DNA of 64,000 nt from Halorubrum sp. DM2 (GTDB taxonomy: Archaea > Halobacteriota > Halobacteria > Halobacteriales > Haloferacaceae), in assembly GCF_901686465.1 (NCBI RefSeq), contig NZ_LR594487.1:2167650-2231649 (forward strand). Direction: 5' to 3'. Positions 1-64,000 of the stretch are shown one piece after another; the stretch's first letter is position 1; each line of letters begins with the position of its first letter. Under the pieces are notes generated by a model. It saw only the letters and a list, made by a program, of their open reading frames with translations. It did not search any database and was not told the origin of the DNA. Position numbers and translations under genes: made by a program.

Positions 1-266
1 TGCGCGCGGCCCACGAGGCCGGCGACCAGCACGCCGGACTCGACGTGTTCGCCGGCGAGGTCGTCGACACGGCCGAGGCGGGCGTCGTCGAGACCGCCCA
101 CGCCAAGGAGCAGGCGATTTCTTCGGCGGCCGAGGCGGCGAACCTCGTCTTGAAAATCGACGACATCATCTCCGCGGGCGACCTCTCGACCGCGGGCGGC
201 GACGACGAGGGCGGTGCCCCCGCCGGCGGCATGGGCGGCATGGGTGGCATGGGCGGCGCTATGTGA
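1..266 (+). CDS. Thermosome (group II chaperonin) subunit, C-terminal end only
   Basis: This is the 3' end of a gene that begins before the window; the reading frame starts at base 3. The visible residues match the end of the equatorial domain of an archaeal CCT/thermosome subunit, with conserved alanine- and aspartate-rich helices and an [10 protein letters not shown] stretch. They are followed by an acidic linker and a Gly-Gly-Met repeat tail ending GGMGGAM. That GGM tail is typical of thermosome and GroEL-type subunits. The complex is a cytosolic ATP-driven protein-folding chamber. Which paralogue (alpha, beta or gamma) this is cannot be told from the fragment. The stop codon forms part of the first downstream hairpin. 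Confidence 0.9.
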
Positions 267-344
267 AATCTGTCGGAGACAGATTTCCATAGACCGTCAG
301 ACGCAGTCTGACGCAGTCGATGTAGGCGAGGTTCTGAAAGAACC
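265..344. terminator. Three consecutive perfect hairpins after the thermosome gene
   Basis: Three inverted repeats follow one another, each with a 3-nt loop. The first spans 265-287 (10-bp arms gaaatctgtc/gacagatttc, loop gga), the second 295-313 (8-bp arms cgtcagac/gtctgacg, loop gca), and the third 330-344 (6-bp arms ggttct/agaacc, loop gaa). The first one includes the stop codon. Transcript termination or 3'-end protection is the simplest reading. The rest of the gap to about 530 holds nothing I recognise. Confidence 0.55.
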
Positions 345-564
345 AACCTCGACCGCCGCAGCGACAACCGCTCGATAACAACCGCCGTTCGCACGCTCCG
401 TTTTCCCCCGTTTCGCGCGACAGTCGATAGCGGCCGCCGCGCCGGAACGAGACGCTCGGCTCAGGACGACGCGATCCAGCCCGACCGATCCGAGCGTCCG
501 ACCGTGCGCGACGCACGCATCTGCGGCCGCACCTCTTTACGGATCCGGGCCGTACGTGTCGGCG

Positions 565-819
565 ATGACGAACCTGACACTCTACGAGCTGGAAGGCTGC
601 CCGTACTGCGCGAAGGTGAAGACGAAGCTCGCCGACCTCGAGTTGGAGTACGACTCGGTGATGGTGCCGCGCTCGCACGGCGAGCGCACCGAGGTCGAGG
701 AGGTCTCAGGCCAGACGGGCGTCCCGGTCCTCGTTGACGAGGAACACGGCATCGAGGGGATGCCCGAGAGCGACGACATCGTCGAATACCTCGAAGAAAC
801 GTACGGCAACGCGAGCTAA
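565..819 (+). CDS. Glutaredoxin / GST N-terminal domain protein
   Basis: An 84-residue thioredoxin-fold protein with a CPYC active site near the N terminus (ELEGCPYCAKVK). It also has the cis-proline segment TGVPVLVDEE and the ES/DDIVEYLEETYG helix typical of glutaredoxins and GST N-terminal domains. It probably acts as a cytosolic thiol-disulfide oxidoreductase; haloarchaea use gamma-glutamylcysteine rather than glutathione. I chose the ATG at 565 over the in-frame GTG at 556 because a TATA-like ctctttacg lies about 25-30 nt upstream. The gene stands alone. Confidence 0.85.
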   Translation: MTNLTLYELEGCPYCAKVKTKLADLELEYDSVMVPRSHGERTEVEEVSGQTGVPVLVDEEHGIEGMPESDDIVEYLEETYGNAS

Positions 820-898
820 GCGCCCGGCGCGACCGAGCGTCGCGCTCGCCGGGAGCGACATCGACCGAACGGGAGGCTATTTATTCGACGGGGGTGAG

Positions 899-1267
899 AT
901 GTCCGGCGTGCGACTCGTTCACCGCCCCGCCGCGTCGACCGACGGATCGGAGACCGTCCTCGCGAGTGACGTCGATGTCGCGCGCTCGACGCTCGAACAG
1001 GCGCGGGGGCTGATGTTCCGCCGGTCGATCCCGGACGATTACGCCCTCGTGTTCCCGTTCGAGGCGGCCGACACGCAGTGGCTTCACATGCTGTTCGTGC
1101 CGTTCGCCATCGACGCGGTATGGCTCGTCGACGGCGAGGTGACGGCGAAAAAGCGGCTCGCGCCGTTCGTCGGTCTGGGCCGCGGTCGCGCCGACACCGT
1201 CGTCGAGCTCCCGGCGGACGTGGCCGAGTCGGTGGCCGTCGGCGACGAACTGCGGCTCGTCGACTGA
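899..1267 (+). CDS. DUF192 family protein
   Basis: A 122-residue protein with the DUF192 hallmarks: a 'ARGLMFRRSIPDDYALVFPF' type segment, WLHMLFVPFAIDAVWLVDG, and a closing ELPADVAES...VGDELRLV strand. The molecular function of the family is unknown; many members are secreted, but this one has no signal peptide. A TATA-like tatttatt lies at 878-885, so close to the ATG at 899 that transcription might begin near 905. The in-frame GTG at 908 is therefore a possible alternative start. It is convergent with the histidine kinase gene, 47 bp away. Confidence 0.85.
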   Translation: MSGVRLVHRPAASTDGSETVLASDVDVARSTLEQARGLMFRRSIPDDYALVFPFEAADTQWLHMLFVPFAIDAVWLVDGEVTAKKRLAPFVGLGRGRADTVVELPADVAESVAVGDELRLVD

Positions 1268-1314
1268 AGCCCGCGACCGGTCGAGTCACCGCTGGGAGCG
1301 AGACGACGCACGTC

Positions 1315-2841
1315 TCAGGCGTCGCGCTCGGCCGGGCTGAACAGGGCCTCGTCGGACGGGGGTCCCTCCGCGGTGCGCAGCGACAGTTCGATCCGGCTGC
1401 CGCCGGCCTTGCTCTCGGCGATATCGAGCGTTCCGCCGCCGGCGGTGACGATCCAGTTCACGTACCAGAGGCCGAGTCCGCTCGCGTGTTCGAGCGACGT
1501 CTCTTCGCCGGTGAGCACGGCGCGCTCGGCCGGCGGGATACCCGGTCCGTCGTCCGCGACGACGAGGGACACCCACGACTCGCTGGGGAGCTCCGCGGCC
1601 GAGATCCGGACCCGCGGGTCGTCGGCGTCGTTGTGCCGGATCGCGTTGTCGACGAGTTCGGTGATCGCCTCTGGGAGGAACGGGACGGCGGAGACGACGA
1701 GCCCCTCGGGGACGTCGACCTCGACGGTCGCTCTGTCGCGGATCGCCGGATCGAGCGATTCGAGCGCGGCGTCGACCGCGGGCACGAGCGAGACGGGCCG
1801 CGGAGAGGGCCGCTGCGAGAGCAGCCGTTCTACCTTCCGGGACGTCTCGCCGAGACGCAACAGCCGCTCGGCGGTATCGATGACCCGTTGGAGTTCGGCG
1901 GTCAGGTCCGGGTCGTCGACCGCCTCGATGGCGCGGCCGGTGAAGCCCGTGATCACGTTGAGGTCGTTCCGGAAGTTGTGGCGCAACACGCGCGTCAGCA
2001 CCGCGAGCCGCTCCTCTCGGAGCGACGCCTCGGTGAGGTCCTCGCCGACGCCGACTGCGCCGACGACCCGGTCGCCGTCGGTGACGGGACCGATCGAGAG
2101 CCGGTACGGGACGCGTTCGCCGGAGCGGGTGAGCAGCCGCGCCTCGCAGGAGGCGGACTCGCCGTCGCGGTACACCCGAGCGAGCGCCCCGCTGACGGCG
2201 TCGCGCGTCTCCTCGTCGAACAGCGACGTGAGCGCCGTCCCGGATAGTGACGCCGGCTCGTAGCCGGAGTCGGACGCCAACTGGTCGTTCCACCGCGAGA
2301 GCGTCCCCTCCTCGGTACACCGGAACAGCGCGAGCGGGACGGTCTCGGCGAGCGCGTCGACGAGCCGCCGCTCGGCGTCGCGCTCGTTCGCCGCCGCGAC
2401 GCGCGCGGTCGCGTCCGAGAACCCGACGACGAGCCACTCGCCGCCGGCGATCGTCGCCGTGTGGAGTGCCGCGTCGACACGGAGTCCCGGGTCGCCGATC
2501 CGGACGTCCCACTCGAACCGCTCGGTCCGAGCGTCGTCGTCGGGGACGGGCCCGCCGGCGTCCGAGGCTCGGCCGGCGACCTCCGCGACCGGTTCCCCGG
2601 CGACGGTGCGGTCGGTCTCGCCCACGTCCGGGAGGCCCATCAGCGTCAGCGTGCCGCGGTCGTGGCCGAGGAGGTCGGCCGCGGGGGGGTTCGCGGCGCG
2701 GATCGCCAGCGTGTCGGGGTCACAGACGAGCGTCGCGGTCGGGACCGCCTCGACGAACGCCCGCAGGATCCCGGTCGCGCCGGCGGTCCCGCTCGACGAC
2801 GGCCGGTCGTCCGCCGGCGGATCCGCGTCGCGGTCTCCCAT
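1315..2841 (-). CDS. PAS-domain sensor histidine kinase
   Basis: A 508-residue soluble kinase. Residues ~25-140 and ~150-275 look like two PAS domains; the second ends in the characteristic VGAVGVGEDLTE. The haloarchaeal H-box RVLRHNFRNDLNVITGF follows, with the phospho-acceptor at His288. The HATPase domain has an N-box (ELVDNAIRHND), a G1 box (VADDGPGIP) and a G2 box (GLGLWYVNW). No transmembrane segment is seen, so it probably senses a cytoplasmic or redox signal. No response regulator is adjacent, which is common in haloarchaea. A TATA-like cataaaca lies at about 2873-2880, giving a leaderless start. Confidence 0.9.
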   Translation of the reverse strand: MGDRDADPPADDRPSSSGTAGATGILRAFVEAVPTATLVCDPDTLAIRAANPPAADLLGHDRGTLTLMGLPDVGETDRTVAGEPVAEVAGRASDAGGPVPDDDARTERFEWDVRIGDPGLRVDAALHTATIAGGEWLVVGFSDATARVAAANERDAERRLVDALAETVPLALFRCTEEGTLSRWNDQLASDSGYEPASLSGTALTSLFDEETRDAVSGALARVYRDGESASCEARLLTRSGERVPYRLSIGPVTDGDRVVGAVGVGEDLTEASLREERLAVLTRVLRHNFRNDLNVITGFTGRAIEAVDDPDLTAELQRVIDTAERLLRLGETSRKVERLLSQRPSPRPVSLVPAVDAALESLDPAIRDRATVEVDVPEGLVVSAVPFLPEAITELVDNAIRHNDADDPRVRISAAELPSESWVSLVVADDGPGIPPAERAVLTGEETSLEHASGLGLWYVNWIVTAGGGTLDIAESKAGGSRIELSLRTAEGPPSDEALFSPAERDA

Positions 2842-2951
2842 CTGTCGATAATCGAGACACTCCGCGCATATGTGTTTATGGATTTATGAGTCGTGTCGGC
2901 CGTGGGAGGGGTGTCGGCCGGGACGTCCGTCGATCGTCGACCGGAGACCGG

Positions 2952-5549
2952 TCAGTCCGCCTTCACCTGCCAGTCGCGGACGGTGTCCGCGCCCACGCCG
3001 TCGACGTCGGCCGCCAAGTCGTCCGGATCCGCCGACTTGAGTTCGTCGACGCCGTCGACGCCGGCGTCTTTCAGCTTTTCGGCGGTCTTCTCGCCGATAC
3101 CCTCGACCGCCTGAAGCTCCGACCCCTCCTGACGGGCGGTGAACTCGCGGTAGTTACAGATCGGACAGCCCAGTTCCCACGGATCGTCGCCGGAGTGGAC
3201 CCGGAGGTGCGGGAGGTCGTGTTCCTCGCAGGTCTCCGTTGTGATCTCGATCTCGCCGCGCCGCGGGAGCGGCAGCGAGTAGTCGCAGTCGGGGTAACGC
3301 GTACAGCCGACGAGCCGGGAGCCGGAGCGGAGCCGCTTGATCGCCAGCTCGCCGCCGTGTTCCGCTCCGCAGTCCGGGCAGACGCCGATCACCTCGTCCT
3401 CCTGTTCGTCCGCCTCGTCCGCCTTACACTGCGGGCAGCCGTGGACGAACGTCTTTCGGCCGGCGAGCATCTTCACGTGCCGGAGGTCGTGGTCCTCGCA
3501 GGTCTCGTCGAGGATGAGCGGCTTCCCGGTCGAGGGGAGCGGCAGAGTGTACTCGCAGTCGGGGTAGCCGTCGCAGCCGACGAAGTACGACCCCTGTCGC
3601 GACTTCCGGACGAGGAGGTCAGAGCCGCACTCCGGGCAGGGACCGAGCGTCTTGTCCGCCTTCAGCGAGTCCTGTAGGTGGTTGCCGACCGCTTCGCGCG
3701 ACTCGGTGAGGTCGTCGAACACGCTCGAAAGCAGCTCCCGGGAGGCCGCCGTCACGTCCTCGTACTCCTTCTCGCCGCCCGCGATGGCCGCCATGTCCTG
3801 TTCGAGCTGGGCGGTCATCTCCTCGCTCACGATCCGGTCGGCGAACTCCTCGGCGGCCTCGACGACCGCCTCAGCGAGCCGCGTCGGTCGCGGCGGATCG
3901 CTCTCCACGTAGTTTCGGTCGTACAGCTTCTCTATCGTGCGGTGGCGGGTCGCCTTCGTCCCCAGCTGCCGCTTTTCCATCTCCTCGATGAGCCGGGACT
4001 GACCGTAGCGGCGGGGCGGCTGGGTCTCTTTGCCCTCGGTGACGCGGTCCGACAGCGACAGCGTCTCGCCGACCTCGACGTCCGGGACGATCCGCTCGTC
4101 GCTGGAGCGGTACGGGTACACCTCGTGGTAGCCGGCCTCCAGCAGCCGCTTCCCGTTCGCCTTCAGCCGTAGCCCGCCGTCGGCGACGAGGTCGGCCGGG
4201 CCGCTCGCGTCGTCCGGGTCCCGCAGCGCGGCGAGCCCGTCCGCGCGCTCGGCGATGGGGGTCGCGTCGCCGTTCGCGAGCGCGACCACGCGCAGGCGCT
4301 CCCACGTGGCGGGGTCGGCGCAGGTGGCGAGGAAGCGGCGGACGATCAGCTCGTACACCTCCCACTCGTCGTCGGAGAGATCGTCGCCGGCGGGCAGCTC
4401 CCCGGTCGGATGGATCGGCGGGTGGTCGGTCGTCTCCTCGTCGCCCTCGGTCGGCTCGATGTCGCGGTCGTCGTCGAGCAGCCTCCCGGCGTCGGTACCG
4501 AACGTCGACGACTCGGCGAGGTCGGCGATCAGCTCCGCCGGCTCCAAGTCCTTGGGGTACACCGTGTTGTCGGTCCGGGGGTAGGTGACGTAGCCCGCGG
4601 TGTACAGGTCCTCCGCGAGCGACATGGCGCGCTGCGCGGAGTAACCGAGCGACCCCGCCGCGCGGATGAACGCGGTGGTGTTGAACGGCGTCGGCGGGTC
4701 GTCGGTCTGCGTCCGGCGGGTGACGTCGTCGACGGTCGCCCCCTCGGCCGCGTCGAGCGCCTCGGTGAGCGTCTCGGCGACGGCCCCGTCCCAGACGCGC
4801 TCGCGCTCGTTGCCCTCGTCGTTCAGGTAGAAGTAGCGCGCCTCGAAGGGGTCGCCGCCGGCCTTCGCCAGCTCGCCCGTCAGCTCCCAGTAGGACTCCG
4901 GATCGAACACCTGTATCTCGCGCTCGCGGTCGACGATCAGCTTGAGCGTCGGGCCTTGGACCCGGCCGACGGAGATGAAGTCGTCGCCGAGCTGGCGGGC
5001 CGAGAGGGAGAGGAAGCGGGTGAGGGCGGCCCCCCACGTGAGGTCGATGGTCTGGCGGGCCTCGCCGGCGGCCGCCAGCTCGAAGTCGAGGCCGTCGGGG
5101 TTCGCGAACGCCTCCTGCACCTCGTTTTCGGTGATCGAGGAGAAGCGCACGCGGTCGACGGGGACGTCCTCGTTGACCTCGCGCACCAGCTCGTACGCCT
5201 CCTTGCCGATGAGTTCGCCCTCCCGGTCATAGTCGGTCGCGATGACGACGCGGGAGGCGTTGCGGGCGAGCCGCCGGAGCGCGGCGACGATCCCCTCCTG
5301 CGTGGGCGTCTTCGTGACGGGCGCGTCGATAAGCTCGACCGGCTCGACGTCGCGCCAGTCGTTGTACTCGGCGGGGAAGTCGACGCCGACGACGTGGCCG
5401 GAGAGGCCGATACATCGCTTTCCGCCCCACTCGTAGACGTTGACGTCGTTCATCCGTTCCGCTGTCGCGGACTCGCCGCTCAGGATGTCGGCGATGCGCC
5501 GCGCGGCGTTGTCCTTCTCCGTGATTATCAGCTCGGGGCCGCGACTCAT
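2952..5549 (-). CDS. topA: DNA topoisomerase I (type IA)
   Basis: An 865-residue type IA topoisomerase that relaxes negative supercoils through a transient 5'-phosphotyrosine link. The TOPRIM domain is at the N terminus (LIITEKDNAARRIA, ATDYDREGELIG). The catalytic Tyr323 lies in GYVTYPRTDN, and RVQGPTL and RLIEEMEKRQLGTKATR are the other core motifs. The C terminus carries four Cys-rich zinc-binding segments (CPECGSD, CEDHDL..CPQC, CPDCGAE, CEEHDL..CPIC). It ends in a helix-hairpin-helix region (VEGIGEKTAEKLKDAGV). A TATA-like ctttaga at about 5575-5582 on the minus strand suits the ATG at 5549. Zinc ribbons plus HhH are typical of archaeal TopA. Confidence 0.97.
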   Translation of the reverse strand: MSRGPELIITEKDNAARRIADILSGESATAERMNDVNVYEWGGKRCIGLSGHVVGVDFPAEYNDWRDVEPVELIDAPVTKTPTQEGIVAALRRLARNASRVVIATDYDREGELIGKEAYELVREVNEDVPVDRVRFSSITENEVQEAFANPDGLDFELAAAGEARQTIDLTWGAALTRFLSLSARQLGDDFISVGRVQGPTLKLIVDREREIQVFDPESYWELTGELAKAGGDPFEARYFYLNDEGNERERVWDGAVAETLTEALDAAEGATVDDVTRRTQTDDPPTPFNTTAFIRAAGSLGYSAQRAMSLAEDLYTAGYVTYPRTDNTVYPKDLEPAELIADLAESSTFGTDAGRLLDDDRDIEPTEGDEETTDHPPIHPTGELPAGDDLSDDEWEVYELIVRRFLATCADPATWERLRVVALANGDATPIAERADGLAALRDPDDASGPADLVADGGLRLKANGKRLLEAGYHEVYPYRSSDERIVPDVEVGETLSLSDRVTEGKETQPPRRYGQSRLIEEMEKRQLGTKATRHRTIEKLYDRNYVESDPPRPTRLAEAVVEAAEEFADRIVSEEMTAQLEQDMAAIAGGEKEYEDVTAASRELLSSVFDDLTESREAVGNHLQDSLKADKTLGPCPECGSDLLVRKSRQGSYFVGCDGYPDCEYTLPLPSTGKPLILDETCEDHDLRHVKMLAGRKTFVHGCPQCKADEADEQEDEVIGVCPDCGAEHGGELAIKRLRSGSRLVGCTRYPDCDYSLPLPRRGEIEITTETCEEHDLPHLRVHSGDDPWELGCPICNYREFTARQEGSELQAVEGIGEKTAEKLKDAGVDGVDELKSADPDDLAADVDGVGADTVRDWQVKAD

Positions 5550-5652
5550 TGCGCCGAGATACGCCGCTCCCGGGTCTAAAGCTTTCGCGACGCGAGATCC
5601 GCGGCAGGCGCGGGGTCGAACTAAAATAGAGACGGGGAGCGAGTCGCGACCG

Positions 5653-5820
5653 TCACCGGGCCGCGTCGTCGGATTCCGCGAGGAACTCCGCGTCCGTCGG
5701 CTCCGCGTACGGCTCCGGCGGTTCGTCGTCCGCGTCGAGTTCGCGCCGTGCGAGGTGGTTCTCGAGTTGGCGGCGCTTGTTCCTCCCTTTCCGCTCGCGG
5801 CCCGACTTCGTGTCTGGCAT
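5653..5820 (-). CDS. Small highly charged conserved-type protein, 55 aa
   Basis: The frame encodes a 55-residue protein starting MPDTKSGRERKGRNKRR, with a basic N-terminal third and an acidic C-terminal half (DADDEPPEPY...DAEFLAESDD). There are no cysteines or hydrophobic segments. I believe small proteins starting MPDTK-[ST]-GRE are common in haloarchaea, but I know no function. The charge split and a minus-strand catatg TATA-like site about 27-32 nt upstream support a real gene. It sits between topA and structured repeat copy 1. Confidence 0.6.
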   Translation of the reverse strand: MPDTKSGRERKGRNKRRQLENHLARRELDADDEPPEPYAEPTDAEFLAESDDAAR

Positions 5821-5919
5821 CGTCACCCGTGTTAATTACACCCACACATATGAGTCTTGTGTCGGTGTGTCAGTGATTCGGTGTGATGTTTAAATACCGG
5901 TAGCGGTAGCGACGGTTTC

Positions 5920-6220
5920 TTATAAAGAAACGTGCGGTGGCGCGCGCCTCCGAGGCCGCATCGCGGCCGAGGAGCGCCGCGCGAGGGAGTCGACCGGTCG
6001 GAGCGAAGCGGAGACCGGTCGACGAGGCTGGGGAGGCGTGAGGTGCGGTGCGGGGCTGTGCGGGGTGGGACTCGAAGGGGCAGTCGCGAGGCGGGCGCAG
6101 GCGACGTAAGCACCGCAACGAGGGAGCAACGCGACCGAGTGAGGAGCGCAGCGAGCGTGCGCCCGCCTCGCGACTGGGGCTTCGGTGTTGTTCACCGCAA
6201 AATCATCGACTACTTATAAA
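5920..6220 (-). repeat. Structured dispersed repeat, copy 1 (possible ncRNA)
   Basis: One of three ~300-nt intergenic copies, each bounded at both ends by TTTATAA (here TTATAAA at 5920-5926 and 6214-6220 on the plus strand). It contains a perfect 19-bp stem (6081-6099 with 6158-6176). A perfect 11-bp stem follows (5989-5999 with 6013-6023), and between them lies a conserved core at 6024-6080. A further GC-rich hairpin lies near 5945-5985. Read in the orientation of the other two copies, this one is on the minus strand, pointing toward the 55-aa gene. No protein call is supported. Flanking similarity to copy 3 runs on to about 5900. Confidence 0.8.
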
Positions 6221-6265
6221 CATCTACCAATAACGCCGCTCGCTCTACTCGCGGTGTTCGTCGAA

Positions 6266-6373
6266 AACGCCAGGAGAGGGATTTGAACCTCAGTCGTTCC
6301 GCTCGCTTTTCGAGGCGCTCGCTTCGCTCACGCCTCGCACCGCTCGCTTCACTCTCTGGTTCAAATCCCTCAG
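6266..6373. repeat. Duplicated tRNA-Ser 3' end with inverted partner
   Basis: A 24-nt stretch at 6266-6289 (aacgccaggagaggg and following) is identical to 6440-6463, which is the 3' end and T-arm of tRNA-Ser(GGA). The T-arm part is also present inverted near 6360-6373 (ggttcaaatccctc). The arms enclose a GC-rich segment with many cgctcgctt motifs. No integrase or mobile gene is nearby. It could be a relic attachment site or a spread tRNA-derived repeat. Confidence 0.6.
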
Positions 6374-6441
6374 TCTGTGTTCGTCGACGCCGGACTCGCT
6401 CGTCGCTACCGCTCCTCGCTCGCAGTCGGCGTCGACAGGAA

Positions 6442-6523
6442 CGCCAGGAGAGGGATTTGAACCCCCGATCCCGGATGGGAACACGCTTTCCAGGCGTGCG
6501 CCTTACCACTCGGCCATCCTGGC
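6442..6523 (-). tRNA. tRNA-Ser(GGA)
   Basis: An 82-nt class II tRNA. The acceptor stem is GCCAGGA/TCCTGGC with discriminator G. The D-arm is GCC...GGC. The anticodon arm CACGC-CTGGAAA-GCGTG gives anticodon GGA. A long variable arm is present, and the T-loop is GGTTCAAATCC. No CCA is encoded and no intron is seen. The 3' end is duplicated 174 bp downstream. Confidence 0.95.
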
Positions 6524-6550
6524 TCACGCGGTGATACTCCGGTGCGACTG

Positions 6551-6811
6551 TTAAGTCCTTCTTTTCGCTCGGAGTCGCGCCTCGGCGAGGTAGGAGAGAC
6601 CGGCCGACGCCGCGGCGACGCCGAGCGCGACGAGCGCCAGCCCCCAGAGGCCGACCGGCAGCGACCCGGGACCGAGAAGTCGGTACCCCTGCGCGAGCAC
6701 GAGGAAGGCGAAGCCGCCGACGGCCCCCCACAGCGCCGCGGACCGCGCTCGGGCGCGCGGCGTGGCCGGCGCGCCGGGCGTCACCGTCGACTCCTCCCCG
6801 CCGTCGGCCAT
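6551..6811 (-). CDS. Small two-helix membrane protein, unknown function
   Basis: An 86-residue protein with a short charged N terminus. Two hydrophobic segments follow, at about residues 28-47 (ALWGAVGGFAFLVLAQGYRLL) and 53-74 (VGLWGLALVALGVAAASAGL), and it ends in a basic tail (EARLRAKRRT). It has no recognised domain. Its ATG abuts the stop codon of ridA with no gap, so the two are probably co-transcribed. It may be a lineage-specific membrane protein. Confidence 0.6.
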   Translation of the reverse strand: MADGGEESTVTPGAPATPRARARSAALWGAVGGFAFLVLAQGYRLLGPGSLPVGLWGLALVALGVAAASAGLSYLAEARLRAKRRT

Positions 6812-7192
6812 CTACTCGACGACCGCGACGGCCTCGATCTCGACGCCGACGCCCTTCGGCAGCGCGCCCGCCTGAACCGCCGAGCGCGCCGGCGGGGACT
6901 CGTCGAAGTAGCCGGCGTACGTCTCGTTCATCTCGTCGAAGTCGTCGATGTCGGTGAGGAACACCGTCGTCTTGAGCACGTCCTCGGGGCCGGCACCGGC
7001 CTCGTCGAGCACCGCGAGGAGGTTGTCGAGCGCGCGCTCCGTCTGGACCGCGATCGACGCGTCGTCGAGCAGGTCGCCGTCGGGCGTCAGCGGGATCTGC
7101 CCGGCCGTGAACACGAGGTCGCCGTCGGTCGTCGCCTGACTGTACGCGCCCACCGCTGCCGGCGCGTCGTCCGTGTGGATCGTCTGTTTCAT
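6812..7192 (-). CDS. RidA family (YjgF/YER057c/UK114) deaminase
   Basis: A 126-residue RidA-family protein, which hydrolyses reactive 2-aminoacrylate and related enamines/imines released by PLP enzymes. Family motifs are DAPAAVGAYSQA at the N terminus and the central VFTAGQIPLTP. The C-terminal part has SPPARSAVQAGALPKGV, containing the conserved arginine, and EIEAVAVVE. The ATG at 7192 (MKQTIHTDDAP) matches family N termini; the frame continues upstream to 7339, but that extension is not plausible protein. It shares a junction with the membrane protein gene that follows it. Confidence 0.92.
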   Translation of the reverse strand: MKQTIHTDDAPAAVGAYSQATTDGDLVFTAGQIPLTPDGDLLDDASIAVQTERALDNLLAVLDEAGAGPEDVLKTTVFLTDIDDFDEMNETYAGYFDESPPARSAVQAGALPKGVGVEIEAVAVVE

Positions 7193-7346
7193 GCGACTGT
7201 GCCTTCGCCCGGCGGCCTCAAGAGTACTCTGGAGCGCGCCGTCCGGCTCGGATCCCACGGCGAGCGACCGCTGGCTCGGATCCACCGGAGCGAACGCGGC
7301 GGCACCACCGTCAGACACAAGACTTTGGAATGGTAACACGACGCAT

Positions 7347-7748
7347 ATGACGGGAGATCAGCTCCTGCCACTCGCCGCGGTCCTCGCCGGCGTGGCGGCG
7401 GTTAACCTCGCGGTGATGTGGCTGCTCGTCCGCCGGAACCGCGACCCCGCGGAGCTGTTCGGCTCGGCGGTGACGCGGTCGTCCGACGCGGACCGCGACG
7501 GGGGAGCGACCGGTTCCGGATCGACGCCCGCGACCCCGTCGGGCGGCGCTCCCGGTCCGACGGACGAGCCGAACGATCCGCGTGACCCGCCGCCGCTCGA
7601 CGCCGACGGCGAGACGGTCGTCTGCCGACACTGCGGGGCCGAGAACCGCGCCGGCTACCAGTACTGCCGGTGGTGCGTGCGCTCGGGGTTCGTCGACGAG
7701 GACGCCGAGGTCACCCCGGGGACCGCGATGACCGACCGGTCGCTGTGA
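7347..7748 (+). CDS. Membrane-anchored zinc-ribbon protein
   Basis: A 133-residue protein. It has an N-terminal transmembrane helix at about residues 5-27 (LPLAAVLAGVAAVNLAVMWLL). A disordered Gly/Pro/Asp/Ser linker follows, and a C-terminal zinc ribbon (CRHCGAENRAGYQYCRWC). The ribbon would face the cytoplasm or exterior depending on orientation; the positive-inside residues after the helix (VRRNR) suggest a cytoplasmic C terminus. The function is unknown. It is divergent from ridA, with 154 bp between them. Confidence 0.75.
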   Translation: MTGDQLLPLAAVLAGVAAVNLAVMWLLVRRNRDPAELFGSAVTRSSDADRDGGATGSGSTPATPSGGAPGPTDEPNDPRDPPPLDADGETVVCRHCGAENRAGYQYCRWCVRSGFVDEDAEVTPGTAMTDRSL

Positions 7749-7797
7749 ACGGGCGAGAGGGGAGCGGGCGAAGTGGGAGCGGTCGGAGGAAAGGTTG

Positions 7798-8610
7798 TCA
7801 GGCGACGTCGACCCGACAGCCGGCCGCGTAATCGATCCCGTCGAGCGCGTCGATGCCGTCGTCGCCGCACACCGGACAGTCCGGGTTGCGCGCGTACGGC
7901 ACGGTCTCGAACGAGAGGTCCATCGCGTCGTAAAACAGCATGCGACCGACGAGCGGGTCACCCACCCCGATGAGCAGTTTCACCGCCTCCGTCGCCTGAA
8001 GGCAGCCGACGGTCCCCGGGAGGACGCCGAGGACGCCGGTGCTGGCGCAGTCCGGTACCGTCCCCGGCTCCGGCGGCTCCGGGAACAGACAGCGGTAACA
8101 GGGACCGTCGGGCGAGAGCGTCGTCACCTGCCCCTCGAACTTGTAGATGGCACCGTGGGAGACGGGGACGCCCTCGATCCGCGCGGCGTCGTTCACCACG
8201 TACCGGGTGGCGAAGTTGTCCGAGCAGTCGACGACCACGTCGTGGTCGGCGATCAGTTCCCGGGCGTTGCCCGCGTCGAGCCGGGTCTCGTGGCGCTCGA
8301 CGTCGACGTCGGGATTGAGTTCGGCGACGAAGTCGGCGGCGGAGTCGACCTTCGTGCGCCCCACGTCGTCGTCGCCGTGAATGACCTGCCGCTGGAGGTT
8401 GGAGCGCTCGACGACGTCGTCGTCGACGATTCCGATGGTGCCGACGCCGGCGGCCGCGAGGTACTGGATCGCGGGCGAGCCGAGTCCGCCCGCTCCCACG
8501 ACGAGGACGCGCCCGTCGAGCAGCCGCTTCTGGCCCTCGGGACCGACATCGTCCAAGATGACGTGTCTGGAGTAGCGGTCGAGTTGGGTCGCGTCGAGAG
8601 AGAGGCTCAT
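7798..8610 (-). CDS. ubaA: Ubiquitin-like activating E1 enzyme (UbaA/MoeB/ThiF family)
   Basis: A 270-residue E1-like adenylyltransferase. The ATP-binding GAGGLGSPAIQYLAAAGVG motif is followed by DDDVVERSNLQRQ. Two CxxC zinc pairs are present (CYRC..., CPVC). The candidate catalytic cysteine in DCASTGVLGV is Cys188 by codon count; as I recall, this is also the active-site number in Haloferax volcanii UbaA. UbaA activates the C-terminal di-glycine of SAMPs for protein conjugation and for sulfur transfer to molybdopterin and tRNA thiolation. A SAMP2 gene lies at 46859-47074 in this window. Confidence 0.9.
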   Translation of the reverse strand: MSLSLDATQLDRYSRHVILDDVGPEGQKRLLDGRVLVVGAGGLGSPAIQYLAAAGVGTIGIVDDDVVERSNLQRQVIHGDDDVGRTKVDSAADFVAELNPDVDVERHETRLDAGNARELIADHDVVVDCSDNFATRYVVNDAARIEGVPVSHGAIYKFEGQVTTLSPDGPCYRCLFPEPPEPGTVPDCASTGVLGVLPGTVGCLQATEAVKLLIGVGDPLVGRMLFYDAMDLSFETVPYARNPDCPVCGDDGIDALDGIDYAAGCRVDVA

Positions 8611-8742
8611 GTGTGTGACCTGTGCCGGCGCGGATATAATCGTGTTCCCGGAGCGCCGGCCCGCCCCGTCGACGCCGCCGCTGGCGCTTTCAGTCCTGAC
8701 CCCGCCGCGGACGCTCTCACTCCCCGACCCCGACGCGGACGC

Positions 8743-10080
8743 TCACTCCGTCGACGCCGCCACCGCGTCGGTCATCCAACAGCCGTCGACGTCGCCGAGG
8801 GCGTCGTCGGTCCCCTGACTCCCGCCGGAGATTAGTTCGAGCCGGAACTCGTACCGCCCGGTGACGCGGCCGTTCTCACGGGTGACGACCTCGATCTCGG
8901 CCGTCCCGCCGTCGATCTCTGGCACCGAGTACTCCGCGGTGTCGTACGTGAGCATCGGCGCGTACCGCTCCCGCTCGAACAGCGCGGCGAACTCGCTCAC
9001 CGAGCCGACGACCTCCCGGTTCTCCGGGGACGCGAACGCTCGCAGCGTCCGCACGCCGTCGTTCGTCGCGTCGTCGTTGTATCGGAGCGCGTTCATCTGG
9101 ATCTGGACGACCTGAAGCGCCGACCGCTCGCAGGTGGGGGCGGGCGCGGTGTTCCTGGCGGCCTCGTCGGTCGGTCCGTCCGTCGGCTCGCCGTCGACGC
9201 TTTCCACCGAGTTCGCGGCGTCTCCGCCGGCGGCCGCCGTTCCGTCTCCGTCGACGCTGTCGGTTCCACCCCCGTCGTCGCCCTCGACGCCCGCGATCCC
9301 GCCCAGCCCGTCCGGTCCGACCGTCGCGCCGACGCCGACACCCCCGAGGCCCGCGGCGAGGAGCGCGACGACGGCGACCGCCGCGAGGAGGCTCCGCGGG
9401 TACGCCCGGTCGCTCGACGCGCCGGCCGTCTCGGACTCGGTCGCACCCGCCCGTTCCGACGAGGGTTCGACCTCCTCCGTCGGCCGTTCCGGTCCCGCGT
9501 CGACGGGGCCACCAGAGCCGGCTCGGGAGGGGGAACGCGGCTCCGGTCCGAAGTCGTCTCGGTGCGTCGCTCCGTCCTCCGTCTCACTCCCGGCTGTTCC
9601 CCCGTCGTCTGTCGTCGCCTCGCCGTCCGTCGTCACCTCGTCGTCTGTCGTCGCCCCGTCACCCATCGAACCTGCGGTCGCAACGTCGTCGTACTCGGCG
9701 GAGCGGACCGGAACGCCGAGGATCCGCTCAGAAATCTCGTTCGACGCCGCCGGCGACGCGGCGTACAGGAGCCGCTCCCGGAGGTCCGCCGGGGTGACGA
9801 CCTCGACCGCGTCGTCGAAAGCCTCGCCGTCGAGCAGTGAGTCGCTCGCGACCGCGACAGTGTCGACCGAGTCGTCCGACACCGGCTCGTCCCCGGCCGC
9901 GACGACGCGGATCTCGGCTCGTCGGTCGCCCGACGACACGGTGACGTGGGACGGATCGACCGTCACGGCGTCGGCGGTCGCCGCGTACGTCTCGCCGACG
10001 AGCGTCGCGAACGCGTCCCTGTCGAGCGACTCGACCGCGGTCGCGAACGCGTCGGGGGGAATGGGGTTGCTCGCGGTCAC
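8743..10080 (-). CDS. Single-pass membrane protein with C-terminal DUF4864-like domain
   Basis: A 445-residue three-part protein. An N-terminal globular domain (residues ~1-125) resembles haloarchaeal restriction-endonuclease-like modules but lacks a motif I can name. A long acidic, Thr/Gly-rich linker follows. A transmembrane helix lies at about residues 230-252 (AAVAVVALLAAGLGGVGVG), then another low-complexity linker. The C-terminal domain has VVQIQMNALRYNDDATNDG and a cysteine pair, resembling DUF4864. The C-terminal domain is probably outside the cell. It lies between ubaA and the L15e gene with no evident operon. The role is unknown. Confidence 0.65.
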   Translation of the reverse strand: MTASNPIPPDAFATAVESLDRDAFATLVGETYAATADAVTVDPSHVTVSSGDRRAEIRVVAAGDEPVSDDSVDTVAVASDSLLDGEAFDDAVEVVTPADLRERLLYAASPAASNEISERILGVPVRSAEYDDVATAGSMGDGATTDDEVTTDGEATTDDGGTAGSETEDGATHRDDFGPEPRSPSRAGSGGPVDAGPERPTEEVEPSSERAGATESETAGASSDRAYPRSLLAAVAVVALLAAGLGGVGVGATVGPDGLGGIAGVEGDDGGGTDSVDGDGTAAAGGDAANSVESVDGEPTDGPTDEAARNTAPAPTCERSALQVVQIQMNALRYNDDATNDGVRTLRAFASPENREVVGSVSEFAALFERERYAPMLTYDTAEYSVPEIDGGTAEIEVVTRENGRVTGRYEFRLELISGGSQGTDDALGDVDGCWMTDAVAASTE

Positions 10081-10218
10081 CGGTGGATCGCCACGTAGTA
10101 CCGTTAGTATGTGACGCGGTGTCTTTGCTCTTGGGTCGAAGGGAGTTAGCGCCGCGGCTGGGCGAGGAGAGCGAGTCGGGAAGAAAGTGGAATGCCGTCG
10201 ACCGCGAAGCGGGGCGAG

Positions 10219-10809
10219 TTACTTGCCTTGCCGGTCGTTCGAGGTGACGCTCGGGCGCGTCTTCTCGGTGCCCTTGCCGCGCTTGCGCTGGCCGCGGCCC
10301 TTGTCGCCGGCGGAGGTGAGGCCGCGGTACGCGCGGCCCTTGTGGTCGTCCGAGCAGATCCAGTTCAGCTCCTCGTCGTTCTCGATCGCGGGGTGGGCGG
10401 GGTCCACGAGGATGACCTCGTGCCACTTCTGGGAGCCGTCCTCACCGACCCAGTAGGAGTTGAGCACGCGGAGGTTGCGGTACTTCCGCGAGGCGCGCTC
10501 CTCGGCGATGCGCTGGATCGACTTGCGGCGCGAGACGCGGTTGACGCCCTGCCGCTTCGAGCGGCGACCCGCCTTGAAGCGCTGCTTGCGCGAGCCGCCC
10601 TTGCGGACGCTCACGCGGGCGACGATGACGCCCTGCTTGGCCTTGTAGCCCAGTTCGCGGGCCTTGTCCAGCCGGGTCGGGCGCTCGATGCGCTCGATAG
10701 CGCCCTGGTCGCGCCACTCCTGTTTTCGCTGCCACTGCAGTTCCGCCAGTTTCCCCTCTTTGGGGGACCGCCACGCCTCCTTGATGTGCGAGTAGAAACT
10801 TCGTGCCAT
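10219..10809 (-). CDS. rpl15e: 50S ribosomal protein L15e
   Basis: A 196-residue protein of the archaeal/eukaryotic L15e family of the large ribosomal subunit. Diagnostic segments are MARSFYSHIKEAWRSP at the start and RLDKARELGYKAKQGV. RVSVRKGGSRK, NLRVLNSYWVGEDG and the histidine/lysine-rich DDHKGRAYRGLTSAG follow. It is strongly basic, unlike its neighbours, as expected for an rRNA-binding protein. It has the usual family length and is monocistronic here. Confidence 0.97.
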   Translation of the reverse strand: MARSFYSHIKEAWRSPKEGKLAELQWQRKQEWRDQGAIERIERPTRLDKARELGYKAKQGVIVARVSVRKGGSRKQRFKAGRRSKRQGVNRVSRRKSIQRIAEERASRKYRNLRVLNSYWVGEDGSQKWHEVILVDPAHPAIENDEELNWICSDDHKGRAYRGLTSAGDKGRGQRKRGKGTEKTRPSVTSNDRQGK

Positions 10810-11160
10810 TGTGTGTCCGCGGACGGTTGCGATTCAGCCGCGAGGGGCCACATGTCGTCTCGTCCCGGGGCGCGTCGACGACGACCGTCGACCGCGGTCC
10901 CGGCGGCGAGTGCCCGCTGTGTCCGCGCCAGCGAGTTGTCGCCAGTACCCGCGGTTCGCCCTTAACCGCTTCGTTCCGCGGATTGCGTGAGATCGGGTGT
11001 CACGAGTCGGCGGGCGCGCAGTTCACGAGCAGAAGGTGGCACGGCCGGCGTCACCCCGGCCGCGCGTCGATCGATTAAAGTTCACTTGTATCGATGAACC
11101 GCCAGTGGTACACACCGATGCCGCGCCGGGCGGACGCGGACTCGACGGAGGGGGTGCCCG
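10810..11160. other. Intergenic region between rpl15e and the cobalamin operon
   Basis: A 351-bp divergent intergenic region. Gattaaag at about 11073-11080 is a possible TATA element for the plus-strand cobalamin operon, and ggaggggg just before 11161 is a possible ribosome-binding site. Short open frames here look like noise. I do not see a B12-box (cobalamin riboswitch) consensus. Confidence 0.4.
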
Positions 11161-12297
11161 GTGGGAGACGTGAGACTGGTTGTCGTCGCGGGGACGACCG
11201 CAACGGCCGCGATCGACGGGATCAGCGCCGCGGGCGCGGATCCCGACCTACGGGTCCACACGCCGAGCGCCGACCTCGAGATCGTCGAGACGGGGCGGCC
11301 CGCGCCGGACTCGCCCGTGCCGGTGAGTCTGACCGGCTGCCCGACGCCCGCGGTCGTCACCCGAGCGGTCCGCGAGCTGCTGGGGCCCGACTCGCTTCCG
11401 GTCACGGCCGTCGACGCCGGACTCGGCGCGCCGACCGCGGCCGCCGTCCGCGACGTGGGCGCGGCCCCGGGCGGCGACGTCCGCGACCCGGAGCCGGTCC
11501 CGGCGGCGGCGACCGTCTTCGAGCGGGCCCGTGCGCTCGCGCCGGAACTCGCCGCGCCCGGCGATAGCGGCGGCTATCCCGGCGTCGAGAGCGACGGCGA
11601 GAGAGCGAAGGACGCCGGAGCGGCCGCCGAACTGCTCGTCGCCGAGACGATTCCCGGCGGGACGACGACCGCGTTGGGCGTTCTGACCGCGCTCGGCGAG
11701 CGGGCCGCGGTCTCCTCGTCCCTGCCGGCGAACCCGATCGAGCGCAAGCGGCGCGTCGTCGCCGAGGCGCTGGACGCGAGCGGTCTCGACCCGGGCGACG
11801 CCGCTGGCGATCCGATCGAGGCGGTCCGGCTCGTCGGCGACCCCGTCCTCGCCGCGGTCGCCGGCCTGATCGTCGGCTGCGCGGACGCCGACGTCGACGT
11901 GACGCTCGCGGGCGGCACCCAGCTCGCGGCCGCGGCGGCGATCGCCCGACACGCCGGCGTCGACCGGCCGCTCCCGCTCGCGACCACGTCGCTTGTCGCG
12001 GACGATCCCACCGCCGACCTCCCGGCGCTCGCCGACGACCTCGACGTACGGCTGGCGGCGGCCGACCCGGGGTTCGCGGAGAGCGACCACCCGGCGATGA
12101 CGGCGTACGCCCGCGGCGAGGCGAAGGAGGGCGTCGGCATGGGCGGGGCGCTCGCCCTCGCGGAACGCGCGGGCGTCGACGACGCCGCCGTCCGTGAGCG
12201 GATCGCCGCCGTGACCGACTGCCTGCTCGCCGAGCGCCCGGACGACGGCGAGAGCGCGACCGACGGGGTTCCCTCGAACGGAGGCGACGCGCCGTGA
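11161..12297 (+). CDS. cobT: Nicotinate-nucleotide-dependent phosphoribosyltransferase, archaeal CobT (UPF0284 type)
   Basis: A 378-residue protein of the archaeal CobT family, which activates the lower-ligand base as its alpha-ribotide for cobamide assembly. Motifs are IDGISAAGADPDLRVHTPSAD near the N terminus, ESIPGG-type ETIPGGTTTALGVLTALG, TLAGGTQLAAAAAI, and a C-terminal GEAKEGVGMGGAL. The GTG at 11161 follows a ggaggggg motif. It is the first of nine co-directional cobalamin genes, and its TGA overlaps the GTG of cbiA. Confidence 0.88.
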   Translation: MGDVRLVVVAGTTATAAIDGISAAGADPDLRVHTPSADLEIVETGRPAPDSPVPVSLTGCPTPAVVTRAVRELLGPDSLPVTAVDAGLGAPTAAAVRDVGAAPGGDVRDPEPVPAAATVFERARALAPELAAPGDSGGYPGVESDGERAKDAGAAAELLVAETIPGGTTTALGVLTALGERAAVSSSLPANPIERKRRVVAEALDASGLDPGDAAGDPIEAVRLVGDPVLAAVAGLIVGCADADVDVTLAGGTQLAAAAAIARHAGVDRPLPLATTSLVADDPTADLPALADDLDVRLAAADPGFAESDHPAMTAYARGEAKEGVGMGGALALAERAGVDDAAVRERIAAVTDCLLAERPDDGESATDGVPSNGGDAP

Positions 12298-13610
12298 AGG
12301 GGGTCGTCCTCGGCGGCACGGCCTCCGGCGTCGGCAAGACGGTCGCGACGCTCGCGACGCTGCGCGCGTTCGAGGCCGCGGGGCGGACGGTCCAACCCGC
12401 GAAGGCCGGCCCGGACTTCATCGACCCGAGCCACCACGCCCGCGTCGCGGACCGCCCCTCCCGGACGCTCGACCCGTGGCTTCAGGGGGTCGACGGGCTC
12501 CGGCGCAACTACGCCCGCGGCGACGGCGATGTCTGCGTGGTCGAGGGGATGATGGGGGTGTACGACGGCAGCGCCGCCAGCACGGCCGGCGTCGCCGCCG
12601 CGCTCGACCTCCCGGTCGTCCTCGTCGTCGACGCGAGCGCGGGGATGGAGAGCGTCGCGGCGACCGCGCTCGGCTTCCGCGCCTACGCCGACCGGACCGA
12701 ACACGACCTCAACGTCGCGGGCGTGATCGCCCAGCGCGCGCACGGCGGCCGCCACGAGTCGGGGATCCGCGAGGCGCTCCCCGAGGAGCTGACGTACTGC
12801 GGTCGAATCCCGCCGATCGAGGACCTGGAGATTCCGGACAGACACCTCGGGCTCCACGGCGGCGACGAAGCGCCGCTCCCGGACGACGCGCTCGACGACG
12901 CCGCCGAGACGCTCCGGACCGACCGACTGCTCGATGTCGCCCGCGAGCCGACTCCGCCGGCGACGCCGCCCGGCGAGGCCCGCGGTGCGGCGGCCGCCGG
13001 CGAGGGACCCCGAATCGTGGTCGCCGACGACGCCGCCTTCCGGTTCGTCTACCCGGCAACCCGCGAGCGGCTCCGCGAGCGCGCGACCGTGGTCCCCTTC
13101 GCGCCCGCCGCCGGGGACGACCTCCCCGACTGCGACGGCGTTTACCTCCCCGGCGGCTACCCGGAACTCCACGCCGAGGCGCTCGCGGCGGGGCCGGCGC
13201 TCGGGTCGGTCGCCGACGCCGCGGCCGAGGGCACGCCGGTCCTCGGCGAGTGCGGCGGGCTGATGGCGCTCGCGGAGACGCTGACGACGGTCGACGGCGA
13301 CACACACGAGATGGCGGGCGTCCTCCCGGCGACCGTCGAGCGCCGCGACCGGTATCAGGCGCTCGACCACGTCGAACTCCGCGCCCGCCGGGAGACGCTC
13401 ACGGCGGGGACCGGCGACCGGCTCCGCGGCCACGAGTTCCACTACTCCGCGGCCGACGTCGCCGGCGACGCCCGGTTCGCCTTCGACGTGGTTCGCGGGA
13501 CGGGGATCGACGGCGACCGCGACGGGCTGACCGAACACCGCACCCTCGGAACGTACTGTCACGTCCACCCGGAGAGCGGGGCGTTCGACGCGTTCCTCGA
13601 CCGATTATGA
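12294..13610 (+). CDS. cbiA: Cobyrinic acid a,c-diamide synthase
   Basis: A 438-residue glutamine amidotransferase. The N-terminal ATPase domain has a P-loop (GGTASGVGKTV) and the AKAGPDFIDPSHH and VEGMMGVYDG motifs. The C-terminal class I GATase domain has PGGYPELHAE and the nucleophile Cys in GECGGLMAL. The catalytic His lies in the closing EHRTLGTYCHVHPESG. The enzyme amidates the a and c side chains of cobyrinate in corrinoid synthesis. The GTG start overlaps the cobT stop (GTGA), and its TGA overlaps the cbiB ATG (ATGA). Confidence 0.95.
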   Translation: MKGVVLGGTASGVGKTVATLATLRAFEAAGRTVQPAKAGPDFIDPSHHARVADRPSRTLDPWLQGVDGLRRNYARGDGDVCVVEGMMGVYDGSAASTAGVAAALDLPVVLVVDASAGMESVAATALGFRAYADRTEHDLNVAGVIAQRAHGGRHESGIREALPEELTYCGRIPPIEDLEIPDRHLGLHGGDEAPLPDDALDDAAETLRTDRLLDVAREPTPPATPPGEARGAAAAGEGPRIVVADDAAFRFVYPATRERLRERATVVPFAPAAGDDLPDCDGVYLPGGYPELHAEALAAGPALGSVADAAAEGTPVLGECGGLMALAETLTTVDGDTHEMAGVLPATVERRDRYQALDHVELRARRETLTAGTGDRLRGHEFHYSAADVAGDARFAFDVVRGTGIDGDRDGLTEHRTLGTYCHVHPESGAFDAFLDRL

Positions 13611-14680
13611 TCCCGACCGCGATCGCGGCGACCGCGACGAATCCACCGGCCGTCGCCGCCGTCCCCCCCGTCACCGCGGCCGCCGCGGCCGCCGCGACCG
13701 CCGCCGCCCTCGCGCTCTGTGTCGCCGTCGCGCTTGACGCCGCGGTCGGCGAACCACCCCGACGAGTTCATCCGGTGGCGCTGTTCGGGAACGTAGTCAC
13801 CCCTGTCGACCGCGACTGGCGACACTCGGACGCGGTCGGGATCGCCGTCGCCGTCGCGCTCCCGCTGGCGGCCGCGGTCGCGGTCGGCGGAACCGTCGCG
13901 CTCGCGGCGGGCGTCGGTCCGAGGCCCGGCGGCGTCCCGCTGGTCGGCGTCGCGGCCGCGGGCGTCGCGCTGTGGGTGACCGTCAGCCGCCGGATGCTCG
14001 TCGCGGTGGCGAGCGAGACCGTCGCGCTGACCGAGACGGACCCCGAGGCGGCCCGCGAGCGCGTCGTCGCCCTGGTCGGCCGCGACCCGGACGCCCTCTC
14101 CCCAGCGGACCTCCGGAGCGCCGCGGTCGAGAGCGCGGCCGAGAACCTCGCCGACGGCGTCGTCGCCCCGCTCTGCTGGTTCGTCGCGGGCGCGACGGTC
14201 GGCGTCGCGGCGGCGGGCATCGCTTCCCTTCCGGCCGCGGCGCTCGCGCTCGGCGGCGGGTCGGCCGCGGCCGCCTGGGCGAAGGCAGTGAACACCCTCG
14301 ACTCCATGCTCGGCTACCGGTCGAAGCCGGTCGGGCGGGCGAGCGCACGCCTCGACGACGCCGTCATGTACCTGCCGGCGCGCGCGAGCGCCGTCTGTCT
14401 CGCCGTCGCGGCGCGGTCGCCCGGGTCACTCCGGCGCGCGAGACGCCTCGCGCGCGAGCCGGCGTCGCCGAATTCGGGGTGGCCGATGGCGACCGCGGCG
14501 GTCGCGCTCGGCGTCCGCTTGGAGAAGCCGGGCGCGTACGTCCTCGACGGCGGTCCCGAGCCGCCGACGCCCGCGACCGCCCGCGCCGGAGTTCGGCTCG
14601 TCGGAACCGCCGGCGGAGTCGCGGCCGCGGTCGGGGTCGGCTGGCTGCTCGCGCTGGCGGGGGTGACGGCGTGGCCCTGA
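13607..14680 (+). CDS. cbiB: Adenosylcobinamide-phosphate synthase
   Basis: A 357-residue integral membrane enzyme that attaches aminopropanol phosphate to cobyric acid. Several transmembrane helices are visible. Family motifs are DAAVGEPPRRVHPVALFG, AAENLADGVVAPLCWFV, AKAVNTLDSMLGYRS and ARLDDAVMYLPARA. The ATG at 13607 sits in an ATGA overlap with cbiA; the open frame runs further upstream, but that part is a shadow of cbiA. Its 3' end overlaps cobS by 10 bp. Confidence 0.93.
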   Translation: MIPTAIAATATNPPAVAAVPPVTAAAAAAATAAALALCVAVALDAAVGEPPRRVHPVALFGNVVTPVDRDWRHSDAVGIAVAVALPLAAAVAVGGTVALAAGVGPRPGGVPLVGVAAAGVALWVTVSRRMLVAVASETVALTETDPEAARERVVALVGRDPDALSPADLRSAAVESAAENLADGVVAPLCWFVAGATVGVAAAGIASLPAAALALGGGSAAAAWAKAVNTLDSMLGYRSKPVGRASARLDDAVMYLPARASAVCLAVAARSPGSLRRARRLAREPASPNSGWPMATAAVALGVRLEKPGAYVLDGGPEPPTPATARAGVRLVGTAGGVAAAVGVGWLLALAGVTAWP

Positions 14681-15516
14681 CGGACGCGGTCGCCGCGTTC
14701 CGCGGTGCCCTCGGGTTCTGCTCGCGGATCCCGGTCGGGAGCGACGCGGCCGACTGGGACGCGTTCCGGCGGCGACCTGCGGCCCTGCCGGCGGTCGGTT
14801 ACGCGCTCGGGCCCCTCGTCGCGCTCCCGGTCGTCGCGGCGGCGGCGGTCCCCGTCCGCGTGCCGGCGGCCACGGTCGCGGTCGCGTTCCCCGCGTGGCT
14901 CTACCTCGTCACCGGGATCACCCACCTCGACGGCGTCGCGGATCTGGGGGACGCCGCGGTCGTCCACGGCGACGCCGACCGCCGGCGCGAGGTGCTGAAG
15001 GACTCGTCGCTCGGCGTCGGCGGCGCGCTCGCCGTCGCGCTCGTCGTCGTCGGTCTCGGGGCCGCGGGGGCGGCCGTCGCGGAGGCGGTCGTCGCGGACG
15101 CGGCTCGCCCCGCGGCCGTCGGGGAAGCGACCCACTTCTCGGCCGTCGGCGCGGCCGCCCTCGTCGTCGCCGCGGAGGTGAGCGCGAGGGGCGCGACGGC
15201 GGCGCTGGTCTGTCTCGGCGACGCGGCACACGAGGGGCTCGGCTCCGCGCTGACCGGCGAGTCCGGCGCGCGTTCCCTCGCGGGCGTCGCGCTCGCGGTC
15301 GCCCCCGTGGTGCCGCTGGCCGGAGCGGTCGGCGGCCCCCGGGGCGTCCGGGCGACCGCCGCCGTCCTCGTCGCCGCGGTCGTCGTCGGCCTCGTCGCAT
15401 TCGCGTGGGCGCGCGCTCGGCTCGGTGGCGTCTCCGGCGACGTCCTCGGCGCGACGACGGAGCTGGGGCGGGTGACCGCGCTCCACGCGGGGGTGATCGC
15501 GTGGACGCTCTCGTGA
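14671..15516 (+). CDS. cobS: Adenosylcobinamide-GDP ribazoletransferase (cobalamin synthase)
   Basis: A 281-residue polytopic membrane protein that joins AdoCbi-GDP to alpha-ribazole, the last assembly step. Motifs seen are FCSRIPVG near the N terminus and the conserved acidic THLDGVADLGDAA. VLKDSSLGVGG and several Ala/Val-rich helices follow. The GTG at 14671 lies within the end of cbiB. The 3' end overlaps cobY by 16 bp. Confidence 0.93.
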   Translation: MALTDAVAAFRGALGFCSRIPVGSDAADWDAFRRRPAALPAVGYALGPLVALPVVAAAAVPVRVPAATVAVAFPAWLYLVTGITHLDGVADLGDAAVVHGDADRRREVLKDSSLGVGGALAVALVVVGLGAAGAAVAEAVVADAARPAAVGEATHFSAVGAAALVVAAEVSARGATAALVCLGDAAHEGLGSALTGESGARSLAGVALAVAPVVPLAGAVGGPRGVRATAAVLVAAVVVGLVAFAWARARLGGVSGDVLGATTELGRVTALHAGVIAWTLS

Positions 15517-16292
15517 TGTGCGGCGGCCGCGGCACGCGGCTCGGCGGCGACGGCGAGAAGCCGCTGGCGACGGTCGCCGGCCGGTCGATGGTCGACCGCA
15601 CGCTCGACGCCCTCGCCGCGAGCCGAGTCGAGACCGCGTACGCGGCCGTCTCCCCGCACACCCCGCGGACGCGCGAGCGGCTGGTCGCGCGGCGGGACGA
15701 TGAGGGGCCGGAACCGGAGGCGGGGGAGGCAGAATCGCTCGAACTCGTCGTCGTCGACACGCCGGGCGAGGGGTACGTCGCGGACCTCCGGGCGGCGCTC
15801 TCGGAGGGACCGACCGCGCCGACGCTCACGGTCGCCGCCGACCTTCCGCTGCTCGACGGGCCGGCCGTCGGCGCGGTCCTCGACGCCCGCGCCGCGGCCG
15901 ACGCCGACGCGCTGTCGGTCCGGGTGCCCGCGGCGCGCAAGCGGGAACTGGGCGCGAGCGCCGACGCCGCGACGCGGTACGGCGACGCGGAGGGCGGCGA
16001 GGGAGACGCCGGCGACGCGGACGGGGGCGACGCGACCGGCGGGGACTCGACCGACGACCGCGTTCCCGCCGGGATCAACGTCGTCGGGGCGCTCGACGGC
16101 GCGGGCGACGAGGTCGTCCGCGCGACCCGCGACGCGCGCCTCGCCGTCAATGTCAATCGCCCGGGAGACCGACGGCTCGCCGAGCGGATCCTCGCCGGCG
16201 ACCCGGACGCCCCCGCCCTCCCGAGCGGCGGGGTCGACTGGCTCGACCGCGGCGACTCGGGAGCGGCCTCCGACGGGGGTGAGCCGTCGTGA
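15501..16292 (+). CDS. cobY: GTP:adenosylcobinamide-phosphate guanylyltransferase, archaeal CobY type
   Basis: A 263-residue nucleotidyltransferase that replaces bacterial CobU in archaea; CobY lacks the kinase activity. The N terminus VDALVMCGGRGTRLGGDG, with EKPLATVAGRSMVD, is the nucleotide-binding signature. VAADLPLLDG is the metal/GTP site, and VNVNRPGD comes near the end. A Gly/Asp-rich insert at about residues 155-190 is specific to this protein. The GTG at 15501 is needed to keep the first strand intact. It overlaps cobD by 4 bp. Confidence 0.9.
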   Translation: MDALVMCGGRGTRLGGDGEKPLATVAGRSMVDRTLDALAASRVETAYAAVSPHTPRTRERLVARRDDEGPEPEAGEAESLELVVVDTPGEGYVADLRAALSEGPTAPTLTVAADLPLLDGPAVGAVLDARAAADADALSVRVPAARKRELGASADAATRYGDAEGGEGDAGDADGGDATGGDSTDDRVPAGINVVGALDGAGDEVVRATRDARLAVNVNRPGDRRLAERILAGDPDAPALPSGGVDWLDRGDSGAASDGGEPS

Positions 16293-17368
16293 ACCGCGAG
16301 CGGGCGGCGGCACTCGGCCGCGAGCCGCACGGGAGCAGTGACGACCCCGACCTGCTCGATTTCAGCGCGAATGCGAACCCGGAGGTCCCCGAGGGGGTCG
16401 AGCGCGTGTACCGCGCGGCGTTCGAGACGGCGCGGACGTACCCCCCGGAGCCGCCGGAAGCGTTCCGGGCGGCCGCCGCCGAGTACGTCGGCTGCGAGCC
16501 CGAGAGCGTCGTCCCGACGCCGGGCGGGCTGGCGGCGATCCGGGCCGCGGTCGCGCTCGCGGTCGACGACGGCGACACGGCCCTGCTCCCGGCCCCGAGC
16601 TTCGGCGAGTACGCCCGTGAGGTCCGGCTTCAGGGGGGTGAGCCGGCGTTCGTCGACGCCGAGCGCATCCTCGACGCGGACCCGTCAGGCCACGCGCTGG
16701 CGGTCGTCTGTACGCCGAACAATCCCACGGGAACCGGCTACGACCGCGAGGCGCTCCTGTCGTTCGCGGCGCGCTGTCGCGCGGCGGACACGGTGCTGCT
16801 CGTCGACGAGGCGTTCCTCGGGTTCACCGAGCGCGAGTCGCTCGCGGGGACCGAGGGCGTCGTCGTCGCGCGGGCGCTCACCAAGCTGTTCGGGCTCCCC
16901 GGGATCCGGAGCGGCTTCGCGGTCGGGGTCGGCGACCTCGGCGCGGCGCTGCGGGGCGCGCGCCGCGCGTGGAACCTGAGCGCCCCGGCGCTCGCGACCG
17001 GCGAGTACTGCCTCCGACAGGACGCGTTCGTCCGCGAGACCCGCGAGCGCGTCCGGCGGGAGCGCGAGCGACTGCGCGCGGCGCTGACCGACGCCGGGTA
17101 CGCCGTCGCCCCCTCCGAAGCGCCGTTCCTCCTGCTCGATGTCGGCGACCGGGACGTCGACCGCGTGATCGAGCGCGCCCGGGAGCGCGGCGTCGCGGTC
17201 CGGGACGCGCGGACCTTCCGCGGCCTCGACTCGCACGTCCGGGTCGCGGTCCGCCGGCCGGCCGAGAACGACCGGCTCCTCGCGGCGCTCGACGCGGGCG
17301 ACGGGAAGGGCGGAGGCGACGGAGCGGGCGGAGGCGACGGGAACGGGGGTGCGGACGCCGGTGTTTGA
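16289..17368 (+). CDS. cobD: L-threonine-O-3-phosphate decarboxylase-like class I/II aminotransferase
   Basis: A 359-residue fold-type I PLP enzyme. The N terminus has LDFSANANPEVP, and CTPNNPTGTGYD is the typical NNPTG motif. VLLVDEAFLGF supplies the PLP-ring aspartate, and ALTKLFGLPGIRSGF has the Schiff-base lysine. Histidinol-phosphate aminotransferase is a relative, but the position inside the cobalamin operon favours CobD, which makes aminopropanol phosphate for CbiB. A Gly-rich tail (GGGDGAGGGDGNGG) ends the protein. The 3' end overlaps cbiZ by 20 bp. Confidence 0.87.
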   Translation: MNRERAAALGREPHGSSDDPDLLDFSANANPEVPEGVERVYRAAFETARTYPPEPPEAFRAAAAEYVGCEPESVVPTPGGLAAIRAAVALAVDDGDTALLPAPSFGEYAREVRLQGGEPAFVDAERILDADPSGHALAVVCTPNNPTGTGYDREALLSFAARCRAADTVLLVDEAFLGFTERESLAGTEGVVVARALTKLFGLPGIRSGFAVGVGDLGAALRGARRAWNLSAPALATGEYCLRQDAFVRETRERVRRERERLRAALTDAGYAVAPSEAPFLLLDVGDRDVDRVIERARERGVAVRDARTFRGLDSHVRVAVRRPAENDRLLAALDAGDGKGGGDGAGGGDGNGGADAGV

Positions 17369-18128
17369 CGCGACCGTCAGCGAGGGCGTCCTCCGGCTGT
17401 ACCGCCCGGAGACGCGCTGGCTCTCGACCGGCTGGGACGGGGGGCGGTCGCGGGGGGCGGCCGCGTACAACGTCACGGTCCCGGAGGGGTTCGACCGGAC
17501 CGACCTCGCGGCCTACCGCGACGAGCGGCTGGCGCGGGCGGGGTTCGGCGGCGACGCGGGAGCCGATCCGGCGTCCGACGGCGACGCCCCGCCGACGCTG
17601 TTCACGGGCGTCTCGATGGACCACGCCCGGGGCGCGCGGCTCGGACCGGTCGTCGCGTACGCGACGGTCGGGCTCTCGAACCCCGCGATGCTGCCGGTAG
17701 ACCCCGAGGTGGACCGCGAGGGCGACGCCGGCGATCCGGAGCGGGACGCCGAGGCGTCGACCGGGGAACCGCCTCGACGACCCGGCACGGTCAACCTGAT
17801 CGTCGGCGCGACGCGGCGGCTCGCGCCCGGGGCGGCAGCGAACCTCGTCGCGGTCGCGGCCGAGGCGAAGGCGGCGACGCTGCTCGCGACGGCGGGGGTT
17901 CCGGGGACGACGAGCGACGCCGTCGCCGTCGCCGACGACCCGGGCGGCGAGCCGGCCGAGTTCTCCGGGAGCGCCACGGCGGTCGGCGCGGCGGCCCGCG
18001 CCTGCGTCCGGGACGCGGTCCGCGCGAGCCTGCGGTCGCGGTACCCGGACGGCGACGTGCCCGGCCCGGCGGCCGACGCCGAACACGGCGTCGTCACCGA
18101 CGAGCGGGCGGAGGTTTTTGACCCATGA
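17349..18128 (+). CDS. cbiZ: Adenosylcobinamide amidohydrolase
   Basis: A 259-residue CbiZ-family enzyme, which strips the aminopropanol side chain from salvaged cobinamide or pseudo-cobamides to give cobyric acid. Motifs are TGVSMDHARGA, TVNLIVGATRRLAPGAAANL, EAKAATLLATAGVPGTTSDA and the closing FSGSATAVG. It is an archaeal-type salvage marker, so this operon both imports and remodels corrinoids. The start is the GTG at 17349, with a GTG at 17361 possible. Its TGA overlaps the cobA ATG. Confidence 0.93.
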   Translation: MRTPVFDATVSEGVLRLYRPETRWLSTGWDGGRSRGAAAYNVTVPEGFDRTDLAAYRDERLARAGFGGDAGADPASDGDAPPTLFTGVSMDHARGARLGPVVAYATVGLSNPAMLPVDPEVDREGDAGDPERDAEASTGEPPRRPGTVNLIVGATRRLAPGAAANLVAVAAEAKAATLLATAGVPGTTSDAVAVADDPGGEPAEFSGSATAVGAAARACVRDAVRASLRSRYPDGDVPGPAADAEHGVVTDERAEVFDP

Positions 18129-18880
18129 CCACGAACCACGACGACACCGAGAACGGAGACGACGTATCGCGCGACGACATCGACGACGAAACGGCGGCCG
18201 ACGACGAGCGCGGCGATCCCACTGTCCGCACCCCGGGCGGCGGCGAATCGCCCGAACCCCAGCCGATCGAACCGGCCGCGCCCGAGGAGTTCGGGCTCGT
18301 TCAGGCGTGGTGGGGCGACGGCAAGGGGAAGACCACGGCCGCGATGGGGATGGGGTTCCGGGCCGCGGGGCACGGCTACCGCGTCCACATGCTCCAGTTC
18401 ATGAAGGGGGGCGCGGACAGCGTCGAGGGCGTCAGGGGCGAGTACAACGCGATCGCGGCCGTGCCGGGGTTCTCCTACGAGAACGCCGGCCACTACGGCT
18501 GGCACGGGTTGCTCGACGGGTCGGCCGACGACGAACACGAGGCGAAGGCGACCGCCGCCTTCGAGCGCGCGGAGGCCCTCGTCGCGGCGGCCGGCGAGGC
18601 GGACCTGACCGAACCGCTCGCGCTCGACGGCGACCCGGAGGGCGGCGTCCACATGCTAATCGTAGACGAGCTGTTGTACGCGGTCGACCACGGTCTCGTC
18701 GACCCGGACGACGTGGTCGCGCTCGCGGAGTCGAAGCCGGAGCGGCTCGAACTCGTCCTCACCGGAAGCCACGCCGCGCCCGACTACCTCGACGGGGTCG
18801 CCGACCTGATCACGAACGTCCGGAAGGTGGCGCACCCGTTCGACGACGGGCAGCGCGCCCGCAAGGGGACGGAGTTCTGA
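18125..18880 (+). CDS. cobA: Cob(I)alamin adenosyltransferase, CobA/BtuR type
   Basis: A 251-residue ATP:corrinoid adenosyltransferase. A ~55-residue acidic, disordered N-terminal extension precedes the P-loop [56 protein letters not shown] and [15 protein letters not shown] are all CobA signatures. It adds the upper adenosyl ligand to reduced corrinoids. The long acidic leader is a haloarchaeal feature. The ATG overlaps the cbiZ stop; 19 bp separate it from cbiP. Confidence 0.95.
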
Positions 18881-18899
18881 CGGTGGCGGGGAGAGCCGG

Positions 18900-20483
18900 A
18901 TGAGCGACGACGCCTCGTCGGCGACCGACCGCGACGCCGACACCGTCCTGATCGCGGGCACGGCGAGCCACGTCGGCAAGAGCACGCTGGCGGCCGGGCT
19001 CTGCCGCCTGCTCGCGCGCCGCGGCGTCTCCGTCGCGCCGTACAAGGCACAGAACATGAGCAACAACGCCCGGGTGGCGCTGACGCCGGACGGCGAGTGG
19101 GGGGAGATCGGCGTTTCCCAGCACGTTCAGGCGCGAGCGGCGGAGACCGTGCCGACGACGGACACGAACCCCGTGCTGCTCAAACCCCGCGGCGGCGGCG
19201 AGAGCCAGATCGTCGTCGACGGCGAGGCGGTCGCGAACGCCCCGGCGTCGGCGTACTACGACGAGTACTGGGAGGAGGCGCGCGACGCCGCGGTCACCGC
19301 CCACGAGCGGCTGGCGGCCGACCACGACGTGATCGTCGCGGAGGGCGCGGGCAGCGTCGCCGAGATCAACCTTCACGACCGCGACCTCGCGAACGTCGAG
19401 TGCGCGCGGTTCGCGGACGCGCGGATCCTGATCGCGGTCGACATCGAGCGCGGCGGCGCGTTCGCGAGCCTCTACGGGACCCTCGAACTGCTCCCCGACG
19501 ACCTCCGCGAGCGCGTCGCCGGCGCGGTGATTACGAAGTTCCGCGGCGACCCCGAGATTCTCGAACCCGGTATCGACGAGATCGAAGACCGGACCGGCGT
19601 CCCCATCGTCGGCGTCGTCCCGCACGACGATCCGGGGCTACCGGCGGAGGACAGCCTCTCGCTGCCGGACGGCACGAGCGCTGACAGCGAGGGGGTCCTC
19701 GGCGCGGACGACGGCGTCCCCGACGACGAGGCCGTCCGGATCGGGGTCCCGCGGCTCCCGCGTATCTCCAACTTCACCGATCTGGAGCCGCTGGCGCGCG
19801 AGCCGGGGGTGCGCGTCGTCTACCTCCCGCTCGACGCCGCGCTCGACGGGGTCGACGCGGTCGTCCTCCCGGGGTCGAAAAACACCGTCGACGACCTGCT
19901 CGCGCTCCGCGAGGCCGGCTTCGACGCGGCGTTGCGCGCGTTCGACGGGCCCGTCGTCGGCGTCTGCGGCGGTTACCAGATCCTCGGCGAGCGCCTCGTC
20001 GACGCCGGCGTCGAGGGGACGGGCGACCGCGAGACGGTCCCGGGAGTCGGTCTGCTCCCGGTCGAGACGGGGTTTTCGACGGACAAGCGCGTCGAGCGCG
20101 TGACGTGCGCGGTCGACGGCGTCGGACCGATCGCGGGCGCTGAGGGCGAGGCGACGGGCTACGAGATCCGCGCCGGGCGAACGCGGCTCCTCGACGGGAA
20201 ACGGGGGGAGTCGACGCCGACCGCGACCGAGCCGCTCGGCGCGGAGAGCGTCGCCACCGACCGGACCCTCGGGACGTACCTCCACGGGCTCTTCGAGACG
20301 GAGGGCGTGCGCGACGCGTTCGTCGAGGCGGCCTTCGCGAGCGCGGGCCGGACGCGCCCGGACGCCGCGGCGGTCGACCGCTCGCCGTACGACCGCGCGG
20401 CCGACCTCGTCGCGGACCACGTCGACCTGCGCGCGGCCGGGCTCGGCGATCTCCTCGGGTCGCCAGAGCGGGTCGACGACTAG
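18900..20483 (+). CDS. cbiP: Adenosylcobyric acid synthase
   Basis: A 527-residue glutamine amidotransferase that amidates the b, d, e and g side chains. The N-terminal ATPase has [10 protein letters not shown]-like [26 protein letters not shown] and [18 protein letters not shown]. The C-terminal GATase domain has [11 protein letters not shown], the nucleophile in [12 protein letters not shown], and a catalytic His in [10 protein letters not shown]. It is larger than CbiA, as is usual. It is the last gene of the operon; the next gene, thioredoxin, has its own TATA box. Confidence 0.96.
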
Positions 20484-20499
20484 ATCCGGAGGCGGAAGG

Positions 20500-20505
20500 T
20501 ATATT
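20500..20505 (+). promoter_or_regulatory. TATA element of the thioredoxin gene
   Basis: Tatatt at 20500-20505 is about 25-30 nt before the ATG at 20530, which implies a leaderless transcript separate from the cobalamin operon. Confidence 0.5.
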
Positions 20506-20529
20506 GTCTCATGTACCCAATACTGTTGT

Positions 20530-21018
20530 ATGAGCGACGCAGCCGATGCGAACGACTCGGCGGGCGACGGCGCGAAGACGGAGCGCGAGCGCATCCGGGA
20601 GCGGAAGCGACGGGAACTCGAAGCGCGGCTCGACGACGGGGAGTCGCTTACCGAGACCGCCGGGACCGATTCGGGCGACAGCGGCGGATCGGGGGCTCCG
20701 AGCGAGCCGATCCACGTGAACGGAACGGACGAACTCCAGCGGGCGGTCGACGAGCACGACGTCGTCCTCGTGGACTGTTACGCCGACTGGTGCGGTCCCT
20801 GCCAGATGATGGAGCCCACGATCGAGGCGCTCGCGGCCGAGACCGACGCCGCGGTCGCGAAGGTCGACGTGGACGCGAACCCGGAGATAGCCCAGCAGCT
20901 GGGGGCTCGCAGCATTCCGACGCTCGTGGTGTACGCGGACGGCGAGGTCGCCGACCGGTTCGTCGGCGCACAGGATCGGGCGACGCTCGAATCGGCGATC
21001 GAGCGGTACGCTCCCTGA
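20530..21018 (+). CDS. Thioredoxin with charged N-terminal extension
   Basis: A 162-residue thioredoxin. Residues ~1-60 are a charged, helical and disordered extension (RERIRERKRRELEARLDDG). The thioredoxin fold follows, with VVLVDCYADWCGPCQMMEPT holding the CGPC active site and a cis-proline in RSIPTLVVYADG. The extension resembles the N terminus of PDCD5/TFAR19-like proteins, but the resemblance is short. It probably acts as a general cytosolic disulfide reductase. Confidence 0.92.
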   Translation: MSDAADANDSAGDGAKTERERIRERKRRELEARLDDGESLTETAGTDSGDSGGSGAPSEPIHVNGTDELQRAVDEHDVVLVDCYADWCGPCQMMEPTIEALAAETDAAVAKVDVDANPEIAQQLGARSIPTLVVYADGEVADRFVGAQDRATLESAIERYAP

Positions 21019-21031
21019 CCGGGAGGGCGGG

Positions 21032-21727
21032 TCAGTCGGCGGCGAGCGTCTCCTCCAACAGCTTCCGCTGTGCCGCCGCGAGGTGTTCGGCGAACGTCGA
21101 GGGGGCGATGTCGAGCGCGTCGGCGACCGCGCTCGCGTTGGCGTCGCGGGGGCGCTCGAAGTAGCCCATGCGGTAGGCGGTCCGCAACACCTCGCACTGG
21201 CGGTCGGTGAGTCGGCCGCGGTCGACGAGGGTCCGGTCCGACGCCGCGTCGCCGCGCGCCGCGCCGTGGACGAGGTAGCGAACCTCGACGCGGTCGACCA
21301 CGCCGTCGAGCGCCGAGACGATGTCGCGGAGGCGTTCGAGGTCGGGGAGGTGAAGCGTCAGGAGGAGGACGCCGTCCTCGGCGCGCGCGTCGGCGATCGG
21401 ACAGTCCAGCTCCTCGATGACCCGGCAGGCGCACGTCCCGTCGCGCGGGCGGTCGTAGCGGTACACCCGCTCGCTGCCGAGGTCGACCACCGATTCGGCC
21501 GCCGGGACGCTGTCCGCCTCGTCGACCGCGTCCGGGTCGCTGGCGCGGAACTCCTCGGTGTGCGTGCCGCCCGCGTGCGTCCAGTTGACGCCCGTGATCG
21601 GGCCGTCGTGGGCGTTCGACGCGGCGACGACCGGGCAGTTGCCGGTCCCGTGGATCGCGACGCCCGCGCGGACGCCGTCGGGCGTGGCTTCGGAGCCGCC
21701 GGTCGCCGAGTCCGTTTCGGTTCCCAT
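21032..21727 (-). CDS. HTH-10 (Bat-type) transcriptional regulator
   Basis: A 231-residue haloarchaeal regulator. The N-terminal ~150 residues form a bacterio-opsin-activator-like sensor region (a cysteine pair in DGTCACRVIEELDCP, ending in LVHGAARGD). The C-terminal HTH-10 domain reads LTDRQCEVLRTAYRMGYFE, then ANASAVADALDIAPSTFAEHL, with the typical terminal RKLLEETLA. The ATG at 21727 was chosen because the N terminus fits the family; the open frame extends far upstream only as a shadow. It is convergent with the thioredoxin gene, 13 bp apart. Confidence 0.87.
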   Translation of the reverse strand: MGTETDSATGGSEATPDGVRAGVAIHGTGNCPVVAASNAHDGPITGVNWTHAGGTHTEEFRASDPDAVDEADSVPAAESVVDLGSERVYRYDRPRDGTCACRVIEELDCPIADARAEDGVLLLTLHLPDLERLRDIVSALDGVVDRVEVRYLVHGAARGDAASDRTLVDRGRLTDRQCEVLRTAYRMGYFERPRDANASAVADALDIAPSTFAEHLAAAQRKLLEETLAAD

Positions 21728-21853
21728 CGCGTCGGGGTTGGGACGACGGACACAAAGGCCTGCCCCCGGCGAACGGGGCGATCGGCACCCCTCCGAGAAC
21801 ACCCGCAATACTGTGGGTCGATCGGTATCGGTCCGCGCCGCGGAGTCGCGGCC

Positions 21854-22837
21854 GTGAACCGAGCGATCCACGCCTTCGGAGCGATCCCCCTGGCCGGTGC
21901 CGGGGCCGGAATGACCGTCGCGGCGGCCGCCGGGCTGGCGTTCGGGAGCGGCGGCGGAGCCGACCCGCTCGTCGGGGCGGTCGCGCTCGCCGTCGCCGGA
22001 GTGAGCCTCGGCTACGTCGCCGTGAGAGAGACCCGCGACGCCCTGAAGACGGACGGGTTCGGCGTCACCCGGGTCGACCTCGGCAACGCGGCCGCCGTCG
22101 CCGTCGGAGCGCCCCTCACCTTCCTCCTCTCGGTCCGGGTCGGCGTCGGGCCGGTCGTGGCGTCCGCGCTCGTCGGGCTCTGCGCGTCCCTCTTGACGGA
22201 GACGTACGCCGCCCCCGCGTACTGCGGCTCGTTCGTCGGGATGGCGACCCCGGCGGCCGGCGCGGACCCCGGGTCGGTGGTCGCCGCCGGCCTCGTCGCG
22301 GGCGGCGTCTTCGTGCTCGCCAAGCGCGCGTTCAACGGCTTCGGCGGGAAGCTCGGGACGACGGCGTTCGTCGGCTGCCTGTCGGTGGCGGCGTTCGGCG
22401 GGCTGGCCCCCGGAACGGAGACGGTCCCGGAGCCGACCGTCGCGGCGGGGCTCGTCGGCGCGGCGGCGCTCGCCGCGCTCGCCACCTTCATCCTCTCCGT
22501 CCGGCTCGACCACGGGCCGGTCGTCGGCTCCGCCGTCGTCGGCCTCGTCGCCGGGATCGTCTGCCCGCCGCTTTTCTCCGCCGGCGACGCGGTCGCGGCG
22601 GTCGCCTTCTGCGCCTCGTTCGCGGGGATGGCGACGCCGGAGCGGATCCCCGGCACCGGAGCGATGCTGCTGGCCGGCGGGGTCGCGGGGACCGCGTTCG
22701 TCGGCGCGTCGCCGTACTTCGTCGGCTTCGGCGGAAAGCTGGGGACGATCGCGTTCGCCGCCTGTCTCCTGACCGCCGGGCTCCTGTCGCTCGGCAGCGT
22801 CCTCGTCCCGGTCGACGGCGACGCCGTGACGGGGTGA
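21854..22837 (+). CDS. Polytopic membrane protein with internal duplication, unknown function
   Basis: A 327-residue protein with roughly nine to ten hydrophobic helices. Two halves carry matching signatures. AYCGSFVGMATP in the first half matches AFCASFAGMATP in the second. NGFGGKLGTTAFVGC in the first matches VGFGGKLGTIAFAAC in the second. This points to an inverted or tandem repeat architecture like that of many transporters and channels. The GTG at 21854 is the likely start; the open frame upstream is a shadow. It precedes the formate dehydrogenase gene by 102 bp, with a TATA box between them. I do not recognise the family. Confidence 0.7.
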   Translation: MNRAIHAFGAIPLAGAGAGMTVAAAAGLAFGSGGGADPLVGAVALAVAGVSLGYVAVRETRDALKTDGFGVTRVDLGNAAAVAVGAPLTFLLSVRVGVGPVVASALVGLCASLLTETYAAPAYCGSFVGMATPAAGADPGSVVAAGLVAGGVFVLAKRAFNGFGGKLGTTAFVGCLSVAAFGGLAPGTETVPEPTVAAGLVGAAALAALATFILSVRLDHGPVVGSAVVGLVAGIVCPPLFSAGDAVAAVAFCASFAGMATPERIPGTGAMLLAGGVAGTAFVGASPYFVGFGGKLGTIAFAACLLTAGLLSLGSVLVPVDGDAVTG

Positions 22838-22878
22838 CCGCCGCCGTCGTTCGGAGGCCGTCGACCGGGCGCGGGACG

Positions 22879-22886
22879 TTTAAAAC
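22879..22886 (+). promoter_or_regulatory. TATA element of the formate dehydrogenase gene
   Basis: A tttaaaac element lies about 54-61 nt before the ATG at 22940, suggesting a ~35-nt leader. Confidence 0.45.
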
Positions 22887-22939
22887 ACCACGCAACTCCG
22901 GTCACATCGGGAGGGTCGTCGAGGGCGTACGCGGATCCG

Positions 22940-25051
22940 ATGACGGACACGAGCGAGACGTCCGAGCGGCGATTCGAGTCGAACCCCACCGTCTGTCCGT
23001 TCTGCGGGGTCGGCTGTAGCATCGAGTACGCCGGCCGCGGGAGCGCGACGGGCGTCGAGGGGCCGGTGAACGGTCGCGGCGAGATCTGTCCGAAGGGGGC
23101 GGCCGCGTTCGACGTCGTCGACCACGAGGACCGCCTGACGAGGCCGCTCGTCAGGCACAACGGGAACTTCGTCACCGCCCCGTGGGAGGAGGCGCTCGAC
23201 CGCGTCGCGAGCGGGATCGGCGCGGTGGTCGACGAACACGGGGCCGACGCCGTCCAGTTCTTCGCCTCCTCGAACTGCACGAACGAGGAGAACTACGTCC
23301 TCCAGAAGCTCGCGCGCGTCCTCGGCACGAACAACGTGGACAACTGCGCGCGGCTCTGTCACGCCTCGACGGTCGCCGCGATGAGCGAGCGGCTCGGCGC
23401 GGGCGCGATGACGAACACGCTCGACGATCTGGGAGAGACGGACTGCGTCTTCGTCAACGGGGCGAACCCGGCCGAGCAACACCCCGTCGCGTTCCGGTCG
23501 TACGTCCTCCCGGCGGTCCACGACGGCGCGACGCTCGTCCACGTCGACCCGCGCGCGAACGACACGACCGAGGCGGCCGACGTCCACCTCCCGCTGCGGC
23601 CCGGCACCGACATCGAGTTACTGAACGCGATCGCCGCCGTCCTGATCGAGGAGGAGCTCGTCGACGAGGCGTTCCTCGCGGAGCGGACGACCGGCTTCGA
23701 CCGGCTGCGCGAACACCTCGCCGACGTCGACGTCGCGGCCAACGCCGAGGCGGCCGGGGTCGACCCCGAGACGGTCCGCGAGGCGGCCCGGGCGTACGGC
23801 GAGGCCGACCGCGCGGCGGTGATCACCGGGATGGGGACGAGCCAGCACCGCTGCGGCACCGACAACGTCCACGCCCTGCTCAACCTCGCGCTACTGACCG
23901 GCAACGTCGGGAGACCGGGGACGGGCGTAAACCCGCTTCGCGGCCAGAACAACGTTCAGGGGGCGAGCGATGTCGGCGGCCTCCCCGGCGTGCTCCCCGG
24001 CTACGAGTCGGTGACGGACCCGGACGCCCGCGAGCGCGTCGCCGACGAGTGGGGCGTCGAGCCGCCGGCGGAGCCCGGACTCACCGAGGTCGAGGCGACC
24101 CACCGGTTCGGCGACGAGGTGCGCGCGGCGGTCGTCTTCGGCGAGAACCCCGCGGTCACCGAGCCGAACGCGACCGCGGTCGCGTCCGCGTTCGACGAGC
24201 TCGACTTCTGTGTCGTCATCGACCTCTTCGAGACGCGGACCGCCGCGCACGCCGACGTGGTGTTACCGGGGAGCGCGTGGGCGGAGAAGTCCGGCACCGT
24301 GACGAACACCGACCGGCGCGTGATGCGGATGCGGCCGAACGCCGACCTCCCGGGCGACGCCCGGCGCGACTTCGACGTGTTGACCGAACTCGGCCGTCGC
24401 CTGACCGACCGCCCCGACGCGTTCGCGTACGACGGCCCGGCGGACGCGTTCGACGAGCTGACGCGGGTCGCCCCCATCTACGAGGGGATGAGCCACGAGG
24501 GGATCGGCGACGGCTACCAGCGGTGGCCGTTCGACGCCGAGGCGGGGACCGGGACTGACGTGTTACACGTGGAGACGTTCGGGACCGGCGAGCGCACCGC
24601 GCCCCTCGCGGTCGTTGACCCCGTCCCGCCCGCGGACGACCTCGACGCGGCCGAGCTGACCCTGACGACCGGGCGGGTTCTCCAGCACTTCAACAGCGGG
24701 GCGCTCAGCCGGCGCTCGGACCGCTTGATGGCGATGCGCGGGGAGGACGTCCTCCAGATACACCCCGACGACGCCGCCGAGCGCGGGATCGAGGACGGCG
24801 ACCGGGTGACCGTCTCGAACGAGCGCGGGAGCGTGACGGTCGCGGCCGACGTCACCCCGGCGGTCCGGGAGGGCGTGACGTTCTGTACGTTCCACTACGC
24901 GGAGCCGCTCGCGAACGCCGTCACGGGCGACGCGCTCGACCCGGCGGCGAAGATCCCCGAGTTCAAACACTCGGCGGTCACGGTCGAGCCGACCGCCAAC
25001 GCCGAGGCCGAGGCGACCGGCGAGAGCGACGCGGCCGCCGGGGACGACTGA
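22940..25051 (+). CDS. Formate dehydrogenase alpha subunit (molybdopterin oxidoreductase)
   Basis: A 703-residue member of the Mo/W-bisMGD family. The N-terminal 4Fe-4S motif is CPFCGVGCSIEY with a downstream GEICPKGAAA. The motif VDNCARLCHAS places a cysteine at residue 140 by codon count, the position of selenocysteine in E. coli FdhH. That supports a formate dehydrogenase rather than a nitrate reductase. ITGMGTSQHRCGTDN, NVGRPGTGVNPLRGQNNVQG, and the C-terminal LTTGRVLQHFNSG and THY-like FCTFHYAEPLANAVT domains are also present. No beta or gamma subunit gene is adjacent, so its electron partner is unknown. Confidence 0.88.
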   Translation: MTDTSETSERRFESNPTVCPFCGVGCSIEYAGRGSATGVEGPVNGRGEICPKGAAAFDVVDHEDRLTRPLVRHNGNFVTAPWEEALDRVASGIGAVVDEHGADAVQFFASSNCTNEENYVLQKLARVLGTNNVDNCARLCHASTVAAMSERLGAGAMTNTLDDLGETDCVFVNGANPAEQHPVAFRSYVLPAVHDGATLVHVDPRANDTTEAADVHLPLRPGTDIELLNAIAAVLIEEELVDEAFLAERTTGFDRLREHLADVDVAANAEAAGVDPETVREAARAYGEADRAAVITGMGTSQHRCGTDNVHALLNLALLTGNVGRPGTGVNPLRGQNNVQGASDVGGLPGVLPGYESVTDPDARERVADEWGVEPPAEPGLTEVEATHRFGDEVRAAVVFGENPAVTEPNATAVASAFDELDFCVVIDLFETRTAAHADVVLPGSAWAEKSGTVTNTDRRVMRMRPNADLPGDARRDFDVLTELGRRLTDRPDAFAYDGPADAFDELTRVAPIYEGMSHEGIGDGYQRWPFDAEAGTGTDVLHVETFGTGERTAPLAVVDPVPPADDLDAAELTLTTGRVLQHFNSGALSRRSDRLMAMRGEDVLQIHPDDAAERGIEDGDRVTVSNERGSVTVAADVTPAVREGVTFCTFHYAEPLANAVTGDALDPAAKIPEFKHSAVTVEPTANAEAEATGESDAAAGDD

Positions 25052-25160
25052 GAGGTCGCCGCCGCCGCGATCGGCGACGGATTCCCCGTCCGACGGGGAC
25101 AACGGATCTCGTTCAACGGCGCGCGTTCCAGTATCATTCGTGAGATGTGGGTATTGCTTC

Positions 25161-25168
25161 TTTTATAA
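25161..25168 (+). promoter_or_regulatory. TATA element of hemAT
   Basis: Ttttataa at 25161-25168 is followed by the ATG at 25190, which is the spacing of a leaderless archaeal promoter. Confidence 0.65.
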
Positions 25169-25189
25169 CCCGGGCGGGGACGCGCCAGT

Positions 25190-26917
25190 ATGGCTTCACT
25201 GGGAGAGTACAGTCGGGACGACTTCGGGCAGGGCGGTTTGAACGACGGACTCGACGTCGCCGAACTGGTCGAGGAGATCGGACTCGACGCCGACGAGATC
25301 GCGTGGCGGAAGGAGTTCGTCGGGTTCGACGAGGAGGACGAGCGCCGACTGAACCGGTACGAGGACGCGTTCGCGGAGAACGCTGAACAGATCGCGGACG
25401 ACTTCTACGACAACCTCACCGGCTACGACCAGACCGTCGACGTGATCGAGCGGTCTGAAAAGGGGATCGAGCAGCTCAAGCGGACGCAGTCGGCGTACCT
25501 CGTGACGCTCGCCGAGGGGGACTACGGCCCGGAGTACTTCGAGGACCGAGCGCGGATCGGGAAGCTCCACGACATGCTGGAGATGCCGATGAAACACTAC
25601 CTCGGTCAGTACGGCGTGTACTACGACCTCATCCTCCCGCTTATCGGCGACCGGCTCGTCGATTCGCTCACCGCCCGACTGGCCGACGACGTCGCGGGCG
25701 GAGGGATCGATGACGAGACCGCGGCGGCGGTCGAGGCGGAGGTCGACGACGCGATCGAGGACATCCTCTCCGTCCTCCGGATCGTCAACCTCGACATGCA
25801 GGTCGTGACGGACACGTACATCCACTCGTACAGCGAGAGGCTCTCCGAGGCGGTCGAGCGGAACGAGCGGCTGATGGCCGAGGTGGAAAAGGAGGTCCAA
25901 GAGCCGATCGGCGATCTCCGCGAGTCGGTGGGAGACGTCGCCGACAGCGCCGCCGCGGTCGGCGACGCGTCCGAAGACCAGTCACGACGGGTGGCCGAGG
26001 TCTCCTCGGAAGTGGCGAATCTCTCGGCGACCGTCGAAGAGGTGGCGTCGACCGCCGAGGAGGTGGAGCGCACGAGCAGCCGGGCGGAAGAGATGGCCGA
26101 CGACGGCCGGGCGGCGGCCGACGACGCCGCGGCGGCCATGGCGGATATCGGTGCCGCCGTCGACGAGGTGGCCGACGACGTCGAGGCGCTCCAAGACCGC
26201 GTCGAGGAGATCGACGAGTTCGTCGACGCGATCAACGGGATCGCGGACCAGACGAACCTGCTCGCGTTGAACGCCTCGATCGAAGCGGCCCGGGCGGGCG
26301 ACGCCGGGGCGGGGTTCGGGGTCGTCGCCGACGAGATCAAGTCGCTCGCGGAGGAGTCACAGCGGCACGCGAGCGACATCGAGTCGATGGTCGACGGGAT
26401 CCGCACCGACACCGAGGAGACGGTCGAGAGCCTCTCGGAGACGACCCAGCGGGTCGACGACGGGAGCGAGCGCGTCGCCGACGCGACGGAGAGCCTCTCC
26501 GCCATCGCCGAGGCGGTGACGGAGACGGCGAACGGGATCGACGAGGTCTCCGACGTGACCGACGAGCAGGCCGCCGCCGCCGAGGATATCGCGGCGACGA
26601 TAGACGGCGTGGTCGAACAGTCGAACGAAATCACCGAGGAGATGCAGGAGCTGGCGGCCGAAAGCGAGCGCCAGTCGGAGGCGGTCGAAGCGCTGGAACA
26701 CACCGTGCGCCGGTTGGCCGTGGACGGCGGAGACGGCGGTGGCCCCCACGTGGCGTCTCGGACGGACGGCGGAAGACCCGCCGAAGGAACGGAGGGCAGC
26801 CGGGAGGCCCCGGCGGGTGTCCCCGAGGGTATCCCGGAGTTCGTGATCGAGCGACTCTCCGACGAGGAACTACGGGCGCTCGCGGCCGGAGAGATGGACA
26901 GAGACGACCTGTTGTGA
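25190..26917 (+). CDS. hemAT: Globin-coupled methyl-accepting transducer (HemAT)
   Basis: A 575-residue soluble aerotaxis transducer. Residues ~20-190 form a globin-type sensor (EIAWRKEFVGF, then RIGKLHDMLEMPMKHYLGQY with candidate haem-ligand histidines). Residues ~230-530 form the MCP signalling coiled coil. Its tip reads [20 protein letters not shown] (about residue 350-372), followed by GFGVVADEIKSLAEES. There is no transmembrane segment. It ends in a conserved-looking acidic tail, SDEELRALAAGEMDRDDLL. HemAT senses oxygen and signals to CheA; no che genes are in the window. Confidence 0.95.
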   Translation: MASLGEYSRDDFGQGGLNDGLDVAELVEEIGLDADEIAWRKEFVGFDEEDERRLNRYEDAFAENAEQIADDFYDNLTGYDQTVDVIERSEKGIEQLKRTQSAYLVTLAEGDYGPEYFEDRARIGKLHDMLEMPMKHYLGQYGVYYDLILPLIGDRLVDSLTARLADDVAGGGIDDETAAAVEAEVDDAIEDILSVLRIVNLDMQVVTDTYIHSYSERLSEAVERNERLMAEVEKEVQEPIGDLRESVGDVADSAAAVGDASEDQSRRVAEVSSEVANLSATVEEVASTAEEVERTSSRAEEMADDGRAAADDAAAAMADIGAAVDEVADDVEALQDRVEEIDEFVDAINGIADQTNLLALNASIEAARAGDAGAGFGVVADEIKSLAEESQRHASDIESMVDGIRTDTEETVESLSETTQRVDDGSERVADATESLSAIAEAVTETANGIDEVSDVTDEQAAAAEDIAATIDGVVEQSNEITEEMQELAAESERQSEAVEALEHTVRRLAVDGGDGGGPHVASRTDGGRPAEGTEGSREAPAGVPEGIPEFVIERLSDEELRALAAGEMDRDDLL

Positions 26918-26928
26918 GGCGGTCGGCC

Positions 26929-26973
26929 CGGAGGCAGTCGAGCCGGAGGCAGTCGGATCGGAGGCAGTCGAGC
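26929..26973. repeat. Three tandem 15-bp repeats
   Basis: The unit cggaggcagtcgagc occurs at 26929-26943, 26944-26958 (last three bases differ) and 26959-26973, directly after the hemAT stop. No function is evident; it may have arisen by replication slippage. Confidence 0.7.
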
Positions 26974-27011
26974 CGATCTGACAACGGCACCCCACGGCTC
27001 GCAGACCGAAT

Positions 27012-27182
27012 TCAGGGAGAGAAGTACGCGTCCGACCCCCGAACGTCGGGGAGTTCGCGCAGCGGCCGACGACCGCACCGACCGCAGACGTCCGGCTCGT
27101 CGGGGTCGTCCGGCAGCGCGAACACCGTCTCGCAGGCGTCGCAGACGACGTAGCGGAGCGCGAGCGACGGGGTATCAGTCAC
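27012..27182 (-). CDS. Small zinc-ribbon protein, 56 aa
   Basis: A 56-residue protein starting with GTG at 27182. Two CxxC knuckles are present (YVVCDACETVFALP and DVCGRCGRRPLREL), spaced as in a treble-clef or rubredoxin-like zinc ribbon. It ends in SDAYFSP. Haloarchaea encode many such small zinc-finger proteins; this one has no assigned function. It is on the same strand as the MazG-like gene 114 bp upstream. Confidence 0.7.
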   Translation of the reverse strand: MTDTPSLALRYVVCDACETVFALPDDPDEPDVCGRCGRRPLRELPDVRGSDAYFSP

Positions 27183-27295
27183 GGGCGCAGTAGGCGGGCG
27201 ACGCACTTGAACCGACGCCTCGCGGGCGTCGCCGTCGGTCGGGGCCGGCGAGCGCGCGAGGGGTATCGGCCGGGGGCAGCGGGCACGAGAGCGTC

Positions 27296-27601
27296 CTATC
27301 GCCCTGAGCCGGCGTCGCCGGACGACTCGATCCGCGCCTCGTACTTCGCCAGCGACGCGTCGAGCGCCTCGCCGGCGTCGACGTCGGCGGTCTCGGCGAG
27401 CGCGAGCAGCGCGAACAGCGCGTCGCCGATCTCGTCGGTCGCGATCGCGGCGGCGTCCGGGTTGCGTCCGTAGTCGGTCGAGGTCGCCACCTCCTTCGCG
27501 ATCTCGCCGACCTCGCTCTCCAAGTCGAGGGCGCGGTACGCGAGGTCGGTCTCCAGTCCGTGCTCCTCGACGAACGCGGCGACGCGGTGCTGGTCGTTCA
27601 T
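27296..27601 (-). CDS. MazG-like nucleotide pyrophosphohydrolase
   Basis: A 101-residue all-alpha NTP-PPase of the MazG/dUTPase-2 superfamily. The metal-binding helices read LDLESEVGEIAKEVA (the ExxE of the family) and ATDEIGDALFALLALAE (the ExxD). It probably removes aberrant or excess nucleoside triphosphates. The ATG at 27601 (MNDQHRVAAFVEEHGL) gives the usual length for the single-domain form. It is divergent from npdG. Confidence 0.88.
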   Translation of the reverse strand: MNDQHRVAAFVEEHGLETDLAYRALDLESEVGEIAKEVATSTDYGRNPDAAAIATDEIGDALFALLALAETADVDAGEALDASLAKYEARIESSGDAGSGR

Positions 27602-27723
27602 GCGTGTCGCCTCCGCGCGGTCGGACAAGAACCTCTCGCTCCGGCGGCGGGACCGTCGGCTTCGACCGTGGCGAGGACGGCCGGTCACGCAACGCTGAAG
27701 GTGCGAGCGCACGACTCGATCGT

Positions 27724-28392
27724 ATGAGAATCGCCATCTTGGGCGGCACGGGAGACATCGGCGAGGGGCTCGCGCTCCGGCTGGCGGCGGACACGCCCCA
27801 CCGGGTCGCGATCGGCTCGCGGGACGCCGAGAAGGCGGAGAACAAGGCCGAGGAGTACTCCACCGAACTGGAGAGCCGCGGCCTCGACGCCGCGGTGACC
27901 GGCGGCGAGAACGCCGCGGTCGCCGCCGACGCCCGGATCGTCGTCCTCGCGGTCCCGCCGTACCACGTCGGAGACACCGTCGAGGCGGTCGCGGAGTCGC
28001 TGGAGTCCGGCGACGTGCTCGTCTCGCCCGCCACCGGAATGAAACGCGACGAGGAGGGCTTCCACTACCACAAGCCGGGCGCGGGGTCGGTGACGAAAAT
28101 CGTCGCCGACGCGGCACCCGAGGGGGTCGCGGTCGTCGGCGCGTTCCACAACCTCGCCGCCGCGCGGCTCGCGAACCTCGACGCCGACCTCGGGATCGAC
28201 ACGCTCGTGATCGGCGACGACGACGACGCGAAGCGGACGGTGGCCGACGTCGCCGAGGGGATCGAGGGGTTGCGCGCGCTCGACGCCGGCGGGATCGCCA
28301 ACGCACCCGAAATCGAGGGGTTGACGCCGCTTCTCATCAACGTCGCCCAGAACAACGACGGGCTTCACGACTTGGGCGTCCGGTTCCAGTAA
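27724..28392 (+). CDS. npdG: NADPH-dependent F420 reductase
   Basis: A 222-residue Rossmann-fold enzyme that exchanges hydride between NADP(H) and coenzyme F420. The N-terminal MRIAILGGTGDIGEGLALRL is the nucleotide-binding loop. AIGSRDAEKAENKA binds the 2'-phosphate, VVLAVPPYHVGDTVEAV follows, and GAFHNLAAARLAN and the C-terminal NAPEIEGLTPLLINV complete the fold. It has the usual family length and is monocistronic. Structured repeat copy 2 lies just downstream. Confidence 0.92.
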   Translation: MRIAILGGTGDIGEGLALRLAADTPHRVAIGSRDAEKAENKAEEYSTELESRGLDAAVTGGENAAVAADARIVVLAVPPYHVGDTVEAVAESLESGDVLVSPATGMKRDEEGFHYHKPGAGSVTKIVADAAPEGVAVVGAFHNLAAARLANLDADLGIDTLVIGDDDDAKRTVADVAEGIEGLRALDAGGIANAPEIEGLTPLLINVAQNNDGLHDLGVRFQ

Positions 28393-28435
28393 TACGGCTC
28401 CCCTGTCGACTGTGGATCGCTAATCGGTTCGGACA

Positions 28436-28528
28436 GCGCCGAGGCCAAAGTCGCTCGATACATGACGACGAACTCGGTGATGAAGACCACCGAAGCCCCA
28501 GTCGCTCGGCTGTACTGCGTTGGTTCCG
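28436..28528. repeat. Degenerate tandem half-units upstream of structured repeat copy 2
   Basis: The motif ccgaagccccagtcgc at about 28491-28506 recurs at about 28559-28574 inside copy 2, and a weaker version (ccgaggccaaagtcgc) lies near 28440. The units are about 50-68 bp apart. An equivalent duplication precedes copy 3. Confidence 0.6.
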
Positions 28529-28822
28529 TTTATAAATGAGTGATCGACACGACTGCCTCCGAAGCCCCAGTCGCGACGGCTCGCGCGGCTTGTTGCGGTC
28601 CTCGTCGCTCGCTGCGCTCGCTCCTGCGGTCCTTACTGCGCCGTGCTTCGCCCTCGCGACTGCCCCTTCGAGTCCTGCCCGGCACAGCACCGCACAGCAC
28701 CTCACGCCTCCCCAGCCTCGTCGCTCGCTTCGCTCGCGACTCCCTCGCGCGTGCTGGCTCGCGGCCGCCTTCGGCGGCACGCTCGCAGGCACGCGCCGAC
28801 CGCACCGCCGTAGATTTATAAA
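28529..28822 (+). repeat. Structured dispersed repeat, copy 2 (possible ncRNA)
   Basis: A 294-nt copy bounded by TTTATAA at 28529-28535 and 28816-28822. The conserved core is at about 28663-28719. The first hairpin is shorter and more divergent than in the other copies (9 bp, 28568-28576 with 28654-28662). A second short imperfect stem follows the core, then a third near 28755-28798 (gcgcgtgc/gcacgcgc). It lies between npdG and the prenyl synthase gene, in the same direction as both. No protein is supported. Confidence 0.8.
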
Positions 28823-28906
28823 CCGTGGCGGGTTTCTCGGCTGGAATATCGCCCCTCGGCGGCCGTTCCGTTAGGCCTTTGCGCGGGGGTCCCCTCCGCA
28901 CGGTAG

Positions 28907-29749
28907 ATGGAGTACTTGCAGCGTCGGGTCGGGTTAGTCGAAGACCGGATCGAGTCGGTCATCGACGACGTCGAGCCCGACGAGCTGTCCGACGAGGTCG
29001 GCCACGTCGTCCTCGCGGGGGGCAAGCGCGTCCGGCCGGCGGTGACCGTCCTCGCCTGCGAGGCGTTCGACGGCGACCCCGAGGAGGCGGTCGACTTCGC
29101 GGCCGGCATCGAGTTCGTCCACAACGCCTCGCTCGTGGTCGACGACATCATCGACCGCTCCGAGGTCCGCCGCGGCACCGCCGCCGCGTGGGCGGAGTTC
29201 GGCTACGGCCCGGCGATCATCGCCAGCGACGGCCTGCTCGGCGAGGCGTTCGCGCTCTTCTCGACCGACCCGCGCGCGATGCGCACCGTCGCCGAGGCGA
29301 TGGTCGAACTCGGCGAGGGCGAGGCGACGGAGCTGGCGGCGCGCCCGACGAACGAGGAGGAGTACATGGAGCTTGCGCGCCGGAAGACGGGCGCGCTGTT
29401 CCGCGCCGCCGCCGAACTCGGCGCGGTCGCGGGCGGCGCGGAGCCGCACGCGATCGACTCGTTCGGGGAGTACGCCGAGCGCGTCGGGGTCGCCTTCCAG
29501 ATGCGCGACGACGTGTTAGACGCCACCGCCGACGCCGACGACCTCGGCAAGCCGACGGGGCAGGACGCCGAGATGGACCGCCCGAGCGTCCTCCAAGTCA
29601 CGTCGCTGTCGCCGGAGGAGATCAACGAGCGCGCCAGAGCGGAGTCCGAGCGCGCGCTCGCCGCCCTCGACGACGCCGACCCGCCGGAGACCGAGGCGAT
29701 CGAGTACCTCCGGGATCTGGCGGAGTTCGTCGTCGTCCGCGAGCGATAG
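28907..29749 (+). CDS. Polyprenyl (geranylgeranyl/farnesyl-type) diphosphate synthase
   Basis: A 280-residue trans-prenyltransferase that condenses IPP with allylic diphosphates to make precursors of archaeal membrane lipids or quinone side chains. GGKRVRPAVTVLAC is the IPP-binding region. The first Asp-rich motif is LVVDDIIDRSEVRRG, and the second is VAFQMRDDVLD followed by DDLGKPTGQD. It is shorter than typical IdsA proteins, lacking part of the C-terminal region. The chain length of the product cannot be told. The start follows structured repeat copy 2 by 84 bp. Confidence 0.9.
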   Translation: MEYLQRRVGLVEDRIESVIDDVEPDELSDEVGHVVLAGGKRVRPAVTVLACEAFDGDPEEAVDFAAGIEFVHNASLVVDDIIDRSEVRRGTAAAWAEFGYGPAIIASDGLLGEAFALFSTDPRAMRTVAEAMVELGEGEATELAARPTNEEEYMELARRKTGALFRAAAELGAVAGGAEPHAIDSFGEYAERVGVAFQMRDDVLDATADADDLGKPTGQDAEMDRPSVLQVTSLSPEEINERARAESERALAALDDADPPETEAIEYLRDLAEFVVVRER

Positions 29750-29805
29750 GAGTGGTTTTCGAGCGGTAGAGAGGTCTGCGACGACGACCGCTGGAGGCGA
29801 CCGAC

Positions 29806-30855
29806 TCAGTCGTCCGCCGGCTCCTCGCGGGCGTTCTCGCCGATCGGCTCGCTGTCCCAGTACGCGTGGTCGTCGTCCGACCGGAAGCAGGCCGCCGTCC
29901 GGCCGTCGCCCACGTCGTACGCCGGCGGCGTCGACTCCCGGCAGGCCGCGCGCGCCTGCGGACAGCGCGTGTGGAACCGGCAGCCCGAAGGCGGGTTCCG
30001 CGGCGAGGGGACGTCTCCCTGAAGGGTGTCGAACGCCTCGTCGCGCTCCTCCGTGGTCGCACGGGGAACGCTCGACAGGAGCGCCTTCGTGTACGGGTGT
30101 GCGGGGTCGTCGAATATCTCCTCGACCGGCCCGACCTCGACGATCTCGCCGAGGTACATCACCGCGACGCGGTCACAGACGTGCCGGACCACGCCGAGGT
30201 TGTGCGCGATGAAGAGGAACGTCAGCCCGAAGTCCTCCTGAAGGTCGTCGAGGAGGTTCAGGATCTGCGCCTGAACGCTCACGTCGAGCGCCGACACTGG
30301 CTCGTCCAAGACGACGAAATCGGGGTCCAAGGCGAGCGCCCGGGCGATCCCGATCCGCTGGCGCTGTCCGCCGGAGAACTCGTGGGGGTAGCGGTCGACC
30401 TGATCGGCGGAGAGCCCGACGCGTTCGAGCAGGTCGCGGGCCGTCTCGCGGCGCTGGTCCCGGTCGGCGATGTCGTGGATCCGGAGCCCCTCGGTGACGA
30501 TATCACCGGTGGTCATCCGGGGGTCGAGACTGGAGAACGGGTCTTGGAACACGATCTGCGCCCGCCGCCGGAACTGCGTCAGCTCGCTGTCGGTCATTTC
30601 ACGGAGGTCCGCCCCGTCGAACGTGACCTCGCCGGCGGTCGGTTCGCGCAGGCGCAACACCGTCTCGCCCGTCGTCGACTTCCCGCAGCCGGACTCGCCG
30701 ACCAGCCCCAGCGTCTCGCCCTCCCGCACGTCGAAGGAGACGCCGTCGACGGCCTTCACGCTCTCCGACTCCTCGCCGAGCAGGCGGTCGACGAGCGACT
30801 GGTCGTCCGCGTAGTACTTCTTCAGCCCGTCGACGGAGAGCAGCGGGTCGCTCAT
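29806..30855 (-). CDS. dppF: Dipeptide/oligopeptide ABC transporter ATP-binding protein (DppF/OppF type)
   Basis: A 349-residue ATPase. The P-loop is [15 protein letters not shown], the signature [17 protein letters not shown], and Walker [15 protein letters not shown]. It has the Opp/Dpp C-terminal cysteine cluster ([15 protein letters not shown]) that marks peptide-type ATPases. The ATG at 30855 ([11 protein letters not shown]) overlaps the dppD stop in ATGA fashion. It is the last gene of the five-gene importer operon. Confidence 0.93.
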
Positions 30856-32156
30856 TCGCGCACACCTCCGTCGGCCGCGGCCGCGTCGTCGGGGTCGCCG
30901 GAGTCGCCCTCGAAGTGATCGTCCGGGAGCGCGTCGGCCGGGTCGTACTCGCGGGCCGCGAGGACGCACTTCGCGCCGTGGTCGGCGGCGGCGTCGACCG
31001 TCAACTCGGCCGGCTTATCGAGGCACGCTTCCATCGCCTTCGGACACCGATCGGCGAAGTAACACCGGTCGTCCATCTCGGCGTCGATCAGGCTCGGGAC
31101 GTTCCCCCCGATCGGTTCGAGTCGCGCCCGCGGGTCGTCCACGTCCGGGATCGATCCGAGTAGGCCCTGCGTGTACGGGTGGACGGTCTCGTTGAACACG
31201 GAGTCGAGCGTGCCGCGCTCGACGACCTCGCCCGCGTACATCACGCAGACGCGGTCGCACATCTCGGCGATCACGCCAAGGTCGTGCGTGATGAGTACGA
31301 TGCTCATCCCGCGCTCCGCCTGAATCTCGCGCAGGAGGGTCAGGATCTGCGCCTGGATCGTCACGTCGAGCGCGGTCGTCGGCTCGTCGGCGATCAGCAC
31401 GTCGGGTTCGCCGGCGAGCGCCTGCGCGATCATCGCGCGCTGGAGCATGCCGCCGGAGAACTGGCCGGGATACTCGTCGACGCGCTCCTCGGGGTCCGGG
31501 ATCCCCACCTGCCCGAGCAGTTCGACGGCCCGGTCCATGCTCTCGTCGCTCGTGTAGTCGCGGCCGGGAACGATCCCGTCGAGTAAGTACTTCCCGAGTC
31601 CGTACCCCTGGGTGCGCGAGCGCGTCGAGCGGGGGTTCGCCCGCGCCCGGCGCTGGACCTCGACCGCCTCGGCGATCTGCTCGCCGACGGTGATCGAGGG
31701 GTTGAAGCTGCTCATCGGGTCCTGGAAGATGACGCTGAAGGAGGGACCGCGCAGCGACCGGCGGACGCTCTGGGGAACGGTGCGGAGGTCGACGTGGTCC
31801 CCGTCGACCTGTACCGCGTCCGTATCGCGGAACTCGTCTGCGAGGTCGGGGTCGCGATACCACACCTCCCCCGAAGTGATCCGGCCGGGCGTCTCGACGA
31901 GGTCGACGAGCGACAGCGCCGTCACCGACTTGCCGGAGCCGGACTCGCCGACGACGCCGAGGATCTCGTCCTCGCGGAGGTCGAAGGAGACGGACTCCAC
32001 CGCGTTGATCTGCCCCTCCTCGGTGAAGAATCGGGTCGAGAGGTCACGAACCGCGAGCACGTCGTCGGGACCGGGCGTCCCGGCCGGGGTCGCGTCGCCG
32101 GTCGCTCGGGGGTCGACCGCCTCCTCGGCGTCGTCGACGCGGGGGGCGTCGCTCAT
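30852..32156 (-). CDS. dppD: Dipeptide/oligopeptide ABC transporter ATP-binding protein (DppD/OppD type)
   Basis: A 434-residue ATPase. The P-loop is [14 protein letters not shown], the signature [17 protein letters not shown], and Walker [15 protein letters not shown]. The C-terminal oligopeptide-type region has [18 protein letters not shown]. Extra acidic residues at both ends are haloarchaeal. An insert near residues 165-185 ([18 protein letters not shown]) between the Q-loop and signature is longer than usual. It overlaps dppC by 4 bp and dppF by 4 bp. Confidence 0.93.
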
Positions 32157-33172
32157 GCGGCACCCCCTTCGCCCTCGATGCCGGGGTCCAAGGCGTCACG
32201 GAGCCAGTCGCCGAGCAGGTTGATTCCGATCACCGACAGCATGATCGCGAGGCCGGGGATCGAGGCGATCCACCACTGGCCCGAGGAGATGTAGTCGCGC
32301 CCCTGCGAGATGTCGAAGCCCCACGACAGCGTCGTCCCGGAGAAGCCGAGGAACGACAGCGAGCTCTCCAAGAGGATTATCGCCGCCACCTGCACCGTCC
32401 CGAGGACGATGATCGGCGTCACCGCGTTCGGCAGGACGTGCCGGAGGATGATCGTGTTGTCGTCGGCACCCAGCGCACGAGATGCCTTCACGTACTCCTG
32501 CCCGCGTAAGGAGAGCGCCTCCCCCCGGGCGACGCGGGCGAACCACACCCAGTTGACGAGCCCGACGACGATCACCACCGTTATCGGCAACACGAAGCTC
32601 TCGGGCATCCCCGGGGCGAGCCCGGCGACGACGAACGGATCGGGGACGTCGACCGCCGCGCGGCCCCACAGTCCGATCAGTGCGACCGCCAGCACGAGCG
32701 ACGGAAACGCGAGGCTGACGTCCGCGATCCGCATCAGCGCGTCGTCGACGCGCCCGCGGTGATAGCCGGCGAGCAGGCCGACGGGGACGCCGATGGAGGC
32801 CGCGAGCAGGGTCCCGAGGACGCCAACGACGAGCGACGTCCGAGCGCCGTACACCACCCGCGAGAACATGTCGCGGCCGAGCCCGTCGGTGCCGAAGACG
32901 AACCGCGGGTCGGGTGTGATCTCGACGGTCTCGGTGACCGTCCGGATCTCGCCGTCGACCATCTGCGAGGAGGTCCGTTCGGTGGTTTCCGAGAAGCCGA
33001 TCGGCGGTAGCTCGCTCTGGTCGAGCCGCTGTTCGGTCGGGTCGTGGGGCGCGACGAAGGGGGCGAACACGGCGGTCAACGTGATGAGGACCACCAGCGC
33101 CAGCCCGAGCTTTGCGAGCCCGCTCCCTCTGAACTCCTTTTTGAGATTTCGAATGACGCGTGAAGATATCAT
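32153..33172 (-). CDS. dppC: Peptide ABC transporter permease (DppC type)
   Basis: A 339-residue inner-membrane permease. An N-terminal OppC_N-like helix (LAKLGLALVVLITLTAVFAPF) precedes a large extracytoplasmic loop. The BPD-transport-1 core follows, with HPFGTDGLGRD-like FVFGTDGLGRDMFSRVVYGARTS and the EAA loop EYVKASRALGADDNTIILRHVLPNA. It pairs with DppB to form the channel. It is spaced 1 bp from the dppB stop and overlaps dppD. Confidence 0.93.
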   Translation of the reverse strand: MISSRVIRNLKKEFRGSGLAKLGLALVVLITLTAVFAPFVAPHDPTEQRLDQSELPPIGFSETTERTSSQMVDGEIRTVTETVEITPDPRFVFGTDGLGRDMFSRVVYGARTSLVVGVLGTLLAASIGVPVGLLAGYHRGRVDDALMRIADVSLAFPSLVLAVALIGLWGRAAVDVPDPFVVAGLAPGMPESFVLPITVVIVVGLVNWVWFARVARGEALSLRGQEYVKASRALGADDNTIILRHVLPNAVTPIIVLGTVQVAAIILLESSLSFLGFSGTTLSWGFDISQGRDYISSGQWWIASIPGLAIMLSVIGINLLGDWLRDALDPGIEGEGGAA

Positions 33173-33173
33173 G

Positions 33174-34166
33174 TTAGTCGTTCACTACCTCCGGGTCGAG
33201 ATACGCGTACACCACGTCGACGAGGATGTTCACGAGGACGAAGCTCGTCCCGATAACGATGAGGCTCCCCTGAAGCGCCGGCCAGTCGCGCTGGTTGATG
33301 CTCTCGATGACCAGCGTGCCGAGGCCGGGCCACGAGAACACCGCCTCCGTGATCACGGCACCCCCGATCAGCGTCCCGAGCTGTAAGCCGAGGACGGTGA
33401 TCACTGGGATGAGCGTGTTCCGAAGCGCGTGCTTGTACCGGATCAGCGTCCGGGGAAGCCCCTTGGCCCGCGCGGCCTGTACGTAGCCCTTGCTGAGTTC
33501 GTCCAACATCCCCGACCGGGTCAGTCGGGTGATGAGCGCCATGAAGTAGGTGCCCAAGGCGATCGCGGGCAGCGTGATGTACGCGAGCCACGCGAGCAGC
33601 GTCCCGACGAACGGCTCGGCGCTTATCACCGACAGCGCGACGTCGCCGACGTCGACGCCGCGGCCGCTCGTGTTGAACACGTCGAACTCCACGGCGAAGA
33701 TCAGGATGAGCATGATCCCGAGCCAGAAGTTCGGGGTGGAGATGCCGCCGAGCGATAAAAGCGTCGCGCCGTAGTCGACCGGCTCGTTCCGGTTCGTGGC
33801 GCTGATGACGCCGAGCGGGATCGCCAGCACGATCGCGACGACGCTGGCGGCGAGCGCGAGTTCGACGGTCGCGGGGAGCCGTTCGAACACGAGCGTCGTG
33901 ACCTCCTGCCCCTTGATGTACGACCGGCCCATGTCGCCCTGAAGCAGGTCGAAGACGTACTGGCCGTACTGGATGTACAGCGGTTGGTTGAGGCCGAGCT
34001 CGGCGGCGATGGCCTGCCGCGTCTCCTGGGTGGCGTCGAGCGGCGCGACCGCGTTGATCGGGCTGCCGGGCGTGACGAACCGGAGCGCGAACACGACCGT
34101 GATGACGCCCCAGACGACGCCGACCCCTTGGAGGCTTCTTTTGAGTACGAATCTGCCGAATGACAT
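33174..34166 (-). CDS. dppB: Peptide ABC transporter permease (DppB type)
   Basis: A 330-residue permease with six predicted helices. The first reads LQGVGVVWGVITVVFALRFV, followed by PGSPINAV typical of the DppB N terminus. The EAA loop is GYVQAARAKGLPRTLIRYKHALRN. ITEAVFSWPGLGTLVIESINQRD is the conserved periplasmic motif. It is the first permease gene, 30 bp after the binding-protein gene. Confidence 0.93.
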   Translation of the reverse strand: MSFGRFVLKRSLQGVGVVWGVITVVFALRFVTPGSPINAVAPLDATQETRQAIAAELGLNQPLYIQYGQYVFDLLQGDMGRSYIKGQEVTTLVFERLPATVELALAASVVAIVLAIPLGVISATNRNEPVDYGATLLSLGGISTPNFWLGIMLILIFAVEFDVFNTSGRGVDVGDVALSVISAEPFVGTLLAWLAYITLPAIALGTYFMALITRLTRSGMLDELSKGYVQAARAKGLPRTLIRYKHALRNTLIPVITVLGLQLGTLIGGAVITEAVFSWPGLGTLVIESINQRDWPALQGSLIVIGTSFVLVNILVDVVYAYLDPEVVND

Positions 34167-34196
34167 TACTAACGGTGTGGAGAGGTGGCGGCGGCG

Positions 34197-35831
34197 TTAC
34201 TGTTGCGTGGCGGTGTCGGGGTCGATGAACTCGTCGGCCCGCGGCTCCCACGAGATATCGTTCGAGACGCCGTAGACGCTGAACTGCTGGTGCATAAACA
34301 CCCACGGTGCCAGGTCGTGGGCGAGCTGGTTCGCCTCCTGAAGGATCTCGACGCGCTCGTCGGGGTCCTCGGTGGCCTCGGCGTCTTCGAGCAGGCCGTC
34401 CATCTCGTCGTTCTCCAAGACCGTCAGCGCGCCGCTCGAAGAGAGTAGCGGCGTCAGCGTCTGGCTCCCGTCGAACTCGGCGTTCCCCCACCCGAGGAGG
34501 TTGAAATGCGGACGGTCCTCGATGTCCGGCGCGGTGACGTCCTGAACGAGCGAGGAGAACTCCCGCTGTTCGACCTCACAGGAGACGTTCGGCAGCGAGT
34601 CGATCTGGCTGGCCGCCGCCTGCGCGATCTGAACGTCTCGGAGGTACCGACCGATCGGCGTCTCCAGGGTGATCTCGACGCCCGCGTGGCCGGACTCCTC
34701 GACGAGCCGCTCGGCCTCGTCGGGGTCGTACGGGTACGGGTCGATGTCGGGGTTGTAGCCGACGTGCCCTTCGAGGGTCGGCTGGCCGGTGATGTTGCCG
34801 AAGCCGTTGAGCACGTTCTCGATGATGCTCTCGACGTCGACCGCGTGGTTCAGCGCCTGCCGGAACTGCTGGCTGGAGAACGGCTCCACGTCGTACCGCA
34901 TCTGGAGGAAGATGATCCGGGCGCTCGCCACGGAGTTGATCGTCGCGACGTCGGAGTTGTTCACCCGGGAGACCTCGTTCGGGGGAACGTTCGTCACGAT
35001 GTCGGTCTCCTCGGCGAGCAGCTGGTTGACCCGCGTGCTCGACTCGCTGGAGGCGCTCATCCTGAGCTCGTCGACCGCCGGCGCGCCGTCCCAGTACTCC
35101 TCGTTCGGCTCGTAGAGGACCTCGGTACCGGAGTTGTACTCGGTGACGCGGAACGGGCCGGTCCCGTTGGCGTTGCGGTTAATGTAGTCGCCGCCGTTCT
35201 CCTCGACCCACGACTGCTGGACGATCTCGCCGTTCGTCGCGAACAGCTGGAAGGCGATGGGGTTGTACCCCTCGAAGGAGACGGTCACTTCGCCGTCGCC
35301 GGCCGTCACCTCGTCGACCACGCCGAGGTCGTTCGACTGCGGGCTGACGATGCCGACGTCCTCGAAGACGATCCGGCGGATGCTGTACCGGACGTCCTCG
35401 GGAGTGACCTCGTCGCCGTTGTGGAAGGTGAGACCGTCGCGGAGCACGAACCGGACGCTGCCGTCGTCGGTCCGCTCCCACTCGTTCGCGAGACCGGCGA
35501 TGATGCCGCCCTGCTTGTCGCGGTCGAGAAGGCCTTCGTACGCCTGTCCGACGATGATCTCGGTGTTGGTCTCGGCGTGGTCCTGCGGGTCGAGCCCGGA
35601 GTCCATCTGCCCCATGGTGACGCCGAGTTCGAAGGCGTCGCCGCCGTCCGATCCGTCCTCTCCGTCGGAGCCGTCGTCGCCGTCCATCCCGTCGCCCCCG
35701 TCGGAGCCGTCGCCGCCGTCCCCGCCGTCGCCGCCGTTTCCGGAACAGCCAGCGAGACCGACCGCACCGGCCGTTCCGGCGTACTTGAGCACCGTCCGCC
35801 TATCGATGTGATCGTCGTTGTCAGTAGGCAT
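34197..35831 (-). CDS. dppA: Peptide ABC transporter substrate-binding lipoprotein (family 5)
   Basis: A 544-residue SBP_bac_5 protein. The N terminus holds a Tat signal (RRTVLKYAGTAGAVG) and a lipobox with Cys in LAGCSG, so it is exported folded and lipid-anchored. A Gly/Asp-rich tether (DGGDGGDGSDGG) follows. The ligand domain starts at about residue 68 (ELGVTMGQMDSGLDPQDHAE) and has the family motif RDGLTFHNGDEVTPEDVRYS. The gene heads the importer operon. The 185-bp gap upstream holds its promoter but no other feature I can name. Confidence 0.93.
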   Translation of the reverse strand: MPTDNDDHIDRRTVLKYAGTAGAVGLAGCSGNGGDGGDGGDGSDGGDGMDGDDGSDGEDGSDGGDAFELGVTMGQMDSGLDPQDHAETNTEIIVGQAYEGLLDRDKQGGIIAGLANEWERTDDGSVRFVLRDGLTFHNGDEVTPEDVRYSIRRIVFEDVGIVSPQSNDLGVVDEVTAGDGEVTVSFEGYNPIAFQLFATNGEIVQQSWVEENGGDYINRNANGTGPFRVTEYNSGTEVLYEPNEEYWDGAPAVDELRMSASSESSTRVNQLLAEETDIVTNVPPNEVSRVNNSDVATINSVASARIIFLQMRYDVEPFSSQQFRQALNHAVDVESIIENVLNGFGNITGQPTLEGHVGYNPDIDPYPYDPDEAERLVEESGHAGVEITLETPIGRYLRDVQIAQAAASQIDSLPNVSCEVEQREFSSLVQDVTAPDIEDRPHFNLLGWGNAEFDGSQTLTPLLSSSGALTVLENDEMDGLLEDAEATEDPDERVEILQEANQLAHDLAPWVFMHQQFSVYGVSNDISWEPRADEFIDPDTATQQ

Positions 35832-36016
35832 AGAGTGTCACAGACAAGGGAACGTTATGAACCTATCGCACCGAGAGAGCGGCCATCGCTCCCGTCTGCT
35901 GGCGATCCGCTGACACGAGAATCGCTTGTTCGACCCTGTTGCCGGCTCATATCACCGGTAATCGGGGATAGTCGGAGACCGACGAGTATGTACGTTCGGG
36001 ACCGAATGCCGTCGAC

Positions 36017-36466
36017 ATGCGCGACCCCGGAGCCCGGTGGGACGACGTGGTGAGCGACGCGGAGTCGACGGCGGACGCCTACGAGGAACGGGGGTGGAAC
36101 GTCTTGGCGGCCCACCCCGGCGACGTGAACCCCGTCGTCGACGCCGCCCGGATAGACGTGTTGCTGCCGGGCTCGGAGTTCGAGACGGCGCTGTCGGCGG
36201 TCGAGGACGCCGCGATCGACGGCGTCGACGTGTACGCGGGGGGCGCGGGGGGCGTCGCGTACCGACTGGTGGTCGCGACCGGCGAGGCGGCGCAGGTGGC
36301 CCTCTGCGTGCCGACATACCTCCGGAACGACGACCTCTCCTCGCTGCGCGCGGCCGCCGAGGCGTCGGGAGCGCTCACGGTTCGGCTGCGCCCCCTCGAC
36401 GACCGCGATCACGCCGAGATCGCGATCGACGACCCCGCGGTGTTCTTCGACGCGCCCGAGTCGTGA
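36017..36466 (+). CDS. Haloarchaeal conserved-type protein, unknown function
   Basis: A 149-residue acidic protein with no transmembrane segment. It opens with RWDDVVSDAESTADAYEERG and VLAAHPGDVNPV. A central LLPGSEFETAL and VYAGGAGGVAYRLVVATG follow, then ALCVPTYLRNDDLSSLRAAA. It ends in a short acidic tail (DDPAVFFDAPES). The mixed alpha/beta pattern looks like a single compact domain. I recall similar small haloarchaeal DUF proteins but cannot assign one with certainty. It lies 74 bp before the phosphoribosyltransferase gene. Confidence 0.7.
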   Translation: MRDPGARWDDVVSDAESTADAYEERGWNVLAAHPGDVNPVVDAARIDVLLPGSEFETALSAVEDAAIDGVDVYAGGAGGVAYRLVVATGEAAQVALCVPTYLRNDDLSSLRAAAEASGALTVRLRPLDDRDHAEIAIDDPAVFFDAPES

Positions 36467-36540
36467 GAACCACGCACGTGGGTATCGGTACCGGCGTCTG
36501 ACTTCGACGTATTCATAGTTGTGCGATCACGATCATCTGT

Positions 36541-37254
36541 ATGAATCGCGCAGAGAAGGCGGCCCTCCAGCTACAGGCGGTCGCCGTGTTGCGGATGCTG
36601 AAGGAGACGCGAACGTACGAGGAGCTGTCCGAGGTGACGGGACTGCCCGCGGGCGACCTGAACCGGTACGTGAACGGGCACGTGCTGCCCGGCACCGACC
36701 GCGCGAGCGAGGTCGTCGAGTCGGTCGGGCGCGAGGCGCTCGCCGACGAACTCGTCGCGCGCGTCGAGTTCGACGACGAGGGGTACGTCGACAACTCCGG
36801 CGTCGTCTTCGACCAGTCGTTCCTCGACTTGGTCGCACCGGTCGCCGCGGAGACGTTCGAGTTCGAGTCGCCGGACGTGGTCCTGACCGCCGCGACCGAC
36901 GGGATCACGCTGGGCGCGGCGATGGCCTCCTTCTTCGACGCGCGGCTCGCGTACGCCAAGAAGTCGAAGGAGACCGCGGTCGAGGAGTTCATCGAGTCGC
37001 GCCAGCGGCTCGCCTCCGGGATCGAACTCACCTACTACCTCCCGGCGAGCGCCATCGACGCCGGCGACACCGTCCTCGTCGTCGACGACCTGATCCGCTC
37101 GGGCGAGACGCAGGAGCTCCTCCTCGATATCGCCCTCCAAGGCGACGCCGACGTCACCGGCGTGTTCACGCTCATCGCGGTCGGCGACGAGGGGATGGAC
37201 CGCGCGCGAGCGATCACCGACGCGCCGGTCGGCGCGCTGACGACGTTCGAGTAG
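36541..37254 (+). CDS. HTH-phosphoribosyltransferase, probable nucleotide-responsive regulator
   Basis: A 237-residue protein. The N-terminal ~60 residues look like a helix-turn-helix (TYEELSEVTGLPAGDLNRYVNG). A type I phosphoribosyltransferase domain follows, with the PRPP loop TVLVVDDLIRSGET at about residues 178-191 and a PPi-loop-like LTAATDGITLGAAMA. Such HTH-PRTase fusions (PurR, GfcR and others) usually act as PRPP-sensing transcription factors rather than salvage enzymes. A purine-type permease follows immediately, with an inverted repeat between them. TATA-like gtattcatag lies 23-32 nt before the ATG. Confidence 0.82.
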   Translation: MNRAEKAALQLQAVAVLRMLKETRTYEELSEVTGLPAGDLNRYVNGHVLPGTDRASEVVESVGREALADELVARVEFDDEGYVDNSGVVFDQSFLDLVAPVAAETFEFESPDVVLTAATDGITLGAAMASFFDARLAYAKKSKETAVEEFIESRQRLASGIELTYYLPASAIDAGDTVLVVDDLIRSGETQELLLDIALQGDADVTGVFTLIAVGDEGMDRARAITDAPVGALTTFE

Positions 37255-37302
37255 CCACGTTCGCGCATACTCGGCTGTCGAAAGACGGTACAGACGCCTT
37301 TC

Positions 37303-37322
37303 TGATCCATATGTCTGGATCA
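37303..37322. promoter_or_regulatory. Inverted repeat upstream of the purine permease, candidate operator
   Basis: Perfect 7-bp arms tgatcca (37303-37309) and tggatca (37316-37322) are separated by 6 nt. They lie about 20 nt upstream of a TATA-like cttatc (37345-37350) that precedes the permease ATG at 37381. This is a position from which a regulator could act. Confidence 0.5.
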
Positions 37323-37380
37323 TACTGCGACTCGTTCAGCAAGGCTTATCACCCGATCCGCGGGAACCTCCACGCGTTCA

Positions 37381-38760
37381 ATGGGGCTTACAGACACGCT
37401 GGCCGAGCGGTTCGACGTGGAGTCGCACGGGTCGGACGTCCGCACCGAGCTGATCGCCGGGCTCACGACGTTTTTGGCGATGTCGTACATCATCGTCGTG
37501 AACCCCGCGATCCTCTCGGAGGCGATCCAGATCGAGGGGTACGGACAGGGCGAGGTGTTCCAGATGATCGCCATCGCGACGATCCTCTCGGCGGCGCTCG
37601 CGACGGCGGTGATGGCGCTGTACGCCAACCGGCCGTTCGGGCTCGCGCCGGGGCTCGGGCTCAACGCCTTCTTCGCGTACACGGTCGTGTTGGGCCTCGG
37701 CATCCCCTGGCAGACGGCGCTCGCCGCGGTGTTCGCCGAGGGCGTCCTGTTCATGATCCTGACCGCGGTCGGCGCACGCGAGTACGTCATTCGGCTGTTC
37801 CCGGAGCCGGTGAAGCGGTCGGTCGGGGCAGGTATCGGGCTGTTCCTGCTGTTTATTGGACTCCAAGAGCTCCAGATCGTCGTCCCCGACGACGCGACGC
37901 TGGTCACGCTCGGCGGGATCTTCGGGAACCCGTGGGCGATACTGGGCGTGCTCGGCCTCGTGTTGACGTTCGTGCTGTGGGCGCGTAACGTCACCGGGGC
38001 TATCGTCCTCGGGATCGTGACCACGTCGCTGGTCGGCTGGGGGCTCACCCTCGCCGGCCTCTTCGACCGCGGGACGATCACGCCGACCTCGCTGCCGTCC
38101 CCGCAGTACGACATCACGCCGCTCGCGGGCGCGTTCCTCGACGGGCTCTCCGGGATCGATCCGCTCACGTTCGTGCTCGTGGTGTTCACCTTCTTCTTCG
38201 TCGACTTCTTCGACACCGCCGGGACGCTCATCGGCGTCTCGCAGTTCGGCGACTTCCTCGACGAGGACGGCGACCTCCCGGACATGGACCGGCCGCTGAT
38301 GGCGGACGCGGTCGGCACCACCGCCGGCGCGGTGCTCGGCACCTCCACGGTGACGACGTACATCGAGTCGTCGACCGGCGTCGAGGAGGGCGGCCGAACC
38401 GGACTGACCGCCCTGGTGGTCGCGCTGCTGTTCGTCGCGTCCCTCGTCGTGATCCCCGTGGTGGCCGCGATCCCCGCGTACGCCTCCTTCGTCGCGCTGA
38501 TCGTGGTCGGCGTGATGATGCTCCAGGGACTCACCGAGGTCGACTGGGCGGACCCCGCGTGGGCCGTCTCCGCGGGGCTCACGGTCACCGTGATGCCGTT
38601 CGCCTACTCCATCGCCGACGGACTGGCGGCCGGCATCGTCGCGTACCCGATCATCAAAGTCGCCGTCGGCGAGGCCGACGAGGTCGCCCTCGGTCAGTAC
38701 GCCATCGCGGCGCTTTTGGCCGCCTACTACGTGCTCTCGACGCGCGGCGTCATTCTCTGA
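37381..38760 (+). CDS. NCS2 family permease, guanine/hypoxanthine (AzgA/PbuG) type
   Basis: A 459-residue membrane transporter with about 12-14 helices. The N terminus LTTFLAMSYIIVVNPAIL and the LAPGLGLNAFFAYTVV segment are typical of the AzgA subgroup. VTFFFVDFFDTAGTLIGVS-like and the GTSTVTTYIESSTGVEEGGRTGLTA motif complete the family signature. It probably imports purine bases using the proton or sodium gradient. The adjacent HTH-phosphoribosyltransferase could regulate it. Confidence 0.92.
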   Translation: MGLTDTLAERFDVESHGSDVRTELIAGLTTFLAMSYIIVVNPAILSEAIQIEGYGQGEVFQMIAIATILSAALATAVMALYANRPFGLAPGLGLNAFFAYTVVLGLGIPWQTALAAVFAEGVLFMILTAVGAREYVIRLFPEPVKRSVGAGIGLFLLFIGLQELQIVVPDDATLVTLGGIFGNPWAILGVLGLVLTFVLWARNVTGAIVLGIVTTSLVGWGLTLAGLFDRGTITPTSLPSPQYDITPLAGAFLDGLSGIDPLTFVLVVFTFFFVDFFDTAGTLIGVSQFGDFLDEDGDLPDMDRPLMADAVGTTAGAVLGTSTVTTYIESSTGVEEGGRTGLTALVVALLFVASLVVIPVVAAIPAYASFVALIVVGVMMLQGLTEVDWADPAWAVSAGLTVTVMPFAYSIADGLAAGIVAYPIIKVAVGEADEVALGQYAIAALLAAYYVLSTRGVIL

Positions 38761-38842
38761 GGCGACCGCGGCGGCGTCCGCTCGCTGCGTCGCCGGTGCG
38801 CTCTTGAGGCGTCGGGCTGAATCCGGGGGCGAGGCCCGACAC

Positions 38843-40306
38843 ATGACCGACCGCTCAGCCGACTTCTCCGTCACCGTCGCCGACCGCGACCGACACGCGA
38901 GCGACCCGGCGCGCGAACTCGCGCTCGACTGCGTCACCGCCGGGATCGAGGCGGCACATCCGGCCGGGATCGTCGCGGACGCGCTCTCCGTGGAGGACGG
39001 CCGGCTCGTCGTCACGACCGTCGACGGCGAGACCGCGAGCCGCGACCTCGACGCGTACGACCGCGTGGTGGTCGTCGGGGCGGGCAACGCGGCGGGCCAC
39101 TTCGCGGCCGCGGTCGAGCGACTGCTCGGCGACCGGATCGACGGCGGCGCGGTCGTCACCGACGACCCGGTCGAGACCGAACGGATCGCGGTGCTGCCCG
39201 GCGACCACCCGATCCCGAGCGAGGCGGGCGTCGAGAGCGCCCGGCGGGTGCGGTCGGTCGCGGCCGACGCCGGCGAGTCGGACCTCGTGATCGGACTGAT
39301 AACGGGGGGCGGGAGCGCGCTGCTTGCCGCGCCCGCGGCGGGAGTCGGTCTCGACGACCTGCGCGAGACGACCGACGCACTGCTGGCCAGCGGCGCGACG
39401 ATAGCCGAGATCAACGCGGTCCGAAAGCACCTCTCGGCGGTGAAGGGCGGCGGGCTGGCCCGGGCCGCCGCGCCCGCCGACGCGCTCGGACTCGCGATCA
39501 GCGACGTGACCGGAGACGATCCGAGCGTGATCGCGAGTGGCCCCCTCTCGCCCGATCCGACGACGTACGCGGACGCGCTCGGCGTCCTCGACCGGCGCGG
39601 GGTCGAGGTTCCGCCGGCCGTCGAAAAACGGCTCGACCGGGGCGTCGCGGGCGAGGTCGCGGAGACTCCGAAACCGGGGGATCCGGCCTTCGACGGCGTC
39701 GCGGTCCGGGTCGTCGCGAGCGCGCGCACGGCGCTGAACGCCGCTCGCGAGGTCGCGGCGGCGCGGGGGTACGAGCCGCTCGTGCTCTCCTCGCGGGTGC
39801 GCGGCGAGGCCCGGGAGGCGGCGAAGACGCACGCGGCGGTCGCCGAGGAGTGCCGGGCGGCCGGCGAGCCGGTCGAACCGCCCGCGGTCGTCCTCTCGGC
39901 GGGCGAGGTGACGGTGACGCTCGGCGACGACCCCGGACGCGGCGGGCCGAACGGGGAGTTCGCGCTGTCGGCGGCGCTCGAACTCGCGGGGGCGGGACCG
40001 GACGGCGAGGGCGTCGCCGTCGCGAGCGTCGACACCGACGGGATCGACGGGTCGACCGACGCCGCGGGCGCGCTGGTCGACGAGCGGCTTGTGGCCGGCA
40101 ACGGCGGAGGCGACCGCGGCGAAAGCGGCGAAAGCGATCGGCTGGACCGCGAGAGTGCCGCGAGGGCGCTCGACGCGCACGACGCGTATCCGGCGCTCGA
40201 CGACGCCGGCGCGCTGCTCCGGACCGGTCCGACCGGGACGAACGTCAACGACCTGCGCGCGGTCGTGATATCGTCCGACGGAGCGAGTTCGGAAGGGACT
40301 AAGTAG
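38843..40306 (+). CDS. Glycerate 2-kinase (MOFRL/GckA family)
   Basis: A 487-residue enzyme. The N-terminal DUF4147 domain has VVVGAGNAAGHFAAAVERLLG, LPGDHPIPSEAGVESARRV and GLITGGGSALLAAPA. EINAVRKHLSAVKGGGLARAA and ISDVTGDDPSVIASGPLSPD follow. The C-terminal MOFRL domain has GRGGPNGEFALSAALEL, VDTDGIDGSTDAAGALVD and a TGPTGTNVNDLRAV ending. It phosphorylates D-glycerate to 2-phosphoglycerate. The ATG at 38843 begins the conserved region. The next gene starts 20 bp downstream. Confidence 0.92.
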   Translation: MTDRSADFSVTVADRDRHASDPARELALDCVTAGIEAAHPAGIVADALSVEDGRLVVTTVDGETASRDLDAYDRVVVVGAGNAAGHFAAAVERLLGDRIDGGAVVTDDPVETERIAVLPGDHPIPSEAGVESARRVRSVAADAGESDLVIGLITGGGSALLAAPAAGVGLDDLRETTDALLASGATIAEINAVRKHLSAVKGGGLARAAAPADALGLAISDVTGDDPSVIASGPLSPDPTTYADALGVLDRRGVEVPPAVEKRLDRGVAGEVAETPKPGDPAFDGVAVRVVASARTALNAAREVAAARGYEPLVLSSRVRGEAREAAKTHAAVAEECRAAGEPVEPPAVVLSAGEVTVTLGDDPGRGGPNGEFALSAALELAGAGPDGEGVAVASVDTDGIDGSTDAAGALVDERLVAGNGGGDRGESGESDRLDRESAARALDAHDAYPALDDAGALLRTGPTGTNVNDLRAVVISSDGASSEGTK

Positions 40307-40326
40307 CGGCCGGCAAATTCTGCGAC

Positions 40327-41385
40327 ATGCAGACGCTGCTTCTCAACGCGGACGACGTGGAGGCGAACGCGGAGATGGACCGCGTGATCGACGCGGTCCG
40401 CGGCGCGTTCACGGCCTACGAGCGCGGCGACGCCAAGATGCCGGCGAAGTCGTACATCGACCTGCCCGAGTACAACGGCGACTTCCGGTCGATGCCGGCC
40501 TACCTCGACGTGCGCGAGGAGGACGTCGCCGAGGAGACGGCGACCGGCGACGGGTGGGACGCCGCCGGGATCAAGTGGGTGAACGTCCACACCGACAACC
40601 CGGCCGACCACGACCTCCCGACCGTGATGGGGACGATGATCTACTCGGACCCGGAGACGGCGTTCCCGCTGGCGATACTCGACGGGACGACGCTGACGAT
40701 GAAGCGGACGGGGGCGGCCGCCGCGGTCGCGACCGACCACCTCGCCGTCCCCGACGCGACCTCGCTCGGGATCGTCGGCGCGGGCGTCCAGTCGTACACG
40801 CAGCTCGAAGCGATCGCGGCGGTGCGGGACGTCGAGGAGGTCGTCGTGAGCGACCTCGACGAGGAGCGCGTCGCCGACTTCGTCGACCACTTCGAGGACC
40901 GGTTCGACGTGCGCGCGGGGTCGATCTCGGAGGCCGGCCACTGCGATATCCTCTCGACGGTGACGCCGGTCGAGGACCCGATCGTCGGTCCCGACGACGT
41001 GGGCGAGCACACGCACATCAACGCGATGGGCGCGGACGCGGAGGGGAAACACGAGCTGGCGGACGAGCTCCTCTTGGACGCCACGGTCGTCATCGACGAC
41101 CACGAGCAGTGTACTCACTCCGGCGAGATCAACGTCCCCTACGCCGCGGGGACGCTCACCGACGACGACATCTACGGCGAGATCGGTGAGATCGTCGTCG
41201 GCCGACGGGCGGGGCGTCCCGGCACGCCCGGCACGCCCGCGGACGCCGACGGGGTGTCCGGCGTCAGCGTCTTCGACTCGACCGGGCTCGCGATCCAGGA
41301 CGTCGCGGCCGCCCGGGTCGTCTACGAGCGCGCCGACGAACTGGACAACGGCTACCCGTTCGACCTGCTCGGACTGGACGACTGA
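40327..41385 (+). CDS. Ornithine cyclodeaminase / mu-crystallin family dehydrogenase
   Basis: A 352-residue NAD(P)-dependent enzyme. The substrate-binding half has KMPAKSYIDLPEYNGDFRSMPAYL and AAGIKWVNVHTDNP. The catalytic region has LDGTTLTMKRTGAAAAVATD, and the Rossmann segment is LGIVGAGVQSYTQLEAIA. In archaea this family includes an alanine dehydrogenase, ornithine cyclodeaminase and related imine reductases. The sequence alone does not choose between them. It sits 20 bp after the glycerate kinase gene and may be co-transcribed. Confidence 0.85.
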   Translation: MQTLLLNADDVEANAEMDRVIDAVRGAFTAYERGDAKMPAKSYIDLPEYNGDFRSMPAYLDVREEDVAEETATGDGWDAAGIKWVNVHTDNPADHDLPTVMGTMIYSDPETAFPLAILDGTTLTMKRTGAAAAVATDHLAVPDATSLGIVGAGVQSYTQLEAIAAVRDVEEVVVSDLDEERVADFVDHFEDRFDVRAGSISEAGHCDILSTVTPVEDPIVGPDDVGEHTHINAMGADAEGKHELADELLLDATVVIDDHEQCTHSGEINVPYAAGTLTDDDIYGEIGEIVVGRRAGRPGTPGTPADADGVSGVSVFDSTGLAIQDVAAARVVYERADELDNGYPFDLLGLDD

Positions 41386-41490
41386 GTCCGGTCGAGACCC
41401 GATTCTAACGGTCGGGTTCGACGCCCGACGCGCGGACCCGCATACGACGCCCGACGCGCGACTTTTCACTGAGGCCGCCTTACTGAGGCC

Positions 41491-42054
41491 GTGAGACTCG
41501 TCAGCGTCGCCGCGCTCGCGGAGAACCGGGTGATCGGGAAGGACGGCGAGGTGCCGTGGCCGCACATCGAGGCGGACGTCAGGCAGTACCGCGAACGCGT
41601 CGCGGGGTCGCCCGTCGTCTTAGGTCGGCGCACGTTCGACTCGATGCGTGACGACCTCCCCGGGAGCCGGCAGATCGTCGTGAGCCGCAGCGTCGAGGCC
41701 GTCGACGTTCCGACGGCGGTCGTCGCCGGCGGGGTCGAGGAGGCACTTGCGCTGGCGCGCGACATCGTCGCGGACGCCGCCGTCGAGCGGGAGCAGGTCC
41801 CCGCCGAGACCGGGCCCGCGCCGGAGCCCGTCGCGGGGGCGAGCGAGGGCGACGACGCGGTCTATGTCCTCGGGGGCGGCGCGATCTACGAGCTGTTCCA
41901 GCCGCACCTCGACGGGATGGTACTCAGCCACGTCGACGGCACCTATGACGGCGACACGCAGTATCCCGAGTGGGACGAAAGCGAGTGGGAGGTCGCAGCG
42001 GAGACCGACTACGACCGGTTCACGCTGCGCGAGTGGGTCCGGCGGGGGCGCTGA
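41491..42054 (+). CDS. Dihydrofolate reductase
   Basis: A 187-residue DHFR. The N terminus reads [22 protein letters not shown] (active-site region). [11 protein letters not shown] and the NADPH-binding [18 protein letters not shown] follow, then [17 protein letters not shown]. It reduces dihydrofolate to tetrahydrofolate. Compared with E. coli it has an insert around residues 75-125 rich in Ala/Val/Glu. It uses a GTG start. The stop codon TGA falls inside the first unit of the downstream 24-bp minisatellite. A 16-bp direct repeat (cgacgcccgacgcgcg) precedes it at 41419 and 41445. Confidence 0.93.
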
Positions 42055-42196
42055 ACCGAGCTCCGTCGCAGGCGCTGAATCGAGCTCCGTCGCAGGCGCT
42101 GAATCGAGCTCCGTCGCAGGCGCTGAATCGAGCTCCGTCGCAGGCGCTGAATCGAGCTCCGTCGCAGGCGCTGAATCGAGCTCCGTCGCAGGCGCT
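42048..42196. repeat. Minisatellite, six copies of a 24-bp unit
   Basis: Six head-to-tail 24-bp units (beginning gcgctgaatcgagctcc) run from 42048 to 42191 with a partial seventh to 42196. Only the first unit differs, by one base (aaccg for aatcg). The first unit contains the DHFR stop codon. The array fills the gap between the convergent DHFR and transducer genes. The units are contiguous with no spacers, so this is not a CRISPR. Confidence 0.95.
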
Positions 42197-42262
42197 GGGG
42201 AGAAGATCCGTCGGGAGCGCCGCGCGACGCCCGATCTGCCGGCAAAGCGCCGCCGTCCGAGA

Positions 42263-44773
42263 CTACGACCCGTCGGCGCGCTCGTCGGTGTACCGTTCGA
42301 GCTGGAGCGCGGTGCTGTCGGCGAGCCGGTCGAGCGCGTCGTCGACCCCGTGTTCGCGGGCGTCGACGGACGCCTCGGCGACGAGGGTCCGGACCGTGTC
42401 GAACGGGCCGATCCGCGCGCCCGTCGTGGCGACGTCGTCCTCCGCGTCGAGGAGCTGGTTCACCGCGGTGCGGTAGCCCGGGTTCTCGTCGAACCAGCCG
42501 TCGCGGTCGAGCCGGTCGATCGCGCCCTCGTGGACCGGGAAGTAGCCGGTCTCGCGGTGCCAGCGCGCCTGCCGCTCCGGTGCCGCGAGCCAGCCGAGGA
42601 ACGCCGCCGCGGCGCGCTGCTCGGCGGTCGACGCGCCGTCCGCGACCCATAGCGACCCGCCGCCGACGACGACGCCGTGGCGCTCGTCTGCGACCGGGAA
42701 GTAGCCGACGCCGACCGGGAACGAGGCCCCCTCTCGGACGCCGACCATCGAGGACGTCGACCCGATGAGCATCCCGGCGCGCCCGTCGTGGAACGCCTCG
42801 CGGGCCTGTCCGCGGGCCTCGATTCCGGGGTCGTGGTACAGGCCGTCGGCCGCCATGTCGGCGATCCAGTTGTATATCCGCTCGCCGACCGGCCCGTCGA
42901 ACCGGCTCTCGGTCGGCGTGCCGCCCCGCCCGTTGTCGGCGTCGACGAGCGGCTCGCCGGCCTCGGCGAACCACTGCTCGACGAACCACGAGTAGGTCGC
43001 GAAGGTGATCCCCGTCTCGGTCGCGCCGCTCTCGACGAGCCGCTCGGCACAGCGGCGGACCTCGTCGAACGTCTCGGGGGGGTCGTCGGGGTCCAGCCCG
43101 GCGCGCTCGAACGCCGCGCGGTCGTAGTACAGCACGGGCGTCGACGCGTTGAACGGCATCGAGTGGAGGACGCCGTCGGTCCGGTAGTAGTTGGCCACGG
43201 GAGTGAGCAGGTCGTCGGGAGAGAAGCCGGACCCCGGACCGCCCGCGCCGCCGGAGCCGCCGACGCCTCCGACGTCGGCGTCGAGGAGGCGCTCGATCGG
43301 GGTGAACGCCCCGCTGTCGAGCGCGCGCTGGGTGCCGATCTCGTAGAGGTGCGCGATCGCCGGCGGGTCGCCCCTGTCGGCCGCCGCGAGCGTCGCCTCG
43401 AACACGCCGCGGTAGCTCCCCTTCGACGCGGGCCGGACCGCGATCCCGTCGGTCTCGGCGGCGAACTCGGCGGCGAACTTGTCGAGGAGCCGCGCCTTGC
43501 GTCCGCCGAACGCGTGCCAGAAGTCGAGGACGACCGCGTCCTCGTCGTCGGTCCCGTCGGCGTCGTACGCGTCGAGCGCGTCGTCCAAGGTCCCGGTCCG
43601 GTCGGCGAGCGTCGACGCGCCGGCGGCCACCTCGGTCAGCGACGTCTTCTGCGCGTGCGCGATCGCGGTGGCGTCGCCCGCGTCCGCGGCCGTCTCCTCG
43701 GCGAGGTCGCCGACCGACTCGACCGCGTCGACGACCGCCTCGATCGAGGTCGCCTGGTCGTCGGTGGCGTCGCGGATCTCCTCGACCCCGCTCGTCGTCT
43801 CCTCGACGTCGGCGGCGAGGTCGGCGAACGCCTCCAGCGCCTCCTCGGCGGTGGTTATCCCCTCGTCGGCGCGCTCGCGCATCTCGGCCATCTCGTCGAC
43901 GGTCGCGTCCGTCTCCTCGCGCACCGAGCGGATCGACGACTCGATCTCGCCCGTCGCGTCCCGGGCCTCCTCCGCGAGGCTCTTGACCTCCTCGGCGACC
44001 ACCTCGAAGCCGGCCCCCGCCTCGCCCGCGCGGGCGGCTTCGATCGAGGCGTTCAACGCGAGGATGTTCGTCTCGTCGGCGATGTCCTGGATCAGGTCGG
44101 TGATGTCCTCGATCGCCGCGACCTCCGATTCGAGCGTCTCGACGCGGTCGAGGGCGGTCTCCGTCCGCTCGTCGACCACGCGGAGCTCCTCGATGGCCGC
44201 GCTCGCGGCGTCGGTTCCCTCGTCGGTCCGCTCGGCGACGTCGGCCGCGGTGGCGGCCACCTGGTCGGCGGAGGCGGCGACCTCCTCGGTGGCCGCCGAG
44301 ACGGTCTGAAGCTCGCTCGTCGCGGCCGCGATGTCGTCGCGCTGGCGGGTCGCCGCCGCCTCGATGTCGTCGACCGCGGCGTACACCTCGTCGCTCTGGG
44401 CCTTCGCGCGGTCGACGTTCGACCGGACGTGTTCGGTCGCGCCCGCGACCTCGTCGCCGAAGCCGTCGACCGCGGACACCGTCTCCGCGACGCCGTCGAC
44501 GAACTCGTTGAGCGTCGCCGCGAGCGCCGCCGCCTCGCCGTCGGTCTCCTCGGCCGGGAACCGGGCCCCGAGGTCGCCGTCGGCGAGCCGCGCCGCGACC
44601 TCGCGAAAGGCCGCGACCGGGACCTCGTCGTCGGAAGCGGTTCGGGAAGCAGCCGTCGTTTTGCCGGACGCGACCCCGCCGTCGAGAGCCGCGTCCGAGT
44701 CGATCGATGCCGTCGAACGGTCCCGGTCGGCGGGACCCCGATCGGACCGGTCACTCGCGTCGTCGCCGTTCAT
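42263..44773 (-). CDS. Soluble MCP transducer fused to a C-terminal UgpB-like solute-binding domain
   Basis: An 836-residue fusion. A disordered acidic N terminus is followed by a HAMP-like segment at about residues 50-110 ([20 protein letters not shown]). The MCP signalling coiled coil at about 115-390 has its hairpin tip reading [20 protein letters not shown] and then [16 protein letters not shown]. Residues ~410-836 resemble a family 1 extracellular solute-binding protein ([69 protein letters not shown]). No transmembrane helix, signal peptide or lipobox is visible, so the binding domain appears to be cytoplasmic. The order is opposite to that of ordinary MCPs. Confidence 0.85.
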
Positions 44774-44910
44774 CTGTCGCCACTCGCCCGCAGGAGTACA
44801 TAAGTCTCAGAGTCAGATTATTCGGATTGATAGCCGTCTGACGAGCGCGGTCCCCTGCGTTCGAGTCCAAAAAATCGACGGATGGCTTCGAGGCGGGCCG
44901 TCCGTCCGGC

Positions 44911-45693
44911 TCAGTTCGTCTCGTCCGCGTCGACGCGCTCCGCGAAGGCGAACCGCGGCTTAACGTCAGTCACCTCGACGGTGAGCGTCTCGCCGACGTC
45001 GCCGTCGACGAAGAGGGTGTAGCCGTCGACGTAGGCGATGCCGTCGCCCTCGTCGCCCTCCTCCTCGACGGTCACCTCGACCTGGTCGCCCTCGGCGACC
45101 GGCGACCGCGTGTACCCCTTCCCGACGAGGTACACCTCCGAGGAGGCGTCCCGCGAGGCGTCCGGCGAGACGGTGCGGACGTACTGGAACGCCTCGCTCA
45201 CGTCGTCGCGGAAGGCGTCGAGGTCCTCGCCCTGGAACACCTTCACGACGAAGTCGCCGCCGGACGCGAGCAGTTCGTCGGCGGCCTCGAACGCCTGCCG
45301 CGCGAGGTGGACCGACCGGGCGTGATCGAGATTGTACTCGCCGGTCATGTTGGGTGCCATGTCGCTCACGACGGCGTCCGCGCCGCCCTCGTCGACCGCC
45401 TCCCGCAGATAGTGGCGGGTCCGCTCTTCGGTCATGTCGCCGCGGATCGTCTCGATGTCGTGGTCGTCGAACTCGTCGATACGCTGGAGGTCGACGCCGA
45501 CGACGGTGCCGCCCTCACCCACCTCCTCGGCGGCGACCTGAAGCCACCCGCCGGGCGCGGCCCCCAGATCGACCACGGTGTCGCCGCGGTCGAACAGGGC
45601 CGCCTCCTCGTCGATCTGTTTCAGCTTGTAGGCGGAGCGGGCGCGGTACCCCTGCTGTTTGGACCGGTTGTAGTAGTCGTCTTTCCCGCTCAT
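44911..45693 (-). CDS. rrmJ: 23S rRNA 2'-O-ribose methyltransferase with TRAM domain (RrmJ/FtsJ)
   Basis: A 260-residue SAM-dependent methyltransferase. The N-terminal YYNRSKQQGYRARSAYKLKQI carries the first catalytic Lys. VVDLGAAPGGWLQVAAEE is the SAM site, VVSDMAPNMTGEYNLDH holds the catalytic Asp, and DFVVKVFQGEDLDAF the second Lys. The C-terminal ~60 residues form a TRAM RNA-binding domain (EGDQVEVTVEEEGDEGDGIA), an addition seen in archaeal homologues. The ATG at 45693 was chosen; the frame runs upstream without conserved sequence. It methylates U in the 23S A-loop. Confidence 0.94.
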   Translation of the reverse strand: MSGKDDYYNRSKQQGYRARSAYKLKQIDEEAALFDRGDTVVDLGAAPGGWLQVAAEEVGEGGTVVGVDLQRIDEFDDHDIETIRGDMTEERTRHYLREAVDEGGADAVVSDMAPNMTGEYNLDHARSVHLARQAFEAADELLASGGDFVVKVFQGEDLDAFRDDVSEAFQYVRTVSPDASRDASSEVYLVGKGYTRSPVAEGDQVEVTVEEEGDEGDGIAYVDGYTLFVDGDVGETLTVEVTDVKPRFAFAERVDADETN

Positions 45694-45809
45694 CTGTGGC
45701 TCACCGTGGTTCGGTGCTGAACCCCCGTCGAAACGGCGGACGAATCGGCGCTCATGCCCGAATCGATGGGGTCGAACCGGAAATGGACATCGAATGTGCG
45801 TCCCGGCGC

Positions 45810-46259
45810 TCACCCGTCCGCGCGGCGCAGCCACGCCGCGACGCGCTCGATCCCGGAGGCGACGGCGGCGAGCGGCCCCGTCGACGCGGCCCCATTCGCG
45901 TCGGACGCGGCGTCCGGCTCCGACCGGTCCGCGACGACGCGCTCGTAGTTGTCGATCACCTGCTGTCGCCGCTGCGCCTCCGACTCGACCGCTCGTTCGA
46001 GGGCGGTCACCCGGTCGGCGAGGCGGTCGCGCTCCGCCTCCAGTCGCTCGACTTCGGCGGCGAGCGCGGCGACGCGGACGCGGTCGTGATAGCCCGGGCG
46101 GCGGTCGTCGTCGAGGCGGCCGACACCGACGGTTTGGCCGGAATCGCTCACCTGAGAGCCGACGGAGGCGGTCGACCGGCGTCGCGACTCGTCGGCCGAG
46201 TCCGCCGTTTCGACGTCGGTACCACCGGGCGCATCGGGAGTATCGGGCTCAGAGGGCAT
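45810..46259 (-). CDS. Coiled-coil protein, unknown function
   Basis: A 149-residue acidic protein. The N-terminal 55 residues are disordered and Ser/Asp-rich. Residues ~58-110 form a clear heptad coiled coil (AALAAEVERLEAERDRLADR, TALERAVESEAQRRQQ). The C terminus has an Ala-rich amphipathic helix (LAAVASGIERVAAWLRR) that could contact the membrane or a partner. I do not recognise a family. It lies on the same strand as rrmJ, 116 bp upstream of it. Confidence 0.65.
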   Translation of the reverse strand: MPSEPDTPDAPGGTDVETADSADESRRRSTASVGSQVSDSGQTVGVGRLDDDRRPGYHDRVRVAALAAEVERLEAERDRLADRVTALERAVESEAQRRQQVIDNYERVVADRSEPDAASDANGAASTGPLAAVASGIERVAAWLRRADG

Positions 46260-46343
46260 GGTCGTGGGAGAGGTATGTGTACACGTCCCACACGGTGAAA
46301 AAGCTCAGTCAGCCGCAAGTCGGACACGCCGCTTGCGTCGGGT

Positions 46344-46862
46344 TCAGCGGCACCCGCTGTCCGCCGTCGACACCCGCCCGATCAGGCGGTCGTCGTTGCG
46401 GTCGCGGTCGCTGTTAGCGTCGTCGTTGCGGTCGCGGTCGGCCGGTCGGATCGCAAAGCCGAGGTCGGCGTAGAACGGACGCAGTTCCGGGTCGAACGCC
46501 GCGGTGACGACCTCGACCGCGTCATCGCTCTTCCCCCGGCGGACCGCGGCCGCGACGAGCGCCGAACCGATGCCGCGGCCGCGGCGCGCGCGTCTGACCG
46601 CGACGGCGTCGACGTGGAGTCGAGCGAGGTCGGGACGCGTGGCGACGAGCGCGCCGACGACCCCACCGGTCCGCTCCGAGCGGGCGACGAGGGCGTCGCC
46701 GGCCGCGATCCGGTCGTCGACGGCGTCGGCGTCGGTCTCCAGCATCGCCGCGTCGAGGATACGGAGGACGTCGAGCCGGTCGTCGGCGGTCGCGGGGCTG
46801 ACGGTCACGTCGGCGGGCGGGTCGACAGCGTCGTCGTCCGGTGGGTCGCGTTTTCCGGTCAC
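46344..46862 (-). CDS. GNAT family N-acetyltransferase
   Basis: A 172-residue acetyltransferase. The core has VSPATADDRLDVLRILDAAM at the N terminus, and RLHVDAVAVRRARRGRGIGS with the acetyl-CoA pyrophosphate loop (RRGRGIG). FYADLGFAIR is motif B. The substrate is unknown. A 30-bp in-frame duplication near the C terminus (22 identical bases at 46389-46410 and 46419-46440) encodes a repeated DRDRNDD. The GTG start at 46862 overlaps the SAMP2 stop codon (GTGA), so the two are probably translated together. Confidence 0.85.
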   Translation of the reverse strand: MTGKRDPPDDDAVDPPADVTVSPATADDRLDVLRILDAAMLETDADAVDDRIAAGDALVARSERTGGVVGALVATRPDLARLHVDAVAVRRARRGRGIGSALVAAAVRRGKSDDAVEVVTAAFDPELRPFYADLGFAIRPADRDRNDDANSDRDRNDDRLIGRVSTADSGCR

Positions 46863-47074
46863 GGGAGACCGCCCGCCCCGCCCTTGATCAGCCGCAGGAT
46901 CTTGACCGACTCGGCGTCGACGACGCGGTCGCCCGGGACCGGCGAGCCGTCGACCAGCGCCGACGCCTCCTGCGGGTGGTAGCCCGCGGCGCGGATCAGG
47001 TCGTCGTACGTCGCGTCGGCGGCGAGGCTGTACTCGTCGGTCCCCTCGCCGACGACCTCGACGGTCACGTCCAT
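46859..47074 (-). CDS. samp2: Ubiquitin-like small archaeal modifier, SAMP2 type, with C-terminal tail
   Basis: A 71-residue beta-grasp protein. It opens MDVTVEVVGEGTDEYSL, has TYDDLIRAAGYHPQEASALV and VDGSPVPGD, and ends VKILRLIKGGAGGLP. The di-glycine is at residues 65-66; as I recall, this is where the 66-residue H. volcanii SAMP2 ends. Lys58, known for poly-SAMP2 linkage, is conserved. SAMP2 is conjugated to target proteins and supplies sulfur for tRNA thiolation after activation by UbaA (7798-8610). The extra AGGLP after the di-glycine would need removal if residue 66 is the reactive end. Confidence 0.87.
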   Translation of the reverse strand: MDVTVEVVGEGTDEYSLAADATYDDLIRAAGYHPQEASALVDGSPVPGDRVVDAESVKILRLIKGGAGGLP

Positions 47075-47140
47075 GGGCGCGGTAGCGGGCGGGCGGGCGT
47101 CAATCGCACGGTTCGGATTACGGCGTTGAGCGCGGTCCGG

Positions 47141-47461
47141 TCACCGCCTCGTCGAGCGCGGCTCGCCCGCGTTCCACTTCCAGAGGAACCACGCCGTCGG
47201 GACGACGACGGCAGCGGTCACCAGCGCGCCGGACCGGGGGACCGCGTCGGTCCACGCGTCGACGGCGAGGAGTCCGACAGCGGCCGCCGCGATGACGAGG
47301 ATGACCGCCGCGTCGCGGGCGAGTTCCGCCTCGCGCTCGGGCGGGAGGTCCCCGTCGTAGCCGGCGATCAGGCCGACCGCGCCGCGGAACCGGATCGCCC
47401 ACGCGAGCAGGAGACACACTCCGATCGGGAAGGCGTACGGGAGGGTGGAAGCGAGGGCCAT
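47141..47461 (-). CDS. Small membrane protein, possibly DUF3784-like
   Basis: A 106-residue protein with three hydrophobic segments. The first is at the N terminus (LPYAFPIGVCLLLAWAIRF), the second is DAAVILVIAAAAVGLLAV, and the third is ALVTAAVVVPTAWFLWKW. A hydrophilic loop between the first two reads LIAGYDGDLPPEREAELARD, which resembles the LIAGYN...E loop of DUF3784 proteins. The start is the ATG at 47461; the frame upstream runs into structured repeat copy 3 and is not coding. The function is unknown. Confidence 0.65.
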   Translation of the reverse strand: MALASTLPYAFPIGVCLLLAWAIRFRGAVGLIAGYDGDLPPEREAELARDAAVILVIAAAAVGLLAVDAWTDAVPRSGALVTAAVVVPTAWFLWKWNAGEPRSTRR

Positions 47462-47532
47462 GTGCGCGGCTACGTTGCGGAGTTGAAATAAAGGTGTCCG
47501 GCGGGAGCGAGTGAATTGGAGCAAGAGATGCC

Positions 47533-47600
47533 TAATAAATGGTTGAGCGACACGAACTCTGCCGAAGCCCCAGCCGGGAGGCGATATGAGAGTAGATCCG
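47533..47600. repeat. Upstream tandem half-unit of structured repeat copy 3
   Basis: The segment with aataaatggttgagcgacac followed by gccgaagccccagccggg (ending about 47582) is repeated, with TTTATAA and the same motif, at 47601-47650. The period is about 68 bp. Each unit has an AT-rich TATA-like site followed by GAAGCCCCAG. Confidence 0.65.
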
Positions 47601-47906
47601 TTTATAAATCGCTGATCGACACGAACACCGCCGAAGCCCCAGCCGGGAGGTAGGCGCACGCTCGCTGCGCTCCTCGTCGCTCATTTCACTCGCTCCTGCG
47701 GTGCTTACGTCGCCTGCGCCTACCTCCCGACTGCCCCTTCGAGTCCCGCCCCGCACAGCACCGCAACCACACCTCACGCCTCCCCAGCCTCGTCGCTGGC
47801 GGCCGGAGCGAAGCGACGGCCGCCAGCGACTCCCTCGCGCGGTGCTGCTTCGCGGTCGCCGGTGGCGACCGCTCACCGGGGCGCGCCACCGCATGGTTCT
47901 TTATAA
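47601..47906 (+). repeat. Structured dispersed repeat, copy 3 (possible ncRNA)
   Basis: A 306-nt copy bounded by TTTATAA at 47601-47607 and 47900-47906. Stem 1 pairs 47640-47658 with 47715-47733 (18 of 19 bp). Stem 2 pairs 47792-47805 with 47817-47830 (14 bp perfect, loop gagcgaagcga). The conserved core lies at 47734-47791. A third hairpin follows near 47834-47885. Stem sequences differ from copy 1 but remain complementary. It lies between the small membrane protein gene and gatB, both on the minus strand. Confidence 0.82.
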
Positions 47907-47998
47907 GTAAGCGTCGCCACCGCTCGCGTCCAGTTAAATACCGAATTGACGGCAGAAAAAAGCGGCTTGTCCCCGCTGTCGTTCGACGCTCGACCGGC

Positions 47999-49486
47999 TC
48001 AGCCGTCCAACTCCTCGCGGAGCAGGCCGTTCACCTGTCCGGGGTCGGCGCTGCCGCCGGTGGCCTGCATCACCTGCCCGACGAGGAAGTTGATCGCGCC
48101 CTCGTCGCCGTCGTGGTAGTCGCTCACGGCGTCGGGATTCTCGTCGATGGCGGCCGCGACGGCGGCCTCGACCTCGCCGCTCTCGGCCTTCCCGAGGCCC
48201 TCGCGGTCGATGACCGTCTCGGGGTCGTCGCCCTCGTCGAGCATCTCGCGGAGGACGACCTCCTCCGCGTTCTTGACGGTCAGCTCCTCGTCGGCGACGA
48301 GCTCGATCAGGCGGGTGAACTCGTCGAGGCGGTCCTCGACGTCCGTAATCGACATCTCGCGGTAGTTGAGCTCGCCGAGCAGGTTGTCGGCGACCCACGT
48401 CGCGGCGAGACCGGGGTCGAACGACTCGGCCACGTCCTCGAAGAAGTCGGCGACCGCCTTCGTGGAGGTGAGCTTCGAGGCGGACTCGCGGTCGAGCCCG
48501 TACTCCTCGCGGAAGCGCTCGCGGCGCGCGTCGGGCAGCTCCGGGATCGCGATCTGCGCCTTCCAGTCGGAGACCTCCAAGGCGGGGAGGTCGGCCTCCC
48601 GGAAGTAGCGGTAGTCCTTCTCGGCCTCCTTCGAGCGCATCGAGACGGTGACGCCGCGCGCCTCGTCCCAGTGGCGCGTCTCCTGTTCGATCTCGCGGCC
48701 GCGCCGGAGCACGTTCTCCTGCCGGGTGACCTCGTAGGCGAGCGCCTGCTCCGCGCCCTTGTGGCTGGAGATGTTCTTCACCTCGGCGCGGTTCACGCCT
48801 TCGAGGGCCTCGTCCGCGATCGTCCCGTCGTCGGCGACGTGTTCGTCCGGGACGAGCGAGACGTTGGCGTCGACGCGGAGGCTCCCGTCGCGGGTCGGGT
48901 CGAAGACGCCGAGGTATTCGAGAACCTCTTCGAGCTTCGCGAGGAAGGCCCGCGTCTCCGCGGGCGAGCGGAAGTCCGGCTCCGTGACGATCTCCATCAG
49001 GGGCGTCCCGGCGCGGTTGTAGTTCACGAGGGTGTGCGTCGCCGACTCGATGGAGCCGCCGGCGTGCTGGAGGCTGCCGGGGTCCTCTTCGAGGTGCGCG
49101 CGGGTGATCCCGATGGTGCGCGTCTCGTCGTCGACGCGGACCTCCAGCTCCCCGGACTGGCAGATCGGGGCGTCGTACTGGGTGAGCTGGAAGTTCTTCG
49201 GGAGGTCGGGGTAGTAGTAGTTCTTCCGGTGGAAGGTCGTCGTCTCGGGGACGTCGGCGTCGATCGCCTTCCCGACCTTCACGGCGGCCTCGACGGCGGC
49301 CTCGTTGAGGACCGGCAGCGCGCCCGGCAGCCCGAGGCAGGTGGGGCAGGTGCGCGTGTTCGGCTCCTCGTCGGCTGCCGGCTCCGTCGAGCAGCCGCAG
49401 AAGATCTTCGTGTCGGTCTCGAGCTGGACGTGGACCTCCAGCCCGATCACGACTGTCCGGTCCGCCGTCGCGGCCTGCGTACTCAT
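47999..49486 (-). CDS. gatB: Asp/Glu-tRNA(Asn/Gln) amidotransferase subunit B
   Basis: A 495-residue GatB. The N terminus IGLEVHVQLETDTKIFCGCS has the zinc/ammonia-channel region, continuing TRTCPTCLGLPGALPVLN. KNYYYPDLPKNFQLTQYDAP and EEDPGSLQHAGG follow, then YNRAGTPLMEIVTEPDFRSP and VRADANVS-like RVDANVSLVPDE. The C-terminal Yqey-type tail (INFLVGQVMQATGGSADPGQ) binds tRNA. It amidates Glu-tRNA(Gln) or Asp-tRNA(Asn) together with GatA and GatC, which are not in this window. The ATG at 49486 fits the family start. Confidence 0.97.
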   Translation of the reverse strand: MSTQAATADRTVVIGLEVHVQLETDTKIFCGCSTEPAADEEPNTRTCPTCLGLPGALPVLNEAAVEAAVKVGKAIDADVPETTTFHRKNYYYPDLPKNFQLTQYDAPICQSGELEVRVDDETRTIGITRAHLEEDPGSLQHAGGSIESATHTLVNYNRAGTPLMEIVTEPDFRSPAETRAFLAKLEEVLEYLGVFDPTRDGSLRVDANVSLVPDEHVADDGTIADEALEGVNRAEVKNISSHKGAEQALAYEVTRQENVLRRGREIEQETRHWDEARGVTVSMRSKEAEKDYRYFREADLPALEVSDWKAQIAIPELPDARRERFREEYGLDRESASKLTSTKAVADFFEDVAESFDPGLAATWVADNLLGELNYREMSITDVEDRLDEFTRLIELVADEELTVKNAEEVVLREMLDEGDDPETVIDREGLGKAESGEVEAAVAAAIDENPDAVSDYHDGDEGAINFLVGQVMQATGGSADPGQVNGLLREELDG

Positions 49487-49730
49487 TACCGGCCCGTTGT
49501 GAGCGGGCCGCCTAAATCGTGTCGGGACGAGCGGCGCGGGCGGAGCGGGCGGCGGGACGGTCGGGAACGTGGATATCTCCTGTGAGAACGCGAGCGAACG
49601 ATTATTACGACGCCGTTCGTAGTCGGAAAGGTGATAGGATCGGACGGGCGGGCGCGGCCGACGTTCCGGTTGCGGGGGCCCGCCGAGAGACGGCCGACCG
49701 CCCGCGCGAAACGATGGGTAAACGACGGAG

Positions 49731-52700
49731 ATGACGCCTGAGGGGACGATCGTCCACGTCGGCGAGCCGGTCGACGCCGCGTGGGGGACGCTCCCGAACG
49801 GGACGCGAACGGTCGGAGAGGTTACGCGTTCCGAAACCGGCCGCGACGAGGCAACGAGCGCCGTCGTCGTTCGGGTGGCGGACTCCGTCGGATCCGACGG
49901 ACGCGCCGGGGGTAACGAGAGCGACCGAACCGGCCGGAACGACGGAACCGACGCCGGCGAGCGCGTCGCCGGTCTCGCGGCCGCGCCGGTCGAAATCGAG
50001 GCGGTCCGGGAGCGGTACCCGGACGCGCGAGTCCTCGCGTACACCGTCCGCGACCGCCCCGACGCCGCCATCGACGCGAGCCGGCTCGGGATCGAGTACG
50101 TTTCCGGGCGGCGGCTCGCGGCCGACGGCGAGACGCTCGCGGACCGGATCAGGAGGGCCGAGCGAGGGAACGAGCCCGACGCCGACGGGGGCGACCGCGT
50201 CGAATCCGAGGAGGCGGAGCCGGAGCACGACGGGTCCGGAAAATCGGAACCGGACCGCGAGTTCCTCGAACCGTTCGTGCGGATCATCTCGGACCGGTCC
50301 ACGGAGTTCGACGCGACGGTCGACGCGCTGCTCGACCTCGGCCGCGACCACCTCGGCCTGTCGATCGGCTACGCCTCCCGGATCGACGGCGACCGGATCG
50401 GGCTCCGGCGGTACCGGGACCCGGTCGGACTCGTGGACTCGCTCGCGGCGGACGACCTCGACGCCGACGGTATGGTCCCGCTGGAGCTGACGTACTGCCG
50501 AGAGACGGTGCGCGGGGCGGTCCCGGGCGGCGACGCAGACGACCGCGACGGCGAGCGCGAACCGCGGAGCGGCTCGGACCGGAGCGGTACCGCCGCGGAG
50601 CGCGACGGCGTGTTCTCGGTCACCGATCCCGAGGCCGCGGGACTGGCCGACCACCCCGCCTACGAGCGGTTCGGGGTCGGCAGCTACGTCGGCGGGCGAG
50701 TCCTCGTCGACGAGGAGGTCTTCGGCACGATCTGTTTCCTCGACCCCGAGTCGCGCGACCGCCCGTTCGACGCCTCGGAGGAGCTGTTCGTCGAACTGCT
50801 CGCCGAGTGGCTCGGCCGAGCGATCGAGCGCCGACTGGCGGGAGAACAGCGGGAAGCCGCGGTCGAGCGGTTCGAGGAGACGCTCGACCGGATCGACGAC
50901 GGGTTCTTCGCGCTCGACGCCGAGTGGCGGTTCACGTACGTCAACGAGCGGGCGGCGTCCCTCCTCGGCCGCGAGCCGGCCGAGCTGGTCGGAGCCGACG
51001 TCCGCGAGGAGTTCCCGGCCGCGCTCGGCCCCGAGCACGAGCGGCACTACCGACGGGCGATGGCGGAACAGGAGGTCGTCTCCTTCGAGAACTACCACGA
51101 GTCGCTGGACGTGTGGAGCGACGTGACCGCGTACCCGTCTCCGAACGGGCTGTCGGTCTTCTTCGCCGACGTCACGGAGCGAAAGCGCCGCGAGCGGACC
51201 CTCGAACGCCTGCTCGGCACGGTCGAGGAGCTACAGCGGACCGGCGACCGCGAGGCGGTCGCGGAGCGGCTGGTCGCGGCCGCGGACGAGGTGCTCGGCT
51301 ACGGGATAAGCGGCGTGCGGCTGTTCGACGCCGACGCGAACCGCCTCCGCCTCGCCGCCACGAACGGTGGGGTCGGCGACCGGTTCGCGGCCAGCCGCCG
51401 CCCGCGGCGGCCCGGCAAGGGGATCACCGGGCGGGCCTTCGAGTATGGGGAGACTCGGCTCGTCGACGACCTCGTGACGAGCGGCGACCTAGCCGACGAC
51501 GAGGAGCGCGACTACCACGGGATGCGCTCGACCGTCGCCGTCCCGCTCGGCGACCACGGCGTGTTCGTCGTCGGCTCCACGGAGCCGGAGAGCTTCGACG
51601 AGAGGGACGTCACCGTCCTCGAACTGCTGGCGACGAACGCGGTCGCCGCGATGGACGCCAACGAGCGCCGGGGACGGCTCCGCACCTACGAGGACGCGCT
51701 GAAGAACGTCGACGACATGGTATGCGTGCTCGACGAGGACGGCGTCGTCACGTACGCGACGGGCCCGTTCGCCGCGTGGATCGAGAGCGGTGATCCCGCG
51801 TCGGAAACCCCCGACGACGGCCTCGTCGGACGGCGGCTCGCGGACCTCGTCTCGGGCGGCGACGCGGACCGGGTGGCGGAGGCGGTCGACGCGCTCGCCG
51901 CCGGGACGGCGGGCGGCGAGCGCGGGAGCGATCCGACACGGAACGTGTCGCTGATCCGCGATGGCGACGGCGACCGGCGTGTCCGGCACGGCGAGTTGCG
52001 CCTGTCGGCGCTGTCGAGCCGCGCCGGACACGCCGGTGGGGTCGTCGCGTCGCTGTCGGACACGACGGACCTCCGGCGGACGCGAACCGAGTTGTCCGCC
52101 GAGCGCGACCGCTTCCGACGGCTGTTCGACCGGATCCCGGACCCGGTGATGGAGGTCGTCCTCGAAGACGACGAGACGGTGATCGACGGGCTCAACGCCG
52201 CGTTCGAGTCGCAGTTCGGCGTTGACGAGTTGGCCCTCCGCGGGCGGACGGTCGCGGCGCTCGACATCGACGACGAACAGCTGGGGAGCGGGCGGGCGGA
52301 GGGGCGCTCGCTCGACGCGCTGGTCCGCGAGCGCGGGTTCGCGACCGAGGAGATTAGGCGGCGGACCGTCGACGGGCCGCGCGAGTTCCTCTTCCTCGGG
52401 TTCAGCTACGAGACCGACGAGGGGCGGCGCGCGTTCGGCATCTACACCGACATCACCGACCGGAAGCGCCGCGAGCGGTACGTCCGGATCGTCAACCGGA
52501 TCCTCAGACACAACCTGCGCAACGAGCTGAACGTCGTGTTCGGCTTCGCCGAGGAGATCGGGGAGCGGACCGACGACGACCGGATCCGCGAGTACGCCCG
52601 GCGGATCGAGACCACCGGAAAGCGGCTGAGCGGCGTCGCCGAGGGGGCCGCCACCCTCCGGCGGGTCATCGAGAAGGGGTATGTGACCGACCCCGAGGCG

Positions 52701-53153
52701 ATCGAGGTTGCCGGGGTCGTCGAGGAGGTCATCGAGCGCCACGCGAGCGAGTGCCCGGACGCGCGCATCACCGCGGACATTCCGAGGGGGACCACGGTCC
52801 GCGGCGACGACCGCCTCGCGATCGCGGTCGACCACCTCGTCGAGAACGCGGTCGAACACGGCGGCGACGCGCCGCACGTGGCGGTGACCGCCGAGCGCAA
52901 CCCGGATGCCGGGGTCATGCGGGTGAGCGTCGCCGACGACGGGCCGGGTATCCCGAGCGCGGTCCGAGAGGTGATCGCCGAGGACCGCGAGGTGACCCAG
53001 CTCCGGCACAATACCGGCGTCGGCCTGTGGATCGCCGCGTGGGTCGTGGAGGCGTACGGCGGCGACATCCGATTCGGTCCCGGACTCGGCGACGGGGGGG
53101 CGACCGTGACGCTCGTCCTCCCGGCGGCGGGGCGGGGCGGCGCGGAGCGGTAG
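49731..53153 (+). CDS. Large multi-domain PAS/GAF sensor histidine kinase
   Basis: An 1140-residue soluble kinase. Residues ~1-145 resemble a degenerate receiver-like module. GAF (about 180-390, ending [20 protein letters not shown]) and PAS (~395-485, [17 protein letters not shown]) follow. A second GAF (~495-640, [15 protein letters not shown]) and two more PAS segments (~645-780 and ~790-915) come next. The H-box is [17 protein letters not shown] with His927. The HATPase has [22 protein letters not shown] and [16 protein letters not shown]. No membrane span is seen. There is no response regulator beside it; output is probably through free-standing regulators. Confidence 0.9.
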
Positions 53154-53183
53154 GCGGACCGCGGTTCCCGCTCGTTCCGACCC

Positions 53184-53191
53184 GTTTATGG
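53184..53191 (+). promoter_or_regulatory. TATA element of pyrE
   Basis: Gtttatgg at 53184-53191 lies 24-31 nt before the ATG at 53215, the spacing of a leaderless archaeal gene. Confidence 0.55.
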
Positions 53192-53214
53192 TCGGCGGCG
53201 GCCCTTCTCGGCGT

Positions 53215-53763
53215 ATGACCGACGACGACCGACGATCGGAGCTGATCGCGGCGCTCACCGCGGCCGACGCCGTCCGGTTCGGCGAGTTCAAACTGTCACA
53301 CGGCGGGACGAGCGACTACTACGTCGACAAGTACCTGTTCGAGACGGACCCGGACGCGCTGACCCTCGTCGCCGAGGCGTTCGCGGACCGGCTCGCCGAG
53401 ACGGACGCGAAGCTCGCGGGCGTCGCGTTGGGCGCGGTCCCGCTCGTGGCGGTGACCGCGGCGGAGCTGGGCCGCCCGTACGTCATCGCGCGAAAGCAGG
53501 CGAAGGAGTACGGCACCGGTAACCGCATCGAGGGCCGGCTCGACGAGGGCGAGGAGGTGGTCGTGATCGAGGACATCGCCACGACCGGGCAGTCCGCGGT
53601 CGACGCCGTCGAGGCGCTCCGCGAGGCGGGCGCAACGGTGGGCCGCGTGCTGGTCGTCGTCGACCGCGAGGAGGGCGCGCGGGAACTGCTCGCCGACCAC
53701 GACGTCGAACTGGAGTCGCTGCTCACGGCGACGGAGCTGCTCGACGAGCGCGACGAGGAGTAA
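53215..53763 (+). CDS. pyrE: Orotate phosphoribosyltransferase
   Basis: A 182-residue type I PRTase that makes OMP from orotate and [23 protein letters not shown] is the N-terminal orotate-binding region. [27 protein letters not shown] has the PRPP lysines, [17 protein letters not shown] is the flexible loop, and [19 protein letters not shown] the PRPP motif. The ATG at 53215 matches the TATA position. It is convergent with moxR, 21 bp apart. Confidence 0.95.
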
Positions 53764-53784
53764 AGTCGGGTTCCTCGGCCGGCC

Positions 53785-54747
53785 TCACGCCTCGGGCGCG
53801 TCGACCGTCGGCACCGCGACCCGGTCGAGCACGTCGGCGATCACGTCGCGCTCGTCCACGTCGTTGACGGCCGCGTCCGGCGTCAACACGAGCCGGTGGG
53901 CGAGCGTCGGCTCCGCGACCCGCTTCACGTCGTCCGGCGTGACGAACTCCCGGCCGGCGACGACCGCGGCCGCCCGCGCCGTCTCGAAGAGGCGCTGGGT
54001 GCCGCGGGGGGAGACCCCGGCCTCGACGCGGCGGTCCTCCCGGGTCGCCCGCGCGAGCGACGCCGCGTAGCGCAGGAGGTCGTCGTCGACGCGGACGGAC
54101 TCGGGCACCTCCCGCAGCGCCGTCACGGCGTCGGGATCGAGCACGCGGTCGACGGTGGGCGACTGCTCGACGCGGCCGGCGCGCCGCCGCAGCAGCTCCA
54201 GCTCGCCGTCCTCGTCCGGGTAGCCGATCGAGGTCTTGATGGTGAACCGGTCGAGCTGCGCCTCCGGGAGCGGGAACGCGCCCTCGCTCTCGACGGGGTT
54301 CTGCGTCGCGATGACGTAGAACGGCGAGGGGAGGTCGTGGGTCTCGCCGTCGACGGTCACCTGTCCCTCCTCCATCGCCTCCAGCAGCGCCGCCTGCGTC
54401 TTCGGCGGGGCGCGGTTGATCTCGTCGGCGAGGACGACGTTCGCGAAGATCGGTCCGGGCGAGAAGGCGAAGGAGCCGTCGCGCTCGTCGAACACGTTGG
54501 TCCCGGTCACGTCGGCGGGGAGGAGGTCGGGGGTGAACTGGACCCGCGAGAACTCCAAGCCGAGCGCGGTCGCGAACGAGCGCGCCGAGAGGGTCTTTCC
54601 GGTCCCGGGCACGTCTTCTAAGAGGACGTGGCCGCGGGCGAGGATACCGAGCGTGACGCGCTCTAAGAACTCGCGGTCGGCCACGACCGCGCCGCCGACC
54701 TCGTCGACGACGCGGGCGCAGGCGTCGGCCGCTTCGGGGACATCCAT
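53785..54747 (-). CDS. MoxR-family AAA+ ATPase
   Basis: A 320-residue ATPase. The Walker A is VLLEDVPGTGKTLSARSFA, Walker B NVVLADEINRAPPKTQAALL, and a sensor 1 region reads FYVIATQNPVESEGAFPLPE. The C-terminal lid carries VSPRGTQRLFETARAAAV. MoxR proteins act as chaperones that mature metalloenzymes or surface complexes, usually beside DUF58 and von Willebrand A genes. None is adjacent here, so the partner lies elsewhere. Confidence 0.93.
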   Translation of the reverse strand: MDVPEAADACARVVDEVGGAVVADREFLERVTLGILARGHVLLEDVPGTGKTLSARSFATALGLEFSRVQFTPDLLPADVTGTNVFDERDGSFAFSPGPIFANVVLADEINRAPPKTQAALLEAMEEGQVTVDGETHDLPSPFYVIATQNPVESEGAFPLPEAQLDRFTIKTSIGYPDEDGELELLRRRAGRVEQSPTVDRVLDPDAVTALREVPESVRVDDDLLRYAASLARATREDRRVEAGVSPRGTQRLFETARAAAVVAGREFVTPDDVKRVAEPTLAHRLVLTPDAAVNDVDERDVIADVLDRVAVPTVDAPEA

Positions 54748-54906
54748 ACCGACCGCACGGGAGCCGGGGCGAAAAATGTTGCCGGGACGAGGGCGGCGAG
54801 GCCGTGATCAAGAGTCCGGGACCGCGAGACGGTCGGCCGGAGGGACGGGACGCGTCGCGGGCCCGATCGAAACGCATAACAGCGGAACCGGCGAACGTGG
54901 AGACGA

Positions 54907-54991
54907 GCCGAGGTAGCCTAGCCTGGCCAAGGCGGTAGATTCGAAATCTACTGTCCATTCGGACACCGGAGTTCAAATCTCCGCCTCGGCG
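54907..54991 (+). tRNA. tRNA-Ser(CGA)
   Basis: An 85-nt class II tRNA. The acceptor GCCGAGG/CCTCGGC carries discriminator G. The anticodon arm GTAGA-TTCGAAA-TCTAC gives anticodon CGA. A long variable arm and the T-loop GTTCAAATC are present. It has no intron and no encoded CCA. It is the second serine tRNA in the window. Confidence 0.95.
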
Positions 54992-55085
54992 CTTCTCGCA
55001 GTCTCGTTCGGTGAGCGGCGGCGTCGTCATGTTCCACAATCCGCGGCGTCGCCGCGCCCGGCAGTGAAGCGTGCCCGAGCAGGCG

Positions 55086-55709
55086 CTACGCGATCAGCGC
55101 GGCCGCGAGGAACATTCCGCTCGCGGCCGCCGGGGGGATGGTGAGGTTGTCGTCGACGGCCACGCCGCGGATGAGCGGCGGGAGGCCGTCGGCGACCGCA
55201 GCCGGAATCGCGCCCGCCAAGGCGACGATCACGCCGGGGTCGGGACCGAACTCGGGGATCGCGTACGGGACGGCGATCCCGAAGCAGACGAACACCATCG
55301 CCGCGACCACGGAGAGCCGCTTCGGCTCCGTCGCCGCGTTCTCGCCGAGCCCGCCGCTTATCGGGTCGCCGATCGAGAGCATCCACATCGCGGGCACGGC
55401 GAACACCGGCGCGAAGGCGAGCGCGGTCGCCGCCATCCCCACTTGGTACAGCGCGTAGCCCGCGACACCGTCGGCCTCGTACTCGCGGACGAGCGCGTCG
55501 TACAGCGGGTCGAGCGGGCCGACCGAGTCGGTGAGCCGCAGCGCCTCGAGGATCGCCGCGACCGCGACACTGAGAACCATCAACCGCCCGGTCGCCTCCC
55601 ACGAGATCCAGCCCAACAGGTACGGGACCGGGTACAGCGTGCCGCTCGCGTGGACCAGCCGGCGCTCGAACTCCACGCGCTCGCGCCACGCCGCGGCCGG
55701 GAGGGGCAC
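55086..55709 (-). CDS. Dolichol kinase-like membrane protein
   Basis: A 207-residue polytopic membrane protein of the dolichol kinase/CTP-transferase superfamily. ERRLVHASGTLYPVPYLLGW is the N-terminal HxxG-type motif. WMLSIGDPISGGLGENAATEPKR contains the conserved D-P-x-S-G-G signature, and DGLPPLIRGVAVDDNLTIPP closes the domain. It would phosphorylate dolichol or another polyprenol, feeding archaeal N-glycosylation. Its ATG lies 4 bp after the glyS stop, so it is probably in the same transcript. Confidence 0.82.
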   Translation of the reverse strand: MPLPAAAWRERVEFERRLVHASGTLYPVPYLLGWISWEATGRLMVLSVAVAAILEALRLTDSVGPLDPLYDALVREYEADGVAGYALYQVGMAATALAFAPVFAVPAMWMLSIGDPISGGLGENAATEPKRLSVVAAMVFVCFGIAVPYAIPEFGPDPGVIVALAGAIPAAVADGLPPLIRGVAVDDNLTIPPAAASGMFLAAALIA

Positions 55710-55713
55710 GCCC

Positions 55714-57504
55714 TCAGTTCCCCGCGGTCTCGACGTCGGTGTCGACCGCGTCGTACCGGTCTGCGACCGACGCGAACGGTTCGCCCTCGCGCAGCGCGGT
55801 CAGCTCGTCCGCGAGGTCGGCGACCGGGATCCGGACCTGCGCCGCGGAGTCGCGCTCGCGGAGCGTGACGGTGTCCGGGCCCTCGCCCTCGATCCCGTCG
55901 CGGTCGACGGTGACGCAAAAGGGGGTGCCGACCTCGTCCTGTCGGCGGTAGCGGCGGCCGATCGAGCCGGAGTCGTCGTACGCGACCGCCAGCCCGGCCG
56001 CCCGGAGGTCGGCCGCGACCTCGTCGGCGAGACCCGTCAGGCGCTCGTCGTTCGTCACCAGCGGGAAGACGGCGGCGTCCTGCGGCGCGACCTCGGGTTT
56101 CAGCGAGAGGTACGTCCGCTCCTCGCCGTCGACCTCGTCGGTCTCGTAGGCGTGCGCGAGGACCGTCTGGACGGTCCGGCCGACGCCGAACGACGGCTCG
56201 ACGACGTGCGGGGTGATGTGCTCGCCGCTCTCGGTCACCTCCTCGACCGCGAAGTTCGCCACGTCGATGTCGACCTCGCAGCGCTCTCCGTTCACGTCAA
56301 CGGATACGGTCTCGCCGTCGAAGGCGTCCGGGTCGCGCTCGGCGAGCGCTTCGAGCGCCTCGGCGACCGCGGCGGCGTCGCCGCCGAACTCCGGACCGAG
56401 GACCGACATGTCGGGGTCGACCGTCGCGCGCTCGACCGTCTTCGGCTCGTCGTAGCGCTTGAAGACGGTGAAGGAGTCGTCGCCGTGTTCGTCGTGTTTC
56501 GAGAGGTCGTAGTCGCCGCGGTACGCGAAGCCCGCGATCTCGATCCAGTCGCCGTCGACCTCGCTCTCGGCGTCCCAGCAGTCGGCTGCGTAGTGGGCGC
56601 GCTCGCCGGCGAGGTGCTGACGGAACCGGAAGCGATCGGTGTCGACGCCGACACGCTCGTACCACTCCTGCGCGACGCCGAGGTAGTAGCCGACCCACGG
56701 GGAGCCGATGACGCCCTCCTCGACCGCCTCACCGACCGTCGTGTCGAGGTAGTCGCCGTCCTCGGCTTCCTGTTCGGTCGCGGGGTAGAGCCGCACTTCC
56801 ACGTCCCGAACCCGATCCAGCGGCGGCTCGTCCTCCTCGGGGTCGATGAACTGCTCCAGTTCGGCCTGCGTGAACTCCCGGAGGCGAAGCAGGCCGCCGC
56901 GCGGCGAGATCTCGTTGCGGTAGGCGGGACCGATCTGGGTGATCCCGAACGGGAGGTTCCCGCGGGCGTACTCCTTCAGCCGCGGGAACTCCACGAAGAT
57001 CCCCTGTGCGGTCTCCGGCCGGAGGTAGCCCGGCTGCGCGTCGCCCGGACCGATGTCGGTCGCGAACATGAGGTTGAACGCCTCCACCGGCTCGCCGGCG
57101 AGCGGCGTGCCGCAGGCGGGGCAGGCGATGTCGTTGTCGGCGATGAGTTCGGCGACCTCCTCGCCGGGCAGCGCCTCGGCGTCTTCGATCTCCGTGACCG
57201 CTTCGACGAGGTGGTCGGCGCGGTGGGACTCGCCGCACTCGGGGCACTCGACGAGCATGTCGTCGAACCCCTCCAGGTGGCCGGAGGCCTCGAAGACCGC
57301 CTCTGGCATCACCGTCGGGGCCTCGATCTCGCGGTTCCCCTCGCGGATGGTGAACCGGTCGCGCCACGCGTCCTCGACGTTTCGCTTGAGGGCGGCCCCC
57401 TGCGGCCCGAACGTGTAGAAGCCGGCCGTGCCGCCGTACGCGCCGTTCGACCCGAAGAAGAACCCCCGACGCTTCGCGAGTTCGGCGAGCGCGTCGGCGG
57501 CCAT
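55714..57504 (-). CDS. glyS: Glycyl-tRNA synthetase
   Basis: A 596-residue class II synthetase of the archaeal/eukaryotic alpha2 type. GFYTFGPQGAALKRNVEDAW is at the N terminus. A zinc-binding insert follows (CPECGESHRADHLVE, CPACGTPLAG). Motif 2 is YRNEISPRGGLLRLREFTQ, and motif 3 lies in VVEPSFGVGRTVQTVL. The C-terminal anticodon-binding domain has KPEVAPQDAAVFPLV and RYRRQDEVGTPFCVTVD. The upstream CBS gene stop immediately precedes its start, suggesting co-transcription. Confidence 0.97.
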   Translation of the reverse strand: MAADALAELAKRRGFFFGSNGAYGGTAGFYTFGPQGAALKRNVEDAWRDRFTIREGNREIEAPTVMPEAVFEASGHLEGFDDMLVECPECGESHRADHLVEAVTEIEDAEALPGEEVAELIADNDIACPACGTPLAGEPVEAFNLMFATDIGPGDAQPGYLRPETAQGIFVEFPRLKEYARGNLPFGITQIGPAYRNEISPRGGLLRLREFTQAELEQFIDPEEDEPPLDRVRDVEVRLYPATEQEAEDGDYLDTTVGEAVEEGVIGSPWVGYYLGVAQEWYERVGVDTDRFRFRQHLAGERAHYAADCWDAESEVDGDWIEIAGFAYRGDYDLSKHDEHGDDSFTVFKRYDEPKTVERATVDPDMSVLGPEFGGDAAAVAEALEALAERDPDAFDGETVSVDVNGERCEVDIDVANFAVEEVTESGEHITPHVVEPSFGVGRTVQTVLAHAYETDEVDGEERTYLSLKPEVAPQDAAVFPLVTNDERLTGLADEVAADLRAAGLAVAYDDSGSIGRRYRRQDEVGTPFCVTVDRDGIEGEGPDTVTLRERDSAAQVRIPVADLADELTALREGEPFASVADRYDAVDTDVETAGN

Positions 57505-58353
57505 CTACAGCCCCTCCAGCAGGTCGACGTCCCGGACGATGCCGTCCAGATCCGTGCCGGAGACGAGCGGGACCTGCTCGATGTCGTTGCTGATGAGCTC
57601 CTGTGCGACCTCCTTGGCCGTCCGCGTGGCGTTGACGGTGACGAGGTCGTCGGTCATGAAGTGGCGGACCGCCTCCGCGGGGATCTCGACGTTCCGGGTC
57701 GGGAGGTAGCGCGCGCCGGTCGCTTTGATCCCCTCCCACGACCACTCGGAGTCCTCCTCCGCGATCGAGTCGCCCGTGCTCGCCTCGCCCTCGACGACGC
57801 GGGCGACTTCGAGGATGTCGACCTCGGTGAGCATCCCGGCGATCGCGGCCGCGTCGTCGAGGACGACCGCGTACGGGACGCCGGAGAGCGCGATCTCCCG
57901 CTCGGCGACCGGCAGCGGCGTCTCGGTGTGTGTCGCGTTGATCTCGCGCGTCGCCAGCTCGCCCACGCGGGTCTCGCCGTCGACCTCGCCGCGGGCGATG
58001 GCCCGCACCACGTCGGTGACGGTGAGGATGCCGACGAGCTCGTCGCCGTCGACCACGGGGAGGCGGCGGGACTCCTCGGCGACCATCGTCCGGGCGGCGT
58101 CGACGATGTCGTCGTCGGCCGCCGCGGTCGGAACCTCGCGCATCAGCAGCGCGAGCTGGTCTTCGTCCGGCTGGTCGATCAGGTCGTCGCGCGTGACGAG
58201 CCCGCGGTACACCTCGTCGCCGTCGACGTCCTTCACGACCGGCACCGACGAGAAGCCGTGGTCCTGAATGTACTCCAGCACGTCGTTCCGGCTCCCGGGA
58301 ATCTCGACGACGACGAGCTCCGAGCGCGGCGTCATGGCGTCTGCGACGTTCAT
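57505..58353 (-). CDS. Protein with four CBS domains
   Basis: A 282-residue protein made of two Bateman pairs. CBS1 starts at MNVADAMTPRSELVVV. CBS2 spans about residues 75-125 (TMVAEESRRLPVVDGDELVG). CBS3 starts near residue 128 (RVGELATREINATHTETPL). CBS4 starts near residue 230 (FMTDDLVTVNATRTAKEVAQ) and ends SGTDLDGIVRDVDLLEGL. CBS pairs bind adenosine nucleotides and usually regulate partner proteins. There is no attached enzyme domain. It is placed directly before glyS with no gap, which hints at co-regulation with translation. Confidence 0.92.
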   Translation of the reverse strand: MNVADAMTPRSELVVVEIPGSRNDVLEYIQDHGFSSVPVVKDVDGDEVYRGLVTRDDLIDQPDEDQLALLMREVPTAAADDDIVDAARTMVAEESRRLPVVDGDELVGILTVTDVVRAIARGEVDGETRVGELATREINATHTETPLPVAEREIALSGVPYAVVLDDAAAIAGMLTEVDILEVARVVEGEASTGDSIAEEDSEWSWEGIKATGARYLPTRNVEIPAEAVRHFMTDDLVTVNATRTAKEVAQELISNDIEQVPLVSGTDLDGIVRDVDLLEGL

Positions 58354-58598
58354 GCCCGCCTTTCAGCGTGACACCTCTTGTATACTGCGAAGGTGCGCGG
58401 AGAGGAGTCGACGACGCGCGGAGGGGTGTCGGTGGTACGCGGAGGTGGAGCGTCGACCTCGGACGCGGCAGCAGGTCGATGAGAAAGCCGACACGTTCGA
58501 GCGGATCGTCGCCAGCGCGACGGATATCCGACGGATACGTCGGTGGGCAGTCGCCGGAATCTCCGATTCGACGGCCGATCCTGCCGGGGTTCGTAACT

Positions 58599-58624
58599 CT
58601 TATACGTACTGTGAACAATTCACA
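58599..58624 (+). promoter_or_regulatory. TATA box and palindromic operator-like site
   Basis: A TATA-like cttatacg lies at about 58598-58605. The inverted repeat tgtgaacaattcaca follows at 58610-58624 (6-bp perfect arms, caa centre), ending 3 nt before the ATG at 58628. A protein bound there could block RNA polymerase. Confidence 0.6.
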
Positions 58625-58627
58625 ACC

Positions 58628-58849
58628 ATGTCACGGAGTTCCACTCCTTGGGACGACCCGGACCCCGACCGCCGCCGGACGGCGCTGCCGACGGACCCGA
58701 CGCTCGACGCGCCCGACGCGCCGGACGTGATGGCGTCCGTCGACTCCTCGTCGTCGCGACCGGAGCTCGTCATCGCGGACGTCTCGCGGGAGGACGCGTG
58801 GGTGTCGGTCGACGAGACCGACGCGACCGTCCTCGAAGAGTGGTGTTGA
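58628..58849 (+). CDS. Small acidic haloarchaeal protein, 73 aa
   Basis: A 73-residue, very acidic protein starting MSRSSTPWDDPDPDRRRTA and ending ELVIADVSREDAWVSVDETD then VLEEWC. The C-terminal half is the ordered part and ends in a cysteine. There is no known domain or function. The ATG sits right after an inverted repeat and a TATA element, so the gene is probably regulated on its own. It lies 78 bp or more from neighbours on both sides. Confidence 0.7.
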   Translation: MSRSSTPWDDPDPDRRRTALPTDPTLDAPDAPDVMASVDSSSSRPELVIADVSREDAWVSVDETDATVLEEWC

Positions 58850-58951
58850 GCGCGCCCCGACGATAACGCGCCGCCCGCGTTCGTTCCCGTTTCGTTCCTT
58901 TTCGCACCCGTTTTCGAGGCGTCGCTCCCGTTCTCGTGTCCGGACTTCGAC

Positions 58952-59848
58952 CTACCGGAGCCCGCGGTCCGCCTCCCAGCCGCGGATCAGCGACCCGACC
59001 GTCCGGCAGGTCGGTACCGACACGCCGTGCCGGTCCGCTCGGTCGGTGACCGCGCCGTAGATGGCGTCGACCTCGGTGCGGCGCTCGTTCGTCACGTCCT
59101 CGCGCATCGACGACCGGTTGGCGGCGGTGTCGTCGGCGACGCGCTCGACCGCGTCGACCGCCCGTCCGTCTGGCAGATCGATCCCCATCGCGCGGGCGAC
59201 GCGGGCCGTCTCGCGGGCGGCCTCGCGGGCGACCGCGCCGGCGGGACCGTCGAGCGTCGGGCCGTTCTCCGTCCGCGCGAGCGCCGAGGGACCGTTGATC
59301 CCGGCGTTGACCGCGAGCTTCTCGAAGCGGCGCACCGGCATGTCCTCGGCGACGACCGTCTCGATGCCGGCCGCGTCGAAGGTGGCCCCGACCCGGGCGG
59401 CCTGCGGGCTGGGACCGCCCGAGAGCGCGCCGACGACGACCTCGCCGATACCGGTACAGGTGACGCGGCCCGGCTCCGCGAACCGGGCTCCGTAGCTCGC
59501 GGTGCCGGCGAGGACCGTCGCGTCGAGCGCGGCGACCAGCCGCTCTTCGGTGAGCCCGTTCTGGAGCGAGCAGACCGCCTCGTACTCGCCGGTCGCGAGC
59601 GCCCGGGCGGCCGCGTCGGTGTCGTACGCCTTGGTCGTGACTAAGGCGAGGTCGGCGGCGCGGTGCGTCCCGTCGGTGAGCGCGCGCGGCGCGACCCGGA
59701 CGTCGACCTCGCCGTCGATCCGGAGCCCGTCCTCCCGAATCCGCCGCATGTGCGGGTCGCGCCCGACGAGCGTCACGTCGTGTTCGCGCGCTAACAGCCC
59801 GCCCACGAGGCTCCCGAGCGCGCCGGCACCGTAGACGAGCACCTCCAT
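58952..59848 (-). CDS. panE: Ketopantoate (2-dehydropantoate) reductase
   Basis: A 298-residue NAD(P)-dependent reductase of the ApbA/PanE family. The Rossmann start is VLVYGAGALGSLVGGLLARE. LALVTTKAYDTDAAARALA and CSLQNGLTEERLVAALD contain the conserved Lys and Asn. VNAGINGPSALARTENG lies near the catalytic Lys, and SSMREDVTNERRTEVDAIYG near the C terminus is the substrate-binding signature. It makes pantoate for CoA synthesis. Confidence 0.93.
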   Translation of the reverse strand: MEVLVYGAGALGSLVGGLLAREHDVTLVGRDPHMRRIREDGLRIDGEVDVRVAPRALTDGTHRAADLALVTTKAYDTDAAARALATGEYEAVCSLQNGLTEERLVAALDATVLAGTASYGARFAEPGRVTCTGIGEVVVGALSGGPSPQAARVGATFDAAGIETVVAEDMPVRRFEKLAVNAGINGPSALARTENGPTLDGPAGAVAREAARETARVARAMGIDLPDGRAVDAVERVADDTAANRSSMREDVTNERRTEVDAIYGAVTDRADRHGVSVPTCRTVGSLIRGWEADRGLR

Positions 59849-59930
59849 ACGCGGTGTATGGGCACGCCCACAGAAAAGGGATGCCGGTGGCGCGCAGCCG
59901 AGCGGTCCCGGACCGTCTGTCCCGCCCGAC

Positions 59931-61166
59931 TCAGCCCTTCAGCCCGCTTCCGGTCAGCGGCACGACGACGTCCTCGTCGGGACCGATCTCGCCGCGCTCG
60001 CGGAGGGTCCGCAGCGCGGCGGGCGCGACCGCGCAGGTCGGCTCGGTGTAGAAGCCGGCGGCGTGGAGGCGGTCGAGCTCGCGCGTCGCGGTCGCCTCCG
60101 TGACCGCGAGCGCGTCGCCGTCGGTCGCGTCGATCGCCGCACGGATCTCCGCCTCGCGCACCGGCTCGGCGATCTGGATCCCGTCGGCCGCCTCGTTGAC
60201 CGCCCCGGTCGGGTCCGCCGCCTCCGGGCCGTGAAGCGCCCGGACGATCGGCGCGACGCCGGCCGCCTGCGCGCCGTAGAGCCGGGGAACGGCGTCGATC
60301 CAGCCGGCCCGTTCGAGCCGTCGGAACCCGCGGTAGACGCCGAGAAAGAGCGTCCCGTGACCGAGCGGCGTCACGACGGCGTCGGGGGCGTCCCAGCCGC
60401 GCTGGAGCGCGATTTCGTACGCCGCGGTGGCGGTCCCCTCGAAGAACGCCGGATTCCACGCGTGGCTGGCGTACCACGCGTCGGAACCGTCGTCTGCGAG
60501 AGCGGATCCGCCCTCGACCGCGTTCACGCACGCGTCCGTTACGTCCTGCCGGCTCCCCTCGATCCGGACCGCGTCGGCTCCAGCGCGGCGGATCGCGCGG
60601 ATCTTCGACTCCTTCGCGTCGGCCGGGACGTAGATCTCGGCCCCGATTCCGGCCCGGGCGGCGTAGGTCGCGATCGCGGCACCCGCGTTCCCGGAGGAGT
60701 CCTCGACGACGCGCTCGACGCCCAGCTCGCGGGCCCGGGTCAGCGTCGCGGTCGCGCCGCGGTCCTTGAACGAGCCGGTCGGGAAGACGTACTCCAGCTT
60801 GAACGACGCGTTCCACGGGTCGGCGTCGCCCTCACCGTCTCGCGAGGGGTCGCGGCTCCCGTCGGCACCTCGCGCGCGGTCGCGCTCCCCGTCGGCGTCG
60901 ACGAGCGGGGTCATCCCCTCGCCGAGCGTCACCCGATCGCCGGGGTCGTCGCCGACGGCCATCAGGTCGCCGAACGCCCAGAGGCCGTCGCGCGCGTCGA
61001 ACGACGCGGGGTCGGGCGCGGCCCCCTCCGGGCTGGGCGCGTCGGCGAACGAGAGGGGTGCGCCGCACCGGCAGCGCCACCGGTCGCGGTACGTCTCGCC
61101 GCAGTCGGGACAGCGCAGTCGACGGGGAGAACGCGGCTCCCGTTCGGCCGGGTCGGGGGTCCCCAT
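59931..61166 (-). CDS. thrC: Threonine synthase-like PLP enzyme
   Basis: A 411-residue fold-type II PLP enzyme. The N-terminal zinc-ribbon-like segment (RCPDCGETYRDRWRCRCGAP) is typical of archaeal threonine synthases. The PLP lysine is in FPTGSFKDRGATATL, EDSSGNAGAAIATYAARAG is the phosphate/substrate loop, and VVTPLGHGTLFLGVYRGF binds PLP phosphate. The C terminus has the conserved PLTGSGLKG. An acidic linker (about residues 95-115) is specific to this protein. A related cysteate synthase-like role cannot be excluded. It overlaps the deacylase gene by one base. Confidence 0.87.
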   Translation of the reverse strand: MGTPDPAEREPRSPRRLRCPDCGETYRDRWRCRCGAPLSFADAPSPEGAAPDPASFDARDGLWAFGDLMAVGDDPGDRVTLGEGMTPLVDADGERDRARGADGSRDPSRDGEGDADPWNASFKLEYVFPTGSFKDRGATATLTRARELGVERVVEDSSGNAGAAIATYAARAGIGAEIYVPADAKESKIRAIRRAGADAVRIEGSRQDVTDACVNAVEGGSALADDGSDAWYASHAWNPAFFEGTATAAYEIALQRGWDAPDAVVTPLGHGTLFLGVYRGFRRLERAGWIDAVPRLYGAQAAGVAPIVRALHGPEAADPTGAVNEAADGIQIAEPVREAEIRAAIDATDGDALAVTEATATRELDRLHAAGFYTEPTCAVAPAALRTLRERGEIGPDEDVVVPLTGSGLKG

Positions 61167-62122
61167 CAGTACTCGTCGACGTTGGTGCCGACCGAGCAGA
61201 CGTACTCCCCCTGCGCCACCTGCGGGAGCCGGCGCGTGCGCCAGAATATCCCGTCCGCGTCGGCCGTCACGCGGCCCTCCAAGGCCCCGAAGGTGTCGGT
61301 CACCTCGAACAGCACGTCGCCGGCGGTGACGCGCTCGCCCAGCTCGCGCTCGAAGCGGACCAGCCCGCCGGCGGGCGAGCCGTACTGGTCGAAGCCGCGG
61401 GCGCGCGTCTGCGATTCGAGGGGTGCGTCGCCGTCGAGGAACCCGTAGTGGCGGAGCACGTTGAACACGCCCTCGACGCCGTACTGGATGGACTCCTCGT
61501 CCCAGCCGACGCAGCCGCCGAGCTCCGGGTCGATAGTGGGGATACCGTGTTCCGGGCCGGCCCGCGCGAGCTGGCCGTCCGGTCCCTTGATATCGAGGAC
61601 GTGCCCGCAGCCGAAGACCTTCGCGAGCTCTAGGCAGTCCCCGTGGAGCCGGTGGCGGACGCCGCAGCGCACGCGGCTCTCGTTTATCATCCGGCTCGTC
61701 GACCCCTGATGGAGGTCCAAGATGTAGTCGGCGCGGGAGGCGACCTGAAACGTCTCGTGGGCGATCCGCTCGCTCGTCGTCCCGTCCGCGTCGCCCGGGT
61801 AGCCGCGGTTCATCTTCCGGTCGTCGACCGGGTTTCGGTGTTCCGCGGCCTGGAACGCGAAGTGGTTCACGATGCCGACGACGAGGACCGACCCGGACAG
61901 CTCCGCCGGATCGATCCGCGGAACGACGCGGTTGACGACGCCCAACCCGTTCAGCTCGTCGCCGTCGCTCACCGCCTGAACGTACAGCGTCGGCCCCTCG
62001 GCCGCGCCGTTGATCGCGGCGACCGGCAGCCGGACGGGACTCCCGTCCCGCATCTCTCCCACCTCGAGACGGCCCGTGTCCGTCTCGCCCGGAGAGGCGC
62101 GGGCCGTTCCCAGCGTTATCAT
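61166..62122 (-). CDS. Succinylglutamate desuccinylase/aspartoacylase (AstE) family protein
   Basis: A 318-residue zinc carboxypeptidase-fold protein. Metal and catalytic regions are LYVQAVSDGDELNGLGVVN (with D-E replacing the usual H-x-x-E), MNRGYPGDADGTTSERIAHE and DYILDLHQGSTSRMINESRV. IPTIDPELGGCVGWDEESIQ holds the catalytic Glu region, and a C-terminal beta-barrel domain (GGLVRFERELGERVTAGDVL) follows. The true substrate is unknown; the family deacylates N-acyl amino acids. ATG at 62122 with TATA-like gataaag about 25 nt upstream. Its stop overlaps the thrC start. Confidence 0.85.
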   Translation of the reverse strand: MITLGTARASPGETDTGRLEVGEMRDGSPVRLPVAAINGAAEGPTLYVQAVSDGDELNGLGVVNRVVPRIDPAELSGSVLVVGIVNHFAFQAAEHRNPVDDRKMNRGYPGDADGTTSERIAHETFQVASRADYILDLHQGSTSRMINESRVRCGVRHRLHGDCLELAKVFGCGHVLDIKGPDGQLARAGPEHGIPTIDPELGGCVGWDEESIQYGVEGVFNVLRHYGFLDGDAPLESQTRARGFDQYGSPAGGLVRFERELGERVTAGDVLFEVTDTFGALEGRVTADADGIFWRTRRLPQVAQGEYVCSVGTNVDEY

Positions 62123-62271
62123 TACGCGAAGGTGGGGCGGGCGGGACTTTATCCGTTCGGTCCGCGGCGATCCGACCGACACAAGCTTTATCGCCGCTAT
62201 CACACTACGGAGTGGCACGCACCGCCGCGGCGTCGGTCCTCGCGTTCCGATGACCGTCGCGGCGAGTCCCC
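62123..62271. promoter_or_regulatory. Divergent promoter region with a short overlapping upstream ORF
   Basis: For the minus-strand deacylase, ggataaag at about 62146-62153 lies the right distance from the ATG. For the plus-strand CHAT gene, a TATA-like gctttatc lies near 62185-62192, implying a leader of about 55 nt. A 16-codon ATG frame (62250-62300) overlaps the CHAT gene start in another frame. Confidence 0.45.
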
Positions 62272-64000
62272 ATGAGCATCGACATCGACCCGCTGCGTGA
62301 GACCGACGGCATCACCGTCACGGACCACATCGAGAACACGCAGTTCGAGGTGTACACCGACCGCCCCGTCGACCCGCGCCCCCGCCCGGGGTCTGACCAC
62401 TACTTCCCCGTGGACGCTAGCGTCGCGGTCGAGACCGGATCGATCGAGATCCCGCGCGTCGCGGTCGTCGAGACGCGGGCCGGCGACGGGACGCTCCTCA
62501 CGCACGGGGACTGTTACGCGATGCCGGACGGGACGTACCACGTCGGGATCAACCCGGCCCCGACGAAGCTGTACTTCGCCTTCGAGTCCGGGTTCTCCGT
62601 CTCGACGACCGACCGGACGACGCGGATCGACCTCGACACGCCCGAGACGGTCGCGCTCGGGTTCCGGTCGCTTCACCAGACCCCCGCGGGGACCATCACC
62701 ACCCCGACGGACCCGGAGTCGCTGATGGACGCCGTCTCGCTGCTCGGGTCCGCGCTCCAGACGACCAGCCCGGAGCGGTCGTTCCCGACGCTGCGGGGGC
62801 ATCCGCCGCTCATCGAACCGGGCGAGGAGTTCCGCGTTCCCGAGCGGGTCGAGCCGGTCGACAGCGGGGTCCGGATCGTCGTTCCGCCCGAGTATCGATA
62901 CCTGTACCCGGTCGTCTCGCTGGCGTACTACTTCGCGGCCGAGGTCGTCCCCGGCGACGCCCCGCGAATCGAGGGCGACGGCTGGACGTACCCGCTCGAA
63001 CCGGGCTTCGAGGCGCGGACCGCGGAGGTGCTCAGGCAGTCGTTCCACATGGACTGTCTGACCCGTACGGAGGGGTTTTACCCGGTCGACCTCCACGAGC
63101 GCGAGACGACCGACCTCGACCTCGACTGGAAGCGGCTGTACGACCTCCCGCTCGCGGAGCGGCTCGGCGAGTACCTCGACGTTCCCTTCGAGGCGGTCGA
63201 GCCGGAGCTGCCGCAGTGGACGCTGACGACCGACGTCCGTCCCGACCCCGAGAACGTGGAGATGCTCCCGTTCGTCGCCGGGGAGCTGTCGATCGTCCGC
63301 TCGCCCGAGACGGTGACGCCGGCCGACGAGGACGGCGGCATCGGCGTCGGGTTCCTGCGAGCGTCGGCCGACGATGCGCCGGCGGCGAGCGTTCCGCCCG
63401 GTCCGAACGGCTCCGACCATCCAGTAAGCGCGGTCGACGAGTTCGGCGGCGGCGAGTTCGTCCGCGGCGGGGCGAGCGCGGAGGCGACCCCGGACGCCGA
63501 CCCGGTCCCGAACGTCGACCCGGTTCGGGGCGCGGACGCGTCGGCGGACCGCGGCGCGGTGGCGGCCGACGCCGACTTCGTGCGCCCGGAGCCGGTCGAC
63601 ACCGTCGAACACGCGTGGGTCGGCGACGGCGTCCCTCTCGACGCGAACAAGGCCACCCTCGACGCGTACCACCGCCGGCTCGAAGCCGGGCAGGTCGAGC
63701 AGTCGCGGATCTCCGTCCTCGTCGTCTGTAACGACGAGCAGATGCGCGAGGAGGGCGACGTCGCCGACCTGTACGGACTCCGCGACATGGTCCAGTTCGA
63801 CATCGAGGTGCGACACGACCTCGACCGCGGCGAGATGCGCGAGGCGCTCGCGTCCGATGTCGACTTCCTCCACTACATCGGTCACGTCGACGACCGTGGA
63901 ATGCAGTGCGCCGACAGCTACCTCGATCTGACCGACGAGGACCTCGAAATCGGCGTCAGCGCCTTCTTACTCAACGCCTGTCAGTCGTACCGGCAGGGCG
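62272..64000 (+). CDS. CHAT-domain (caspase-like) protein, 3' end cut off
   Basis: At least 576 residues, open to the window edge. The N-terminal ~340 residues form beta-rich domains without a recognised motif (DITVTDHIENTQFEVYTDRP; SLAYYFAAEVVPGDAPRIEG). An acidic, Asp/Ala-rich linker follows (about 345-450). The C-terminal part has strand RISVLVVCNDEQM, then DFLHYIGHVDDRGMQC and AFLLNACQSYRQG. His538 and Cys570 match the His/Cys dyad of CHAT/caspase-clan proteases. CHAT proteins in other organisms act as regulated proteases, often in cell-death or defence systems. The target is unknown. Confidence 0.72.
   Translation, partial: MSIDIDPLRETDGITVTDHIENTQFEVYTDRPVDPRPRPGSDHYFPVDASVAVETGSIEIPRVAVVETRAGDGTLLTHGDCYAMPDGTYHVGINPAPTKLYFAFESGFSVSTTDRTTRIDLDTPETVALGFRSLHQTPAGTITTPTDPESLMDAVSLLGSALQTTSPERSFPTLRGHPPLIEPGEEFRVPERVEPVDSGVRIVVPPEYRYLYPVVSLAYYFAAEVVPGDAPRIEGDGWTYPLEPGFEARTAEVLRQSFHMDCLTRTEGFYPVDLHERETTDLDLDWKRLYDLPLAERLGEYLDVPFEAVEPELPQWTLTTDVRPDPENVEMLPFVAGELSIVRSPETVTPADEDGGIGVGFLRASADDAPAASVPPGPNGSDHPVSAVDEFGGGEFVRGGASAEATPDADPVPNVDPVRGADASADRGAVAADADFVRPEPVDTVEHAWVGDGVPLDANKATLDAYHRRLEAGQVEQSRISVLVVCNDEQMREEGDVADLYGLRDMVQFDIEVRHDLDRGEMREALASDVDFLHYIGHVDDRGMQCADSYLDLTDEDLEIGVSAFLLNACQSYRQG

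Follow-up and report, generated by a model that had tools for sequence, protein, structure and literature searches.

The tRNA-Ser(GGA) gene of Halorubrum sp. DM2 is followed by a short non-coding unit that carries a copy of the gene's own 3' end, and we found that this unit is a member of a real and widespread haloarchaeal class of hairpin arrays anchored on tRNA genes. The class is undescribed in the literature searched: no account of the haloarchaeal arrays was found in open-access literature. The arrays have a common anatomy with sharp borders of the 22-nt copied block, are specific to their own tRNA, are present or absent by whole units, lie predominantly in one orientation, are restricted in our sample to one order, taken here as the Halobacteriales, and show compensatory changes in hairpin type B1. 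Copies of a tRNA's own end stand behind 38-53% of tRNA genes in three haloarchaeal families. We give an even chance to the reading that the Ser(GGA) feature is one unit of a set of haloarchaeal small non-coding integrative repeats that are anchored on tRNA genes.

Anatomy of the Ser(GGA) unit

The window, by which we mean the whole stretch of 64,000 nt that was analysed, covers positions 2167650-2231649 of a one-contig 3.45-Mb genome. A sequence-only reading of it had pointed to an exact 24-nt repeat of the tRNA-Ser(GGA) 3' end 174 bp away, with part of it inverted in between, and coordinates and permutations (z 14.7) confirmed this. The 24-mer AACGCCAGGAGAGGGATTTGAACC, which consists of the last 22 nt of tRNA-Ser(GGA) plus 2 nt, is exact at 6266-6289 and 6440-6463 (174 from start to start), and the inverted 14-mer GGTTCAAATCCCTC at 6358-6371 is 100% complementary to both copies. 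The locus has the following parts:

6442..6523, minus strand: tRNA-Ser(GGA) gene (ARAGORN; RF00005, 62.6 bits)
6442..6463, minus strand: S, first copy, inside the tRNA; nt 52-73, from T-loop minus 2 to the discriminator (borders of the duplicated block over 62 copies)
6369..6441, minus strand: spacer A, 73 nt, hairpin type A1 (GTCGACGCCG ... CGGCGTCGAC)
6358..6368, minus strand: S', antisense to the T-loop and to 2 nt either side of it (the complementary block reaches 6371)
6290..6357, minus strand: spacer B, 68 nt, type B2, with an inner hairpin that enlarges it
6268..6289, minus strand: S, distal copy, 22/22 nt identical to tRNA nt 52-73
6268..6441, minus strand: complete unit A-S'-B-S, 174 bp (in other species such units may be present or absent here)
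6228..6267, minus strand: beginning of another A spacer, type A2 (TTTTCGACGAACA...), with neither S' nor S; here the array ends truncated (by-eye comparison with the A2 spacers of relatives; border approximate)

Both spacers are rich in hairpins. The predicted RNA fold of the tRNA together with the unit is far stabler than those of shuffles (z -5.6), and in it S' pairs with the distal S while the 5' acceptor strand of the tRNA pairs with the distal copy.

A long structured repeat at about 5935-6195 of the window adjoins the tRNA-Ser array. With its core CACGCCTCCCCAGCCTCG matched at up to 3 mismatches, more matches were found near 28703 and 47775, and in the same genome relatives lie downstream of the genes for SRP RNA (L268) and, reversed, for RNase P RNA (L269), as well as near the tRNA genes L154, L163, L185, L186, L187 and L267; this repeat often stands behind stable RNA genes.

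Own-end copies in three genomes

Three near-complete genomes from different haloarchaeal families, this one (G000), G045 and G037, were scored by comparing the 24-nt 3' end of each tRNA with its own and all other downstream regions, other tRNAs being masked. A copy of the tRNA's own 3' end lies within 400 nt downstream of 18/47, 24/45 and 23/57 tRNA genes, respectively, at a threshold of at least 14 of 24 that was fixed after the first genome and that non-self pairs reach in 4.0% of cases (first genome, tRNAs unmasked). The permutation tests are independent of this threshold and gave z scores of 14.7, 17.8 and 16.6, with 0/20,000 permutations as high. The tRNA set of this genome was extended from 45 RF00005 hits and the intron-containing tRNA-Trp (L007) to 47 ARAGORN predictions, including one likely false tRNA-Val (L162) that the first count left out and later ones kept; two tandem tRNA-Asp genes have a common array whose copies were counted for both, and tRNAs lacking a TTC[AG] T-loop motif or lying at a locus edge were skipped. 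Upstream of the same genes there were no own-end copies (0/47, 0/45 and 0/57; z -0.6 in this genome). The acceptor side alone, an 11-nt stretch that differs between tRNAs, gave z scores of 12.4, 15.3 and 12.1. The antisense of the own end is likewise enriched downstream (z 4.0, 6.8 and 7.9) and near chance upstream (z 2.0, -0.1 and 1.4), the slightly raised upstream value of this genome being equalled or exceeded by 627/20,000 permutations. From S to S the distance has a median of 131 bp and a range of 69-317 within the 500 nt searched; a reach of 400-500 nt would miss larger elements whose copy lies farther away.

Other copies in the genome were looked for, as the sequence-only reading had proposed. 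The core 14-mer GGTTCAAATCCCTC has 8 occurrences in the 3.45 Mb: 3 at the Ser(GGA) locus, 2 that are the T-arms of tRNA-Leu(CAA) and tRNA-Thr(CGT), 1 about 90 nt behind tRNA-Gly(TCC), and 2 at the intron-containing tRNA-Trp, so that 0/8 are far from a tRNA gene. The distant tRNA-end fragments that this reading had named as evidence against an attachment site were thus not seen for the core 14-mer in this genome. The same reading had considered a dispersed tRNA-derived repeat; a repeat family it is, but its members sit behind tRNA genes and carry the end of their own tRNA. The 3' ends of the SRP and RNase P RNAs of this genome have no downstream copy (best score 10 of 24), and on these two genes a general feature of stable RNAs was rejected. 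The only other tRNA in the window, tRNA-Ser(CGA) at 54907-54992, has no own-end copy downstream (score 8 of 24).

The genomes differ in which tRNAs are occupied. For the three genome pairs, 11, 7 and 13 occupied tRNA types are in common against 8.6, 7.2 and 12.1 expected (p 0.107, 0.675 and 0.393), five types have copies in every one of the three genomes and seven lack them throughout; an overlap that does not exceed chance is what would be expected of a mobile or fast-turning element.

Borders and specificity of the copied block

Offsets were counted from the first T of the T-loop, and the nearest copies were chosen only on positions +3 to +16. Over 62 copies, identity to the tRNA is 0.35 at -3, 0.77 at -2 and 0.87 at -1, remains at 0.82-1.00 through +19 (0.94 at +19, the discriminator), and is 0.58 at +20; the average copied block is thus nt 52-73. 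An earlier border profile had been selected on the whole block and was repeated with this inner window, in which S' was found in 33/62. S' spans -2 to +8, an 11-nt antisense of the T-loop with 2 nt on each side, where complementarity is least conserved at -1 (0.55), and it is weaker (0.5-0.6) from +9 to +11.

The copies belong to the tRNA that they follow. Among sense T-loops downstream of tRNAs in the three genomes (n=73), 58 are joined to the tRNA's own acceptor end, 4 to a foreign one and 11 to neither, and three of the four foreign ends are in a tRNA-Met array behind an Asn-Met pair and are those of the neighbouring tRNA. That foreign acceptor ends are so rare speaks against a promiscuous recombinase with crossovers confined to the T-loop. 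By eye, S' follows the T-loop variant of its own tRNA, and the acceptor antisense beside S' is also self-specific (z 5.0). At tRNA-Ser the p-distances are 0.034-0.051 for S, 0.075-0.093 for A and 0.062-0.146 for S', so S is mildly better conserved than A and S' no different from it. The S copies behind tRNA-Trp (L007) and tRNA-Thr CGT (L158) have the same one-base T-loop insertion, TTCACAAT rather than TTCAAAT.

Variation and empty sites

The tRNA-Ser(GGA) locus varies among relatives, and the absence of variation that the sequence-only reading had named as evidence against an attachment site was not observed. In the 62 loci that passed a filter on tRNA motif and length (53 of 80 named loci, the window and 8 others), copy number ranges from 0 to 3: 23 have none, 32 one, 6 two and 1 three. 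In first units, each of the three A types pairs with both B types.

Related species differ by whole units directly behind the tRNA. A 126-bp unit of Halorubrum sp. Atlit-26R (L046) is absent from L017; it stands before an A spacer common to both, and the two loci align base-exactly from the first base after S. Alignment from the first base was also seen for L043 and L049 against L017 and for L076 against L035, three of these four comparisons using the one empty locus L017. In Halorubrum halophilum (L058) a 138-bp A-S'-B-S stands between the tRNA and a flank that follows the tRNA directly in H. persicum (L059), and L060 has two units (298 bp) where H. yunnanense (L061) lacks both; in both pairs the first 15-20 nt of the flank match weakly, and the placement of the L058 gap is uncertain by 3 T's. 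As these comparisons are between species, a gain in one and a loss in the other look the same. The sequence-only reading's proposal of an attachment site stands in part, in that the duplicated end behaves like an att site or a target-site duplication, whole units differing between species; a plain att scar, however, predicts neither oriented hairpins nor an antisense T-loop.

Some arrays, such as that at Gly-CCC, have clear tandem copies (by eye). When distal and proximal copies were compared by hand in 20 arrays at up to 5 mismatches, the distal copy was worse in 9, better in 2 and equal in 9, which is weak evidence of polarity. At up to 8 mismatches the distal copy was worse in 16, better in 7 and equal in 10 (p 0.009; 9 to 1 at the Ser loci), a result that is inflated because chance matches are included.

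Hairpins at the RNA and DNA level

The B spacers are of types that are met again at other tRNAs and in other families, and their orientation is that of the tRNA in 81/86 downstream matches (B1 26/26, B2 48/52, B3 7/8), counted with short regular expressions that admit some chance matches. For a further 13 matches (11 B2 and 2 B3) ARAGORN gave no tRNA within 500 nt, and another B2 lay upstream. In at least one case, at a tRNA-Phe gene (G037:C1:418733-418801; L119/L233), the B1 spacer is inverted, unlike the 26/26 that are oriented.

In 21 units hand-picked as type B1 or alike, 7/7 pairs of the inner stem vary on both sides. The whole-structure covariation score is 0.317 against 0.114 shuffled (0/500), of which only the inner stem is informative, since many of the 21 units were found by the S'/S pairing pattern; mismatches recur beside the inner stem. 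On the tRNA-sense strand, S' and S form 555 Watson-Crick pairs, and their mismatches are 31 of G-U type, 7 of C-A type and 34 others. Sense-strand folds are stabler than their reverse complements in 44/57 and 47/57 segments. Inside B the balance of mismatches is reversed (G-T 12, A-C 33), and A shows no clear bias (26 and 20); as units share ancestry, none of these counts are independent. As a guide to RNA or DNA, the mismatch types of S'/S and of B contradict each other.

No match of the unit to a covariance model was found in Rfam 15, only the tRNA reaching a gathering score in window 5900-6600 and six other loci, and a known RNA family was ruled out for these sequences. A guide-RNA role for the antisense T-loop seems unlikely, no consistent box C/D or H/ACA boxes being seen by eye. 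In G037 the arrays L239 and L254 are followed by a common element that starts with ACCACCTTTTTC and ends with GAAAAAGCTGGACC (by eye), possibly a common terminator or a further module.

Distribution

The pattern GGATTYGAACC-N35..65-GGTTCRAATCC was found in 29/294 sampled genomes of the phylum, all 29 of them in the same order (29/53 sampled, and 0/241 others), and a reversed control pattern had 0 matches among the same 294 genomes. A relaxed pattern matched at least 103/146 genomes of the order, its control none, and a complete genome of the same phylum from outside the order had own copies at 0/51 tRNAs (z 1.5). A hairpin lay downstream of an ARAGORN tRNA at 28/30 loci, taken one per genome from 30 of the 31 genomes matched in a separate hairpin search; the two remaining are L129, where a tRNA-Gly has its 3' but not its 5' part, and L126, in an assembly with Ns. 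At 78 named tRNA-Ser(GGA) loci an own copy is present downstream in 43 (score at least 14, some 15-16) and upstream in none. These come from Halorubrum, Haloferax (L079, L082, L086, L088, L090, L095, L097 and L102, scores 15-24), Halobaculum, Halorarius, Halomarina, Halolamina, Natrinema, Natronorubrum, Halovivax, Salinigranum, Halorientalis, Ca. Halobonum and metagenome-assembled genomes.

The B1 core pattern, the only B type searched there, was found in 0 stretches of IMG/VR, and a viral origin was rejected on this result. The T-loop palindrome pattern occurs in 5 IMG/VR contigs, where the hairpins are longer, perfect palindromes. In L192-L196 a perfect T-arm palindrome stands beside the apparent start of a tyrosine-recombinase gene (by eye); these palindromes are possibly ends of recombinase-only mobile cassettes, like those of Bifidobacterium.

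Comparison with known systems

The integron cassette array is a familiar arrangement of direct core repeats, an oriented imperfect attC hairpin and unit-wise presence or absence. In layout the haloarchaeal arrays resemble it in their direct core repeats, in an imperfect oriented hairpin with S' and S as its arms, internal loops and a variable tip, and in the presence or absence of whole units; they differ in that their units, at this size, contain no ordinary gene.

The closest parallel known is the E. coli tyrT repeat array (rtT RNA, RttR), in which, as in the haloarchaeal arrays, tandem units that carry the tRNA's own 3' end lie downstream of the gene, there 178 bp apart. At the E. coli tyrT locus (L300) AATCCTTCCCCCACCACCA is repeated, and the best antisense T-loop match has 3/11 mismatches. 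At this one locus the block differs in being shorter, starting inside the T-loop and including CCA, and the unit has no antisense T-loop. Rfam rtT had no match by cmscan in window 5900-6600 (E<=10) or in six other loci (E<=1). A 175-bp rtT RNA VNTR is listed as varying in copy number between Salmonella Paratyphi A strains (PMC2658671).

Like the att duplications of tyrosine-recombinase elements in tRNA genes, the haloarchaeal arrays have a direct duplication that reaches the tRNA 3' end and an insertion between tRNA and flank; in contrast to them, the insert of about 130 bp is too small for an integrase gene, and the units are tandem at 38-53% of tRNA genes with an inverted core copy inside. 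Of the usual marks of an att element, we thus observed the direct duplication and the empty site in relatives, and no integrase gene in the element. Target duplication at a tRNA end also recalls casposons, and repeat-spacer-repeat with the tRNA in the leader's place recalls CRISPR adaptation, but the haloarchaeal block is 22 bp inside the tRNA, the spacers are related hairpins, and Cas1 is unmatched in the three genomes. Casposases insert at tRNA 3' ends with duplications of 14-15 bp, the duplicated block being 14 bp and overlapping the last 4 bp of the tRNA (PMC6977970). The MITEs and PATEs of Haloquadratum are alike in being short non-coding repeats with palindromic parts; in the excerpted text of PMC3119063 what defines them is terminal inverted repeats, or palindromes close to the ends, together with related transposons, and that text makes no mention of tRNA anchoring, which is the difference from our units.

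Origin of the units

If the repeats are integrative, a unit A-S'-B would enter directly behind the tRNA, duplicating nt 52-73 such that S comes to lie on both sides, and repeated entry together with unit-wise loss through the direct S repeats would lead to tRNA-S-A-S'-B-S-A-S'-B-S. An enzyme recognising the tRNA 3' end might act by staggered cuts, with a 22-bp target duplication, or by strand exchange at the T-loop border; the oriented hairpin S'-B-S may be its recognition or recombination structure, and the units would then be mobile beyond local amplification. Insertion with duplication of nt 52-73 is suggested by the sharp borders, the duplication of the own tRNA, the empty sites, the common spacers and the turnover of occupied tRNAs. 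The units, however, have no recombinase gene, a search for Cas1 found none in trans, and recombination between S repeats alone can also change arrays. Moreover, a plain target duplication does not explain why S' follows the T-loop variant of its own tRNA, which needs a further cause, either a pairing constraint or fold-back copying; this self-match is where the insertion reading is weakest, and it is what most favours the two rivals that place the cause in an RNA trailer or in local DNA events. In a more specific form, which we hold tentatively and consider somewhat doubtful, an undescribed haloarchaeal recombination system would place non-coding cassettes that bear hairpins at the 3' ends of tRNA genes, the oriented S'-B-S being its folded substrate. 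Because nt 52-73 would always be duplicated, the tRNA would stay intact and the array would be specific to its own tRNA.

Rather unlikely, in our estimation, is that the arrays function within the tRNA transcript as structured trailers with S'-B-S and S-A-S' as alternative RNA hairpins, in which the copied end would be kept for pairing with S' or with the 5' acceptor strand and would tune termination, 3' processing or tRNA yield. Such trailers are consistent with the predominant orientation along transcription, the stable fold of tRNA and unit (z -5.6) with its pairing of S' to distal S and of 5' acceptor strand to distal copy, the excess of G-U mismatches between S' and S (31 vs 7), the stabler sense folds (44/57 and 47/57), the compensatory changes, and the end of the distal S at the discriminator, which is where RNase Z would cut the tRNA. 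They fit poorly with a mismatch balance that is reversed in B and even in A; the units are related and the counts not independent, transcription-linked mutation could equally produce a G-U excess, the tRNAs that are occupied change from genus to genus, and roughly half of all tRNA genes lack a copy. We also think it unlikely that local DNA events without a dedicated enzyme, that is, fold-back or template-switch copying and unequal recombination between short repeats in polyploid cells, account for the arrays. Such copying reaches only the neighbouring tRNA and would thus give self-specific copies, as both S and S' are (antisense downstream z 4.0, 6.8 and 7.9; acceptor antisense z 5.0), the alternation S-A-S'-B-S is the inverted-triplication pattern that results from two template switches, some arrays (Gly-CCC, by eye) have clear tandem copies, and unit-wise loss between S repeats requires no enzyme. 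It would be at odds, however, with the recurrence of the same A and B types at different tRNAs and families in mostly one orientation, with average borders that are sharp at nt 52 and 73 over 62 copies, and with copies that lie downstream and none upstream, none behind SRP or RNase P RNA, and none in one genome from outside the order.

The scar of one lost integrative element, a provirus or plasmid, at tRNA-Ser(GGA) is very improbable. Tyrosine-recombinase elements commonly attach at tRNA genes (PMC8371274), and the tRNA 3' end is indeed directly duplicated; yet the same organisation is found at 38-53% of tRNA genes in three families, with tandem arrays, conserved hairpins and a small unit that is itself present or absent. 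We rejected a single scar as the main reading because it is the small unit, not a larger element, that differs between the species compared, and the lost element proposed by the sequence-only reading gives way to units that are themselves the insertions, at 18/47, 24/45 and 23/57 tRNAs. Most improbable of all would be insertion by a Cas1-type integrase, whether a casposase or the CRISPR adaptation machinery, that duplicates the tRNA end as its repeat. The insertion of casposases at tRNA 3' ends, the similar layout of leader-repeat-spacer-repeat and the tendency of distal copies to be more diverged (9 worse, 2 better and 9 equal in 20 arrays) would agree with this, but Pfam PF01867 has no match in the three array-bearing genomes, and terminal inverted repeats were not seen by eye at the unit ends. 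Since Cas1 (PF01867, E<=0.001) was detected in 0/3 array genomes, with the control positive in 9/14 genomes, this reading is weakened further; only a past event or a helper acting in trans would survive this result.

Whether the arrays reflect a new recombination system or a new kind of structured tRNA trailer, the interest would be general; the former, if true, would amount to cassette arrays anchored on tRNA genes that belong neither to integrons nor to CRISPR nor to known integrative elements. The arrays can mislead a search for integration sites or for tRNA-derived RNAs. If they record insertions at tRNA ends, what protects, reshapes or exploits tRNA 3' ends becomes directly testable, for which the genetics of Haloferax are good.

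Acceptor ends also occur in a second type of unit, seen by eye at the tRNA-Gly, -Arg and -Ala loci L154, L155, L151, L165, L187 and L162. It consists of the antisense of the acceptor 3' strand, a hairpin and a sense acceptor end, without the T-loop, and looks like a terminator made of the tRNA's own acceptor end.
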